Translations under genes and position numbers: made by a program | The notes under the pieces: model-generated | What the model saw: the letters and a program-made list of their open reading frames with translations, nothing else | Databases searched by the model: none | Told to the model about the DNA's origin: nothing | From: Helicostylum pulchrum | Taxonomy: Eukaryota; Mucoromycota; Mucoromycetes; Mucorales; Mucoraceae | Direction: 5' to 3' | Assembly: GCA_025677825.1 (NCBI GenBank) | Contig: JAIXMO010000010.1 | Span: 310,001 to 374,000, forward strand | Length of the DNA: 64,000 nucleotides | Shown: positions 1 through 64,000 of the stretch, one piece after another | Numbering within the stretch: position 1 is the first letter of the stretch | Layout: each line of letters begins with the position of its first letter

Positions 1-215
1 GGAAGAAATCGCTCATATTGCGTTATATTTACCTTAAAAAAAAAACTCAGGTTATTCAAGTACTTATCTGGAGATTTTTTTTTAATATTATATCACATGA
101 GCGCTTTTCATTTTTGATTAAAAAAAAGGCTCATGTTTATTTTATCTTTTTTTCTTCCTTTTTTTTTTTGAATAAAAAACTATTTTATCTGTCTACTTTT
201 TTAAAATAATAATAA
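1..215. other. Upstream region of the F-box gene
   Basis: AT-rich sequence with several A and T homopolymers and no convincing coding frame. It probably holds the promoter and 5' leader of the gene starting at 216. Confidence 0.5.
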
Positions 216-2039
216 ATGCAAATGTCAATACAATTTGCAGCAACAGAGTTGCTTGACAATATATTTCAATTCTTACCGAGATCAAGTTTGTTAGTTTGTT
301 CTAGCGTTTGCAGGAACTGGCAATCATCGGCCCTTCGTCTCTTTTACGAGACAGTAGAGCTCTCAGAAAAGACAAAGGAGGTTTGGTTACATATGGCACA
401 TCAAACCGAAATAGCTAGAAATATTGGCATCTTTGTTAGAAAATTAACTGTAAATCTTGCGTTTTCTACCACCTTATCGCAAACTGATTTCTTACGAGTG
501 ATATCTTTTGTACCCTTTGTAAAAGCCATTGATCTAGAACTAAGTGGATATAAATTACACTACCTCAGTTATCTAAACAAAAGAAGCTCAGACTGTATTA
601 CTTATTTAGAGGATATTAGCACGGGCGACCTTTTCACAGATTATCAATTACAACAGTATTTTTTATGCGCTTACAGTTTTCGCAACTCTTTGAAACATTT
701 AACTTTAAGAAACCCTTATACCGCTTACCATATCAATGGACAATCAGGGACTGCTATCTCTTATTTAACGTCTTTTACTAACTTGGCACATGTATCTATT
801 GTTAGTGATACGCAAATAGGTAACAATGAACTGGAAAATTTATTGGAGGCGGTTCGGCTCTGTCCCAAATTGGTTAGTTTCTCTTACCGCAACAATTGTT
901 TACTGCTTCTGGATCAAGAAACATTACGGCCTTCGGAAAGCTTAAAGAATAAAAGATTGCACAATATTGAGTTACATGTACCTTGTTTAACTGAATATTA
1001 CATCAAGAATATTTTAATCCATTTCCCTACTACCTTGAAACATTTCACTGTCAACATGACGCAGACAGACTATCGCGATTGGATACAAGAGCATAATGAA
1101 TTGTTTGCCATTTACTTGGGTCTAATAAAAAGCTGGAAATTTTCGATATCTAATGATGATAAAAGAAGATACAGTATCAGTCGAAGAGTACAGGTACCAA
1201 AAAAGTTATCAAAGTTTTGGCAGTTTTTTAGATCATCAATAAGAAACAGACACCTCTTTACTACAATGAAATTCTCTTTTTTGAAATCAGAAATTAAACC
1301 CGATGTTATTATGGAACGCGATGAAAATAGCATGAGTTTGACATATAACTCTGAAAATCTAGAAGACCTTTATATGAACTTGGAAGAATTTTCTCCTGTC
1401 TACTCATCAGTGTTTGTTTCGTCATGTAATACAGACCCACTTATTAATTCAGTTGTGATTAATATTCCAGTGCATAAAGTAGATGAGCTTAATAGCAATA
1501 GGTGTGAAAAAATAATACAAACATTGAAGTCTCATTCCTGTCGTCTTCAATCACTCTCTATAATTTTGGAAAACTCAGTAAATGCAGTAGAAAACATTCT
1601 AGTTCAGCTAGAGTATCACCCAACACAGGTTTTGGAACTGCCGACTACACCCAACTACGCTTTATTAAAGAATATAGATTTTCAGGTTTTGTCAATTCAA
1701 TCAATTATCAGTACATTACCACATCTAAAGGCTCTAAAATTGATCAACTGTAAACCTGTATGGACCAACTTAAACTATTTAATTGATTTAACAGAAATAG
1801 AGCATCTATGCCAACTTGTTTTAGACTTGACTTTTCTAACTCTAGAGCAACGTCAAACCCTAATCTCAATTCAAGTAGAAATGTCGGATAACAAAGTAGC
1901 TACTTTATTATACCCATGTACCAAACAAACGACTCCTGTACGCTATTCTGTAGAGCCAATATCATGTAAACTTGAGGCTTTACCTATCATTCTTATCAAG
2001 TGTCAAACGATCGATGAAATAATATGCACATATACGTAA
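216..2039 (+). CDS. F-box protein, single exon
   Basis: A 607-residue intronless frame. Residues about 8-50 (ATELLDNIFQFLPRSSLL, then VCRNWQ) match the F-box pattern: a leucine/proline core followed by a conserved tryptophan. Such proteins bind Skp1 and recruit substrates to SCF ubiquitin ligases. The rest has leucine-rich, loosely repeated helix/strand segments resembling the degenerate LRR region of many mucoralean F-box proteins, which usually binds substrate. No transmembrane segment or signal peptide is apparent. The start used is the first of two close methionines (M1 and M3). The substrate cannot be predicted. F-box assignment is confident; LRR-like is an inference from composition. 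Confidence 0.85.
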   Translation: MQMSIQFAATELLDNIFQFLPRSSLLVCSSVCRNWQSSALRLFYETVELSEKTKEVWLHMAHQTEIARNIGIFVRKLTVNLAFSTTLSQTDFLRVISFVPFVKAIDLELSGYKLHYLSYLNKRSSDCITYLEDISTGDLFTDYQLQQYFLCAYSFRNSLKHLTLRNPYTAYHINGQSGTAISYLTSFTNLAHVSIVSDTQIGNNELENLLEAVRLCPKLVSFSYRNNCLLLLDQETLRPSESLKNKRLHNIELHVPCLTEYYIKNILIHFPTTLKHFTVNMTQTDYRDWIQEHNELFAIYLGLIKSWKFSISNDDKRRYSISRRVQVPKKLSKFWQFFRSSIRNRHLFTTMKFSFLKSEIKPDVIMERDENSMSLTYNSENLEDLYMNLEEFSPVYSSVFVSSCNTDPLINSVVINIPVHKVDELNSNRCEKIIQTLKSHSCRLQSLSIILENSVNAVENILVQLEYHPTQVLELPTTPNYALLKNIDFQVLSIQSIISTLPHLKALKLINCKPVWTNLNYLIDLTEIEHLCQLVLDLTFLTLEQRQTLISIQVEMSDNKVATLLYPCTKQTTPVRYSVEPISCKLEALPIILIKCQTIDEIICTYT

Positions 2040-3231
2040 TTTAACTTTCCCGCCATGAATGCTTTGTGGCTTATCTTTCTTTTGCAATCTATTATTAAAA
2101 TAAAATATTCTGCTTTAGTTACTCTTTTTATTATCGACGCACAACAGTGAATGCATGTCCCCTCATTGATTGGGTCATATGTTTTTGTATATTGAAAATA
2201 AAAAACGCCATTATACTTCAACAATTTATTGAAACTTATGCGTGTAGAGGATAAACCAATCACCCCGTGATGTATTGCTTTTTTTTAAAAAAAAAATCGT
2301 GTCACTTGTATGTATGCACTATGGGCGACAGATAAAAATTATAGACAGCGTTCAAGTGACATATCTGTCGTCTTTAGGCAATCGTCGATTAAGCAGCTGT
2401 ATAAGCAATGCATTATTTCTTGTTAACCCTTTTTTTAAGATAAACAACAGTTGTACATGCATGGAGAAAAATGGTCTTATGCCCAGAACGTTGGCAATTT
2501 CCTGGTAAAATTGCTACGATTTTAAAAAGGAAAAAAAAGTGTAGTAGTTAAGCGATTCTGTTAATAGCCTTGGCTAGCCAATTTATTTTCGGTTCACTGT
2601 ATTAAAATCGTAAAAAAAGAAGAAGAAATTGGAAGCATTTAACTGATAAGATGCCCACTCAGATATATATTGATTAGACATCAATTTAGCTGCCTAAAGA
2701 AAATACTATGTTTATGTAAGAACATTATACATTGCATATAAAAAAAAGTTGGCATAAACGATTTGGGTTAAAGAATCTTTGGAATTCGCGATGCAATGAT
2801 GATATAATATGTTTCCAAGTAGATGGGAAGTGCTGCACAAAACCACAGAAGAGGACACAAAATGCAATTTTATGCAATACCACAAGGTTTCCCTATATAT
2901 GCGCATGTTAAAAGAAGGTCTTAGCTTGTACTCCTGTTTTCTTTTTGGGGAATGCTTTTTTGGAATACGATCCGAGAAAAGAAAAAACAAGATCATCTCG
3001 TAATAAAAATAATTTACAAGTAATAAACTGACATGAAACTGTATTACGTGTAAATTTCTCAGTAAACAGAATCACCTGAAAAATATAAGGTAGTTTTATC
3101 AATAAGCTTTTCGAGGCTGCATGATATTTATCAATCTCTATTTGGAGATAGCTTTCTTTATATGATACAAGGTATTATTTATTATATACTATATACTAGA
3201 AAGGGGAGAAAGAGATCCTGTCTCTTTATAA
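2040..3231. other. Intergenic, no gene seen
   Basis: About 1.2 kb between the F-box gene and the 3' end of the methyltransferase gene. It is AT-rich with short stop-interrupted frames on both strands. No splice-consistent coding sequence or RNA gene was recognised. Confidence 0.5.
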
Positions 3232-4528
3232 TTAATTGAAGAAAGGTTTTTGTGCTATGGTTCTGTGCCAATTGGTATAGGCTCTGTTTCTATACCATTG
3301 TTCTGGTAATCGGTTAAGGATAGACTCGAATTTTGATTTACTAATATGTCCTTCACTTAAAAACCAAGGCTGCAAAGATTGCAATAGATCAAGCCTATGT
3401 TGTGCAGCCGCTCTAGCAAATTCTGAGCATCTCAATGTAGTCCTCTGGGTCTTTCTACAATAAAGCTTTTGGAATCCCCAGCCTAGAGGCATAGATTTAA
3501 AATCACTTTGAATTCTACGGTAACCGGTGGTAGCAGCAAATGTAGAAAGTCTTTTGGATACAAATGGGTCTTGTTGGCGGCGATAGAAATTATTGACGAC
3601 TGGTGATATATTGTTTTGTTAGCGAATGTCGATAACTATATATCATGTGCAAAAAAAAAAGTATGTAGCGCACTTACGTTTATTGATTAACAAGTTTTCA
3701 TACGTCGACGCTCTGTTCGTTTCAATGTCCTAATATAAGAAAACTACATAAGTAAACAAACTCAACTTATGGCGTGTATATATATATATTTACGGGTTCA
3801 ACCAACTCAATCCATCCACCTGGTTTTAAGATTCGAAAGTATTCTTGCATAAGTGGCGTCCAAATACTCTCAGATAAACCCCAGTTCATGTCACGTTGAA
3901 AAATATAATCAATACTAGCATCCTCAAATGGTAAATGAACTTGCCCCTCAATCGCCGTTATATCAAATAATCGAAATTGACAATTTTTGGGTTTTATGTC
4001 ACGCGGGAACGACGATTTTCTATCTAATCCAATAAACTTTGCTGACGGAAATTGGGTAGCTATTTCCATAGTCCATGTTCCAGATCCGCATCCTATATCT
4101 AAAACAACCGTATCCTTTTGAGATAATAGAGGGAGTATTGGTGCGGAGAAATCCAAGCCATCAAATGCTTCACGAAGAGTATAGTGCTGTGATACCATAC
4201 GATCTGCTTCAAAATCTTCGTCTGGAAATAAAATATCAGTACTACTGCTACTTTCATCAGAACTACGAGCAAAACTAATCGAATGGCTCATAACCGAACC
4301 CGATCGGCTTATACTGACGCCAGAATCTGCTATCGACGTTAAAACGGTTTTAGCGAAAACTTTAACAGAGTGTTGATTGACCGGACGTAACGATTCTAAT
4401 GTTTGAGACACTTTCTTTTTGACGGACAGTGATGGTTGCTCTGTAATAAGCTTATCCGAATTGTTTTTCTTTTTGGTATAGGTCTGCATTAACGTTTGAA
4501 GAATTTTATCTTTAGCAAAAAGATGCAT
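3232..4528 (-). CDS. Class I SAM-dependent methyltransferase
   Basis: Three exons on the minus strand (4528-3794, 3729-3678, 3599-3232) with introns of 64 and 78 bp give a 384-residue protein. The first 140 residues are Ser/Lys-rich and probably disordered. Residues about 140-245 form a Rossmann-type methyltransferase core: motif I VVLDIGCGSGTW, acidic motif II GLDRKS, and motif IV/V region FEDASIDYIFQRD then LKPGGWIELVEP. The last two exons continue the fold after LVEP and end FF-N. This resembles fungal methyltransferases of the LaeA/TAM class, but the substrate is unknown. An unspliced reading would end eight residues into intron 1, so splicing is needed for a complete domain. Confidence 0.85.
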
Positions 4529-5540
4529 TTTTTTTTTTTGAGAAAATAAAAGTAAAGAAAAAGAAAGAGGTCAAAGGCAAGCGATAAAAAAAAAGGGTTT
4601 ATTTTTAAAGGAGAGTCAACAACAACATGCATTGTTACACGAATAATACGCATGCCTAACACAATGATCGAATTCACAAATAAATAAATGTGCTTACATT
4701 TATTTTTGATCTCCTTTCATGTTCTTTTACTTGGCCAAACTTGTTTTCTTTAGCTTTTTTATTTTTAAAGAAAAGTTTAAAGCTATTGTGTTCTGAATAA
4801 TAATTTTTAAAAAAAAGTGAGCCCTAAAAATGTATATATAGAACTAACAAAGGGGAAGATCATAATTTGTCAACATAAAAAATTAAAAAAAGGCCAAGCC
4901 TTACCGTGCTTTTTCGGAAGCATATATAATTCAGGTCATTAGTAACAGCTAAATTTGGTACATAATTGTCAAACATATGAGAACAACAACAACAAAAATG
5001 TGGCTCTGATAATAAAAATCGTGTACCCCCATCAAAGCGTAGACTAAATTTGGAAATATTCACTTCTTTTCCCACCTAACCTTAAACAATATTTGATATA
5101 CAATAAAAGAGCTCCCAAAAAAAAGACTTTCGTACTAAATATTATAGTAACGAAAGAAATGCGAATCACAGGATTTACAATGAGCTTATTTCGCGATAAG
5201 CACGAATTTATTAGTATTTACGGGACTATGATTTCAGATAATTTATTCAGTTACATATTAATTTACTACTGTGTAAGGTTAGAGTTAGGGTTAAGATCGA
5301 AAAAATAATCTATACGGGGAAGAATTATACGAGTATAAAATATATTAAAAAAAAAACGAATGCACATTGTAGAAACTATCACTGTTTTTTATTACGCTTT
5401 ACTTATTCAGTTAAATAGTAGACATGACACTTTATCTGATCATGATTAATAAAGCACTTTTTTAGCCGCATCTAATCCATCTAAACTTATATTTTCACTA
5501 AAAAAACTGAACGAGTGATCACTGTTTTACGACGTTTTTT

Positions 5541-5690
5541 TTTTCAAAGTACGTTTTTAATTTTATATCAAAAATATATTCAAAACAATTATTTTGTATT
5601 ATCAACTTGGGTCCAAAACGCGTGTCCTGTCTCTTAATAAATTAAACCCCATTTTTCATTATAACTGCTAAAATTAGCAGTGATTTCTTA
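5541..5690 (+). repeat. Dispersed repeat, copy 1
   Basis: Similar in order and spacing to 28246-28400. The most conserved block is CTTGGGTCcaAAACGCGT followed by a T-rich spacer and ATAACTGCT...TAGCAGTGATTT. The two copies differ by scattered substitutions and small gaps, so they are old. No coding potential; identity unknown. Confidence 0.6.
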
Positions 5691-5788
5691 TGTGAGCAAT
5701 TTTTAAACTCTGGTATCTCAATGAGTTTTTTTTTTAGCTACTTATTATCCACTGTTCGATAAAAGGGGTATGTTAGATATAAGGGTAG

Positions 5789-5833
5789 ATTTCTTCCAGG
5801 TTTTGGTCACCCTTAAATAGAGCCGCTACTGTA
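5789..5833 (+). repeat. Tc1/mariner-like terminal sequence, copy 1
   Basis: Ends CTTAAATAGAGCCGCTACTGTA. Read on the minus strand this begins TACAGTAGCGGCTC, the form of a Tc1/mariner terminal inverted repeat next to a TA target. A near copy ends at 29309 and an opposite-orientation copy starts near 26148. No partner terminus was found nearby, so this may be a solo or decayed end. Confidence 0.5.
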
Positions 5834-6149
5834 TGTTAGATGAAACATTATAATACAAAAAAGCAAAAAGGTATTTTTTCTTTTTTATTAATTTTAAATA
5901 GCAAGATACGAACAACATTGTATCAGGTAAAAATACATAACACGTTTTTTTTTCTTTCCCAAACTCCTTTAAAATTGTATTAATTTGAATAAAGCTCATA
6001 TCACTTTTTGTAATATGTAATACGGCGCGATATATATGTATTGGTTTTTTTTTTATAACTGTGTAAACGCATTATTTTTTATTTTGCATAGAATAGTTCA
6101 TATAGGTAGGATGACCTACCATAAACCTACGACAGTTCAATAATTATAT

Positions 6150-6928
6150 TCACCAGTCAGCATATCCATCTTCGCGTTTGATATCTGACGATTGATCAAT
6201 ATCCATACGACTTTCTCTTTTGACGTTACGAAAGGATTCTCTTCTAGAGTAGGGCGAAGGACTACGACTATCATAGCGTCTTTTAGGTGAGTTGGATAAA
6301 CTTCGGCTTCGTCTGCTATATCTATCGTAAGAAGGAGATCTCGAGTATCTACTACTACGGTGGTAGTCTCTGCTACTTCTGCTATAATCACGATAACGTC
6401 TACTATTTCATTCATGTTAGACAACATTATGTATATATATAACCTCTATTGTCCCCACCCTATCCCCCTTATTACATCATGACCAATATAATAATGTTTG
6501 CTTACCTTCTACAATCGTCAGCTCGGTGACCAAACTCACCACAGCTATAACATTCGTTGGACAAACGATTTCTTGCCCTTTCAACGACGATGCGGGTACC
6601 ATCGATGCTCTAAAGTAATTATTATTTTAATAAAACCACCCCCTTTTTTTTAAAAAGAAGAAGAAGGTGTATATGTACGTACCAAGCCGTCTGTTCGTCT
6701 TATAGCGTAATGAGCATCATCAATATTATCGAATTGTACAAACCCAAATCCTATGCGGTTGTAAGTTCTATTTGTTCAACATACACCTATAAAAAAAGAT
6801 ATTATACCAAACCGTGTTCCTTGTTTAACTTTACAGTTTGTTATCTTTCCAAACCCGTAGAATAACTCCTCTAGGTCTCTGTCATCGAAATCATCTCTTG
6901 GTAAGCGTCCTATGAATAAAGAAGCCAT
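6150..6928 (-). CDS. SR-type splicing factor: RRM, CCHC knuckle, RS tail
   Basis: Four exons (6928-6808, 6750-6683, 6609-6506, 6402-6150) encode about 181 residues. Residues 1-75 form an RRM: RNP2-like SLFIGRL near the start and RNP1-like FGFGFVQF across the first splice junction. A zinc knuckle follows, CYSCGEFGHRADDC, and then an Arg/Ser-rich tail (SRRSRS, SPSPYSRR). This order is that of SRSF7/9G8 and plant RSZ proteins, which bind pre-mRNA, promote splice-site choice and aid mRNA export. The last exon has a tandem TAGTAG acceptor, so two isoforms differing by one residue are possible. The C-terminus ends in an acidic/aromatic segment rather than pure RS repeats. Confidence 0.92.
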
Positions 6929-7678
6929 GTTTGTATTTATTTAATTTTTGTATAAGAAAGAAGAAGAACGAAAAATATAAAAAAAAGTGGGTTTTTTTTT
7001 TTTTTTTTTTTTTTTACTCTCAAATCAGTCACATTCAAATACACTTTACTGTATAAGGTAAAGGAAGAAACAACGTCATTGATTTAATTTGCAGATAAAA
7101 AACCGGTTCGATATTTCAATTTACACATGTTTATGAGAAGCTTTTACTGAAAAAGCTCAAGATTACAGTACATACAAATTTAGTTTTTTTTTTTATAATT
7201 TGACAACTTGAAAGTGCTTGTTTAATTTCTATTCATTGATTTTTTATTAAAAAAGTGTAATTGAAGAGCAATCGTAATAAAGTATCTGTACTAATAGCAT
7301 TGATTATGTAACATGAAATACAGCCTGGACAATAATAAAATATGTCTATACGTTAAGCGGTGAGCTATGCTTTCTACGCACTTCCAAGTCTCTCAAGAGT
7401 ATTCCAAACACTCGCTAACCTTATTATCACTTATGATTTCCTCATAAATACATTAAAAGTCCAATTAACATGTGTTTCAATTCTTGTATAGCCTTTTACA
7501 TAGTAACTTTTCGCATTTATCATACATTTCCGTATACTTTTTTGTACTTGTGTATTTTTTTTTTCAAGGGTGAGCGGCATTTAAAGAAAGAAAAAAAGAG
7601 CCCTTCGAAAAAAAATTAAAAAAAGGGTAGTGACGCGGTAAGATTCACTTCTTTTCATCGCTTGTCTTTTATTTCAAC
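6929..7678. other. Divergent intergenic region
   Basis: About 750 bp between two divergent starts. It contains a long T run near 6989-7014 and pyrimidine-rich stretches that could belong to promoters. No coding or RNA gene is visible. Confidence 0.45.
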
Positions 7679-8762
7679 ATGTCTCACTTCTGTTCTGATC
7701 AAGATTTAATAAGTTTATCTAACGCCATTCTATCATGTATACCCACCAAAAGTTTAAACAAAGACCAAAAGCCTCTTGTATTGGCCATTCGAAAGTTAAA
7801 ACGATTCATTACTTCGGACGCACAAAAAATTATAACTGTAAGGTTTTTATTTCACGAAACTTTCGAGTCCTTTTTTTTTTTGTTAACTTACTATTTCTCT
7901 TGACAGTGGAATTACAATACTTTAAAAGCAAGAAACTCTAATAAAGGTTAGAAACTACTGATAGAGCATAAAAAAAAAAGCTTAAAAACTTAAATTACTA
8001 TATATAGAAATGTCAGATCCAGTGAATCAAGCATTAGTTGATTTTATGAAGGATTGTATTCTATATCATGAAGCCGTCAATAATACCAGGTAATTGATAC
8101 ATGTTCCTCGGCATAAAGCATAGAATTGACATGTTTATTTTTATATTAGTCCTCTCGATACATTATTTGATGTAAGTTAGATATATAAACGATAAAAAAA
8201 AGAGGGGAACAACAATCTCATAATAATATAGCTAGTGAAAAGGGAAACTGGACATATGACTTGGTTGCTTTGCTTAATTGGAGAAAAGCTGCCTCAATTA
8301 ATTGCAACTCGTCTTCACAAATATTTGATATTAGGCTTTGCCTACTGCACAAACCCATTCTTAAGTCCTCCAACGTAGGTATATAGGCAACTATTGTAAA
8401 AAATAAAATAAAATAATCTAATCATTCTAACTTAGTGGTTCATTAAATGACGAGCAAAAGAATATTGTCTACATGGGAGATAAAGTGTTTTCACACTTGC
8501 TAAGCATGGAAAAGAACAAACAGACTGTTATAGATTCTTTGCTTGACTTGATTGATCAATATTTTATTTGGATTAAATATAGCGAGCCTTTAACCACAGG
8601 TAAGACAGAAATAAAATACAGGTACCAAACGATATAACCAACAAATTATACTAGACATACAAAAGTATACGCTTGGATATTTCTTATCATTACCGAAAGT
8701 AGCACCCGCTTTATTTAATGGTAAATAAACAAACATTGCATTTTACCTGTATATCAACTTAA

Positions 8763-8804
<42 letters not shown>

Positions 8805-10907
8805 TTAGAGTCATGGTCACCTTTATTTAAGCGATTGTTTGAAAATATTGCTGCAGGCAGCATGTTTCTATACGAAAAAAACACATCCTCTTCCATCGTT
8901 AAGCATACATCAGGAGAAATTCAAGATATATCTACAATCTTTCCTTATTGGCTTACAACAATTGCATTTGATTCTAACGGTTTAATTATGAAGCATGCAA
9001 TGGACGTTGCCATTATGTTAGATACCTTGGGTCACGATGATAGATTAGAACTTTCTTACCTTATTCCAGTTAGTAACCTGTTTTTTTTTACTATTTCAAC
9101 GCATATACCAATTCATCTTTTTTACTAGACTGGAGATAAATCAATTTTAGACACATTAAGACCTTCATTGGAAAAGCTAGACTTAAAACCAACCTCAATC
9201 GATTTGATAGACTGGTCAATATCCTCTATGAAAAAGGGCCGCGGAGTAGACGACTTAAAGATTCCATTATTTTTATTACAATTAGTAGTGCTTAAAAAGG
9301 ATATAGACAAGGAAAGTGTAGTTGATATGTTTGTTCAATTGATTATCCGATTAGACCGACCAAAGGAAGATGAGACGTGTAATGAAGGTGCAAGGTACTT
9401 GATTCTAAGCCTAGTATCCTCTACCGAAATCAAGTGGCCTGGTATCTTCCAATTAGTATTAGAAAGTATCTTTTCAAGAGCAATTGCTATGCATATCGCA
9501 GATAGCGAAGGTTCTGTCAACGTCGAAAAGATTTTAAGCAATTTAGCAATGTTATTTGAGGAACAAAATGATGTAGCTAAGCCTGGATTCCAAGCTTTTA
9601 AAGCGTATTTGACCAGTCATTGGCGACAAGTACTTTTGTTATTTTTAAACCACCCTTCAATGGAATGTAGAGCGATGGGGTACCGTGTACTAAGAAACTC
9701 CAGGTTCTGGGAGAACGCCAATACGGTGGAAGGATGCGACGCTCAAACGATTTCCAAATTATTGATTGATGCTTGGTTCCGACACGTCAAGGGTCGATAC
9801 TTACGATTTGGACAAGAAGAAGATATCTCTGTTGTAGAAGAGCAACAAAGTCTTGTCGCTCATTGCTGTCAAAATACAGAACTGGCAAAGACGATGCTTT
9901 CGTTTGCCATTGATTGTATTCTAGGAGGAGCGTTGGAGATTTTCCCTACAGTGGATGTCAACGCTTTACAGCAAGAGAAACTAAGCTTGTATGATAAAGT
10001 TGTAAGAGAGGGGGGTCATCATCAACCTCACCATTTATTTAAAAAACCACCACAATTCGTCACTACGATTGATTTTCAAAAGCAGGAAGGAGAAGAGGAG
10101 GGTTTTATTGATGTTCGTGATAAGATTTATGTAGACAATATTGAAAGAACCGCGGCGTTATTCTTTCAGTTTGGCGAACTACCTACATTGTCATCGGATC
10201 AATACCTTGATATCAACCGTCATATATTAAATAGGCTATCTGCTATTTGGGCGCCTAATGCGGTTTCTTTGGATACATATGACGATGTTTTGCCTAGAAA
10301 TATACCTTACCAATGTGACATTGCAATTGGTAACGCATTTAAAGATCACCCTGTGTTATTCATTATCTTTGAAAAGTATACTTCTGATCATAATACTTCT
10401 ACCAAGGATTACCCAATGACAAATGATATTATTCGAAGTATCTTGGTTTATTTTATTGTATTTTGGAATATGAAGGAAGTAGTGAATATTCCTACTACTT
10501 TGAAATTTGCTACTCAGCTAGAAGAAACCACACGTCTTTTATTTCTGCTCAAACCAGTAAGTTTTTTTTTATAAAACCACGTCAATATATTAATCAGTGA
10601 ACACTTGTGGTTTTTTAAGGTATTACCTGAATTTCTAGTAAACTCCTATCATGTATTCCCTTTCATGTCAGCCAAGGATTTAGGTGATATCTTATTTCAA
10701 GTGATTTGGTATTACTTGCGCTGGTCTAATACCAATACCAATATTCCCGGTATAAAAAAAGTAGTAACCACAAACAACAATGATGAATTAACAGACAAGT
10801 GTAAAAAGAGGTTATTGACTATTTGCGAAAACCGATTAAAGGTATTAGCAAGTGCACCTACATGGCACACATCCTTAAAGACGATTATGTCAAATATTGA
10901 TATCTAA
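7679..10907 (+). CDS. Large helical protein, glomulin/Ybp2-like
   Basis: Ten exons are supported by splice signals and frame: 7679-7837, 7907-7946, 8008-8089, 8150-8171, 8232-8374, 8436-8599, 8655-8720, 8809-9068, 9129-10556 and 10620-10907. The product is about 883 residues. A shorter model starts at the in-frame ATG at 8010 (816 residues), leaving 7679-7951 as a separate 67-residue protein. The sequence is alpha-helical and repeat-like, with no catalytic motif. The C-terminal part (RSILVYFIVFWN, then FPFMSAKDLGDILFQVIWYY) resembles the glomulin/ALF4/YAP1-binding (Ybp2) family, whose members bind cullin-RING ligases or kinetochore factors. That assignment is tentative. The intron before 8809 contains an uninterrupted run of 34 T. 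Confidence 0.75.
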
Positions 10908-10972
10908 TAACAAATAAAGCCGTGACTGTCTGACCAATAAGAGGGGAAAAGTTTTTTGTTGTTGTTTCCACA

Positions 10973-11003
<31 letters not shown>

Positions 11004-11285
11004 ATTCAGATATAAATACATACTAGCGTAATTATACATATCGTCCCTCCAAAGTAAGATTGACAAGCTTTTATTTTTTATAAAGAAAAAAAAAGGTTAT
11101 AAAGTACAGCTAATAACATGTCAAATTTCAAGGCGAAATAAATTAAATAAAAAAAATAACTCAGAAAAAAAAAAACGCGTCTATATATTTTTTTTTTCTT
11201 ATTGTTCACCCCGCTTTGGTAAAAGGGAAAAAGAGTTATTGACTTAAATTGGGTAATAATTTTTATTGTTTGTTATAGATTCGAT
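10908..11285. other. Intergenic, promoter region of the JAMM gene
   Basis: AT-rich with T and A homopolymers (for example T23 near 10981). No gene is seen. It probably contains the 3' end of the upstream gene and the promoter for the gene at 11286. Confidence 0.45.
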
Positions 11286-13579
11286 ATGGCAGCCAAAAAA
11301 GTAAATAAAATTAAATCGAACGAACCCATTTCTCAAGATCAAGAGGAAGAAATGAGTTCTGCTTTGATTGCTCAGTTATTAGCCGAAGACAATATGTCAC
11401 ATGGCGATGGTAATTATTACGCCGAGTATAGTAACGACGCAAGAGGATATGACCCTTATCACACTCAACGCGACAATGATGATAGTTATGACGAGAACTC
11501 AGAGGACGACTTTGATCCAAAGAAAAAGAAGTATGTCAGTAAAAAAGATGGTATGAAAAAAAAAAAAAAAAATTAAGTACCAAATAGAGAATTATTAACC
11601 TTAAAATATATAAAACATATAGTGGTGAAGAGAGGACGTAAAAGAAAGGCACCACCAGTATCTATAAATTCAGTGGAACCAGAAGTTTCAGTTACATCTG
11701 AACCTGTTGAAACGAGCGAAGAAAAGTCAGTACCTAAAGAAAAGCTAGCGCCTAAAGGACCTAAAGAACCCAAAGAGCCTAAAGAATCTGTCAAACCTGC
11801 CAAAAAAGCCAAAAAGCCCGTACAAGAAGGATGTAATTCCGGCGTTTATAACGAATTGGAGGAAAAGAACTTTTTGGAAGGGCTCGAGTTATTTGGTAGA
11901 GATTGGGGAAAGGTATATGGTTTTTTGTACTTAAATATGGGGAGGAGGGATTTTCTGTATATACTTATTATCTAATGTAATAGCTTCAAAAACATGTTGC
12001 TACAAGAGATTCAAATTCGATTAGAAGTCATGCTCAAAAACACTTTATCAAAATGTTTAGAGATAAAATCCCTTTACCTGATAAAATAAGAGAATCTGGA
12101 GAAGGTTATACGTTATCTGGTAAGCCTTTAGATCCTAATTCCGCTGCTGCCAAACCTTATTTGAGTCGTAATGGAGGTGCTTCTAGCGCTAAACCTGCAA
12201 AGAAACCTCAGGCAAAGGTAGATGATCCTATGCAAGGCGTAGAGCACCAACAAAAGGAAGAGGAGAAGGAGGAGGTAAAGGTACAGGAAAAGACAGAACA
12301 AAAGGAAGAGCAAGAAAAGATGGAAGAAGAAGAAAAGACAGAACCAAAGCCTACTCAAGCTATGGAGATTGATGAAATTACAAAGGCTGTGGAAACTCAA
12401 ACAAAAGAGCTTACAATCGGTGATGATGATAAAAAGACGGTTATATCTAATTTAAAGGAAAATAAAACTAAATCTGCAACACCTTCTCCCAGTAACTCAT
12501 CTACGTAAGTTTATACAAGAGAGGGAATAATAATTATTAAAAAAAAAAAAAGAGGCATTAAAATTTAACACTTTTCTAGTACAAGTGATCCTTATGATGC
12601 TCAAGGTAGAACCAATTACTCTACATCTCGTTTAAGAAGACAGCGTGATCAAACTTCTGTTAATTATGGTCAGATAAGTAAGGACGATGACCCCCTTACC
12701 ATGATTAAATGTGAACCATTTACGGGTAAGCCTGGATCAAACACCAATGGATGCCAACCATTTGAAATTGAAGTTGATTCCAACGTGTTATTAGCAATGG
12801 ATTTCCACGCCCATTTAATGACCACAGAGGTGATTGGATTTCTAGCTGGAGAGTGGGACAAGGACACGATGCGGATGAATATCCGTGAGGCATTCCCATG
12901 CAGATCCATTGAAACAGGTCAGAATGATGTCAATGTAGAAATGGATCCAGCGAGTGCTATTGAGGCCAGACATTTGATTGATGAACGTAACTTGAAAGTA
13001 GTGGGTTGGTATCATTCACATCCTACTTTTATACCCGACCCCAGTCTCGTTGATATCGAGAACCAGCGTAATTACCAGGTACTCTGTCGTGATAATCATC
13101 ATCATGAAGATATGGGTCATGTTACCCTGGAACCATTTGTAGGTGCTATTGTTGGACCTTATGACCCAGCATTACCTGGTTCTTCCAGTGTTATTAACTG
13201 GTTTCACGTCAGTAACACAAACTCCGAGCGTCCTGTGCCTAAAAAGTTGATTTATGAATTGAAGGAGAATGACAGATTAAATGAAGTAGAAACTGAAAGA
13301 TTGGTATGTATTATAACATTTAATGATACGTATAAATTCTAATATGTCTTTCTTTCTTTTTTGTAGTTTGATTTATTAGCAACATACAAGGACTCGTCTG
13401 AAAAGGTAGTTTTTGCTGAACACTGGCGTCAAGATGCAGCTGAAAGTAAATTACAAAAGATGATTAAAAGTTTAGGCTCTCGTATGCCCTGGATACAAAA
13501 ACAATTAAGATCAGAGGATCAATTGCCCGTTGAAGACTTGTTTTTAAACAAGGTACAATCTTCATTGAAAGATTGGTAA
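11286..13579 (+). CDS. MYSM1-like Myb/SANT plus JAMM deubiquitinase
   Basis: Five exons (11286-11550, 11623-11912, 11984-12504, 12580-13303, 13367-13579) give 670 residues. An acidic N-terminus is followed by a basic, proline-rich stretch. A SANT/Myb domain lies at about 165-212: FLEGLELFGRDWGK, then the SHAQKHF signature. A long Glu/Lys-rich linker follows. A JAMM/MPN+ domain lies at about 420-580, with Glu442 (EVIGF) and the full zinc motif H504-S-H506-P-x6-S514-x2-D517. This arrangement is that of MYSM1/2A-DUB, which removes ubiquitin from histone H2A, but no SWIRM domain is recognised between the two. The intact metal ligands predict an active isopeptidase. A histone substrate is inferred only from architecture. 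Confidence 0.9.
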
Positions 13580-14364
13580 TAAATACTTTTTCTCGAACAA
13601 TAAAAAAAATAATCTGATAACTATTTTTTTTGGGCTCCGAGGCAAAAAGTCCCTAATTCGTCTCGGAATATGCCAAGTCTAAACATATGCTCATCAGTGG
13701 CGCAGGATATTAGTCTTAAAATACAAAAAGTTCCATAACTGCATAAAAAATTGAAATGGTACAATAAAATAAATGGTACAAGGTGAATACTGATATACAC
13801 TTATACTCATATAAAATAAAGACTTTGGGGTTGTTACGATTGACTAATAATCATCGCTTATTAAACCCAGCTTATCACTAAAAGGGGCACCATCAGACAA
13901 GCAATAAATACCTGTATTTCTTATCGTCTTAAATTAGAAATATATAATTAAGTATGAGAAATAATTTTGTAGTTAGCAGATGATACACTCTTTGTTTGAC
14001 ACAACCTTTAAAAATAATACCAGTTTGTCTAGATGTATGCTTATCCAAAGTTGGGAAAATATTCCCTATAAAAAATTATGACAGGATGGGGTGTCAAAGC
14101 ACTTATACCTGTTGGTAATACCCCAATTGCTGTGACCCCAACTCTTTGGTTCCATGGGAGCCGAGATTTACTTTTGATTCTTTAATGAAATAAAAAAGGT
14201 TTGGGTAAGACTGGAAATGTATACAGGTTCTCGCGGGAAGAATAAAAAAAAGTAAAAAAAAAAAGACAATTTATTGATAATATATGCATACAAGAATGAT
14301 AGGGGTGAAAGAAAAAAAGAGAAAAGAAGAGAGGGGGAATATTTATAGAATAATAGTAAAATGA
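13580..14364. other. Convergent intergenic region
   Basis: About 785 bp between two converging 3' ends. A mildly GC-richer patch near 13630-13710 includes CTCCGAG and CTCGGA, a weak inverted pair. No gene or RNA was recognised. Confidence 0.45.
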
Positions 14365-15301
14365 TTATGATGATGATATCCCAGCTAGTTGTCTTTGCAA
14401 TTCATATATACGTTGTTTATGATTGGTTACGTCTTGTTGCAAAATACGAATATGATCTACGGATTTTCTTAAAATGGCACCTTTATTAGGCTTATTGTTG
14501 TTTCCGCCATTTACGTTCACGCTACTAGCTAGTTCTTCAAGCATTGTGTCAGGCAACATGGTACCTAATTCTTGAATACGATCATTTATATTTTCTCTTC
14601 TTCTTCTTTCAACTAAGCAGCAAGTAAAAAAAAATAGATTGTCAATTTATTTATAAATACATATATATATATAAAGAGGTAAACTAGTAGTACCTGCATT
14701 GTGAGACTCTCTTCTGCGGCGTTTTTTTTCAGACAATAATTGGTGGCTAATAATGTAATTTAATTAAATATATACAAGTGTTTCATAAATAATCAACAAC
14801 TTACTTTATTTGAATAGATTCGTACTCTTCTAAACTACGAGGACCATTATCAGGAGGTTGATGATAAGCTGCCATATTAAGTTGGCTTGAAGAAGAAGAC
14901 AGTAATGGATTGTTATAACCAGTATTAGCGGGAGCGGATAAATTCTGTTCTTGATGAAAGTACATTAAAAAGGAAGACGGTTGAGGATGGGACAAGAAGT
15001 CTACTGAAGAAGAGTAATCTGAAGGTGACTCTTGATTTGGAAAAAAGTAAGGTTGTTGCTGATGTTGTTGAATCATCATATTGTCAATAGTGGATCCATG
15101 AATAAAAGATTCAGTATCTTCAAAGTCTTGCAGTGGAGGTGAATGAGATCTTGGTGATAAAAACTGCCCTTGCGCAGTACTAGTATAATAATCCAAGTCT
15201 TCTGGTTGTTGTTGTAAAAAGTGTTGCGAACTAGCAAGTAAATGATACTCTGTAGGATTCTTTAATTTAAGTGTCGTATTGTCTGTTGTTATTGTTGCCA
15301 T
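14365..15301 (-). CDS. bHLH transcription factor, MITF/TFE-like DNA-binding region
   Basis: Three exons (15301-14805, 14746-14694, 14612-14365) give 265 residues. The first 165 residues are rich in Gln, Ser and Pro, typical of an activation region. The basic helix-loop-helix is assembled across two introns: [19 protein letters not shown], then [13 protein letters not shown], a loop rich in Asn, and [17 protein letters not shown]. The His-Asn-x-x-Glu-Arg-x-Arg basic region predicts E-box (CANNTG) binding as a dimer, and the INDRI-ELG/ KG-IL wording resembles MITF/TFE or USF factors. A short leucine-containing helix follows, but a full zipper is not evident. Targets are unknown. Confidence 0.9.
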
Positions 15302-15373
15302 TGTTATAAAATTATCCTGTGTGTGAAAAAAAAAAAAGATAAAAAAGAAATTTATTTGTTTTTTTACTTTAAA

Positions 15374-15398
15374 TACTTTTGAGGCATGATTTTTTTTT
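15374..15398 (+). repeat. Inverted partner of repeat at 18053
   Basis: About 24 bp (TACTTTTGAGGCATGA plus a T run) matches, in opposite orientation, the sequence at 18057-18081. The core is not simple sequence, so chance identity is unlikely. The two copies bracket about 2.7 kb. Confidence 0.55.
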
Positions 15399-15929
15399 CT
15401 GTGTGTGCACTAAAAAAGAAGTTAAAAAAGCGGGCATTTAATTATACTTTTTTGGTATGACTTTAACCAATAAAAAATAAAGGACATCTGATAAATCAAG
15501 TGAGTTGGTCAGAGTATCATGTCTTTGTATATTCCCTTCTACTTGAATTTACTATATAAATGTGCATACATTTTCCTTTTTTTTTTGATCTTTTTTTTTT
15601 TATTGTTGTTTTGTTTTGGAAATAGTGTGTGTATTTTTTCGTTGGTCTGTGCACATCCTATTATTCTCTCGGGCCTCTTATATGTTACTATGCAAAATGA
15701 CGCATAAACAGGTACGTCTTTTTGAAATGTTGTCGGTTACTTGGCACCGTTTAGGAAAGTAAGAGATCTCCGTCGGTTTCCGTGGATACAAATGTATCTA
15801 TTTTAAAATGACAGTGGTAATCAAGGATGCGCCATCGCGCAATTTTTTTTTTTTTTTTTGGATAGGACAACAACACGCCTTCACGCAGCAAAAGTATATA
15901 TTAAAAAAAAAGAAAACTCATTTCTAAAT

Positions 15930-16096
15930 AAAGTAATTTTTTTTGGCACGCTTTTTTTTTTTAATTTTAGCTCACTTTTTATTTTTAAAATAGCACACTT
16001 TGAAAATAAAAAATAGCACTTTCCAAAAATTGTTTTTCGCATTCTTTTTTAAAAAAAAAAGTGTGTCAAAAATTTTTTATTTTGTGCCAATAATTT
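15930..16096. repeat. Short MITE-like element
   Basis: About 165 bp with imperfect inverted ends. The left end reads AAAGTAAT-T8-GGCACGC; the right end, on the minus strand, reads CAAATTATTGGCACAAAATAAA and then TTTTTGACACAC. The terminal motif GTGCCAATAATTT recurs at 18109 and 53581. No coding capacity. Boundaries are approximate. Confidence 0.5.
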
Positions 16097-16897
16097 GTAT
16101 TATTTTATCAAAGGATGTAAACTGTTATATTTCCTACGATGGGATTACTAACTGCCCTCGTACACAATCCACACAAAATCCTTAAGCAGGTTATCTAATA
16201 TAATCTTATGAATACAAACTGTCATTGAGATAACTTATCGCTTTCATATAAATATACATTTCTTTTTTCAAACAATAAAACATTATTCTTATTTTTAAGA
16301 CTTTTATAACAAATATATCAGAAAGGGGGCACTCTTCAAGAACGTATTATTAGCTGATGCTATTCGAAAACAAAGGTACCGTAATAAAATTGGTAGAAAG
16401 GATAATGATATCAATCTTGAAGTATAAAGACAATAATTTTAGACTTGAATAGAGTGTACATCAACAATGGGACTTTAAAAGGTCATCTAGGAAGTGGAAT
16501 TAAATACAGACGGTAGCCAACTAAAAAATGAAATAGATAGTTAGAACTTCAAAATCTGCTCTTTGTAAGCATTTCTCACGAAAATGGCAATGATTACGCG
16601 ACTGCAAATACTTTCAAAAATGCGATTATAGACTTCAAAAAAAATTATAAAGGTATAACTATAAAACAAAATACTACTAACATCAACATGCAGACTCAAA
16701 GAAATTAAATTAAAATAAAAAACTAAAATAAAAATAAAATTAAACCAAAAACTAAGTAAAGTAAAGTAAACCAAAGTAAAAAAAAAAAAAAATGGTTTTT
16801 TAAATAACTAAGATCTTCATTTGAAAGCTTGCCAAACAGCTGGATTTACAAATTGAGTTAATAATACAAGATATGTCTGTACATCTTTATATCCATT

Positions 16898-17606
16898 TTA
16901 CCTTTTTGGAAATACTTGGAGTCCGGGAGTTTCTACGGGAGTTTTAGAATTTCCCTTAGATTTTTCGTACACGGTCGTTTTAGAAATAGCCGTACTTTTT
17001 CCGTGAGCTATGGAGTGGATGGTAACCTCGTCATCCTCATCGAATCCAACAGGAGCAGCCGATGTATTTTGGACTGGTGTAATGGAGCTTTCTGGGCCTG
17101 TATTTTCTTTTTCTACATTAGAACCAGCATACGTAGTAGAAAGCAAGTCAAGAGCAGTGTTGGTGGCCATCGTTGCATTTTTAATGGCATTGACGGTAGT
17201 TTTTAAACGGCCTTTATTCTATTGATGAAGTATTTCGTTGTGTTAGTATTTCAGGACGTACGTATATACGCGTATTTTAAGATTCACTTACCAAAGCGTG
17301 GGCTCCATCTCTGATAATTTCCCAATAGCTCTTTTCGTATTGGATTTTGCTTTAAAAACAAAATATGTATGGGTATATTTTATTCTTATTTTGATTTAAA
17401 TTGAGATCAATTTCATACCTTTCACAAATAAGTTGGATCTTTTCATGTGTTCTTAAACTCAAAGCAAATCGGTTTCTCCATAAGTAGTATAGTTACTTAA
17501 AATCAAGGCTTGGCCTATCTGTGAACCAAGTAATCAATTTTTCAGCATGTTCTTGAATAAAATCACAGAAACTTGGCGACTCACTTTCCGTTACGTAGTT
17601 GTTCAT
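16898..17606 (-). CDS. Uncharacterised small helical protein
   Basis: Four exons (17606-17497, 17451-17419, 17349-17292, 17218-16898) encode about 173 residues. I do not recognise the family. The N-terminal half (FCDFIQEHAEKL, then EKSYWEIIRDGAHAL) looks helical; the C-terminal half is Ser/Thr/Glu-rich with an acidic patch (FDEDDE) and is probably disordered. Intron 1 is only 45 bp (17452-17496). If it is not spliced, an in-frame TAA at 17493-17495 truncates the protein, so a pseudogene is the main alternative. The 3' end may also splice on at a GTAAAA just before the stop. It lies between repeat copies. Confidence 0.5.
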
Positions 17607-17689
17607 CGCCCAATATACTACATTAGTGTTTTTTTTTGTGAAGCGGAATTTAATCCCCTGCTTTTTTTTTCAAGAGGTTTAGCATTGAA

Positions 17690-17786
17690 CAGTCGACCTC
17701 AGTTGACTGTTCTATCCCCTCAAATAGGGGATCTTATAAGGGCGACGCTGCTTCGTGAGCGCAGCGAGCGAAAAAACGCAGCTAGT
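17690..17786 (+). repeat. Cluster of three hairpins, GC-rich
   Basis: Three perfect inverted repeats lie in a row: GAACAGTC/GACTGTTC with a 10-nt loop, ATCCCCT/AGGGGAT with a 5-nt loop, and CGCTGC/GCAGCG with a 9-nt loop. An A6 run and then CTAGT (17782-17786) follow. Base composition is much more GC-rich than the surroundings. A subterminal hairpin followed by CTRR-T is the form of a Helitron 3' end, but no 5' end or Rep-helicase was found. Confidence 0.5.
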
Positions 17787-18052
17787 TCTATGTATTATGA
17801 AGGTATATTATTATGCTATTCTATTAAATTATTTCTTCATAAAGTTTTAATAACCTCTTGTCCTCTAAAACAAGCTTTCATTTACGGATGCAATGTTGTC
17901 AAAAGAGTAAGTTGTGCTTTTTAAAAATAAAAAGAGTTGATAAATAAATGCCGCGTACAACACTTTGTAACTTTTGTTTTGAAACGGCATTACAAACCTT
18001 TTAACAGAGCCTAATATTCTCAGGTCACAGTGCATTTTAGAAAGCCTTTCAC

Positions 18053-18126
18053 AATAAAAAAAATCATGCCTCAAAAGTAAAAAAAAAAAGGGTGCCAAAA
18101 AAAATTTACTTTGTGCCAATAATTTG
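18053..18126 (-). repeat. MITE-like terminal copy
   Basis: On the minus strand it begins CACAAATTATTGGCACAAAG, then a T run with GGCACCC, then TTTGAGGCATGA. It shares its end with 16063-16096 and 53581-53594, and its inner part with 15374-15398 in inverted orientation. No coding potential. Confidence 0.5.
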
Positions 18127-19640
18127 TGGAAATAGTGTAGTGTCTCCGGATTAGTAATATGGGTACACAGATCAACTCATGTGAGTCAATTAGGAACCCA
18201 CATGGAATGAAATGCGGGGCTGCGTCATTATGTTTTCTTACCCAATCATCTCTTTCACCCCATATTTTACAGATGCATAATCGTTAAAGATGCAAGGCCC
18301 TTCGCCACATTGATTGATATCTGCGACCAGATCGTATCTCCTTCATTGCGTTGAAGTTTTTCTGCTCGTGGGGGCAGCTGGGGTTCAAAAAGAAAAATCT
18401 TGCGGCAAAAGGTGTTGTGTGTACAGACATAATTTAGTTTACAGTTAAAAAGTATCTTTTTCATGCACAAACTGTCATCCAACTAGAAAAATTACAAAAC
18501 CAAACCAGTGTCATTAGTTTCAATAAGCATAGTCAGGATTACACTCTTGGATTTGGAGTTATTGTCCTGGGAGATTGTCCTGTTCAATTTAGTGTTGTGC
18601 TTCTGGTTAGTCTGCAAAATCGTTTCCGTTCAAGAATTTTCGACCCTGAAAAATTGATAAAAAGTTACAACATTTTTTTAAGCTTGAATTTGGTAAGAAG
18701 ATAGTTTCTTACCTAATCTAACGTCGTGTTTGAATTAAAATGGGCTTGGGAAGACCGGGTCTTGTGCGCTTGATATATAAGTTTAAATCTGTGGATTCAA
18801 TATAAGCATAGTAAATATGCCAGACTTCTCAGCTAAACACTTATGATATATTGTATCGTACTAACATCGTAGAGTAGTAATTAAATGTCCGTCATTAAAG
18901 AAAATGTTGTATACTTGAGTAAAGCTTGATATAAAAAGAGAAATACGATATAAGATTATTTTGTAAGAAGGTATGTCTTTCTTTTTTATAAAAAAAAACA
19001 AATAAATTTAAGGGGAATTCTTGATACACGTTTTGTTGTTAATGGGATTTGGAAAAATATGGTACGGTTGTCGTTCTCACATGATCATAAAAGTTGGGCC
19101 GAAACCTGTCTATTAAATTGTAGCTCTTGGGAAGACGCCTGTGCCGCTTTTACCATGACGATTAGCAAGGACGAGTCGATCTCGCATTACACCACTAGTT
19201 TTATCAAGACTGTGTTTCTCTTGAAACCATTAAATATTGCATTAGCGTGTAGACCTCGGTAGAGCTATTATCACCATTTTTATGTGCCAACCTCTTACAT
19301 ATTATTTGTCAAAAGATATTAAAATAATTATGCAGAATTTTGTTTATCATGATACTATACGCGTAAAAAGTAATTACTGGTTTTTATCAATAAACTACAT
19401 CCTTCAAAACTTGGATTTAAACACACTTGACAACCTTTAGGTAGAGAAATTGGAAAGAGAAGACATAAATGTAGAGTCCCTATTTCTCAGCAACAATGGT
19501 TTTTTTTTTAAAAAATAATGACGAACCGCCATTTCGGTGTGCTGCTCTACACTTAAATGTTTTACGCAAACAAAAGGGGTAAAATCCAAGTAATTTTTCC
19601 AAAAATAGGTCTTTATACATATAATTTATTGTGTGTGCGT

Positions 19641-20484
19641 TTAGTAAGGTTTATATCTAATTTTTGAGATTTCGTCTTGTTTGATGGGCGGTGAAGGTGT
19701 CGGCGAAGGCGTTGGTGATGATCTCTGTTGTATTAGTTGTAATTTTCTTTCTATTGCTAAAATCTTTGCGTCCGTACTAGAAAAAATATTTTGGTAAGTA
19801 AACAATTGACTACGCCAACGCCAATATAATATTTATAGATATACCTCGAATTCTTTAACTTTTGACCTCGCAGCACTGATAATAGATTTGGTCTACCGCT
19901 ATGATGAGATGCTTGACCTCGTTTTTTTGCTTCATCTTGTTCAGGTGTCTATTTATAGTATTAATGGGGGAGGAGGTACCTTTACTTTTTGTTTAATTTT
20001 TTACCATGTGAGCAAATGATACATTTAAAGGTTTTCCTTTTATCATTTTACCTTGTAAAGTATTAATTGCAGTTAGCGCTTGCTAAAAATAAAAAAAAAA
20101 GACCGTTAAAAATGTGCTGCATAAAATAAAAACATCAAAAAAAAGGCTAACCTCTTTATTTTCGTATTCCAGAAAGCAATATCCTTTTGATAATCCTTTT
20201 TTTGGTCCAGTTTTATGAATCATTACTTCGATATATTTTATTTTTCCAAACTTTTCAAATATTTTAACGATAGTGTATCTATCAATTTTGTTTCAGTCTA
20301 AAACATAAGAAAACTTTTTTTTTTTTTTTTTTGGTTTCGTACGTACTCGTCTATAGTTTGATCCAAGTTGCCAATATATAAACGCTAGATCAACAAACTA
20401 TTAAACAACTATTAAACTTATTTTTTTTCTCGTTCTCTTATTTACCTTGGTATTCACTGTACTTGTTGTTGCTGTTGTATTCAT
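19641..20484 (-). CDS. RBM18-like RRM protein
   Basis: Six exons (20484-20446, 20384-20347, 20278-20152, 20082-20005, 19948-19845, 19776-19641) give 173 residues. A Thr-rich leader is followed by one RRM (about 14-95): RLYIGNLDQTIDEY, FEKFGKI, HKTGPKKGLSKGYCFLEYE, then NTLQGKMIKGKPLNVSFAH. The wording of the RNP motifs and the HK-G-KG-GYCF loop match RBM18, a single-RRM protein of uncertain role conserved in animals and some fungi. A basic tail with TPSPTPSPP follows. The gene is divergent from ERV46, with 157 bp between the two start codons. RNA binding is confident; biological role is not known. Confidence 0.88.
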
Positions 20485-20641
20485 CGTATAGGAATCGTTA
20501 AAGAACGAAAAGAACAAAAAAGGCAGTAAAAAAAAACTGGTTAAACTCGCACTTACCACGTGACGGGTTCTAAGGATTAAACGTCCCTCTCGATATTTGA
20601 ATTTATCCTCTCTTTTTTAACTCTTAAGCTTTTCTGAAACC
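20485..20641. promoter_or_regulatory. Shared divergent promoter, RBM18-like/ERV46
   Basis: Only 157 bp separate the two divergent start codons, so both promoters must overlap here or extend into genes. The segment contains a CACGTG E-box near 20558, a possible bHLH site. Expression data would be needed to show co-regulation. Confidence 0.5.
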
Positions 20642-22096
20642 ATGTCGAAAAAGGGGTCCGTCTTTGGTAACTTACGCCAGTTAGATGGTTATGCGAAAAC
20701 ACTCGATGATTTTCGCGTAAAAACTACTACAGGAGCTTCAGGTAAATGAAGACACTACATCTTGAAAGTCCCCCTTTTATTCATCATCTGAAAATACATG
20801 TAGTTACGCTTATTAGTGCTCTTATTATATTATCTCTGGTTTGTTCAGAACTTATTGCATATACCACTTCAACTTGGAGACCTAGTTTAGTTGTAGACAA
20901 GAGCAGGAAAGAAAAAATGCCAATCAATTTCAATATCACTTTTCCTCATATGCCTTGCCATAGTAAAGTATAATCTTTTTTAACGTAGCAATTAAATCCT
21001 AGGAAAAACCTCAATTAATTTTTTATTTGTAGTATTGAATATTGATATTATGGACGATACAGGAGAACATTCTTCTGGTTATTCACAAGATATTACAAAA
21101 GTAAGACTTGATTTAAGCGGTAGAGAAATCGAATTGGGTGAATCTGCGAGTAAGTTTTTCTTTTTTTTTTTTTAATTTGGGTTTGTGTGATACATACTAA
21201 ATATATACGGCAAAAAAAAAAGCATTGGGAGATCCTTCAAAAGGTGTTACTAAAGCATTACAATCGAAGAAGGAATGTGGTACTTGTTATGGAGCCACAC
21301 CATTACGCGAGAACGGATGTTGTAATACATGTCAAGAAGTACGAGAAGCATATGTAAAAATGGGGTGGGGTATGGTTAATGTTGATGTAATTGATCAATG
21401 TATTGCCGAAGGTTGGAAAGATCGCGTTGAAAAACAGTCAAACGAAGGATGTAACATCCATGGACACTTGTTGGTAAATAAAGTTCGCGGTAACTTTCAT
21501 TTTGCGCCCGGAGACGCTTTTCAAACGAATAATATGCATGTACACGACTTGAAGGAATTTGTAAAAGGCGCTCCTGACGGGCACAAATTTGATTTATCAC
21601 ATACAATTCATAAACTCAAGTTTGGTCCCGATGCTAAAGACGAAACTGAAACTATTTTAGCTGTTACAGATGCTTTAGCCGGAACTGAAAAGAGCGCTAA
21701 TCAAGGTAATTAAAATACTTTGTATGCGCAAAGACATATATTTACATGTTTTTCTGTAATATAGCTCGTGTTGTATATCAATACTTTTTAAAGATTGTTT
21801 CTACTCAACTTCGTCCTATCAAGGGAATCCCAACCTTTACAAACCAATATTCAGTAACACAAAACGATAATTTTATGAAGGAAACAGCTACAGGATTGCC
21901 TGGTGTATTCTTTAATATGGACATCTCACCTATGCAAATCACTTACAGGGAAACTAGAAAGTCATTTGGTAGTTTTTTGACCGGCGTTTTAGCCATTGTA
22001 GGCGGTGTATTTACCGTCGCTGGTTTAGTTGATCGTGTCGCCTATAGAGCCGAAAAGGCATATAAAAAAAAGGTAGAAATGGGAAAGACATTATAA
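20642..22096 (+). CDS. ERV46: ERGIC3/Erv46 COPII vesicle protein
   Basis: Five exons (20642-20741, 20804-20962, 21033-21149, 21223-21705, 21765-22096) encode 396 residues. It has the standard ERGIC layout: a short cytosolic N-terminus, one membrane span (about 34-55, VTLISALIILSLVCSELIAY), a large lumenal domain and a second span near 355-380 (FLTGVLAIVGGVFTVAGLV). The lumenal part shows the paired cysteines CGTCYGA and CCNTC typical of Erv46, and SMP-type beta segments (HDLKEF, SHTIHKLKFG). Erv46 cycles between ER and Golgi with Erv41 and retrieves escaped ER proteins. The length matches the yeast protein (about 415). The 3' end is 88 bp from the convergent LYS4 stop. Confidence 0.95.
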
Positions 22097-22184
22097 TAGT
22101 AATAAAAAAAAATGTGTACACTATTGTTTGTATGTTTTTTATTCTTAATTCATTCTAAAAAGAGTTGGTATAAATATATATATA

Positions 22185-24360
22185 TTACAATCTTTCCTTG
22201 ACCCAGCCTTCAAGACCGTTAGCCAACCAGATTTCTTGAACACTCTTACCGAGAGCGCCAACCTTGTATAATTTTTCTTGTCCATTATCCTTATGAACAA
22301 CTACCTTACCCTCAGCAACATGGACGTCGACATTCCATCCCGTACGCTTGGTTAGATCAGCGGTACCAACTTCCTGCTTGAGATCATTGACAAGCTCGGG
22401 TGATTCGATTAATAACAGTGCATTGTTAACAGAGTTACGCTTAAAGATATCAGAGTATGAACCAGCAACCATGATTTGAATATCGCGAGACTTGATAGCA
22501 GTAGCTGCTTGTTCACGAGAAGAACCAGTACCAAAATTGAACCCACCAACAAGGACATCTCCCTTTTGCACAATGTTGACAAAATTGGGATCATAGTTTT
22601 CCATCACAACCTTCTTCATATCATCCGTGGTCATGTCATCATTATAAGTGTATTTACCAGGATAGATACCATCTGTGTTCAAGTTATCAGCAGGGCAGAA
22701 GAGGATTTCTCCCTTGATAACAGAGGGGAAATTGGGAAGAACTTCAGCAGCAGCTCCGGTTTCGTCAGTAGTAGAGGCCTTGAAAGTATCGGTCTTAATA
22801 CTGAAAGCAGGCTTGACATGATCGGCGGAAGTGGAGGGCCCAGATATAATACCAGAGAGAGCAGAGGCCGCAACTACAGCGGGGGAAGCTAAATAAGCAA
22901 GAGCACTAGGGGATCCCATACGTCCCTTGAAGTTACGGTTGGTAGCAGAGATACCAATCTCTCCATCCTTTAAAAGACCTGTACCTAAACCAACACAAGG
23001 TCCACAACCAGCGGGTAAAACCTTGGCTCCAGCTTGGACCAAAACTTGCCAATCTCCAGCTTCTTCAGCCTCCTTTTGAACTTCTGAGCTAGCTGCAGCA
23101 ACATAGAACTCGACACCTTCCTTGATCTTCTTACCCTTTAATACTTCAGCAGCTTGCTTGAGATCGCTGGCACGAGAGTTGACACAAGAAACTAAATAAG
23201 CCTTGTTAATCTTAATTTCTTGGCTTTGAAGATCGGCTAAAGGAGTAGCCACCTTGACAGAATTAGGACCAGAGACATGAGGAGAAAGCGTAGCAAGATC
23301 CAAAGTTAAGGTCTTAGAGTAGGTAGCATGAGGAGAAGGCTTCAAAGGGTGATCAATTAAAGCTTGGATTGTTTCATCATTAATACGAGGATGAACAAAA
23401 TTTTCTCCCTTCTTGAGCTCAGGTAAATTCTTGTTTTCAAAATGAGTTAAATCAATACGTCTTTGACGCTTACGTAAGAAATCAATCGTAGCATTATCCA
23501 CGGGGAAAACACCCGCAAGAGCACCCCATTCAGTTGTCATGTTGGAAATAGCTAAACGGTCCTCAACAGAGAGTCCCTTGAGTGCCTCTTCACCGTGGAA
23601 CTCAATTGCAGTATTTAAAACCTGATCCTCGTTGAACAAACCACATAATGTAATAATCACATCTTTACCAGTAACACCGGTAGGAAGTTTACCTTGAAGT
23701 TCAACCTTTACAACGGGAGGGATTTGCCACCAGGTACGACCCGTAGCCCAAATTGCTGCAGCATCGGTACGCACAATAGGTGTACCCAATGCACCAATAC
23801 CACCGTACATGTTGGAATGAGAATCAGAAGCAACAGTTAAAGTATTAGGGAAAGCATAACCTTCCTCGATCATAACTTGATGACCGATACCGCGACCAGC
23901 AGGATAAAAATCAACCCCTTGTTCCTTACCCCAAGCTTCAATATTAGCATACTTCATTAAATTCTTGTCCGTCTTGTTTTGCACGTCGTGATCTAAAGCG
24001 TATACGGGTTGCTTGGGATCATGGATCTTTGTAGCGCCAATAGATTTGAACCTATACAGAGAGAAAGTTATTAGGTTAGCATAAAATCCATTTTTTTTTC
24101 TTTCTCGTTACTTACTTGGGAATGACAGCACCGGTGTTATCATGAGTAAGAACGTGATGAGGACGAATGGTAACATAATCACCACTCTTTACTTTATAAC
24201 CTTCAGGTAAATCCAATGCATATTTTTGAACAATCTTTTCAATTAAATTCTGACTATCCGTTGACTCTGTAGCATAAGTCCGACGGTAGTGTTGAACGGA
24301 AGGAATAATACGTGTAGTAATATTTCTATAAATGTTTGTTCGCGAAATTGATAAAAACAT
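22185..24360 (-). CDS. LYS4: Mitochondrial homoaconitase
   Basis: Two exons (24360-24116, 24051-22185) encode 703 residues. Lys4 converts homocitrate to homoisocitrate via homoaconitate in the alpha-aminoadipate lysine pathway of fungi. The first 30 residues are basic and hydroxylated without acids, a mitochondrial presequence. The body shows aconitase-superfamily motifs: [29 protein letters not shown], and the [4Fe-4S] cysteine ligands in SCVNSR and GCGPCVG. The C-terminal swivel domain carries [24 protein letters not shown] and the spacing favour homoaconitase over aconitase or isopropylmalate isomerase. Only one 64-bp intron is present. Codon use is biased towards C-ending codons, as in well-expressed genes. 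Confidence 0.96.
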
Positions 24361-25167
24361 TTTTCTTTGTTATAAAAAAAAGAGAGAAAGAAGAGTAGGG
24401 GGATGTTTTATATAAATAAGAAAGGGGGAAAAAAAATGATGGAATATTTAACCAAAACTTTATATCTTTTTAGCAAAAAAAATCGAGATTAGATTATCCA
24501 TCAGTTTTGGTCGTTGATGGATTTGTCGGAGATAACTTCATAAATAAAAAAAAAAAGGACAATAATTATGTAGCATTTTGTATTTGTTTGCACTGGATCA
24601 TCAAATATTTCAAAAGTATACAAGTTACATTAGCAATAGAATCGAGTAGCTGATTGTACGCAAAATGTATTTTAAAACAGAGTTATCGTTTTATTATATG
24701 TGACCATTTTTTAGTTTCTACGTCTTACAATATGCTTCAATACCGAGGCATTGATTCAATTACAGTTTAGATATTTATTCGTTTCAGACCTTTTTGTTAA
24801 GGATTAAATCCTCGGGAGAAAAGCTTGGTTCTGGAAAGATACATGTATAAACTTCTCAAGCAAAAACTTTATACAGGAGAGAGTTCTTTGTTTGTTGAGA
24901 TATTCAGTCCAAAAAAAAAAAGTACATAAAATCTATTTATCGATGGTAGCTCATGTTAAAACCGCTATTTCTGCGACAGTTGATAACAATTTATATGCAA
25001 AAAAAGCAATATCTTTTTATAGCGACAAATCAAACAAGTGGAATAAGTGGCTTTTTTTTAATACTCACTCCACTGAAAAGGCGGGGATTTAACGGTTATA
25101 GTTTCTCGTAACAAAAAAAAAAAAAATATCGCGAAAAAAAAAGCTTGCTTTCTCTTCTTTCAATACA
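24361..25167. other. Divergent intergenic region
   Basis: About 800 bp between the LYS4 start and the G-gamma start. AT-rich with A homopolymers, no coding evidence. It presumably contains both promoters. Confidence 0.45.
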
Positions 25168-25522
25168 ATGCCAAATTCGTATACCCAATTGACGTCGAAA
25201 AAGTCTTACAACATATCTGAAGCAAAATTAAAAAGAATATTAGAATACAATGAACGTTTACGGGAACAGTTAGAGTTACCTCGCATTCCCGTCTCGGAAG
25301 CTTCAGCTAGGTAAAAAAATATTTTTTTTTCTCGGAAAAAAAAGAAAAAAAAAGACCCAATGTACTCACGACCCTTTAACTTTTAGTCTTATAACATATT
25401 GCAACTCGACCAAAGACGCACTTATTCCATCTATTTGGGGCCCAGTGAGTAAAGAAGAGGATCCGTTTGCACCTACAGCTGGAGGAAGTGGAGGAAGTAG
25501 CGGTTGTTGCGTTGTCATGTAA
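25168..25522 (+). CDS. Heterotrimeric G-protein gamma subunit
   Basis: Two exons (25168-25310, 25387-25522) give 92 residues. The N-terminal half is a helical GGL-type region ([19 protein letters not shown]), which forms the coiled coil with G-beta. The middle contains [19 protein letters not shown], the conserved NPW-like turn region of fungal gammas. The end is CCVVM: a CAAX box whose second cysteine is predicted to be prenylated, with the preceding cysteine a likely palmitoylation site. Such subunits anchor G-beta-gamma at the plasma membrane for pheromone, nutrient or growth signalling. Mucoromycota usually have several gamma genes, so a specific Ste18 role is not implied. Confidence 0.93.
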
Positions 25523-26504
25523 ACAAAAATCTAATATAATGTTACCTAGCAAACAATCCAACGTGCCCGCTCATTATCATTTTCCTCCGCTATGTATCAA
25601 ATCTCATTTTTCAATTATTACAACTTCCCTTTGCCTTTTTGTAAATATACAAGTACCCATTCTTCTCCTTCTTTCTATCATTTAGTCTAACCCAAATCAA
25701 ATAAAAAAGAAACTCTAATAATAAACTCATAGCCAATCAATCGCAAAGTAAAATAAAATAAAAAGATTATATAATACTTCGATGATGGGAAAAACGTGCG
25801 TCAATTGGTAATTGAAAATGTATTATAGCATATTTTACTTTGTATAGATTTCTGCTTCGATATTTCGTTGTTACAGCAAAATGTTCCAAAAGATCATGTT
25901 ATTTCTCGATAACTATTATGTATTTACTATGTCTGTAGATTGTACCTAAGAGACAGCTAAACTCTCCCATGTTATTGAGTGTATTCACTTGTTCAGCCTC
26001 AGGCATATTTGAAAACTACGCCCTAACAAAAGTACATTTATTTTAAATAAGCAGCAAAACACTGCGATATTGGACATTTGCATTTGTCCGCTCAATAAAG
26101 TACAATTCACTTTTGGCTCAATTGTCCGCTATTTCATACATTGCAGTAACAGCTCTATTTAAAGGCGGATTTCTCCGGGACATCTTCTGTCCCTCGCTTT
26201 AACACCACTATAAAAAAACCAACTTGTTTATTTAATATATGAAATGATTGTATGAAAGAGCCTAGTCTTCAGAAGTGTACTATCAAATCGATGTTACTCT
26301 AGAAACAAAGGGGTATTAATCAAACTGATAGAGAGAGGATAATAGGTGTTTATTTTTTTCTAAACGAAACGTTTACAGTAAGAGCGGTAAAACCAAGTTA
26401 TCCGTGTCTTAATTATGCAAACTTACAATCATGATAATTAGCAATACATGTCAAAAATCGAACAAAACACAGTAGTAATTAATATTTTCAATAAAGACTC
26501 GTGT
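25523..26504. other. Intergenic with transposon-end-like repeat
   Basis: No gene is seen. It includes a minus-oriented copy of the Tc1/mariner-like terminus (about 26148-26190) and two copies of TTGTCCGCT 31 bp apart (26093 and 26124). Confidence 0.45.
26148..26190 (-). repeat. Tc1/mariner-like terminal sequence, copy 2
   Basis: CAGTAACAGCTCTATTTAAAG followed by GCGGATTTCTCCGGGACAT. It is the reverse-orientation relative of the ends at 5833 and 29309, more diverged at the first bases. No internal transposase was seen. Confidence 0.45.
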
Positions 26505-27123
26505 TTAAATGAAGCAGTCTATTCGTGTATGTTGTAATGAAATACGAAGAACATTCATCATATCGTCTTCATCGTCAGCATTATTGGCAATGCCATTAAT
26601 TAATTGTTTAGTAATTCTTCTTTTTGTCATGGGGCATAATCCCTAAAATTAGGTTTTTATTAGTTTGGCAGTTTACATAGAAGCGATCTTCTAGTATTGA
26701 CTTACACGTAACACATTCACTATTTAATTAAAAATTGATGTCTCCATTTTGATATTACTGTCAGTATATTTATTTCTTAAAATTTGAAGCAAAGTATTCA
26801 AATTATTTAACCCAAAAGATTCCATCAAGCTCTCAGGGTTTTTGTTTTCCTTTAAAAGCAATACATGATGTAATGACCTAATTTTATGGTATTAGAAATA
26901 TATCTTTGTATTGTTACTGTGTCAACTCAACTTACAAGATTTGATGCAAGTTCCCATCTACATAAAAGCCTTCTTGTTTTGCTTTTTTTTCACGCTGAGA
27001 TTTATATTGTCGGAATGCAGCTGAGATATTAAATTTGTTCTTAAGAACATAATCATCATCCTGGCCTTCAGCCTCTTCTTCGTCAGATGGTTCATTAAGC
27101 TCTACGTTATTTGATAAATCAGC
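26505..27123 (-). pseudogene. Decayed gene of unknown family
   Basis: Three splice-connected coding blocks on the minus strand read sensibly. One is an acidic region then FNISAAFRQYKSQREKKAKQ and GFYVDGNLHQI (27123-26937). The next is LSLHHVLLLKENKNPESLM and NLNTLLQILRNKY (26878-26721). The last is GLCPMTKRRITKQLINGI (26646-26505). The second block contains an in-frame TAA after SIFN, beyond which the frame continues with IVNVLR up to a donor site. No start codon was found upstream. I do not recognise the family; it may be related to the multi-exon gene at 49969-52001, but this was not shown. A truncated pseudogene is the simplest reading. Confidence 0.45.
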
Positions 27124-28245
27124 CTATTAATCATGATTAGGACATAAAAACTTGATAGAATTGTTGAGTGTAGCACAAAATAATTGAACTATTAATATTA
27201 AGTAGCAATAGTTAAATACTGATATATTTGCTAATATATTATTAAGTCAATAAAATTGATAAAAGTAAAGCAAAGTGATTTTATTATTTGAAAGGAATAA
27301 AAATGGCTATTTATATAAATGAGAAGATTCCAATGACAGTTGAATCAGATGATAGTGAATAACAAACGGACCGAGTTATTTGTAGTGAGCAGATCACGAT
27401 AAAGAATAACAAACAGGAGGAATAAGATTAAAGGTGTGATAACGTTTATTTCTTATTCTTTGGTGTAAAATCAATCCTGGCAAACTCTCGTTTATCATTT
27501 ACACTAATTTTAATAGTGGTTACACTATTGTGATTGATTGTTACACTTAGATTGGATTTAATGACTTTTATAGACTGAAGATCTTGCTTTACTAGATCCA
27601 GTGTTATTTTACTTATGTTATGTTTTATAATCGATGGTTCATCGATTATATTAATTATATTTATTTTATGTGGTGATTTCACCGCAATTACTACATAATT
27701 TGAGATGATATTTTTAGAATGAGCATAAAAAAAAAGGAATGCTTAGTACCAGATACCTTTAACTATGTCTGACATGATTTTTGTTGCCTTGAGGTAAAGT
27801 AAAAAAGAAATGGGATTTGCTATACACACACGAAAATCCGCACACGCGTTTAAAACAATTTTAGTGACGTAGTTAAGCGTTTTGTGACATAGTTAAAATC
27901 GATTTCTTGTGTGGATTAAACATATCACAATTCCCACAATTTCGTAGTAGAGAAGTTTGCACTTGTTGTTTGTGAAACGATAAAATCCCGTTTTTAAAAA
28001 AGAAGGTTTCTTTTCTTTTTATTGATGCCTCATGATGTTCCTTTTTTTTTCTATTTTCATTTTTGGGGGTCTGTCAATTCTTGCATTAAAAATATCGGTT
28101 TAAATGTATTAGAAGCATCTAAAAGAGTAGTTTATCATCCTTTTTTTTTCTACAAAGAAAAGCAAAGTAGAACCAGAGTAATCACAAAAAAAAAAAACCG
28201 TGATTTTTGACTAAGAAACAAAAGGGGTTGATCTCCAAAATTGAA

Positions 28246-28400
28246 AAGTACATTTTTAATCATTTTTGTCAAAGATGTATTGTTAAAAACAGCTATTATG
28301 TATTAAACCGCTTGGGTCTGAAACGCGTTTCCTATATCTTAACTAAGAAAATAAAAACCATTGTTTAATATAACTGCTTAGTAGTGATTTTCTAGCTGAT
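28246..28400 (+). repeat. Dispersed repeat, copy 2
   Basis: Shares with 5541-5690 the order AAAGTACaTTTTTAAT, CTTGGGTCtgAAACGCGT, ATAACTGCT and TAGTGATTT. No coding potential. The copies share no obvious flanks, so they were dispersed rather than locally duplicated. Confidence 0.6.
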
Positions 28401-29264
28401 CTTTTTTCTTTAGCACAATTACTGTATGCTCATTGCCAAAGAAAACAAAAAATTAGTCAATTACCATACCACATACCTCCGCCAATCTTGCCTTAACTGT
28501 CGCTAAAAATAAGAAAACTATCAATTAAAAATGTAAACCCGTGCATTCAAAGGTGAAAAAAAAACAAGCTCTTCTATATAAAAATACAGAATATATACAT
28601 TTTAGTAACAAGTTTGATAAGCTTAGGAGCTATTACGAGAGTTATAATCTGTCATTGGTCGTTGATTATCCCTCTAAAGTATATCCTATTTATATGATTC
28701 AAGGACATGTCAAAGATTTATGCGATGAATCTTAAATTTGAACTTATGTCCTAATTTTTGGGATCTTTCAAAAAAAAAATGATATCATTGTGTCGATAAC
28801 AAAAAAAAAATCAGTACAATAGAACAACGACGTATAAGCACGCAATAGGGCTGTTCGTACGATTCATTTTAAAAGCAAGATAATGGACCAAATGAATTAC
28901 AAAAGAGAATGAAACCGTCGATTGCGTAGTGTAACAATAAAAAGATGATTAAAAAGAATCATAGTTATATTATACTGTTAATAATAGATATAGTCTGGCA
29001 TAAATACAGTAAAATGTCTTTTCTGTGAACCGAAATTTTCCATTCTCTTAACTGGTGGTATTGTTCTTTACTTGTCAAATACTTCGGTAAGTATATTCAA
29101 ATAATTACTTCTAACGACATTAACTACTTATAAGTCGCTGGTTATTTATGAACGTATATCAGAAAACTATATTATGTTGTCACTACTTGGAATAAATACC
29201 AAAAAAAAACTTGCGCGGTATTTTTGTTACTGGATGTAAGTATCCCATCCTATTTAAGAGTGGA

Positions 29265-29309
29265 TCTCTTCGGGATTTCGGACACCTTCAAATAGAGTCG
29301 CTACTGTAA
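29265..29309 (+). repeat. Tc1/mariner-like terminal sequence, copy 3
   Basis: Ends TTCAAATAGAGTCGCTACTGTA. Its minus-strand reading starts TACAGTAGCGACTC, one difference from the copy ending at 5833 over that span. A possible weak partner start, TACAGTAAAATG with a shared CCGAAAT, lies at 29005, which would define a roughly 305-bp element. Confidence 0.5.
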
Positions 29310-30654
29310 TATATGTATTTATCGCTTAATATTCAGAAATTACTATAATAAAACTTCTCTGTAAAATATCTATTTACAAAAAAGAAGGTTCTATTTAGAG
29401 ACTTCTTGCGATTGGGCCTCACTCTTTGATCGAACAGCGATGATAGTGGCATTAAAGCGGGTGACATAAAGCATCTTTGAGAAATTCAAACGTTGCTAAG
29501 ATTAACGCCCAATGTACTTCATTGGTGGTCTGGTTTTATCAAACGGAATCACGACTCAAGAGTTATGGTTTCTTCTCTGCAACCTCACCAGAATTGTATT
29601 TATCAAGTCTTATAGTGTAGATTTTTATCTGCTGACAAATTAGTGCTGATACACATTCCCTTTGAATAGCTGTTCTAATTTTTTTTTTAAAATAAATAAA
29701 TAAATAGAGCAACTGAGATTGGTTTTTAGTGCTCAAAATAAACTTTGTGATTGACGGTGTAACCATCTAAGTAAAACTTGTTTTAAGTGATCTTCCGTTC
29801 TGATTTATATTAAAAATTAGTTTATTTTGATATCTCGAGAAACGAACAACTATGAATGGCTACTAATGTTTGTATCATTATTAGAGAATAAGGATATTTT
29901 GAAGCACCTGGTATATTATCAATAAAACTGGTAATAGTTTCAGTTTCAATACGATATCTATTAAATACATAGTACAGGTAAATCCCTCAAAAAACAGTGA
30001 TAAGGTAGGTAGCACAAATGCTAATGACCGAGATTTTTTCGACCATGAATGAAATAAATAACTCATTTTCCTTATTCCTGATTTGCGTCTTAAAGGCGAT
30101 TGGTCTGGTCTGTTTGATTTCTTGATTTCAGGCCATAGGTTTAAAGAGCGATTTGATATACACAGTGTACTTATCAAAAACAAAACAAAAAAATATTAGC
30201 ACTGTTTAATATTTACAAAAGGCACAATTATAGTATAAAGTATTATTTGAATTAAAACATTACATAAACTTGGTATATTTAATTAAACATATAAAATATA
30301 TATAAGATAAGTATCTTTTGATTACCCAAAAATACATATAATATTGAACATTTATGATTAAGTACTTTTTTTTTTTTTTTTGCCAAGCCTGTAGTTTTTC
30401 TCCCAAGCTAAATTAGGAACCGTGTATGTTTTATTGTTAAAAGCACTTTGTGAATATGAGTGTAACATACTTTCCACTTCCCTGCCACTGCACATTTTGG
30501 GAAGGAATCGCAAAAAAAGCGCAATACACTGTCAGTACATATAAATACTGAAAATGATTTCTTCAATTAAATTGTGTACCTCACTTTTCTCTTCTTTTTT
30601 TTTTCAAAAAAAACCCCACTTGATCCGCTTACATTTATATATTTATTTATTAAA

Positions 30655-33600
30655 ATGGTAAATAGTACAGAAGAAAAGATTTCTGTGGTCGCAGTTGAAG
30701 ACGCAAAGATCAAGTTTGCTGGAGTCCATAAACCCAAAAGAACTAGAACCATCCAGACTATCGATACAAATACCTCTCGTAGACCTTCTGTAAGTGCTCC
30801 TAAACGCCCTGAAAAAAAGATCAAGAATGAAAAAAAGAATATCGATATTGTAAGTAAAATATGTAAAGCCCAAATTAAAAAAAAACTAAACTTTCGTTTT
30901 TCTTACAAGACTGAACATCTACTTGCTCCTGAAGCTTGCGCTGATAAATTTAATACCCAAATTGATTTAAAAAAGGCAGGCAATTCCCAAGGTCTTACAT
31001 CTCAACAAGCGCACAATATCTTGTTGGAAACAGGCCCTAATGTCTTGACCCCTCCCAAGCGAAGACACCCCTTTTTAAAGTATCTTGATTGTGTCCTTAG
31101 TCTTTTTAATTTGCTTTTAATTCTTGCTGGTATTCTCGACTATATATTATTAGCTATTGATTTCAAAGCTAATTTCCCAAATGTAAGATTAAATTATTGT
31201 CATTTATGTAACACTAATTTTTTTTATTTTTTTATTTAGACTTATCTCGGTGCTATCTTAATTGGCGTTTCATTATTGAATGCCTTTATTGAATTCTATC
31301 AAGAACAAAAATCGCAAGCTTTACTTGATTCTTTCTTGGACATGGTGCCTGTCAAATGTATGGTCGTTCGTGAAGGAAAAGTTCAACAAATTGGTGCCTC
31401 TACCTTAGTTGTTGGTGATGTTGTCCTTATTCGTATGGGTGATAAGGTACCTGCCGATCTCTATATATTTTCAGCTTCTGATCTCAAAGTTGATAACTCC
31501 CCTTTGACTGGTGAATCTGATCCTCAAGAACGTGGACCCTTTAATTCTCAAAAGAATGTATTTGAAGCCGAGAATATTATTTTCAATGGTACATTGGCTG
31601 TTTCAGGAGAAGGTTATGGAATTGTTGTAAGAACCGGTGATGGTACCGTCCTTGGTCAAATTGCTGGTCTCACAGCCGGCGAAGCCAAAGTCGCTTCCCC
31701 GCTTTCACAAGAGGTAAATATTGATTATTATTATTTTCTTAACAAAAAAAAAAATCCCCTTAAGTCATCTGTTCTAATATTTTTAGCATTTAGATCGCTA
31801 AATTCGTAAAGACCATTGCCACGATTGCTCTCGTAACTGCAGGTGTCTTCTTCGGTATCGGATTTCCAGTAAACAACAATAATGTCTCTCTTACACTTAA
31901 CTTTGCTATTTCAGTCTTTGTCGCTTGGGTACCAGAAGGTTTACCAGCTACAGTTACAATTCTTTTAACTATTTCTGCTAAGCGTATGGCCGCAAGAAAC
32001 GTTTTGGTAAAAGATCTACAAGGTGTTGAAACATTGGGCGCTATCACCCTATTGGCTACAGATAAGACAGGTACATTAACTCGAAATCAAATGACTGTAA
32101 CCTACGTTTGGTCTTGTCTTACCTTAAGAAACGCAATGGAAAAACAAGTATCAGAACCCCTTGTCGAATCTCCTGGTGTAGAAGACATCATGAACATCTG
32201 TACATTAAACTCTCGTGCCAAATTTGATCGTATTGATGTACCTGTTTCACAAAGGCAAATTTTAGGTGACGCTACAGAAACTGGCCTTGTTCGTTTTGCT
32301 GGTGACGGATTTGGACCTAAATTTGATGTCATTCCGGATCAGTACCCCAAAGTATTTGAAATTCCTTTTAATTCCGATAACAAATGGGCCATGACAATTC
32401 ATAAAAAGAGACATGCCAAGGGATCTTTAACGCTTTATGTAAAAGGTGCTCCTGAACGTGTACTTAACCTGTGTGATCATATTTTACTTGCTGATGGTTC
32501 TTCCGTTCCTCTTTCCGATAATCATAGTGCTTTGTTTCAAGAAACGTATTCTTATATGGCTAGTCAAGGTCATCGTGTATTAGCCTTTGCTCAAGTCTTG
32601 CTCGAAGAATCTAAATACCCCGAAAACTTTATTTTTGATAAAACAACCAAGAATTATCCCATGACCGGTATGACATTTGTTGGACTTGTCTCACTTGAAG
32701 ATCCTCCCAAACACGGTGTTCGTGAAGCAATTGGTAAATGCCGTGAAGCTGGTATTAAGGTTATGATGGTTACAGGTGATCATCCTTTGACTGCTGAGGC
32801 AATTGGTCGTAAAATTAATTTGATGGTAGGAGACACAAAGGAACTTGCAGCTAACCGATTAAATTGCCTTCCAGAGGAAGTGCCCGAGCATGAGTACAAT
32901 AGTATTGTAGTACATGGTGATGTTATTGACGAACTTATGGATGAAGATTGGGATACCATTTTCTCCAAGGATGAAATTATTTTTGCTCGTACTTCTCCCA
33001 AACACAAGCTTGAAATTGTAAAACGTGCACAAGCCATGCGTCATATTGTAGGTGTCACAGGTGATGGTGTAAATGATGCACCTGCTTTGAAAAAGGCGGA
33101 TTTGGGTATTGCAATGAATATTTCCGGTTCTGATGTTTCTAAAGATGCAGCCTCCATGATTTTATTAGACGACAACTTCGCTTCTATAATTCATGGTATT
33201 GAAGAAGGGCGTTTAATCTTTGTCAACTTGAAAAAATCAATTCAGTATACTATCAGTCACTCCATGCCAGAAGTCATTCCTAACTTGCTTTATATTATTG
33301 TTCCTATCCCCCTTCCATTGTCCGCTATTCTTATCTTGGTTATTGATCTTGGGTTCGAATTGTTTGCAGCTCTTACGTTTGCTTGGGATATCCCTGAATC
33401 TGAAGACGGTTTAATGAAAATGCCTCCTCGTAAACCGGTTAATCCCGAATCCATTGATCGTCACCGTCGCTCTTTAATTCGTAAGGAACAATATATTCAA
33501 TATGATTACGAAACTGGAGAGGAGATTAAGCCTACTATCTATCGTCGTTACAAAAATACATTGCATGAACTGTTTTCAGCCGCTTATTGGAAAGAAAAGT

Positions 33601-34265
33601 TTGAAAAGAATGATGATGAAGTGTTAGTTGATCTTCCTTTACTGTCTTGGGCCTATTTAGAAGTTGGTATTATTGAAGCAATTGGCGCCATAGTAGCATA
33701 CTTTGTTGTACTCTGGTATCACGGAATTACCCCATACGACGCTAGAATCATGCAAAGTGGTTTTGGTGCTCCCACGAATTATTTCTCAAATGGCCCTATA
33801 TATGCCGTTGATTATACAACTACTTTAGGTAAAGTCTTAAACGCCGAAACGCAAAAAATGGCACTTGGTCAAGCCCAATCAATAGTTTACTGGAGTATCA
33901 TGGTCATGCAGATGTTCAATATGTTCGCTTGTAAAACGCGTTTTAGTATTCCTATTGGCCGTTATATGTTCTCCAACAAATTTACTTTTGCCGGTATTAT
34001 AGGTGGTGTCTCTCTCGCTGCCTTGATTGTATATTGTCCTCCCTTTAATGTCCCTTTCGGTACTGATTATCGTTTACTACCCCTTTGGTGGTTAATTTCA
34101 TTTGGTTTTGGTTTTGTTATTATTGGTTATGCTTGTATTCGTATCAAAATCAGACAAAGATTTAGTCCGCTCTCCGTCAACCCAGATATCTACGGTTTAC
34201 GTATGCATCCTACAATTAGAACAATGGCTAATACAGATGCTCGCTCTCTTAACAAGATGGTTTAA
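30655..34265 (+). CDS. P2C-type (Na,K-ATPase-like) cation pump
   Basis: Four exons (30655-30849, 30910-31182, 31240-31713, 31794-34265) encode 1137 residues. It is a P-type ATPase with ten predicted spans: TM4 AWVPEGLPATVT, phosphorylation loop DKTGTLTRNQMTV (Asp404), actuator LTGES, nucleotide domain KGAPERV, and hinge TGDGVNDAP (Asp738). The order and wording match animal-type Na,K/H,K-ATPase alpha subunits (P2C), a group known from early-diverging fungi. Several ion-coordinating positions differ: the usual TSNIPE of TM5 reads SHSMPE (802-807) and the TM6 DLGTD reads DLGFE (832-836). The transported ion is therefore uncertain. The N-terminus is long and basic. No beta subunit is seen in the window. 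Confidence 0.94.
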
Positions 34266-34647
34266 ACTGTATATCTAACCGTTGTATTAATTTTTTCTTT
34301 TTCTAATTTCGTATTACCTACATCCATATCCTTTCACTTCTCATATATACTGACCAATGTAGATTTAAATAAAGCAGTATATATTTTTAAATATCTTATT
34401 CGAATGAATGAAAACTATTATATACAATTAAAATATGTATTGTATGTACACTCTATAAATTGAAAGTGATTAATTTTATTATTCATGATCTACATAACAA
34501 CATTATATTCGCAGTTTTAAGTATAGCTACTGTTGTATATTTTAGCCAATAACAACCTTCCAAACAATAGGTACTTTCAGCACCGTCTTGTTTTAATAAA
34601 CGCGTTGCGAGACACTTTTCTCTCTTTTCCGAAAAACAACTCTCGAT
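34266..34647. other. Intergenic between ATPase and EMP24
   Basis: About 380 bp, AT-rich. No gene; probably the ATPase 3' UTR and the EMP24 promoter. A pyrimidine-rich stretch precedes the EMP24 start. Confidence 0.45.
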
Positions 34648-35480
34648 ATGGCTTCAAGACAAGTATTCCTTCTTTTACTAGTCGCAGTTTCTTTTCTATT
34701 AAAGATTGCTGTGGCTATGAGCATTGATATCCCAGCTCGTCAAAACGAATGTTTTTATGAAGATCTTGGAACTGGAGATAAATTGACCTTGACCTTCTAT
34801 GTAAGATTGAAAGGCTAGATGTTACAGATTGTATTTACATGTATATTTATAATAGGTTGGTGATGGAGAAAACACCCCTATCGAAGTTTGGGTAAAGAAT
34901 AATATGATCAATAGTGCCCTGAACAACAACTAATCAGTTATTGTAGATAACTAATCCTAATGGCAACATTGTCGCCAGTGCTCCTCGGGATCACAAGGGT
35001 TTGTTGATAGAAACTGCTAAAGAATTTGGTAAATATACCTATTGTTTCTCCAACAAATTATCCTCGAACAATGTCAAGTCTGTACACTTTAATAGCAACG
35101 TTAACCTTAAGAACGCAGTTGACGAAAACAGTAAATTTCAAAGCTTTCATCCAGAATAGAACAATGATAGCTAACTTTTTAACTGTAGATCAAGAGGATC
35201 CTCTCAAGAATGAAATTGAGGAATTGGCTGAAAGTATTCTTTCTGTTAAGGCTCAACAAGAATATCTCGTTGCCCGTGAAAAGGTGCATAGAAATAGTAA
35301 GTTTTAAAAAAGGAATTCTAGGTTATCACGTCAACTTAACCATACTTTTTCATAGCTGCTGAAAGTACTAACTCTCGTGTCAAGTGGTGGTCCGGTTTTC
35401 AACTGGTTTTATTGATCTCCGTTTGTCTTTGGCAAGTACATTATCTTAAGCACTTTTTCGAAGTAAAGCGTGCTGTTTAA
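34648..35480 (+). CDS. EMP24: p24 family cargo receptor (p24-beta)
   Basis: Five exons (34648-34800, 34856-34891, 34947-35130, 35189-35296, 35356-35480) give 201 residues. A signal peptide (about 1-23, VFLLLLVAVSFLLKIAVA) precedes a GOLD domain with the two paired cysteines (NECFYED and YTYCFSN). A coiled coil (LKNEIEELAESILSVKAQQ) leads to one membrane span (FQLVLLISVCLWQVHYL). The tail HFFEVKRAV holds the di-phenylalanine COPII signal and closely resembles TMED2/Emp24 tails. These proteins cycle between ER and Golgi and help load GPI-anchored cargo into COPII vesicles. The second exon is only 36 bp. Confidence 0.94.
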
Positions 35481-36815
35481 GATGCGGATCTGTGTAATTT
35501 AGACATGTTAAAATAAAATAAAAAAAGACTACATAAACTACCAAGGAGTTTCCATAAGATTTAAGAATCGTAAAAAATGCTGAATTTACCAATGAATCAT
35601 GAGGTACAACCCATACAGTGTCCTTGGTTGAGCCTTTTCTTTATGATACCCACAAAGCGCTCTCTCAGTGCTTTTTCTTTGTGTTATCCGCAAAGTGCCC
35701 TAATTGAGCCTTTTCTTTAAAATCAATAAAATAAAAAGGAAACTGTACAATTAACAAAAGTAAAAAATAGTATGATTGAATTCGCATAAGTGCTGATTAT
35801 GTTTTTGAACAGTATGAGTTCGTTTCCATCTAGTTTTACCAACAAGAAATTACTGTTTACACAAGGATGGCTTACGTGAATATTTATGCTTAAAAAAAAA
35901 GAAAAAGAAATACCTTTATCAAGTCATAATCAGAAATTGGCTTTTTTCCCTAAAATAAAAGACATGGCGATACTTTTATGAAACAGAAGATAACCATAGA
36001 AATAAACGTTATTAAAAAAGGGAACTGTGGTGTTTTCTTACAAGTAAAGCGTTTTCTTTTTCTAGGTTTAGTCATTTGTTAGTTTTTTCTTTTTTGCCTC
36101 CCTAAGTTATTCGATAATGATGATCATAATCTTTTTCTATTTTTACTTGAAAAAAAAAAGATTTTTTCCCATTCTTTCCTTACTTTATCCTTTTTTTCAA
36201 TAACGGTACGTAGATAAAGGTCTGCTTTGAGAACCAAGAAAAACACACTTTAATCAATTAAATAAAAGCTACACTTTTTTTTTGCAAGTAAATATTTTTA
36301 AAGTTATATGACATCTTCTTACAAATACATACTTGAGACTATGATCCTTTTGCTTCCAATTCTATACTATCAATAACTGTATAAAACATTCGGTAAGCAC
36401 ACTTAACATACAGGTATGGTTAACTAGGTGATGAGATCAAAAGAAATGTAAGCCTTAGTAAAGCTCTTTCGAGATTATTGATACGTTTAAAAACACATAC
36501 TCGATAGCTATTAGGCCACATGCAATTTATTATTTAAACTTATTTTATTGAAAAAAGTAAAACCCCTTTTCACCTTATGTTTGGTTTTTTAATAGTTACT
36601 GTGCATCTTACAGCAACAGCAATTGTATACTCGTTTATTATATTAATTAGTCTTGGTGGCATTAGCCGTTTCGTACCTTTAACACTCCTTATTCTACTGG
36701 ACACAATTGTTTAGCTTTTTCTTTGGCTTTAGAAAAAATACGTGACCGACTTTGGGAAAATAAAGTTGGGAAAACCCAAGTGCTGTTATATTTTTTTTTT
36801 CTTCTTTTTCTTTAA
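35481..36815. other. Intergenic, no gene seen
   Basis: About 1.3 kb, very AT-rich. CCTTGGTTGAGCCTTTTCTTTA at 35622 and CCTAATTGAGCCTTTTCTTTA at 35698 form an imperfect direct repeat spaced 76 bp apart. No coding sequence or RNA recognised. Confidence 0.5.
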
Positions 36816-39800
36816 ATGTCAAAACACGAACAAGAAAAGACATTGTTAAGAGAACACTTGACAGAGGCTCACAAGTTAGTCGGAGAGAAAGTTGAAATCA
36901 AAGAAGAAGGTTTTCTTTTTTCGTTTTTGTTAATGAGTTTGATCCATTAGAAAAAAAAACTCATATTTTATTAAAAAGGATCTATTGAAGAAACGCTTGT
37001 GTCACGATTAGACTATCTCGGTATTACATTCGACGAGAAAAATCCGCGTAAAGCATTTGTAGATGAGTGCTTAAAAGTATTGATAAACATACAAACGAGC
37101 TTATTACAAGTATGTTCTTCTGGAGGTACATGCGCAAATTTGATTTTTACATGTAATTATCATTACTTATATATTCTTCATAGTGGATGAAACCGATAAG
37201 GACTATTTAGGTGTACGAGATTTTAGATTAATTCATACTTTATTACAAGTCATTATATCTTGGGGTTTCTATCCCTGTTTTTTACCTGGTGTTGGTGTAC
37301 CTTTATCAAAAAGAGTCAAATCTGGTTATACCAACCACGGTAAACTTTATTTATTTATTTAACCTTTTTTTTTTTTCACAGCACTTATTGCTTTACTATA
37401 TAGAGTTGCTGTCAAAAGATGAGAATGAACAACAACATAAAGTATCAGTAGAAAGTCTTCATGCCCTGTTAAAACTTACGACACCGTTAGTAGATATTAT
37501 ATCTCAAAGCGAGAAAGTACCCGAGAGCAAAAGTTATACAACTGTCGCTTCCATTCTCATGTCTCGTCATTTACCTGATCTCTATGCTGCCTTATTGGAA
37601 TTAGCATATGCGCCTAATTCTGCTTTTCAACAACAACAGCAAGAAACAGTGGATGATGTAACCAACCAATTAAAATCGTTACCTTTAACACCGGGAAACA
37701 TGTTTCTTCCTCCACAAGCCAAGAAACCTACAGGATTATCACGAGAGGAAAGAGATAAATGTGCTCGTATGTTTATGTGGTTATTTGATCGTTCTGATCT
37801 TTCAAGAGCTATGGAATCACTCATGTCCTTACTGGGTGCTTCTTCTAGTTTGCATCCAATCCCCAACTGGCTTCGTGCAATTTGTGGAAGATTTTTATCT
37901 CGAATTTTGTTAAAACCTAATGGTGTTTCTATTGTATTGGAGTTTACTATTGGTCATGTTGATCAATGTAAGATATATAATAAGCAACAGAGAAGCCTTT
38001 TTTTTTTGTTTTCTCATCGTTTTTTTTATTTTTTTTTATAGTGCAGTTGGCACAATTAGAAAGTATTTCCAAATTGATTTTATCAGTACCACAACAAATA
38101 ACCTCAATCGAAAACTATTATGCAATCATTGCGCCTCAATTACTTGACTTACTTGAAAAGGAACCACCGCAATCGCCTACTAGCCAAGCCGTGACGTTTA
38201 TTATCGGCCGAATTATTGGTAAGCACGCTAGTCTTGCCAAAATTTATATTGTCGATAAGATCGTAGGACCGTTATTATCAGCGTGGCACAGAGAAAAATA
38301 CGATGACGAAGCAGAGGGTACAATGGATCGAATTAGTTTAACAGAAGATGAATTGGCGACTTTATTACATACATTACATCGAGTTATGATTGGAGGAGAG
38401 CCTTCACCTGTAGTGATCCAAACATTTTTATCTTCTTCGATTCCTTGTTTGTATCACTTGTATGAATTTACGGTTCATTCTAAATCGGGATTAAGAGAAA
38501 CAGTTTTGGATTTACTGTCAACGTATTTCCGCATTACCACAACTGCAGATGCGATTCGTGAGTTAAAGCGTATCTTACTTGACAGAGTAGATTTAAGTGG
38601 CGCGCGTGTGGCATATTTTGCACCAGGTCCCTCAGGAGGTGTTGTGTTACGATTAAGGAAGTAAGTATTCAATAACAAAAACAATAAACATACGGGTTTA
38701 CTAACAAACAAAAAAAAAGATCACCCAAGCCGTTGGCTGGTAATGAGTTACCTATTCATGCAGGTATTCTTGTTTCATTTCTTCAAAGCATGGATAATGC
38801 AGATTTATGCGGTGATTTCTTTGTATTTCTATTAAATGAGTACTCTTCATTGCAATCCAATCGTACAGATCCAAAAGTGTAAGCGAGCAAAAAAAAAAAG
38901 AAACTAGTATTATTTTAGCTAATGATTTATTTACACGATTTTTTTTTAAAAAATTAGAATTTTATTAACTTTACACTTAATTATGGGAATGTTGGATACC
39001 CTGGGTCCTACTATTCTTGGTAAGCCTACTCAAATTATCTCTTTTGCAACAAATATTGTCAATGATCATGTGGAAAGGTTGATGACGCCTAAACACAAAC
39101 CAGAAAAGAAGAAGGCGTCCAATGGGTTTCCGGATATTGCAAACATTGTAGATAAAGAGGAATTGGAGGCAATAGAAGAAGCTCACGATGAACAGTTTTC
39201 TATTGAAGATGATTTCGAGTCTTTAATTTTAGCTATTAATCTACTTCGAGCTGTAATGCACGGTAACAAAAAAAAAACTTGTTTATATTAATTGAGCTGC
39301 ACGCTAAACATCTTTTTCTTCTTAGAAAACGACCAACTAAGTGATCAAGCAGTTAAATTGTTAGAATCATCTATGGAACCACTTAAAAAGTTAGAAAGTC
39401 ATCCATTTGAATTAGTTGGAGAATCGGTCAATGAAGTATTATTGGCGATACAATCCTATTTATCAGCGCAAAGGATGTCTAATATGAAGCATAGACCGTC
39501 TGCATCTATTGAAGCATCAAAAGAAAAGTACCGTGAAGCTATGAAATCATTACAAGATGATTTATTACCAATTCGTGCTCACGGTATGGGCATGCTGAAG
39601 GAAATGGTGTTGGCCAAGGACCCACTTGTTTCATCTGGCGAGGGATTAAATCAAGTATTGGATATTTTTGTACGACTAGTACAAGATGAAGATAGTTATA
39701 TTTACTTGAATGCAGTAAAAGGGTTATCTGCTTTAACTGATGCTTACGGAAATCAAATCATTAAGAAATTAGGTGATATTTATAGTGACAGTAATCAAAA

Positions 39801-40451
39801 ATTAGATAATCGTTTAAGAATTGGTGAAGCTTTATTACAAACCATTCAAAGATGTGGTACTGCTTTGGGAAAATATGGTAAAGAAAGAAAAATATATACG
39901 AATGTGTTGCGCACCAACGATTAACCTTCTTTTTTTTTTTTTATCATTATAAAAAAGTAAATACTTTGATAAAGCCACTTGAAACAGTTTTAGCTAGACG
40001 TGAAGAAGATATCAACTTGAGAGTGTCTGCATTATCTTTACTTAGTATGGCGTGCCAAACATGTCCCATTGCGCTTTCTTCACAAATGAGTGAGTTGATA
40101 GATTGGGTTTTGAATATTCTAGAAATTGAAAAAGCACCTGAAGTCCGCAGAGGTAACAAAAACCAAAAAAATAATAATTTAAAGTTTTCAATCTCACACA
40201 CATAAATTTATTTTATATTAGCTGCTACCGTGTTAATTTTATCTCTTTTTAGAGGGTTAGCAGCACAAACTTTATACGAGTACCCCACCGAAAGTTTAAG
40301 AAGAACATATCGTACTTTAAGATACATTGAAGAAACTGATGCTGATGATCTTACTCGTTATCAAGCAAGAGTTGCTTTAAGTGATTTAGACGATATTATG
40401 CGGGGGGAAATATTTAAAAATCAAAAATCAAATTCTGTCAAATACGTGTGA
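36816..40451 (+). CDS. RTP1/TANGO6-like HEAT-repeat protein
   Basis: Ten exons (36816-36909, 36979-37125, 37184-37339, 37404-37967, 38042-38660, 38720-38878, 38958-39262, 39326-39877, 39958-40152, 40222-40451) give 1006 residues. It is all-helical with HEAT-like repeats and no enzyme motif. The C-terminal third has the two signatures of the RTP1/TMCO7/TANGO6 family: IRAHGMGMLKEMVLAKDP with LVQDEDSYIYLNAVKGL (C1 region), and EEDINLRVSALSLLSMACQ then RRAATVLILSLFRGL (C2 region). In yeast, Rtp1 helps assemble and import RNA polymerase II into the nucleus. The role here is inferred by homology. One splice choice (acceptor TATATAG at 37403 rather than an earlier CACAG) is set by frame. Confidence 0.88.
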
Positions 40452-40576
40452 ATTTTTATTTTAAGAAAATAAAGTACTGTAACAATATTATTTTTTTTTA
40501 ATATATGTATATATTATAAAAAGTGATATATAGATATAAAATACATATATCATAGGTATAGAGGGTTTATGCTTTG

Positions 40577-40597
40577 GTGTGTGTGTGTGTGTGTGTG
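40577..40597. repeat. (GT)n microsatellite
   Basis: About ten perfect GT units in the short interval between two convergent genes. Such a tract can be length-variable between strains. Confidence 0.9.
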
Positions 40598-40707
40598 CTG
40601 AGAGAAAGAGTTTGAAAATGATAAAATTATTACAGTGCAAGTTTTGACTTTGGATATGCGGGGTTTTTTGAGAAGTATATTAATAAAGAGAGAATGAATG
40701 GGCGTTT

Positions 40708-40998
40708 TTAATCTTCCATAAGAGTCATCATGTTCCGTGTTGTTGGTGACCAATAAATGCTTGAAGTGATGAAACTTTCTTTGTCGGTAGTGCTATCATC
40801 ACTTTCAAAGTCTTGAAGCGTCCATTGTGAAGGATGAACACCACTTCGAGGGCAATTATTCTAAAAATGATAAAGAAGATTTAATGTACAAGTCAAACAC
40901 ACACACAAAGAAGGCTATTATAAACATACACTATGACCAGGCATCCATTGACCACATAACTCACAAGTAGCAGGGCAAATCATAATAGAAGGAAACAT
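40708..40998 (-). CDS. Tiny zinc-binding protein
   Basis: Two exons (40998-40930, 40860-40708) encode 73 residues. Residues about 8-28 have CPATCELCGQWMPGH, then NCPRSG: C-x3-C-x2-C and later H-x3-C, compatible with one small zinc site formed across the splice junction. The remainder is Asp/Ser/Thr-rich with WTLQDFESDD and a Met-rich end. I do not recognise the family. The 5' leader is purine-rich. It could be a short transcription or ubiquitin-related adaptor, but nothing in the sequence shows this. Confidence 0.65.
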
Positions 40999-43900
40999 TG
41001 TTTAAAAAAAAAAAGATAATTTTAAAAGAGAAAAAAGAAAAAGAAAAAAAAGAGTTGCCAAAAAAAAATAGGGTTTTTATATTCCCAAAACTTTACACTG
41101 TATAAAATATGTGTGTAATGCATTGTGATCCCCTTGAAAAAATAAAAAAAAAAAGATAATATTACACATCTGACTGTTTTTTACCAAATATATCCACTTT
41201 GCCTTTTTGTCTAACTCGATGTCTTTTTTTGGTGTTTGCATTATATTTATGTACATTTAGTGCGTGCGTAGGGAACTTACAAGAGTAACCTATAATATTT
41301 AATCTTCACAGTCACTCCTATTCATGGTAAATACTTAGTACGCTTTTTGTCTTAGCCACATAATTCCTTTATGTTTTCTCCTTTTTTACATATATACAGA
41401 TTCCCCCCCCCCCTTCTTTTTTTTTGGGATGCTGTATGACTCACTTACCATATATATTACAACATATTATACACGCTTTTTTTTTATTTCTATTATTATT
41501 ATTTTTTCTTTTTCTTTTTGTATCTGTCTGAATGTATTTATCAGATCCCTATTATTAATTTAGTGATCAAACAGTTGAGATATGTTTTATATCATCCGAG
41601 TTTCATCAGCTGTCATGTCGACATCATCTGTCATTTTTTTTTTAACAGTATACCAATGAATAGGGCAACAACTTGCTTCGCAAAGGGCCAATCAGAACTA
41701 TTTACTTTTTTTAAAACTCAAAACTTATTTTTTGTAACCAAGAGAATTTAAAATACACATGTGTGGGCGTCTATAGTGCGTGTTAAATTCCTTGGAGTCA
41801 TTCGCAACAAACTTGAAAGTTGTATTCAAAATAGGTTGCTATCCCCATAGTTGGCGTATGTATATATACCCTTTATATATATGTATATTTATAATGACGT
41901 ACTACCAAGGTAAACAATTAAAAACAAACATTGAATTCTTTTTTTTTTTTTTGCTTTTTCTTTTTTTAAGCGAAATACATGATATCATCATAGTGACAAC
42001 ACTGTGAAAACTATATATAGCGTAATTGCAATTAGAAATAGAGAGAGAGAGAGATGGGCTTGGGTAATTTCTAGTCCAGGAAAGCAAGTTTTTTGGTTGT
42101 TTTTTTCGGTACCGTGTACCTGAAATTGGTATTTTTTCTTAAATCAAAAGTTCATTCGATCTACCCTATCAAATCAAATACCGAAAATTTATTAATAGAG
42201 ATACACTACTTTACAAACACAACTTTGGTTATATCCTCGTGATTTCGTGCCATACGCTTGTGCTAAAATAAAACTATACAATACTTTTTTTACGGCACTT
42301 CAAATTGAACTTAATAACTCACGCAAAAATCATTTTAGAGATTATTAACCCTCCTTCCCCCCTCTCCCTCCCCGCTCCCCACGAGAAGTTATTATATTAA
42401 TCCTTTGACGAGGACTTTTTTATTTATTTTTATTGTGTATTTTAGGGAGAGTGTCGTATTTCTTATTTTGTATCCACATGTCTAAAATAATCAAATAGTC
42501 GAATTCTACTAGTTTAATTGTCTCCGCAATTTATTAGTAGTGTTGACAATCAATGAAATTCTGACCTGACCTTACTAGTTAATGGTTTAAGAAAAAAAAA
42601 CAAGTTACAACTAAACTAAATAGTAACTTAAAAAGCCAACTTATTTCGTACTTTTTTTTTTTTCTAAGGAGAAGAGCAATATCAGAACAATTACTTGGTA
42701 AATATTGAAATGCAGATTAATAAATCAATTTGTTGATTTATGGATTCTATGAAACGGGGCTTAGAAGAGTAGTAATCGCTGTCGTCTTTTATCTGGTATC
42801 TCATTGGCTATATTAAGTTTTTGCATTTGTCTGTTGTATCATTTATATGCGGGTTGTGACAACCTGCAGTCTCTGTAACTGAAAACCCTCAAGTTAGCAC
42901 AGCATAAAGGAAAGGGACTTTTGATCCGCGGGTAATTTTACAGAGGTAGATTAAAAAAAAAATCTTTAAACCTATTAGGTTCAATGCAAATTTGAAAGTA
43001 CACACAAAACAATTGGATAATGGCGTAAATTGGTACCGTGAGCATTTGTGTAGAATGTTTCAATATGATCTAAATTTGTAATTTTACAAATATATTCGTG
43101 ACACATTTCATTTTTATTTATTTATTTGATTACAGTGAAATGCACATTTGAAGTGTGTTTTGCGCTAGAAAATTCTTAGAAGCTTTTTTACAAGTAGCTC
43201 GTCTGGGTAACTCAAAAATAAAATAATTTATTTCTCTTCAAGTACAAATGATCCCCCCTCCCCTTTATAACAACCAAGGTTTTTTTTTTATACGTTACAA
43301 GTAGTACAAGAAAGCGGAAATTGAAGCTTCACTTGGGACCAGGCACCCGTTTAAACGAGCAAGAAAAAAAAAATGGAAAGTGACGAATAGCTTTCTTTCT
43401 TGGTCTGCTGATATACAGGCGTATTTTGTAACTATCTTTTTTTTTTTGACAATGAATACTCGTTTCATCTTTTTTTTTTGTAACCTCAAAAATTAATTTG
43501 TATCTTAAATCAGAAAGGCTTTGCAATACTACTTGAAAGAAAATAGATTGGTACTATACAAAAAAAAAAGCTTAAATTTAATAGGTATTGGCTCACAGCA
43601 TAAAGTGATGTAATGGTTACTCATGCATCTATTAGATAGGAATCTCTTCCTTTGACTTGGCACCTCTATTATCAATATACATGTACAGTTTTGTCATAAA
43701 CATGCAGCTCAAACAGGAGCCTATACCTGTTATTTGATCGACTATTTATGCTGATCATTCATTCTAAAATACCTTTTTTGTATAAAGTAGTATCTTTTTT
43801 TATTTTTTTAAAAAACGCGTACCTTGATGAGGAGGAGAATTTCTTGTGTTCATCAAAAGGTTATCTTGCGTATAGTAGATAACAATGAAATCGTGTTTTC

Positions 43901-45536
43901 TTTTTTTTAAAACCGCAGTGATCGAAACATTTGATTATACATGATCAAACCGTGTGTGCCTTTCCTTTATCAGAAAAAAAAACACACGCACGAATTCGTT
44001 GATTATGCAGCTTGTTATTTCCACTCAATTCGTGTTTCTAGCTGTTATGAAATAAAGTTTATAATTATTTACGCCTGGAACAAAAAAAACCCTTTTTGTT
44101 CCTTCTTTTTTCCCCAGTTAGTAGAAACGTGGAAAGAATTCCTGTGTTTGTTTATATTTTCGAATTGTTATCATAACCATAAGCTTCTTGGAATCACCCA
44201 AATGTTTATTTTTCAAACACGTTCCGTGTTATTTTTTAGCTTGGCGAGAGAAAACTCTCAAAAAAGATCTAATTAAAGTGAGTTAACAAGGATAAATCAC
44301 GTCCGTCAAATCATACTTTTTTTTTCCAATTGGTGCACACTGGCCTCAATGCACAATTGTATGTATTACCGGCATCAACAACGTTTTCTAAAACTGCTTA
44401 TCGTGACCCACTGTTTATACCTTTGTTAAATGCCAAGTGGATTTTTACGCTGATCACCAGGTATTCATTTATACAATTACAATATAATTTTTTGTTGCTT
44501 AAAAGAAATAGAGTTTACAAGTTTTTTTTTTAAAAAAAAACTAAATATGCTTTCAATATTAAATGCATTTTACCTTTGCAGCTTATAACTGTTTGGATGC
44601 CAGTTATCCTTTTTTGTTTTTCAGGCTTAGATGTTGATCCCCCGCTTTTATTTATGATGCATAGAAAAGTTAATATATGTGACTTGTGAGTGAATATTGC
44701 GCAGTGCCATTATAATTAATAATGACTTTTTAAAAAAGAAGCTTACACCATGATCCTGGATATCTTGGAATGTGCCGGAAGACTGGTTCAGCTATTTCTA
44801 TTTATGTATGACCTCAAAGCTTAGTAATCTTTACACGTAAAACACTTAGTAACAGTAAGCATGTATTATTAATGAGTTTCATAGTACTTGTAACAAAAGC
44901 AGATGTACTATCTGTCAATTGAATACAATACAGAGAAAAAGTTTTTACTGTTTTGTTCCCCCGTAGCAACATATAACTACAATATAAATTTCTATTCAAT
45001 AACTTAGAATATTGTTTTATATGCAGATGAGAATATATACAAACTTCTCTTTGCTACCTGACCCAATAATGCTACTGAGGTGGACGTAGTTACAATCAGA
45101 AATCATTCTTATAGTTTATCTGGTGGCTGCGCTCTGAAACTATACCCTTGTACTGGAATCTCAATACATTCGACGGGGCAACTGGTGCAGTTCCTTAGCT
45201 GTCGTCCCTAACCTTTGATGACGCTCATTTGTCTATGGAATCAAGAAGTGAGACTTTGTTATAAATATCTAATTTTAGTGCTTGGGAGAGAGTAAACGAC
45301 CGTAGATATTTATTTATTATTCTCTATAAAATAAACTACATTTTAATATTTAAAAGCGCTATGATGCGAAGGTTGAAAATGCAGCAATAATGTAAATAAT
45401 GTCTTGGTATAAACAGATTCAGTTTACCTACTACTAAGTTATGAGGAAGAGAGAAAAAAACATAGGTAAGGAGGGAGTAAGGTAGAAAAAAAAAGAATGA
45501 AGAGAGAGAGAGAGAAAGGAATGAAATAGAGGATAT
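40999..45536. other. Gene-poor region
   Basis: About 4.5 kb with no supported gene. It contains C10 (41404-41413), a strong G-quadruplex motif (42349-42380), several A/T tracts, and one protein-like piece (44330-44462, LNAQLYVLPASTTFSKTAY) ending at a possible donor site, too short to identify. Confidence 0.45.
42349..42380 (-). other. Predicted G-quadruplex motif
   Basis: On the minus strand four G runs (4, 4, 3, 6) are separated by loops of 3, 1 and 3 nt, with a fifth G3 run 5 nt further on. This fits the canonical quadruplex rule, and the complementary C strand could form an i-motif. It is isolated in AT-rich, gene-poor DNA. Confidence 0.6.
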
Positions 45537-46247
45537 TTATAATATGATAACTTTGTGACACATAAAATCTGCATGCCATCTTACGAGTTCTTCATTAGGG
45601 ACATAGCCTTTTATGGAGTTCAGAACGGCAGATAATACTTGAATATTATTTTTAGACCAACTTGCCGGATTTCCTTTACTGTGGTGGAGAGGGTCGATAT
45701 GGTCTAAGTTAAGAGCCCAATACGGCATACAAGTAGGTTGGCCGGAATGAAAGTAAACATAATTACCAGATACTGCACATTTAAATTTCTTTTCAATACA
45801 CATACCAAAGAGCTCATTCGACGTTACTAATTCACTGCCATTATATCCGTTTCTTAGTACTCTTTTTTTCCATCCACCTTCTTCGAACGATAAGGCGACT
45901 TGATATACTTGGATAGGAAGATGTAGGGGGCCTGTCGTAAAACGGAATTTTTCCCGTTGCTAACCATCTAATAATATCCGAGACTTCTTCGTCGCATACA
46001 GCATATGCACGTAATCTTTTTTTTTTTAAAAAAAAATTAGTTGTTGGTTCTGTACTTTATTAGATAAAACTTACCTACAGCATCCTAAACAATATGACTG
46101 AGAATTACCACGTAGATATGAAAGGTTTGATAGCAAGTCTTCTTCATCTCTTGTTGTCAATACGTTACACTCAGTACATAGTAAGAAATCCGTCTATAAT
46201 TTTAATCTTTAAAATTAAGAAACCTATCATGTGTTAAATTGACTTAC
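45537..46247 (-). pseudogene. HNH-nuclease-like gene, frameshifted
   Basis: Two well-defined exons (46193-46075 and 46015-45537) and a probable upstream exon ending at 46247. The first defined exon has a zinc-ribbon-like pair, CTEC and CLGCC. The last ends in an HNH-type core: CAVSG, then LNLDHIDPLHH, then SKNNIQVLSAVLNSIKGY, with a final WHADFMCH. The DH-I-P-L, Asn and Lys-Gly positions are those of HNH endonucleases. Between them the frame shifts once: DEEVSDIIRWLATGK reads into GPLHLPIQVYQVALSFEE only if one A of an A5 run (near 45952) is removed. No start codon was found. A sequencing error or a recent pseudogene are both possible. Confidence 0.5.
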
Positions 46248-48146
46248 TCTCGCCTCTGGGGACTACTCTGATATCGGCATCCTATAAATAAAAGTGTAAA
46301 TAATGACAAGGAATTGAATGGGAATACTTGCAAAGGTCAAACAAGTGCTTTAAGAAAAACGTTCACATTGTCTCTGATGATGTTCAAAGTGTCACGAGAT
46401 AGGACGTGAGCTTTTTTTTTTCTTTTTTGAAAAACTAGCTTTTTTCAATCTGAAAGGGGTACCACTTGTGTTAGGAACTACTACTGCTGTCACAGGGTCA
46501 TGGGTTGCCGAATAGGGAGTAATGGCTCACCGAAAGGGGGGTTTAACTGTAATGCGGATCTTGTTAGCACCTGTGGGCACCTTAATTTTTGGGTTGGGAA
46601 TGAGCTTCCACCTTCTCGTGGTCTAACCTGTTAACCAAATTTTTTTTTTATTTGGGAACTGAGAGAAGCTCTTTTATATTAATGAAATAAATAATATTTT
46701 AAAAAACTTTTTTTTTTATGCATGAACTAATCTCGCTGAGATCCTTTACTGAGCTTTAGAAACCTTACTGAAAACCTTACTGAAAGCTTAACTTTTCTTT
46801 TTCTCAGTCAAACTTTGAATTATAAATAATGAAGAGGGCATATTTTTAAAAAAAAAAGTATTTTAAATCAATCATTACCATTACACCATAGGAATTAAAG
46901 ACGGACAATATCTTTTTTTATTCTTGAAACTTTCACTCAAATTTGTGTCGGATCTGGTCCCAAAAACACTGGTTTACTCAACTTTGTTACTGGCGTGAAT
47001 ATAAACAAAATGCAAAACCCAAACAAATAAAAGTGCACCAAAGGATAACAATCAAACAGATAAAAAAGTAACGTTGATTGCTTACGGAGACGCACGATTT
47101 TAAAACTCTCCAATTAAAAGAATAACGGACGCTGTAGCAAAAATGTCTGAAGATTCTAAAGGAAAAAACTGAAATTATTTTTGTTGAGGAATATTTAAAC
47201 CATCTTTCAACTGCTGAATCAAAGCGTAAACTCCATATAGTCTTTATTTAATTTTTCTAATCTTGGTAATTAATCAATAAAGTTTACACTTAATACAAAA
47301 AAAAAAAAAAAAAAAAAAAAAAGTACATCAAGATTTTGCGTCTGTTGTTCCAGGTATAATTGATATTTTACACGTTTTAATCGATTTAATACGGGGGGGG
47401 GGGGAGGACCTTGTTTTCTAATGTGATATATTTAATCGTTTTTACACACCTAGGTGTCTACAATTTGTTGTTACAACACCAAAAATACCGTTTCAACTTG
47501 TTTCAAGCAAGAAGCCAAAACGCTGTTTAATTTTTATTTTAAAAGTGTCGTTCAAATGATTCAATTCTCTTTAAAGTATGTATTTTTATTTAGAACATCA
47601 TTACGCTACAGATGAATTATATTTTAAAGGAAAACCAATAGAGCATTCACTTAAAAGAATCGAACGAACATCCTCATAACTAAGGTTTTGTAATAAATCA
47701 ATATGGAGAAAGATACGCGCACCAGATTGGATTGATCACCTAACTATCTTTTCTTTTTTTTTTTTTTAGAGTTGCGATGCATATTGTGTATCCAATTGAT
47801 AACGTGGAGCAACATTAAAGCCAAGTCTATACGTGTAGACACGGTGGTTTCTTTGGGTTTTAAAAACTGGGCTGTGCCACTGGTTCCTGCAATCAAAAAT
47901 GGCTATCATGTATCACAAAGAGCCCAGTTTTTTTTTTTTTCAAAACCAAGAAAACTGGTTATTAATCTCTCTGCTATACGCTGTTATCTGGTTGCGTAGC
48001 AACGGAAAATGACGCAACAAGTGGTCGCGCAGATGGGCAAAGACCTGCGAGTACAAATTATGTATATAAGCTATCAAAATTGCATTATTCAACTTTTTCT
48101 TCTTTTTTTTTTAATTTATTTACTTTTCTCTTTCTCTATTACAAAA
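46248..48146. other. Intergenic with decayed coding traces
   Basis: No intact gene. A GC-richer patch at about 46440-46640 stands out. Protein-like traces at 47070-47260 are listed separately. There is also A26 at about 47297-47322 and G12 at 47394-47405. Confidence 0.4.
47070..47260 (+). pseudogene. Possible relic of a TnpB/Fanzor-like or similar transposase
   Basis: Frames interrupted by stops and one shift read VTLIAYGDARF, then PIKRITDAVAKMSEDSKGK, then TEIIFVEEYLNHLSTAESK. The order AYG-D...(I/V)-V-(E/N)-E-Y resembles the RuvC region of multi-copy fungal TnpB-related genes just before their zinc finger. No zinc finger survives. The match is weak and from memory only. Confidence 0.25.
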
Positions 48147-48353
48147 ATGACAGCTGAATGGGTATACGCTTCTGGATCTGCTTGGGTTTTATTTGACGCA
48201 GCAACACAGCAAATAATTGAATCGTTATGGGCAAGAGATCAAGCAACTTGGATTAATTCACAGTCTTTTCGAGGGCCGGTCTATGTAGATACGTCCGAAA
48301 TGGTTGTCTTGTACGGTTCCTATTCTTACACAATCGCAAGGGTATCGTCTTAG
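48147..48353 (+). CDS. Stand-alone WWE domain protein
   Basis: A 68-residue frame. It starts at the ATG after a pyrimidine-rich leader; the frame is open further 5', but that part is hydrophobic, low-complexity translation. Nearly the whole product matches the WWE fold: AEWVYASGSAWVLFD, then QQIIESLWARD, then GPVYVDTSEMVVL and SYTIARV. The W, W/F-D, I-E and Y-VD-M positions follow the WWE consensus. WWE domains bind iso-ADP-ribose or mediate ubiquitin-ligase contacts in PARP and DTX/RNF146 proteins. Here no ligase or PARP domain is joined. It could be a first exon of a longer gene, or a remnant; downstream splice sites were not convincing. Confidence 0.55.
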   Translation: MTAEWVYASGSAWVLFDAATQQIIESLWARDQATWINSQSFRGPVYVDTSEMVVLYGSYSYTIARVSS

Positions 48354-49012
48354 TTGATTACCCAAAGAAATGAATCAGCCCAAGAATTGCTTAATTATTT
48401 TATATACATACTGGAATTAAGCCCTTGGATTTTATATATTACGTACATAATTTTAGATTTTTTTTATTTATTTATTTATCGATCATTAAAAAAAAATGAC
48501 ACATTACTTTTTACGTGCCTTTATATAATGTTGATTTCTATACGATATCATAGTCGAGTGGGTCCCATTTGAGAGTTGGATACAAGTGCTCTTATACACT
48601 AAAAAAAAAAGCAGAATAATAAACGAATATAAGGCACAAGTTCGTTTATATATATACAAGGACACAGTAAAAAAAAATCTATTAGGTCTATTTAATCAAA
48701 CTCTATTCAATTACATAATGTTAATAAAACCGTAGAAGCACCTAAACTAGATGTAGAAGACAGTGTCAGAGTTCCTTTGCATTGACGGATAAAATATGCG
48801 TCTATTGTAGAGTAACTAGAAAATATTTTTTACTTGTTACGCCCGTATATTTATATCCTTCTTTTATTGTTGTTAGTAGATACCTGACGCAGTAACAGAC
48901 TATTATTACTCTTGACACTTGATAAGTTGTAAAATAATATATACAAGTATATATCTTTTTTTCTTCTTTCTTTCCTTTTATGTTTTCTTTTCTTTATCTT
49001 TGCATAAGAAAA
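48354..49012. other. Intergenic between WWE and SprT-like genes
   Basis: About 660 bp, AT-rich, no gene seen. The final 60 bp are pyrimidine-rich like other leaders in this window. Confidence 0.4.
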
Positions 49013-49636
49013 ATGTCAAAAAGTAACAAAGCATGCGCTCGAACTTCACGGAAACAAGAAAAGTTGGAATACGAAAACGATCTTAAATTAGCAAACCGAA
49101 TGCAAGAACAATCCGTTATATATCTTATGCTAAGCGAAGAAATACCTGATATACATCAGCTCTTTTTATACTTTAACCAAAAGTATTTTTTTTAGCAAAT
49201 TAAATAAAGTCCAGGTGAAATGGTCTTTTAGCATGACCCGGAGGTAAGTGTACACACATCTTTTTTTGTTTTGTTCCCGATATACTTATAAGAAGTAAAA
49301 AAAAATTCAGTGTTGATAGCTGTATTCACAGACATGGAAATTACTGTATTGTGAAATTATCTGAACCGTTACTAAAGTTTAGGCCTACAAAAGACATTAT
49401 AGAAACGTTGTTAGTAAGTTTTTTTTTTAAAAAAAAACAATACCATTATTTCTCTTCAAGTACTTATATTTATGTGTGAACAGCATGAGATGATTCATGC
49501 TCTATTATTTGTAACTCTACAGATGATTAAGCAGCAATCTATACTTGGGCTAATTCATACCAAAAGGTTTTCAATCATTAAAAGTCCTTTAGAAAATGGA
49601 CAATCCCACTCTGCCGATGCTACAGAAAACCCATGA
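49013..49636 (+). pseudogene. SprT/Spartan-like DNA-protein crosslink protease, broken
   Basis: Three blocks (49013-49243, 49311-49413, 49484-49636) follow the SPRTN pattern: PDIHQLFLYFNQKYFF, then SKLNKVQVKWSFSMTR, then IVKLSEPLLKFRPTKD, and the zinc-protease motif HEMIHALLFVT (HExxH). SPRTN cuts proteins crosslinked to DNA. Two faults are visible. An extra T in a T8 run (49186-49193) puts a stop directly after KYFF. After LLFVT the sequence no longer reads as the expected DGHG-EF segment with the third zinc ligand, and ends at 49636. A loose zinc-finger-like continuation exists in another frame. The protease start and HExxH are confident; function is doubtful. Confidence 0.7.
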
Positions 49637-49968
49637 GGCAAGGGAGTGCAAGTTAAAAGAGTGTTCAGAGCCAAGCTACCCATACTTTTATGCCCGGAGA
49701 GAATGCAACGTTAATAAAATCTCTTCTAGTTTTACATGGTTTTTTTTTAAAAAAAAGAAGAAAGGATGGACGAACTGTTATGACATAGCATTCATCTCCT
49801 ACTTTTCAATTATCATCCTACACTCTATATCTGTTCTCTTGTATCACTTATCATATACAACACAAAAACAAAAAAACAAAAACCTATATTTTATCTCATT
49901 AACTTACAGGCCTAATAACCTTCAAATATCTTATTTACAATAAACACATGAACTTTGTTTTAAAAAAA

Positions 49969-52001
49969 TTAATAATCACTTTCAGGTGAGCTATTAAAGT
50001 GCTCATTGGCAAATTGTTGGCCATGAGTCTTAAAACTCAATTTAAATATTTTTGGACATATAATGTCCGAAAGAACAACCTCTTGACTATTATTCTCGCT
50101 ATCATGAGACCTCTCCTTTTCATCGTGTTGGCTTTTTAAGACAGAAATAACAGCCATTGTCTCTTCAAGACGGCTCTAAATAATTAAATTAGACTTACTA
50201 TTATTTTTGTTAATCGTTTGGAATCAGGAATATACCTTCAACGTCGAGAAAAAATTGAATAATGAAGTGATATGCTCACTTCTTTCATCAAAATCTTCTC
50301 CCACCAAGATTTTCTTCTCTCTCACGAAGTTGTACAGACCATGCTTTGCGTATTGCATTGACCATAATCTGATTTGTTTGCCTAGTTGTGGCCAATTAAT
50401 ATGATTAGTATAAATAAATAAAAAGTTGTTTGTACTATTGCCTACCGCTTGGCTGTACGAAGTAAAGTTTGAGTTTGCTAAACTCTTCGACAGATGCATA
50501 CTTGTAGAGGTCTGCTACAGTTTTTAACATTGCCAACAAGGCAAACATACCCTTAGAGTTGTCAAAGCACATCTTAGCATGGTCATCGTGATCAAAAGCA
50601 CCAGCCGTCTCCAAAACGAGCACTTCCAGATCTTCGTGACCAGCCAAGTGTATAACACCATCAGCCTTGTATATTTTTCGTTTATCAGCTTTGACTCCCA
50701 TTTTTTTTTCAATTGTAAAGACATAACAGAGAGCTCATCTTCACCAGGAATAAAATAAGGAGCATGCTCATTTTTTTTTATAATTTCAAGCATGGCCTCG
50801 AAACAAAGAAAGATCATGTTGGTATTATATACGGCTTCAGTTCGTGAAATTGATGGTGTTTTGCTGTAAACCTTGGCCCTAATCCAAACAAAAAATTAGG
50901 TTATTATTGGAATGATTTTGATGACACTATACATACGTAGTTTTACAAATAACTTTAATAAACTGGCAAGTTTTTTTTTTTTACCTTCTAAATACAGGTG
51001 CTTTAGCCTCAATATCATTCTTAAACTCATCAATGTCACGCTAAGAATAATAAATAATAACATATTAGTTGCTTGAAATTGAACCCGAAGATTTAAACAT
51101 CAAATATATTTACTCCAGTAATAATTTCACTGATAAAATTATCAGCTTCCACCCAAATCTCAGTTGTTTCACATGGCCGTAATTGCTTCTTCAACTGGCG
51201 ATATACTTCTTTATCAGCAGAGGGATGAGAAGAAAATCTAGCACCCTAACGGGTCACACCATTCCTCTCCGGACTACAATCATGATTATTAAATAATTTT
51301 TTGAATCAATTCCTATATATATATATATATATATATATTTACCTGTATCGATGAAAGTTTCGGCTTTGCTCAGCATCAGCTAAGAACTCAATCCACTTTT
51401 GGTTGAAATCAACCTCTTCGACCTCGTGATCGGTCTAATAAAAAGTAATAAGTTTGTAACAGATAAAGAATGTGGTTTACTGTTAGTTTACCTTTTGTTT
51501 TTTAGGAGCTCTCTCGGCCATATTATTAAAAATAATGTCTCCATGGGCCTATAACTTATGTGAGTGAATAGTTCAAATAATTAAAATTCAAATCCTTACG
51601 TTGTAATAATTTCCCTTAACCTAAAGATAAAATATACAAATCAGTAAACATAATATTATAAACAAGGATTTACATACGGTAATATTGTTGACAATGGGAG
51701 TGCTAGAAGAACTTGGCTCGGAATTAAAGCGCTTTAAAAGCTCATCTATACGTCCATTTACTACTGAAGAAATATTCCTTGAATCTTCCTTAACAGTTTG
51801 TAAATTTCTAAGAAAAGCTTTCTCAACTTTTTCAGGATCTTTGTCAGCAAAATGTTGTTTATAATTGTTAAAGTTCCAGTCTGAGGCAGGATTATCGCAA
51901 AAGTACTTTAAGTACTTGTTTTTGGTTTTAAAAGTTGCTTTATAAGTGGCTAAATCGGACATGCAGAGAGATTGTTTATCTAAGTAACAACCATCAAACA
52001 T
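49969..52001 (-). pseudogene. Multi-exon gene, possibly Mucorales-specific, two disruptions
   Basis: About ten coding blocks joined by GT-AG introns run from ATG 52001 (or 51962) to TAA 49969, near 600 residues. Readable parts include YKATFKTKNKYLKYFCDN, WVEADNFISEIITG, and a conserved core: KIYKADGVIHLAGHEDLE, VLVLETAGAF, FDNSKGMFALLAMLK, then QIRLWSMQYAKHGLY. I recall this core from multi-copy hypothetical proteins of Rhizopus and Mucor; this is memory, not a search. The ADGVI and LEVLVLE pattern resembles a degenerate PD-(D/E)XK nuclease core, a weak inference. Two faults occur: an in-frame TAG at 51246-51248 and a frameshift in an A9 run (50701-50709, T on the plus strand). No function is assigned. 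Confidence 0.55.
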
Positions 52002-52096
52002 TTCGTTGCTATTGGGATTAATTATACGTAATATTTAATATTGCGTTATAAAAAATAAAAATATCTTCCTCTTTTTCCTTTTTCTTTTTTCTTTTT

Positions 52097-52842
52097 TTTA
52101 ATCAAGTATCGGTACAATGGGCAGCTTTAGTGTCTGTGTCTCTCTCAACAGATTCAGCAGATGTTGAAAACCAGCGTGATGTTCTCTTGGGGTACCAAAG
52201 TATGGGCGGGAGGATCATTGCCATGGCGCCAGACCATTATGCTTGCACACACTCCCGTGCCTCATGGGTTTTCTGTAGCATCGGCAGAGTGGGATTGTCC
52301 ATTTTCTAAAGGACTTTTAATGGTTGAAAACCTTTTGGTATGAATTAGTTCAAATATAGATTGCTGCTTAATTGTCTGTTTATTAATATACATATATTTT
52401 TTATTTCCCTGAGGGATTTGGTTTCATCAAGAAAGGTTCAGATAAAGCTGTCAAAAGAGTTTACTTACAGATGTTCAGTTCTAGTGATCAATGGTAAGGA
52501 GGAAAATTTTGCTGCAGTACACTTCTGACCATAATCATTTTAAAATACCCTTTAGGGTGCCAGCTAGTCTTTTATATGACACAAAACATACATGAAGATT
52601 TCTTTGCTATGACAGAAATTGGCCGCATCACTATGTCTGAGGCATTATCCTGCCTTTACTCATTCGTCACACTGAAAAACCTCCGTACGTTACTGCGCGT
52701 TACCCCCCCCCCTTTTTTTTTGGCATTGCTGTTATTGACCCGATTCATCACCATCTATCGATACACCTGTCGGCACATCACCCTCCGTAGCTACATCTCC
52801 TTCTACAATTACCCGTATCGCAGAACTATTCCAAATAATTGA
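52097..52842 (+). pseudogene. Decayed coding fragments
   Basis: Two protein-like stretches in different frames. One reads WAALVSVSLSTDSADVENQ (about 52110-52170). The other includes GFGFIKKGSDKAVKRVYLQ then, after a possible intron, HEDFFAMTEIGRITMSEAL (52590-52660). Stops and shifts separate them. A C10-T9 run lies at 52703-52721. They may be parts of a family related to the divergent gene at 49969-52001, but I cannot show it. Confidence 0.3.
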
Positions 52843-53181
52843 CAATATCACTTCAAAGTCCCGTGGTTGTAATATTCAATATAAATAAAACCCATATTGT
52901 CAAATATGCTTTTATGTACTGTTCTTTCGCTTCTTTATTTTTATAGATACCTTGAGTTAGTATGATACCCAAAACAGCACGAAGTGGCACACTTACCAAC
53001 AAAAGTATTTGCTCATAAGAGCAGATCCTAGTTTATGTTTTCAGAGAGTTTTTTTTTTTATAAGACGAAATAGTCTCAAAATTTTATGATTAAAGAAAAT
53101 AGAGGAAGGAGACATGGCCCTGGAGCCATTTGGAAGTTATAATATGAACAAAACTAACGAAGCAATGAGTTGAGAGAAAAG

Positions 53182-53421
53182 TCAGCAAAGGAGGGCGGGT
53201 ATTACAAGTTGAAATGAAGGATGGGAAAAGGTGACAAACATTCTCAAACGATTTTCACGGAAAGTAAGAAGAGAACGAGCATGAGCGATAGCTACGCTGG
53301 GGATGAAGGGCTGGTCATTAAACACGAAGTGAAAATGTGCACGCCATATAGCTAAAAGGGTATGAGCAATGTAGACAGCAGGTGGTAGAGTGCTAGAATC
53401 CTTGACTTGAGGGAATACCAA
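53182..53421 (-). mobile_element. Possible 3' remnant of a non-LTR retrotransposon ORF
   Basis: A 79-residue frame containing VYIAHTLLAIWRAHFHFVF and DQPFIPS. This resembles the extreme C-terminus of reverse-transcriptase polyproteins of fungal LINE-type elements (a helix with IWRAH-x-x-VF). No catalytic RT motif or endonuclease is present, so it is at most a 5'-truncated copy. The assignment rests on recall of similar tails. Confidence 0.35.
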
Positions 53422-54102
53422 TTTGTTTTCAGAGAGACGAAAAAGAAGATATATGACAATGGTATGTTAAGAAGTGCAAAAAAAAAAGGTCTGTCATATG
53501 GATCAATTATTATCATGGTTAATAAAGAACATCATTGTATTTGGAACTGTTAATTTATTATATTTCTATTTATTTTATTTTGTGCCAATAATTTCTGAAG
53601 TGTATTCAATCCTAAAACGCTAATTGGGATATGACAAACCTGTAAATTGAGAATGCCAATGGTAAACCCGCAAAAAAAAAGTATAAAACCGCAAATTGGT
53701 ACCATGAGCACTGTAACTGGTAAAATTCCCCAAATATGTGGCTTTCAAAATATAATATACCGGAGTGTGAATGTATATATTGTTTGTATGAAAAAGTAAT
53801 AACGTCGTACTACTTCTTGCGGGTCCACCAGTGTAAATGAACTGTGCGTTGTTCTAGATCTCTCCCGCAATAACTTTTTTTTAATTAGGTGTCGCCAGTT
53901 TAGTTAACCAAAGGCAAAAAAAAAAAAAACGATTTTAAACATGACATTTTTTTTTTTTTTTATTTGCTTTCCCGCTTATTTATTTTTAGGTATTCCCAGA
54001 AATGGGACCTTACATTATATAATCAAATTTTTATATTTTCCTTTTCTTTCTCTTTTCTTTTCTCTTAATTAATTTAATAAATCGAAAAATAAATAAATTA
54101 TC
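53422..54102. other. Intergenic, UGD promoter side
   Basis: Contains a MITE-like end (53570-53594) and a short element TTGGTACCATGAGCA (53697) shared with 43033. The last 100 bp before the UGD start are strongly pyrimidine-rich, a usual leader of highly expressed fungal genes. Confidence 0.45.
53570..53594 (-). repeat. MITE-like terminal motif, distant copy
   Basis: On the minus strand AAATTATTGGCACAAAATAAA, identical over its core to the ends at 16096 and 18122. Flanks differ from those copies, so this marks a shared element end. Confidence 0.5.
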
Positions 54103-55733
54103 ATGGCTCCTATTAAGAATATCTGTTGTATTGGTGCTGGTTATGTTGGTAAAGTAGAAAGATCAAGTGAAGAAAGAAGCTACGTACTAAACATTTTATT
54201 TAAAAAGGTGGTCCCACTTGTGCTGTCATTGCTTACAAGTGTCATGACATCAAGGTGACTATCTGTGATATCAATGCTCAACGTATTGAAGCTTGGATGT
54301 CCGATAAGCTCCCTATCTACGAACCTGGATTAGACGAGGTAGTATTCTCTCGTCGTGGTAAGAACCTTTTCTTCTCTACCGATGTAGATAAGCATATCCA
54401 AGAAGCCGATCTTATTTTTGTATCTGTAAACACACCTACCAAGAAGAAGGGACTTGGTGCTGGTATGGCTGCCGATCTTGCGTAAGTTACAAAAAAAAAA
54501 AAAAAAAAAAAAGAGAGATAAAGAAAGAAAATACATATGCTGACATATACGTATATACAGTTATGTTGAAGCTGCTACTCGCCGTATCGCTCAAGTATCT
54601 ACCAGCTCAAAGATCGTCGTCGAGAAATCCACCGTTCCTTGTCGTACAGCCGAAAGCATGCGTGCCATCTTGGAAGCCAATTGTACCGCCAATGTCAAAT
54701 TCGATATCCTTTCCAACCCCGAATTCCTGGCTGAAGGCACCGCTATCTCTGATCTTTTCAACCCTGATCGTGTCTTGATCGGTAGTTTACAAACCGAGTC
54801 CGGTAAGATCGCTCAACAAACTCTTGCTGACGTCTACGCAAACTGGATTCCTCGTGAAAACATCATCACTACTAACCTTTGGTCTTCGGAACTTTCAAAA
54901 TTGGTGAGTGTCAAAAAAAAAAATTTACAAGGGGAGCATTTAAATAGATATACTAATCTTTTACGTCATGCCATTTTTTTTAGGCTGCTAATGCTCTTTT
55001 GGCTCAACGTATTTCTTCTATCAACGCATTATCTGCTGTCTGTGAAGCCACCGGTGCTGATGTAGACGAGGTTGCATACGCTTGTGGTCGTGATACCCGT
55101 ATTGGATCCAAATTCTTAAAGGCGTCAGTTGGCTTTGGCGGATCCTGTTTCCAAAAAGACATTTTAAACTTGGTTTACTTGTCTTCCCAATTAAACTTGC
55201 CTGAGGTCGCTGAATACTGGAAGCAAGTATATACCATGAACGAATACCAAAAGAACCGATTTACTCGCAACATCATCTCTACTTTATTCAACACCATCAC
55301 CAACAAAAAGATTGCCGTCCTTGGTTTTGCGTTCAAGAAGGATACTGGTGATACTCGTGAATCCGCTGCTATTACTTTGATCAAGAGCTTCATGGAGGAA
55401 AATGCTCGTGTCGCTATTTACGATCCCAAGGTCGACGCTGAACAGATTTATATGGATTTAACTGAGCCTGGTGTTGTAGATAACCGCAAGCAAGTAGAGA
55501 AGTGCATTGAGATCTGTGGCAGTGCTTATGAGGCTGCAAAGGACGCTGATGCCCTGGTAGTCGTTACAGAGTGGGACGAGTTCCGTCAACTGGATTATAA
55601 TCTTATTTACAAGGATATGCATAAGCCTGCCTTTGTCTTTGACGGTCGTTTAATGTTGGATGCTCCTAAATTAAGAGATATTGGTTTCAAAGTCCATGTT
55701 ATTGGTAAAAACCCTCTTGAAGGTAGAGCTTAA
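54103..55733 (+). CDS. UDP-glucose 6-dehydrogenase
   Basis: Four exons (54103-54148, 54208-54481, 54561-54903, 54984-55733) give 470 residues, the usual length. The enzyme oxidises UDP-glucose to UDP-glucuronate with two NAD+. The NAD-binding fold starts with [15 protein letters not shown], whose glycines span the first intron. The other landmarks are [27 protein letters not shown], and the active-site cysteine in [10 protein letters not shown] (near residue 270). The C-terminal UDP-binding part has [17 protein letters not shown]. In Mucoromycota UDP-glucuronate feeds wall glucuronans (mucoran/mucoric acid), so strong expression is expected. The C-ending codon bias and pyrimidine-rich leader agree with that. 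Confidence 0.96.
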
Positions 55734-56265
55734 AAGCTTCTTTTTTTTTAAAAAAAAAAGCATACACACACACATTCCTTCTTTTTTTTTACACATAAAA
55801 AAGCATTTTCATAAAATAAAACAAATACATGATTCCATTTATAAATCTTTCTGCAGTTAAAAATACTTTTTTTTTTGTGTCTGACATGATAGGTCAGGAT
55901 AGGCATACTAGCTTGCTTTTTCTTATTGCAGCGCTAGTTCTGTATCAGTTTTTTTTTTTTTTTTACTTGTACTTGATACGTCTCTACAGAACAGTTTGCA
56001 AGCAAACTTTTGCTTAACAAAATTCACCTTTATTCAGCGTCTTCAAAGAAAAAAACTCTACTGTTTAATTGCCTCTGCAACAAAAAGTGCCAGTTACAAA
56101 TTTTCAGATTCCTCCTAAAAAAAACTCCCTCAGTTCCGGACCGGGGAGAGGAAAAAAAGGGTTTTCAAAGTGTCGCCTTTTGTAAAGTGGGGGAAAGCGT
56201 AAAGATATAGATGCACTGGGAGTGTAATCTATAATCGTCCCTTTTACGAATTTGGTACAGCAAGA
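55734..56265. other. Intergenic, eL24 promoter region
   Basis: About 530 bp with A/T tracts. No gene. It should contain the UGD 3' end and the eL24 promoter. Confidence 0.45.
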
Positions 56266-57087
56266 ATGAAGTAAGGCGAAATCCATCCATCAAAAGTATA
56301 ATCCATCAACTAAGCTCGATTTTTTTTTTTTTTTGCAATCAATTTAGGCTCGAGATTTGTTCCTTCTCTGGTCACAAGATTTACCCTTCCAAGGGTAAGA
56401 CCTACGTCCGTATTGATAGCAGGTAATTTTTTTTAAAACATGGCACTACCAAAAATAAGATACTGACATTTTCTTTTTTCCTTTTTAAATAGAGTATGTA
56501 TTATAGAGAGAGAGAAAGAAAGAAAGAGGACATATAAAAGAGAGAGAGAGAGATAAAAGAGGATTTTTTTTTTAAAAAAAGGGGATGGGATAATTTAGAT
56601 AAGAAGTGTTCAAAAAGCTAATCTAGATTTATCAATTGTAGCATTTCCGTTTCATTAGCGGTAAGGCCTGTTCTTACTTCATTCAACGTTTGAACCCCCG
56701 TAAGATCAAGTGGACCGTTATCTACCGTCGTTTGAATAAGAAGGGTATGCAAGAAGAGTTCCAAAAGAAGCGTTCTCGCCGTACCGTCAAGCACGAGCGT
56801 GCTGTTGTTGGTGCCTCTTGGGATGCTATCCGTGCCAAGCGTAACCAAAAGCCCGATGCCCGTGCTGCCGCTCGTCAAGCTGCTATCTCCAAGTCCAAGG
56901 ATGCCAAGAAGGCCGCTAACGCTGCCAAGAAGGCTGCTGCTCCTACTGTAAGTTTTTAAATATTATTTTTTTTAAAAGGGGGAGAACGATAAACTCAATT
57001 TTTCTTTTATAATAGGGTGCTCAAGCCAAGGTCAGCAAGCAAGGTGCTAAGGGTTTCGCCCCTAAGGCCGCTGCCACTTCTCGTTAA
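56266..57087 (+). CDS. RPL24: 60S ribosomal protein eL24, with a 1-nt exon
   Basis: Predicted exons are 56266-56270 (5 nt), 56348-56422, 56493 (1 nt), 56642-56947 and 57016-57087, giving 152 residues. The protein is eL24: KLEICSFSGHKIYPSKGKTY, VRIDSR, then FRFISGKACSYFIQRLNPRK, KWTVIYRRLNKKG, and AKRNQKPDARAAARQ, with a Lys/Ala-rich tail. Exon 2 ends two bases into a codon, while the CATTTCCGT exon starts in phase 0, so one extra base is needed. Position 56493 (A) is preceded by a branch point TACTGAC, a pyrimidine tract and TAG, and followed by the ideal donor GTATGT. It completes an Arg codon. The alternative acceptor at 56656 keeps the frame but deletes the conserved FRFI strand. Confidence 0.92.
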
Positions 57088-57186
57088 ATATAATACATTT
57101 TTTTGCATTCATGCGAAAAAACAAAAGTTTATTAACACAAAAAAAAAACAAATAAAAAACAAAAAAAAAATCAAATCATTCTTCTT

Positions 57187-60161
57187 TTAAGGTGTGATGA
57201 TAATAGGACCAGATGATTTAACTACCCAATCTTTCGCTGCATCTACATCACCAAACATACGTAACGCAGACCACCGTACTTTATACGTACCTGAATCAAC
57301 CTTGACCGGTTTTGAGTTTACATTATCATCTTTAACCAAACTTCCAGTCCACGGGTTCAATTCCTCCATATTGCTTGCATCCAAATCACGTTCCGCGTAA
57401 TTATAAGTCGGCACAATGTATCCTACATGTTTTCCTTGTTCGTCAATTAAATCAATTGTAAAGCGACGAGACGGGGTAGCTAACCGGAACCCAATAGCAG
57501 GTGCAGATTCCTTGTCTGATAAGCTAAACTTGAACGTATCCTTTTCAGTGTACACACGGCCCTGACTGTCCTTGATATTCAGTGTGTTGGGGTCCATGGT
57601 AGGAAGGTCGTATAAGCTACCCAGCACGCCAAAGTAAGGCACATGCACTTGTGCGTCTCTACCATCCGCATGCTTAAACTCGACATAGCCGCCGTACAAC
57701 AATTGTTCCTTTTCGCTGTAGTCGCTTGGTAAGTTTACAGAGACCACAACTTGTGTGGATTCACCGGGTTGTAATTTCACGGTGGAAGGTTCAACGGAGA
57801 CGGTAACGTTGTAATCGACGTAAAATCTGTCGCTGGTGGAAGAAATCTGTGTATAATCATCATTGTCGCGGCCGTAAGGTGCAATTGTGGCAGATGAAAT
57901 TGTATCGATTGCGTACTCTACAGCTTCGGTACCTGTATTGGATACTTTGAGCGAATGTGACTTGTACACATCTGTTGCTGATCTTGTATCGTTGAAACTA
58001 ATTTTAGCAGGAGACACATGCAAAGGTTCTTTAATTGCATTATAAGCTATACATAATTGTTTAGTACTTGCTATGTAAAAAAAAAAAAAAAAAAAAGAAT
58101 ATTATGTTTTTTTTTTACCTTGTAAAAGACCAGAACCTTGACGTAAAGGAGACTCAAGTACATGCTTTTGTTTCATCGTGTTCAACTGTCTACCATAATT
58201 CTGAAGTTTTTCATGCAGTACAGAAGGCAAGATACCTTGACCTGCAAAGGCTTCTCGTAACAGCGCAATGGTACCAGCTACGTAAGGGGACGCCATGGAC
58301 GTACCGGACCGTGTGCCCCATCCGCCCATATACGTAGGCAGCGTAGAATACACGTTGCCTCCAACCGCGGCAACCGAAGGTTTCATATCCAATTCGTTGG
58401 TAGGGCCCATACTGGAGAACAGAGAAACAGATTCAGCTAAAGCAGACTGGAAGGCAAACGCATTGCGCTCAAAATGCATGTGCACTTTATCCTTACCCGA
58501 ATCAGTGTTCTTCAAGATGGAAATCAAGTGATGACCACTGACAGAAGAAATGGTGGCGATGGGGATGGAGGCGTTACGGTAAGGTACGCGCGCAGGATCG
58601 TTTTCCATGGTGTTGAAGTAGATGAGGCCGGCGGCACCTGCGACGGCTAACCGGTTGGCTTGCTCAACAATGGTACAGGGACCTTGATGCACGAGAGCTA
58701 ATTTTCCTTGCAGGTACTGGCCTTGGCCTGACAAGGTGTCTGATTCACATGCAGAGAACGTATTTGGATTACCGCCTAATACGATGTCTCCATCTGGAAT
58801 ATCTGTTTTTGCTTCAGGGGCAATTTGATAGGCTTTTAAAAAAAAAAAAGTTTTTTTAGTTTTTTTTTTTTTATACGAGCTATTTTTTCATGCTTACAAT
58901 AAGGACCAATTGTTTTATCGGTGGATGTCTTTAAGGAAAACAAACTTCCCAAGAAAAAAGAGTTGCTGACGGAAGCAACAGATACAACGTCACTTGCACC
59001 AGCAGGATCCGTGACAGTAAACGCACCATTTTCACCGTCATTACCGTTCGAAACAATAACTACAATAACAAAATTTAATAATGCACTAAATAAAATAAAA
59101 AAACGTGCAAGTTAAATTTTACCAGAAATGCCTTGATCGGATAACTCTTGTGCAAAAGCAGCATGAGGTTGTTCAGACCAGGGAGCTTGGTTTCCTAGAC
59201 TCATATTGATCACATCGCATTTTGCTTGTTGAGCTTCTATCATGGCCTTCATAATGATATCTGAACTTGAACCTCCTTCACACCCAAACACTCTCCACAC
59301 GCCAATCGTTGCATTTGGTGCTACACCCGTAAACCCCTTTTTTTTTCTGCTATTAATTATATATAAATAGAAATAAATTATAATTTATTTTTACCTTGTC
59401 TGTATCCATACCAGCGATAATACCTGTAACATGAGTACCATGACCCCCTATTTTATTTTTTCGTTCAGTGTCCACATATTTAAAACAACCATTTCTGTCT
59501 TTTTACCTGACTTTTCAACTAAATCACCACAAGCATCTAAAGGAGGAGTTCCTTTTGCAGGTACAGTATTGTTTGTGGCAGAAGGATCGTACGTATTTCC
59601 TACTAAATCCTGGCCAAACTGAATTCGATACCCAGGACCGAACCCGCCACCCAAGGCAGGATGGTTAAAATCGACACCTGTATCGATAATACACACCTTG
59701 ACGCCGTTTCCCGTCAACCCCAGTTCCTTATGAAGTTTATCCACCTGCGTCAACCCGTGTGCCTGAATGGTCTCTGTGACATTTTTATCGATACGGCTGT
59801 AATATCCGTTTGACAAAGCGTGAGGTCTACTAATAAACGTAACTGGGTAAACGGACACAATGTGCTGATCATCCACCAGCGTCTGTAAAAAGTTGTCATG
59901 GGTTGTTGTTACGGATAAAGTGGTATCGATAGTTCGAATGTGTGTCTTTGTGGTGGATTTGTACAGCGGTTCGCCGTACGTGAGCGAGAGAAATTGATTG
60001 TCTAGTGTGTTTTGGTGTGAAAAGTCGGACTGGTATTCAATCATGTACCGGCCTGGGATGATGCGTTGTGAGGGTGACTTGTATTTTGCATGTTGAAAGG
60101 ATTTATTTTCAGCTAGTACTGAACATAAAAACAACGTAAATAAAGCGGCATTTATTATCAT
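57187..60161 (-). CDS. Secreted subtilisin-like serine protease (S8) with PA domain
   Basis: Six exons (60161-59507, 59447-59395, 59336-59123, 59059-58898, 58832-58119, 58046-57187) encode 885 residues. A signal peptide (IINAALFTLFLCSVLA) and an inhibitor-like propeptide precede the protease. The catalytic triad is complete: Asp in VCIIDTGVDFNHP, His in GGHGTHVTGI, and Ser in RSGTSMASPYVAG, with the oxyanion Asn in VIVSNGNDG. A PA domain is inserted before the serine (LVHQGPC to AGLIYFNTMEND). The C-terminal 280 residues are beta-rich, Fn3-like. Several N-x-S/T sites fit secretion. This resembles minor extracellular or cucumisin/C5a-peptidase-type subtilases. The stop is 99 bp from the convergent eL24 stop. 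Confidence 0.95.
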
Positions 60162-60649
60162 TTTTTTACAGTACGAAAAAAGAAAAGGGAGATGAAAGGG
60201 AAAAGGTGGATGCGACTGTGGTGTACCACGCTTTTTTTTTTAAGGAGTTAGCTGACCTTGATTTTCAAAGTCCATCTCTTAATGGTGGTGCTTTACCATT
60301 TACGAATGAAAAAAAAAAAAAAAGTGCTTGGCTAATTAAATCAGTTAACTCGCACCTCTTTGATCTTTTGTTATAATTAAATGGATTCTATGCAAACGGA
60401 TATAAAACTATCCCAAAAAGAGGGTTTAATAATCGTTTTACCGCCCAGCGTATAAAATGCTAAAACCCATTTTATATTACAGTTTGTACTACAGTCAATT
60501 AAAGAAAAGAAATATCAGAAGTATTGGAAAAAGAAGGTTTTTTATTTACTGCAATTTTTTAAAAAAAAAAAAAAAACTTCATAATGCATAGTATTACAAT
60601 CTATAAGAAACAAAAAAAAAAGGGCATACACACATATATATATATATAT
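60162..60649. other. Intergenic, protease promoter
   Basis: About 490 bp, AT-rich with A and T runs. It lies between the protease start and the 3' end of the HSF gene. No gene seen. Confidence 0.45.
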
Positions 60650-62128
60650 TTAACCGCTCATGGTGGAATTATTGTTTATAAAAGAAAAAGGATTGTTTGG
60701 TTGTTGTTGTTGTTGTTGTTGTTGTTGTTGACGTGTAGCAGTGGGAGAATTTAAAATGTTTTCTGTGGATAGTGCTTGTTGTTGACGGTTTGCATTATTG
60801 TTGTTATTAGGGTTAGTATTGGAAGAGGAATAGTAAGAGTTGGCATCATCGTCAGAAGAAGAAATTAACATGGTGGGACTAGGACTAGGAGGTAGATTAC
60901 TTCTAAAGGTAGGTGAAGGCATTAAACTGTTGTTGCTATTGATCCTTTGACGTTGAGAAGGAACAAGAGGTTGTTGAGTATTGCTGCTGCTACTACTATT
61001 ACTATCATAGAAATTTTGTAATATTGTTGTACTACTACCACCACCACCTTGTTGTTGTTGTTGTTGTTGTTGTTGAGTAGGTTGATCATGTGTAGTAACG
61101 AAAATAGAAGGAGGAGGAACATCCATTTCAGTAGTTTCCAAGTCTAGTTTCTTGTATTCCAAATCAAGTTCATGAGGTAATTGACCTTTTTATTTTTAAT
61201 TAAAAAGAGAGTTTATTAGTACATTAACCTTAAAAAAGAAGTAGAAAAAAAAAACTAACCACCATTTTGTTGAGTAATATATTGCATGACAGTTTTTACT
61301 AGTTTACGATGCGATTCTTGCTTTTGCCTTGTTTCATGTAATTCCTTGACAATTTGGCCAAAGTTATCATACAAGTGGTTTATTTGCTGCAACATATCTG
61401 ACTGAGACACCTGCATCATTGCCATATGTGCATGCAAGTCTCCGGTTTCACGTCGTACAGTATCAGATTCCATGGTCTTACGTTTGATATCGTCCAGTAA
61501 ATCAGGTCGATCTCGAAGAAATTTTGAATGAGAGAATTCCCAGATTTGATTTTCTGCTAGAGTTCTATGACCACGTGGTGACTTGTTCACTTTATGGAAT
61601 CCGTACCTAGAAAAAAAAAAAAAATTACTATTTAGCTTTTTCTTGATATAATTATGTATTTACATGTTCAATTGTCGAACAAAACTAGAAAAGTTATTAT
61701 GCTTAAAGTGCTTTGGTAAAACATCTCTTGCAAACTCCATAATGTTGCACACTATGAATGACGCTCCGGTATAATTCCATGCAATGAGATGTTGAAACTG
61801 ATTATCAACAACCATACTATTTTTATTTTAAGAGAGAGAGAGAAAATTTGGTTGTTTAATTTATAATAATGCGATGCTGTGTATAATATAATATTTACTT
61901 GTATAATTTATGAACAAATGTATTGGCATGCGCTGATTTCTGAGGTATCGGGACAGGTTGAACAGTAACTTGTTGATGATGTTGATGATATGTTTGTTGT
62001 TGTTGCTGCTGCTGGTGCTGACTCTGAGGCGGTGATTGTTGATGTGCGGGGTAAGAGTGATGTAAAGCCTGACTTGGAAGCATAGTGTAGGATCGTATAG
62101 GACTATCGATAGGAAACTGCTGTTCCAT
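60650..62128 (-). CDS. HSF-type transcription factor
   Basis: Four exons (62128-61899, 61816-61664, 61606-61260, 61185-60650) give 421 residues. A Gln/His-rich leader precedes the HSF DNA-binding domain (about 70-160), built from three exons: [45 protein letters not shown] and YGFHKVNK. The recognition helix [15 protein letters not shown] is intact. A hydrophobic heptad region ([19 protein letters not shown]) fits a trimerisation coil. The C-terminal region has long Gln, Asn and Ser runs from CAA-type repeats. HSF-type factors bind nGAAn arrays and control heat stress, morphology or oxidative response (Hsf1, Sfl1, Skn7). Which one this is cannot be told; no response-regulator domain is present. 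Confidence 0.94.
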
Positions 62129-62247
62129 GCTATGTACGGAACGAAAAAGATATAATTCTTATTTTATTTTTACTGCTGCTGAATTTATGTAGTAACGAAA
62201 AAAAAAAAAAAAAAAAAAAAAAGAGGTTAGTATAGAGTGAATAACTC

Positions 62248-62282
<35 letters not shown>

Positions 62283-62426
62283 TCAATTAAATAATCGCGT
62301 CACAATAGAAGATTGAGAACCATGGTCTTTTAAACTGAGTGGTTATCATTCAAACAGTTGAGAAGAACTCCGGGTTTTCCACTCATATGGTATTTTAATA
62401 CAACTAAATAAATCATTTGACTTTTA
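62129..62426. other. Intergenic, paired poly-A tracts
   Basis: Two long A runs on the plus strand (about 62198-62222 and 62251-62278) lie upstream of the HSF start. No gene. They may act as nucleosome-excluding promoter elements. Confidence 0.5.
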
Positions 62427-63604
62427 TTATAATTTACTATCTGGATTTCCTACTCTAGCAACAACCTTTGCATAAGATGCTCGATCGTTAATGGCCTTCA
62501 TGCCTTCTGGAATAGTATCAAGCGTATAAATCTTTTCATACAGTGCTGGTTGTAATTTACCGCTTTCAAATAACTGAAACAATGCATTCCATACTTCAGG
62601 AATACGCTCTGGTTCATTCTTTGTATAAGCTCCCCAATGTAATCCACTATTATAACAAATTTAATTTTAGGTTTTTTGGGTTTTTTTTTTTTGCTTTTTA
62701 CTTACACGGCAGAGATATTTTTTAATAACAAACGATTGGCTGGAATCTTTTCGATCGTACCTTGAGCAAATCCAATAATAAGGATACGGCCATTCCAAGC
62801 AGTACATTTGGTACTACAATAAAACTATTTTAAATATACGCGCAAATTTTTTCTTTATTTCGTTATTTCTTACCTTTGCTCAACTAATCCAACAGGATCA
62901 TAAACTACATCGGCTCCGTGACCATTGGTCACTTTTTTAACTTGCTCAGTCCAATCCTTATCGCGATAATTAATAACGTAATCAGCACCAAACTTCTTTG
63001 CAATCGCAAGTTTCTCTTCTGAGCCAGCGGTAGCAATGACAATCGCGCCTAAAGCTTTGGCAATTTGAACAGCAGCGATACCGACACCACCAGCGGCAGC
63101 ATGCACCAAACAATATTCACCAGCCTTTAATTGAGCACGCAAGACAAGCGCAGAGTAACTGGTAGGGTAGGTGATAAATAAACCAGCTGCTTGCTCAAAA
63201 CTAAAATTACGAGGCATAGGGAGTACCATGGATGCATTGACATTGACTACTTCTGCAAACGAACTGCCTGAACCAAATACTCGGTCACCCACTTTAAATT
63301 TGGGAACCGTAGACTTGAGAACAGTACCACTGAATTCTCCTCCAGGAACAAAAGGAAATGGTGGTTTAATTTGATATTTACCTTGAATCTACAAATACAG
63401 AGAGAAATAACTTTTATTTAATTATTCATGTGGGTCATTGACATTAGTCTGTGATTTTACCATCAAGGTATCGAAAAAGTTCAAACCAGCAGCTCTCACT
63501 TGGATTTGTAACTCTCCCTTTTTAGGTTCAGCAGGAAGTTCAATGTTTGAAACAGAAAGTTCCTCAGGTCCCTTTAACCACTTTTCTACAACAATAGCCT
63601 TCAT
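62427..63604 (-). CDS. MDR-family NADPH:quinone oxidoreductase
   Basis: Four exons (63604-63461, 63388-62874, 62813-62706, 62646-62427) give 328 residues. It is a zinc-free medium-chain dehydrogenase: GroES-like N-terminus (VRAAGLNFFDTLM, PFVPGGEFSGTV, VGDRVFG), then the NADPH-binding AAAGGVGIAAVQIAK at about residues 155-170 and AGSEEKLAIAKKFGADYVINY. HGADVVYDPVG and RILIIGFA complete the fold. The catalytic and structural zinc cysteines of alcohol dehydrogenases are absent, as in quinone oxidoreductases (zeta-crystallin/QorA). It reduces quinones or enals with NADPH, probably in the cytosol. Physiological substrate is unknown. Confidence 0.93.
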
Positions 63605-64000
63605 ATTAGTATGTAATGTCGAAATAAAAAAAAGATAAAAAAAAAAAAAAAAAAAAAAAAGTGTTTTTCTTTTTTAAATAAGCATGGGAAATTTACTAAC
63701 ACTCTGCTTTTTCAACCCCGAGTTTAAGATGACTTATGTGTATTCACAAGCTTTTTTAAGGTTACTTTTTTAATGCGCGGGGGGTAAAAAATAAAAAAGT
63801 TTTGCATTTATTGTATTATGTAATCTTTTGCAAAAGAGAAAGTTTGCGGTGCGCCTAGATTATGAACAAGTTGGGATAAACAGAGGCTTTTTTTTTTTCC
63901 GTTGTAAATAGTGTATTTATAGGTACAACATGAAACAAAATAAGCCGTGGCGAGGTACCGGGAAGGAAACAGCTTTGACGACATAAATTAATTTATTAAA
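63605..64000. other. Upstream region of the oxidoreductase gene
   Basis: About 400 bp to the window edge. It starts with a long A run and has no recognised coding sequence. It presumably contains the promoter. Confidence 0.45.

Follow-up and report, generated by a model that had tools for sequence, protein, structure and literature searches.

The window, the whole 64-kb stretch of Helicostylum pulchrum DNA analyzed here, carries a gene for the ribosomal protein eL24 on its + strand. Joining of 56266–56270, 56348–56422, 56493, 56642–56947, and 57016–57087 yielded an intact, gapless eL24 protein of 152 amino acids, with the third of these five pieces being a single nucleotide. H. pulchrum belongs to Mucorales, the order that the first-pass annotation of this DNA had named, and a genome note exists for H. 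pulchrum KT1b (PMC11385716). The features of the gene are listed below with the basis for each in parentheses; slashes in sequences mark splice joints.

56266–56270, + strand: coding part of exon 1, ATGAA, 5 nt (both paralogs alike)
56271–56347, + strand: intron 1, 77 nt, GTAAGG...TTTAG (exon joining)
56348–56422, + strand: exon 2, 75 nt, ending in GATAGCAG, phase 2 (sequence, exon joining)
56406–56411, + strand: rival donor GTCCGT within exon 2 (the paralog on contig C13 has a deposited model built with such a donor)
56423–56492, + strand: intron 2, 70 nt, GTAATT...AAATAG (sequence, exon joining)
56461–56467, + strand: TACTGAC, branch-point motif of intron 2 (sequence motif)
56490–56492, + strand: TAG acceptor closing intron 2, after a pyrimidine tract (sequence)
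56493, + strand: predicted exon 3, a single A, the third base of the Arg codon AG/A (frame, shuffles, paralogs)
56494–56499, + strand: GTATGT, donor of intron 3 (sequence)
56494–56641, + strand: intron 3, 148 nt, GTATGT...TTGTAG, phase 0 (sequence, exon joining)
56505–56530, + strand: GA-rich run of 26 nt early in intron 3, candidate intronic enhancer (purine-run count)
56618–56622, + strand: CTAAT, candidate branch point of intron 3 (motif search)
56642–56947, + strand: exon 4, 306 nt, opening with HFRFISGKA, first bases CATTTCCGT after TAG (sequence, exon joining)
56948–57015, + strand: intron 4, 68 nt (exon joining)
57016–57087, + strand: exon 5, 72 nt, TAA stop (exon joining)

Exon 2 ends at 56422 in phase 2, its last two bases being the first two (AG) of an Arg codon; the exon encoding the FRF motif starts at 56642 in phase 0, so that direct joining of the two is out of frame, as the first-pass annotation of this DNA had stated. 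That annotation placed a lone A at 56493 between TACTGAC, a pyrimidine tract, and TAG on one side and GTATGT on the other, and each of these elements was found at its coordinates. Its proposal that the A completes AGA and restores the pattern D-S-R-x-FRF is also supported: the one base completes AG/A between exons that are out of phase with each other, giving D-S-R-H-F-R-F and thereby both the frame and the conserved motif. The resulting protein scored 98 bits against Pfam PF01246 (L24e; cut-off, 27 bits), matching positions 1–66 of 66 without a gap, and the three best-matching solved eL24 chains, whose alignments were inspected, read D-[SN]-K-x-F-R-F, likewise ungapped. The length of 5 nt given earlier for the first coding exon stands; exon 1 is not a microexon in its own right, given that it presumably includes 5' UTR as well.

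Two other contigs of this genome each carry a further eL24 gene, likewise in five pieces (G000:C1:948522 on the minus strand; G000:C13:174435). The one-base A exon lies between introns 2 and 3 of 88 and 119 nt in the C1 copy and of 68 and 76 nt in the C13 copy, in which exon 2 ends in GATTCTAG. All three copies share the layout AG/GTA...YAG/A/GTANG...AG/CATTTCCG, with an acceptor (branch motif and YAG) and a donor (GTRNG) flanking the single base in each. Intron 3 of the C1 copy is without a CTRAY branch motif. Fourfold-degenerate sites differ among the copies at 12/72, 14/74, and 18/72 positions, intron lengths differ as well, and the introns are 43–70% identical per alignment column, being partly diverged yet more similar than shuffled controls. 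The copies are related duplicates, and counts over them are not independent trials; conservation of the exon among homologues was seen in the DNA of these three paralogs of one genome and, for other species, was assessed only indirectly, via protein models.

The first-pass annotation had raised the possibility of a genome sequencing error at the exon edge. Loss of one base there during sequencing or assembly, with a single ordinary 219-nt intron in place of two introns, would produce precisely a one-base shortfall. It would have to have occurred identically at three loci on three contigs, however, and each locus would also need a chance acceptor, A, and donor between two intron-sized segments. 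Given that the same one-base exon is present in two more eL24 genes with partly diverged introns, such an error is extremely improbable.

We searched the interval 56423–56641 for internal exons of 1–60 nt flanked by introns of 40 nt or more, and A 56493 was the sole stop-free AG..GT exon that restored the frame. Sites comparable to it, defined as YAG-R-GTRNG with a CTRAY branch motif, arose in 2, 4, and 1 of 5000 dinucleotide shuffles of the interval for the window, C1, and C13 copies, respectively, and are present in all three real sequences. A looser pattern in which the middle base is free occurs three times in the 64-kb window, counting the two strands together and the 56493 site included.

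Several other solutions were tried and rejected. A longer internal exon has only one other in-frame candidate, a 10-nt segment with a poor donor in the C1 copy. Continuation of exon 2 into intron 2 meets a stop immediately (AGG TAA) in all three copies. With ribosomal frameshifting, each of the three copies would have to shift although a spliceable A exists. A stwintron, with removal of the whole of 56423–56641, would retain no base of an exon and disrupt the frame, resulting in a stop after 43 codons.

Use of another acceptor was also named at the outset as a competing outcome. At the DNA level, we examined single GT-AG joints with a donor in exon 2 or at its end and an acceptor from 30 nt past exon 2 to 60 nt into exon 4. 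Three such joints per copy, corresponding to one another among the copies, keep the frame. Each of them removes conserved residues: one loses VRIDSR, another a larger stretch, and the last the FRF motif. Two of the three were scored with Pfam and yielded 71.5 bits (VRIDSR loss) and 74 bits (FRF loss), compared with 98 bits.

Joining of the GTCCGT donor at 56406 to 56642 would give a protein reading KTY-HFRF without VRIDSR, an mRNA without GTCCGTATTGATAGCAG, and no microexon. This joint is in frame in 3/3 copies and yields exactly P0002, a deposited H. pulchrum protein, and the form without VRIDSR is found in nine models from Mucorales (P0002 among them) and two from Umbelopsis among the best 120 of 270 matches. 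We nevertheless regard it as very improbable. It removes V22, R23, and D25, which are invariant in 15/15 aligned proteins, as well as residues present in the three solved chains, with the Pfam score falling by the amount given above, and it leaves the conserved YAG-A-GTANG without explanation. Its donor is GTC or GTT, whereas the donors predicted in the three eL24 genes and two genes for the paralogous RLP24 family begin with GTA in 16 of 16 cases. Differences between paralogs in the 17-nt tail of exon 2 are all synonymous (GTC versus GTT, and AGC versus TCT for Ser), a pattern that indicates that the tail is coding, and the bases that the GTCCGT joint would discard vary only in this way, the AGC/TCT exchange being among them. 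Two models of Gongronella butleri differ solely by the six residues, and two other species pairs with and without them show 2 and 3 further differences.

An acceptor inside the FRF exon, given earlier as 56657, does exist, but the exon it would define starts at 56659, with CATTAG ending at 56658. Its joining to the donor at 56423 would produce DS-SGKA with loss of FRF, an mRNA without CATTTCCGTTTCATTAG, and no microexon; it is in frame in 3/3 copies and corresponds to the deposited Mucor mucedo model P0013. Such a product would lack F29 and F31, both invariant in 15/15 aligned proteins, and has the lower domain score of 74 bits, and differences between paralogs in the FRF stretch are synonymous, so that we consider this joint as remote as a sequencing error.

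The one-nucleotide exon was the only solution found that yields the full eL24 domain. On the strength of the genomic sequence, we put at roughly 94% the probability that A 56493 is a real, constitutive one-nucleotide coding exon in an intact, duplicated eL24 gene of H. pulchrum.

When U1 binds a 5' splice site, it occupies the stretch from the last three bases of the exon to base 6 of the intron. U1 positioned on the donor of intron 3 would therefore cover the 3' AG of intron 2, and, given this footprint, the two sites could not be occupied together and removal would be stepwise. Introns 2 and 3 are thus most likely removed one after the other. Neither is unusual in size, and both are probably recognized by intron definition. 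If intron 2 were removed first, exon 2 would supply its own AG; as AG is the end of intron 2 and of exon 2 alike, AGA/GTATGT would be identical before and after this step. The sequence would equally permit removal of intron 3 first.

Omission of the A would cause a frameshift, with a computed stop after 43 codons that lies 254 nt upstream of the last junction in all three copies, and the product would probably be a substrate for nonsense-mediated decay. It is conceivable that the A is used but that its skipping serves as a regulated, unproductive outcome that tunes the supply of eL24. The early stop of the skipped form in 3/3 copies fits such a role, as do GA-rich runs of 26 to 34 nt downstream of the one-base exon in each copy. 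Ribosomal genes are strongly expressed, however, which makes skipping probably rare, and GA runs double as microsatellites; regulated skipping thus seems unlikely, if clearly less so than the alternative joints, and we favor constitutive use of the A. The GA-rich runs measure 26, 31, and 34 nt, start 11–24 nt past the beginning of intron 3, and are the longest purine runs among all four introns in each eL24 gene. They could stand in for exonic enhancers, which a one-base exon cannot hold, or they could be microsatellites. In the 64-kb window, purine runs of at least 25 nt with at least 20% G number only seven over the two strands together.

As the first-pass annotation noted, plants are known to have one-base exons; a fungal case was also published in February 2026. 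A single-nucleotide exon of Arabidopsis APC11 was shown experimentally, with its authors proposing stepwise intron removal (PMC4674806). That exon, as described there, resembles the one in eL24 in comprising one A between two canonical introns, in being required for the frame, and in having a wrong deposited annotation (PMC4674806); APC11 is a plant cell-cycle gene, whereas the eL24 exon belongs to a fungal ribosomal protein gene, is present in three paralogs, and is predicted from the genomic sequence. In plants, RNA-seq and RT-PCR support was reported for 1-nt microexons in APC11 and VPS55, which are described as lineage-conserved and as absent from the reference annotations of the species studied, with wrong models as the result (PMC8831610); the hosts there are plants, in contrast to the fungal host of eL24. 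The one-nucleotide exon of Fusarium CYP621A, presented by its authors as the first fungal case, shares with that of eL24 a fungal nuclear gene, a phase mismatch, a base that completes a codon of a conserved motif, and wrong models, and differs in that the base is G and the gene a rarely expressed P450, with 18 supporting reads (PMC12940212). Fungal stwintrons, as reported, also comprise two neighboring introns that need ordered removal, but there one intron lies within a splice signal of its partner, with no base of an exon left between the two (PMC5639578, PMC6616335), whereas eL24 keeps one coding base. A single A between two introns has likewise been described for mitochondrial group II introns, although in an organelle and an rRNA gene (PMC12308204). 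Annotated 1-bp exons appear in a 2011 survey that presents them without experimental support (PMC3064661). Within the literature searched, only a few genes have nuclear one-base exons for which transcript support has been published, and the open-licence literature yielded no report of such an exon from Mucorales or from any ribosomal protein gene. The exon of eL24 would join this rare set, with a host gene that is unusual and an age that may be so.

Use of the TAC/GTCCGT donor and a start in intron 1 at the C13 locus regenerated the deposited protein P0002 without a single mismatch. The source DNA at this locus carries the one-base exon, which the deposited annotation misses, dropping six residues. 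P0002 starts within intron 1 of the C13 paralog (MDILRFFFFFFYYCR...; G000:C13:173500-175500, positions 749–850) and so looks wrong at two places.

A profile scan of the genome-contig and viral-contig collections with the eL24 alignment yielded no eL24 gene from relatives, and deposited protein models were compared at the joint. Groups and genus lists were assigned by hand from organism names, and the control expression KPDARAAARQAA was left out of the counts. Among the best 120 of 270 matches, the exact spacing across the joint was found in 19/60 models from Mucorales, 0/6 from Umbelopsidales, 0/1 from Endogonales, and 16/16 from Mortierellomycetes, as well as in 25/25 from other named organisms (P0102 by eye) and 11 of the 12 metagenome proteins. 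The spacing was kept in all 73 of the further proteins among the best 120 of 1346 matches (70 by expression; P0122, P0129, and P0135 by eye). Poorer models, above all those of distant groups, may be missed in these sets and in that for RLP24, which cover the best 120 of 270, 1346, and 5410 matches, respectively. Among the matches listed, non-exact eL24 models span 18 of the 26 genera of Mucorales, according to the hand-made lists. The motif at the first intron, M-K/LEIC, is kept in 36/60 Mucorales models, 20 of which still break at the one-base joint; part of the breakage may reflect a general difficulty with the short exons of the eL24 gene. The 19 exact Mucorales models may represent either inclusion of the exon or genes without it.

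Nine broken models (eight from Mucorales, one from Endogonales) read D-[SN]-R-V-[RSC], which on back-translation would look as if AG/R were followed by an in-frame GTA plus AGN, CGN, or TGN, that is, by a donor. This pattern alone is no proof of an upstream intron, given that read-through of a single intron after the Arg codon gives the same result. Two other broken models read D-S-R-Y, which would be compatible with a phase-2 donor, AG/GTAYGY. P0029, a model from Choanephora, might be read as containing an unspliced intron 2, with an implied length of 70 nt, from a phase-2 GTAAG; its insert ends in F-L-F-S-A-Y-R directly before T-F-R-F, and these residues would correspond to a pyrimidine tract, YAG, and one purine.

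RLP24 provides a control for these comparisons. Its gene is duplicated in the H. pulchrum genome, with two open copies of 159 amino acids (deposited as P0194 for C1 and P0195 for C104), and contains one phase-0 intron homologous in place to intron 3 of eL24 (N-D-S-K/T-F-R-F). Among the best 120 of 5410 matches, a species set different from that for eL24, RLP24 models were exact at the joint in 41/42 Mucorales, 7/7 Umbelopsidales, and 1/1 Endogonales. The pattern of broken eL24 models and exact RLP24 models would fit a one-base exon that is old and shared across the lineage. Given that the single intron of RLP24 has exactly the same position, the phase-0 intron may predate the other; intron 2 would have been gained one base upstream, at a CAG/A proto-splice site, before Mucorales diversified. 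This proposal of intron gain differs from the route suggested for CYP621A by Nelson and Syed, in which loss of a base was rescued by a cryptic one-base exon (PMC12940212).

We therefore lean, with some reserve, toward the view that the one-base exon has been kept since before the split of Mucorales and Umbelopsidales in most copies, with eL24 mRNA reliant on error-free stepwise splicing. If so, it would be the oldest one-base exon of fungi and the first in a ribosomal protein within the literature searched, and a lineage-wide defect of deposited gene models would be explained. The data suggest that database entries for eL24 from Mucorales include many models that are predictably wrong. As an essential and presumably strongly expressed gene with three natural copies, eL24 offers a clean test of the spliceosome at introns one base apart, and the copies also bear on splicing accuracy and on how one-base exons arise. 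A scan for conserved genes whose models are repeatedly broken at one joint inside a lineage is a further use of this approach.

P0119, a metagenome eL24-like protein (longest contig, 2,585 bases), has seemingly unspliced sequence directly before TFRFVNGKC. This residue pattern is the one seen in Umbelopsis, and the DNA of P0119 might show the joint in another lineage.
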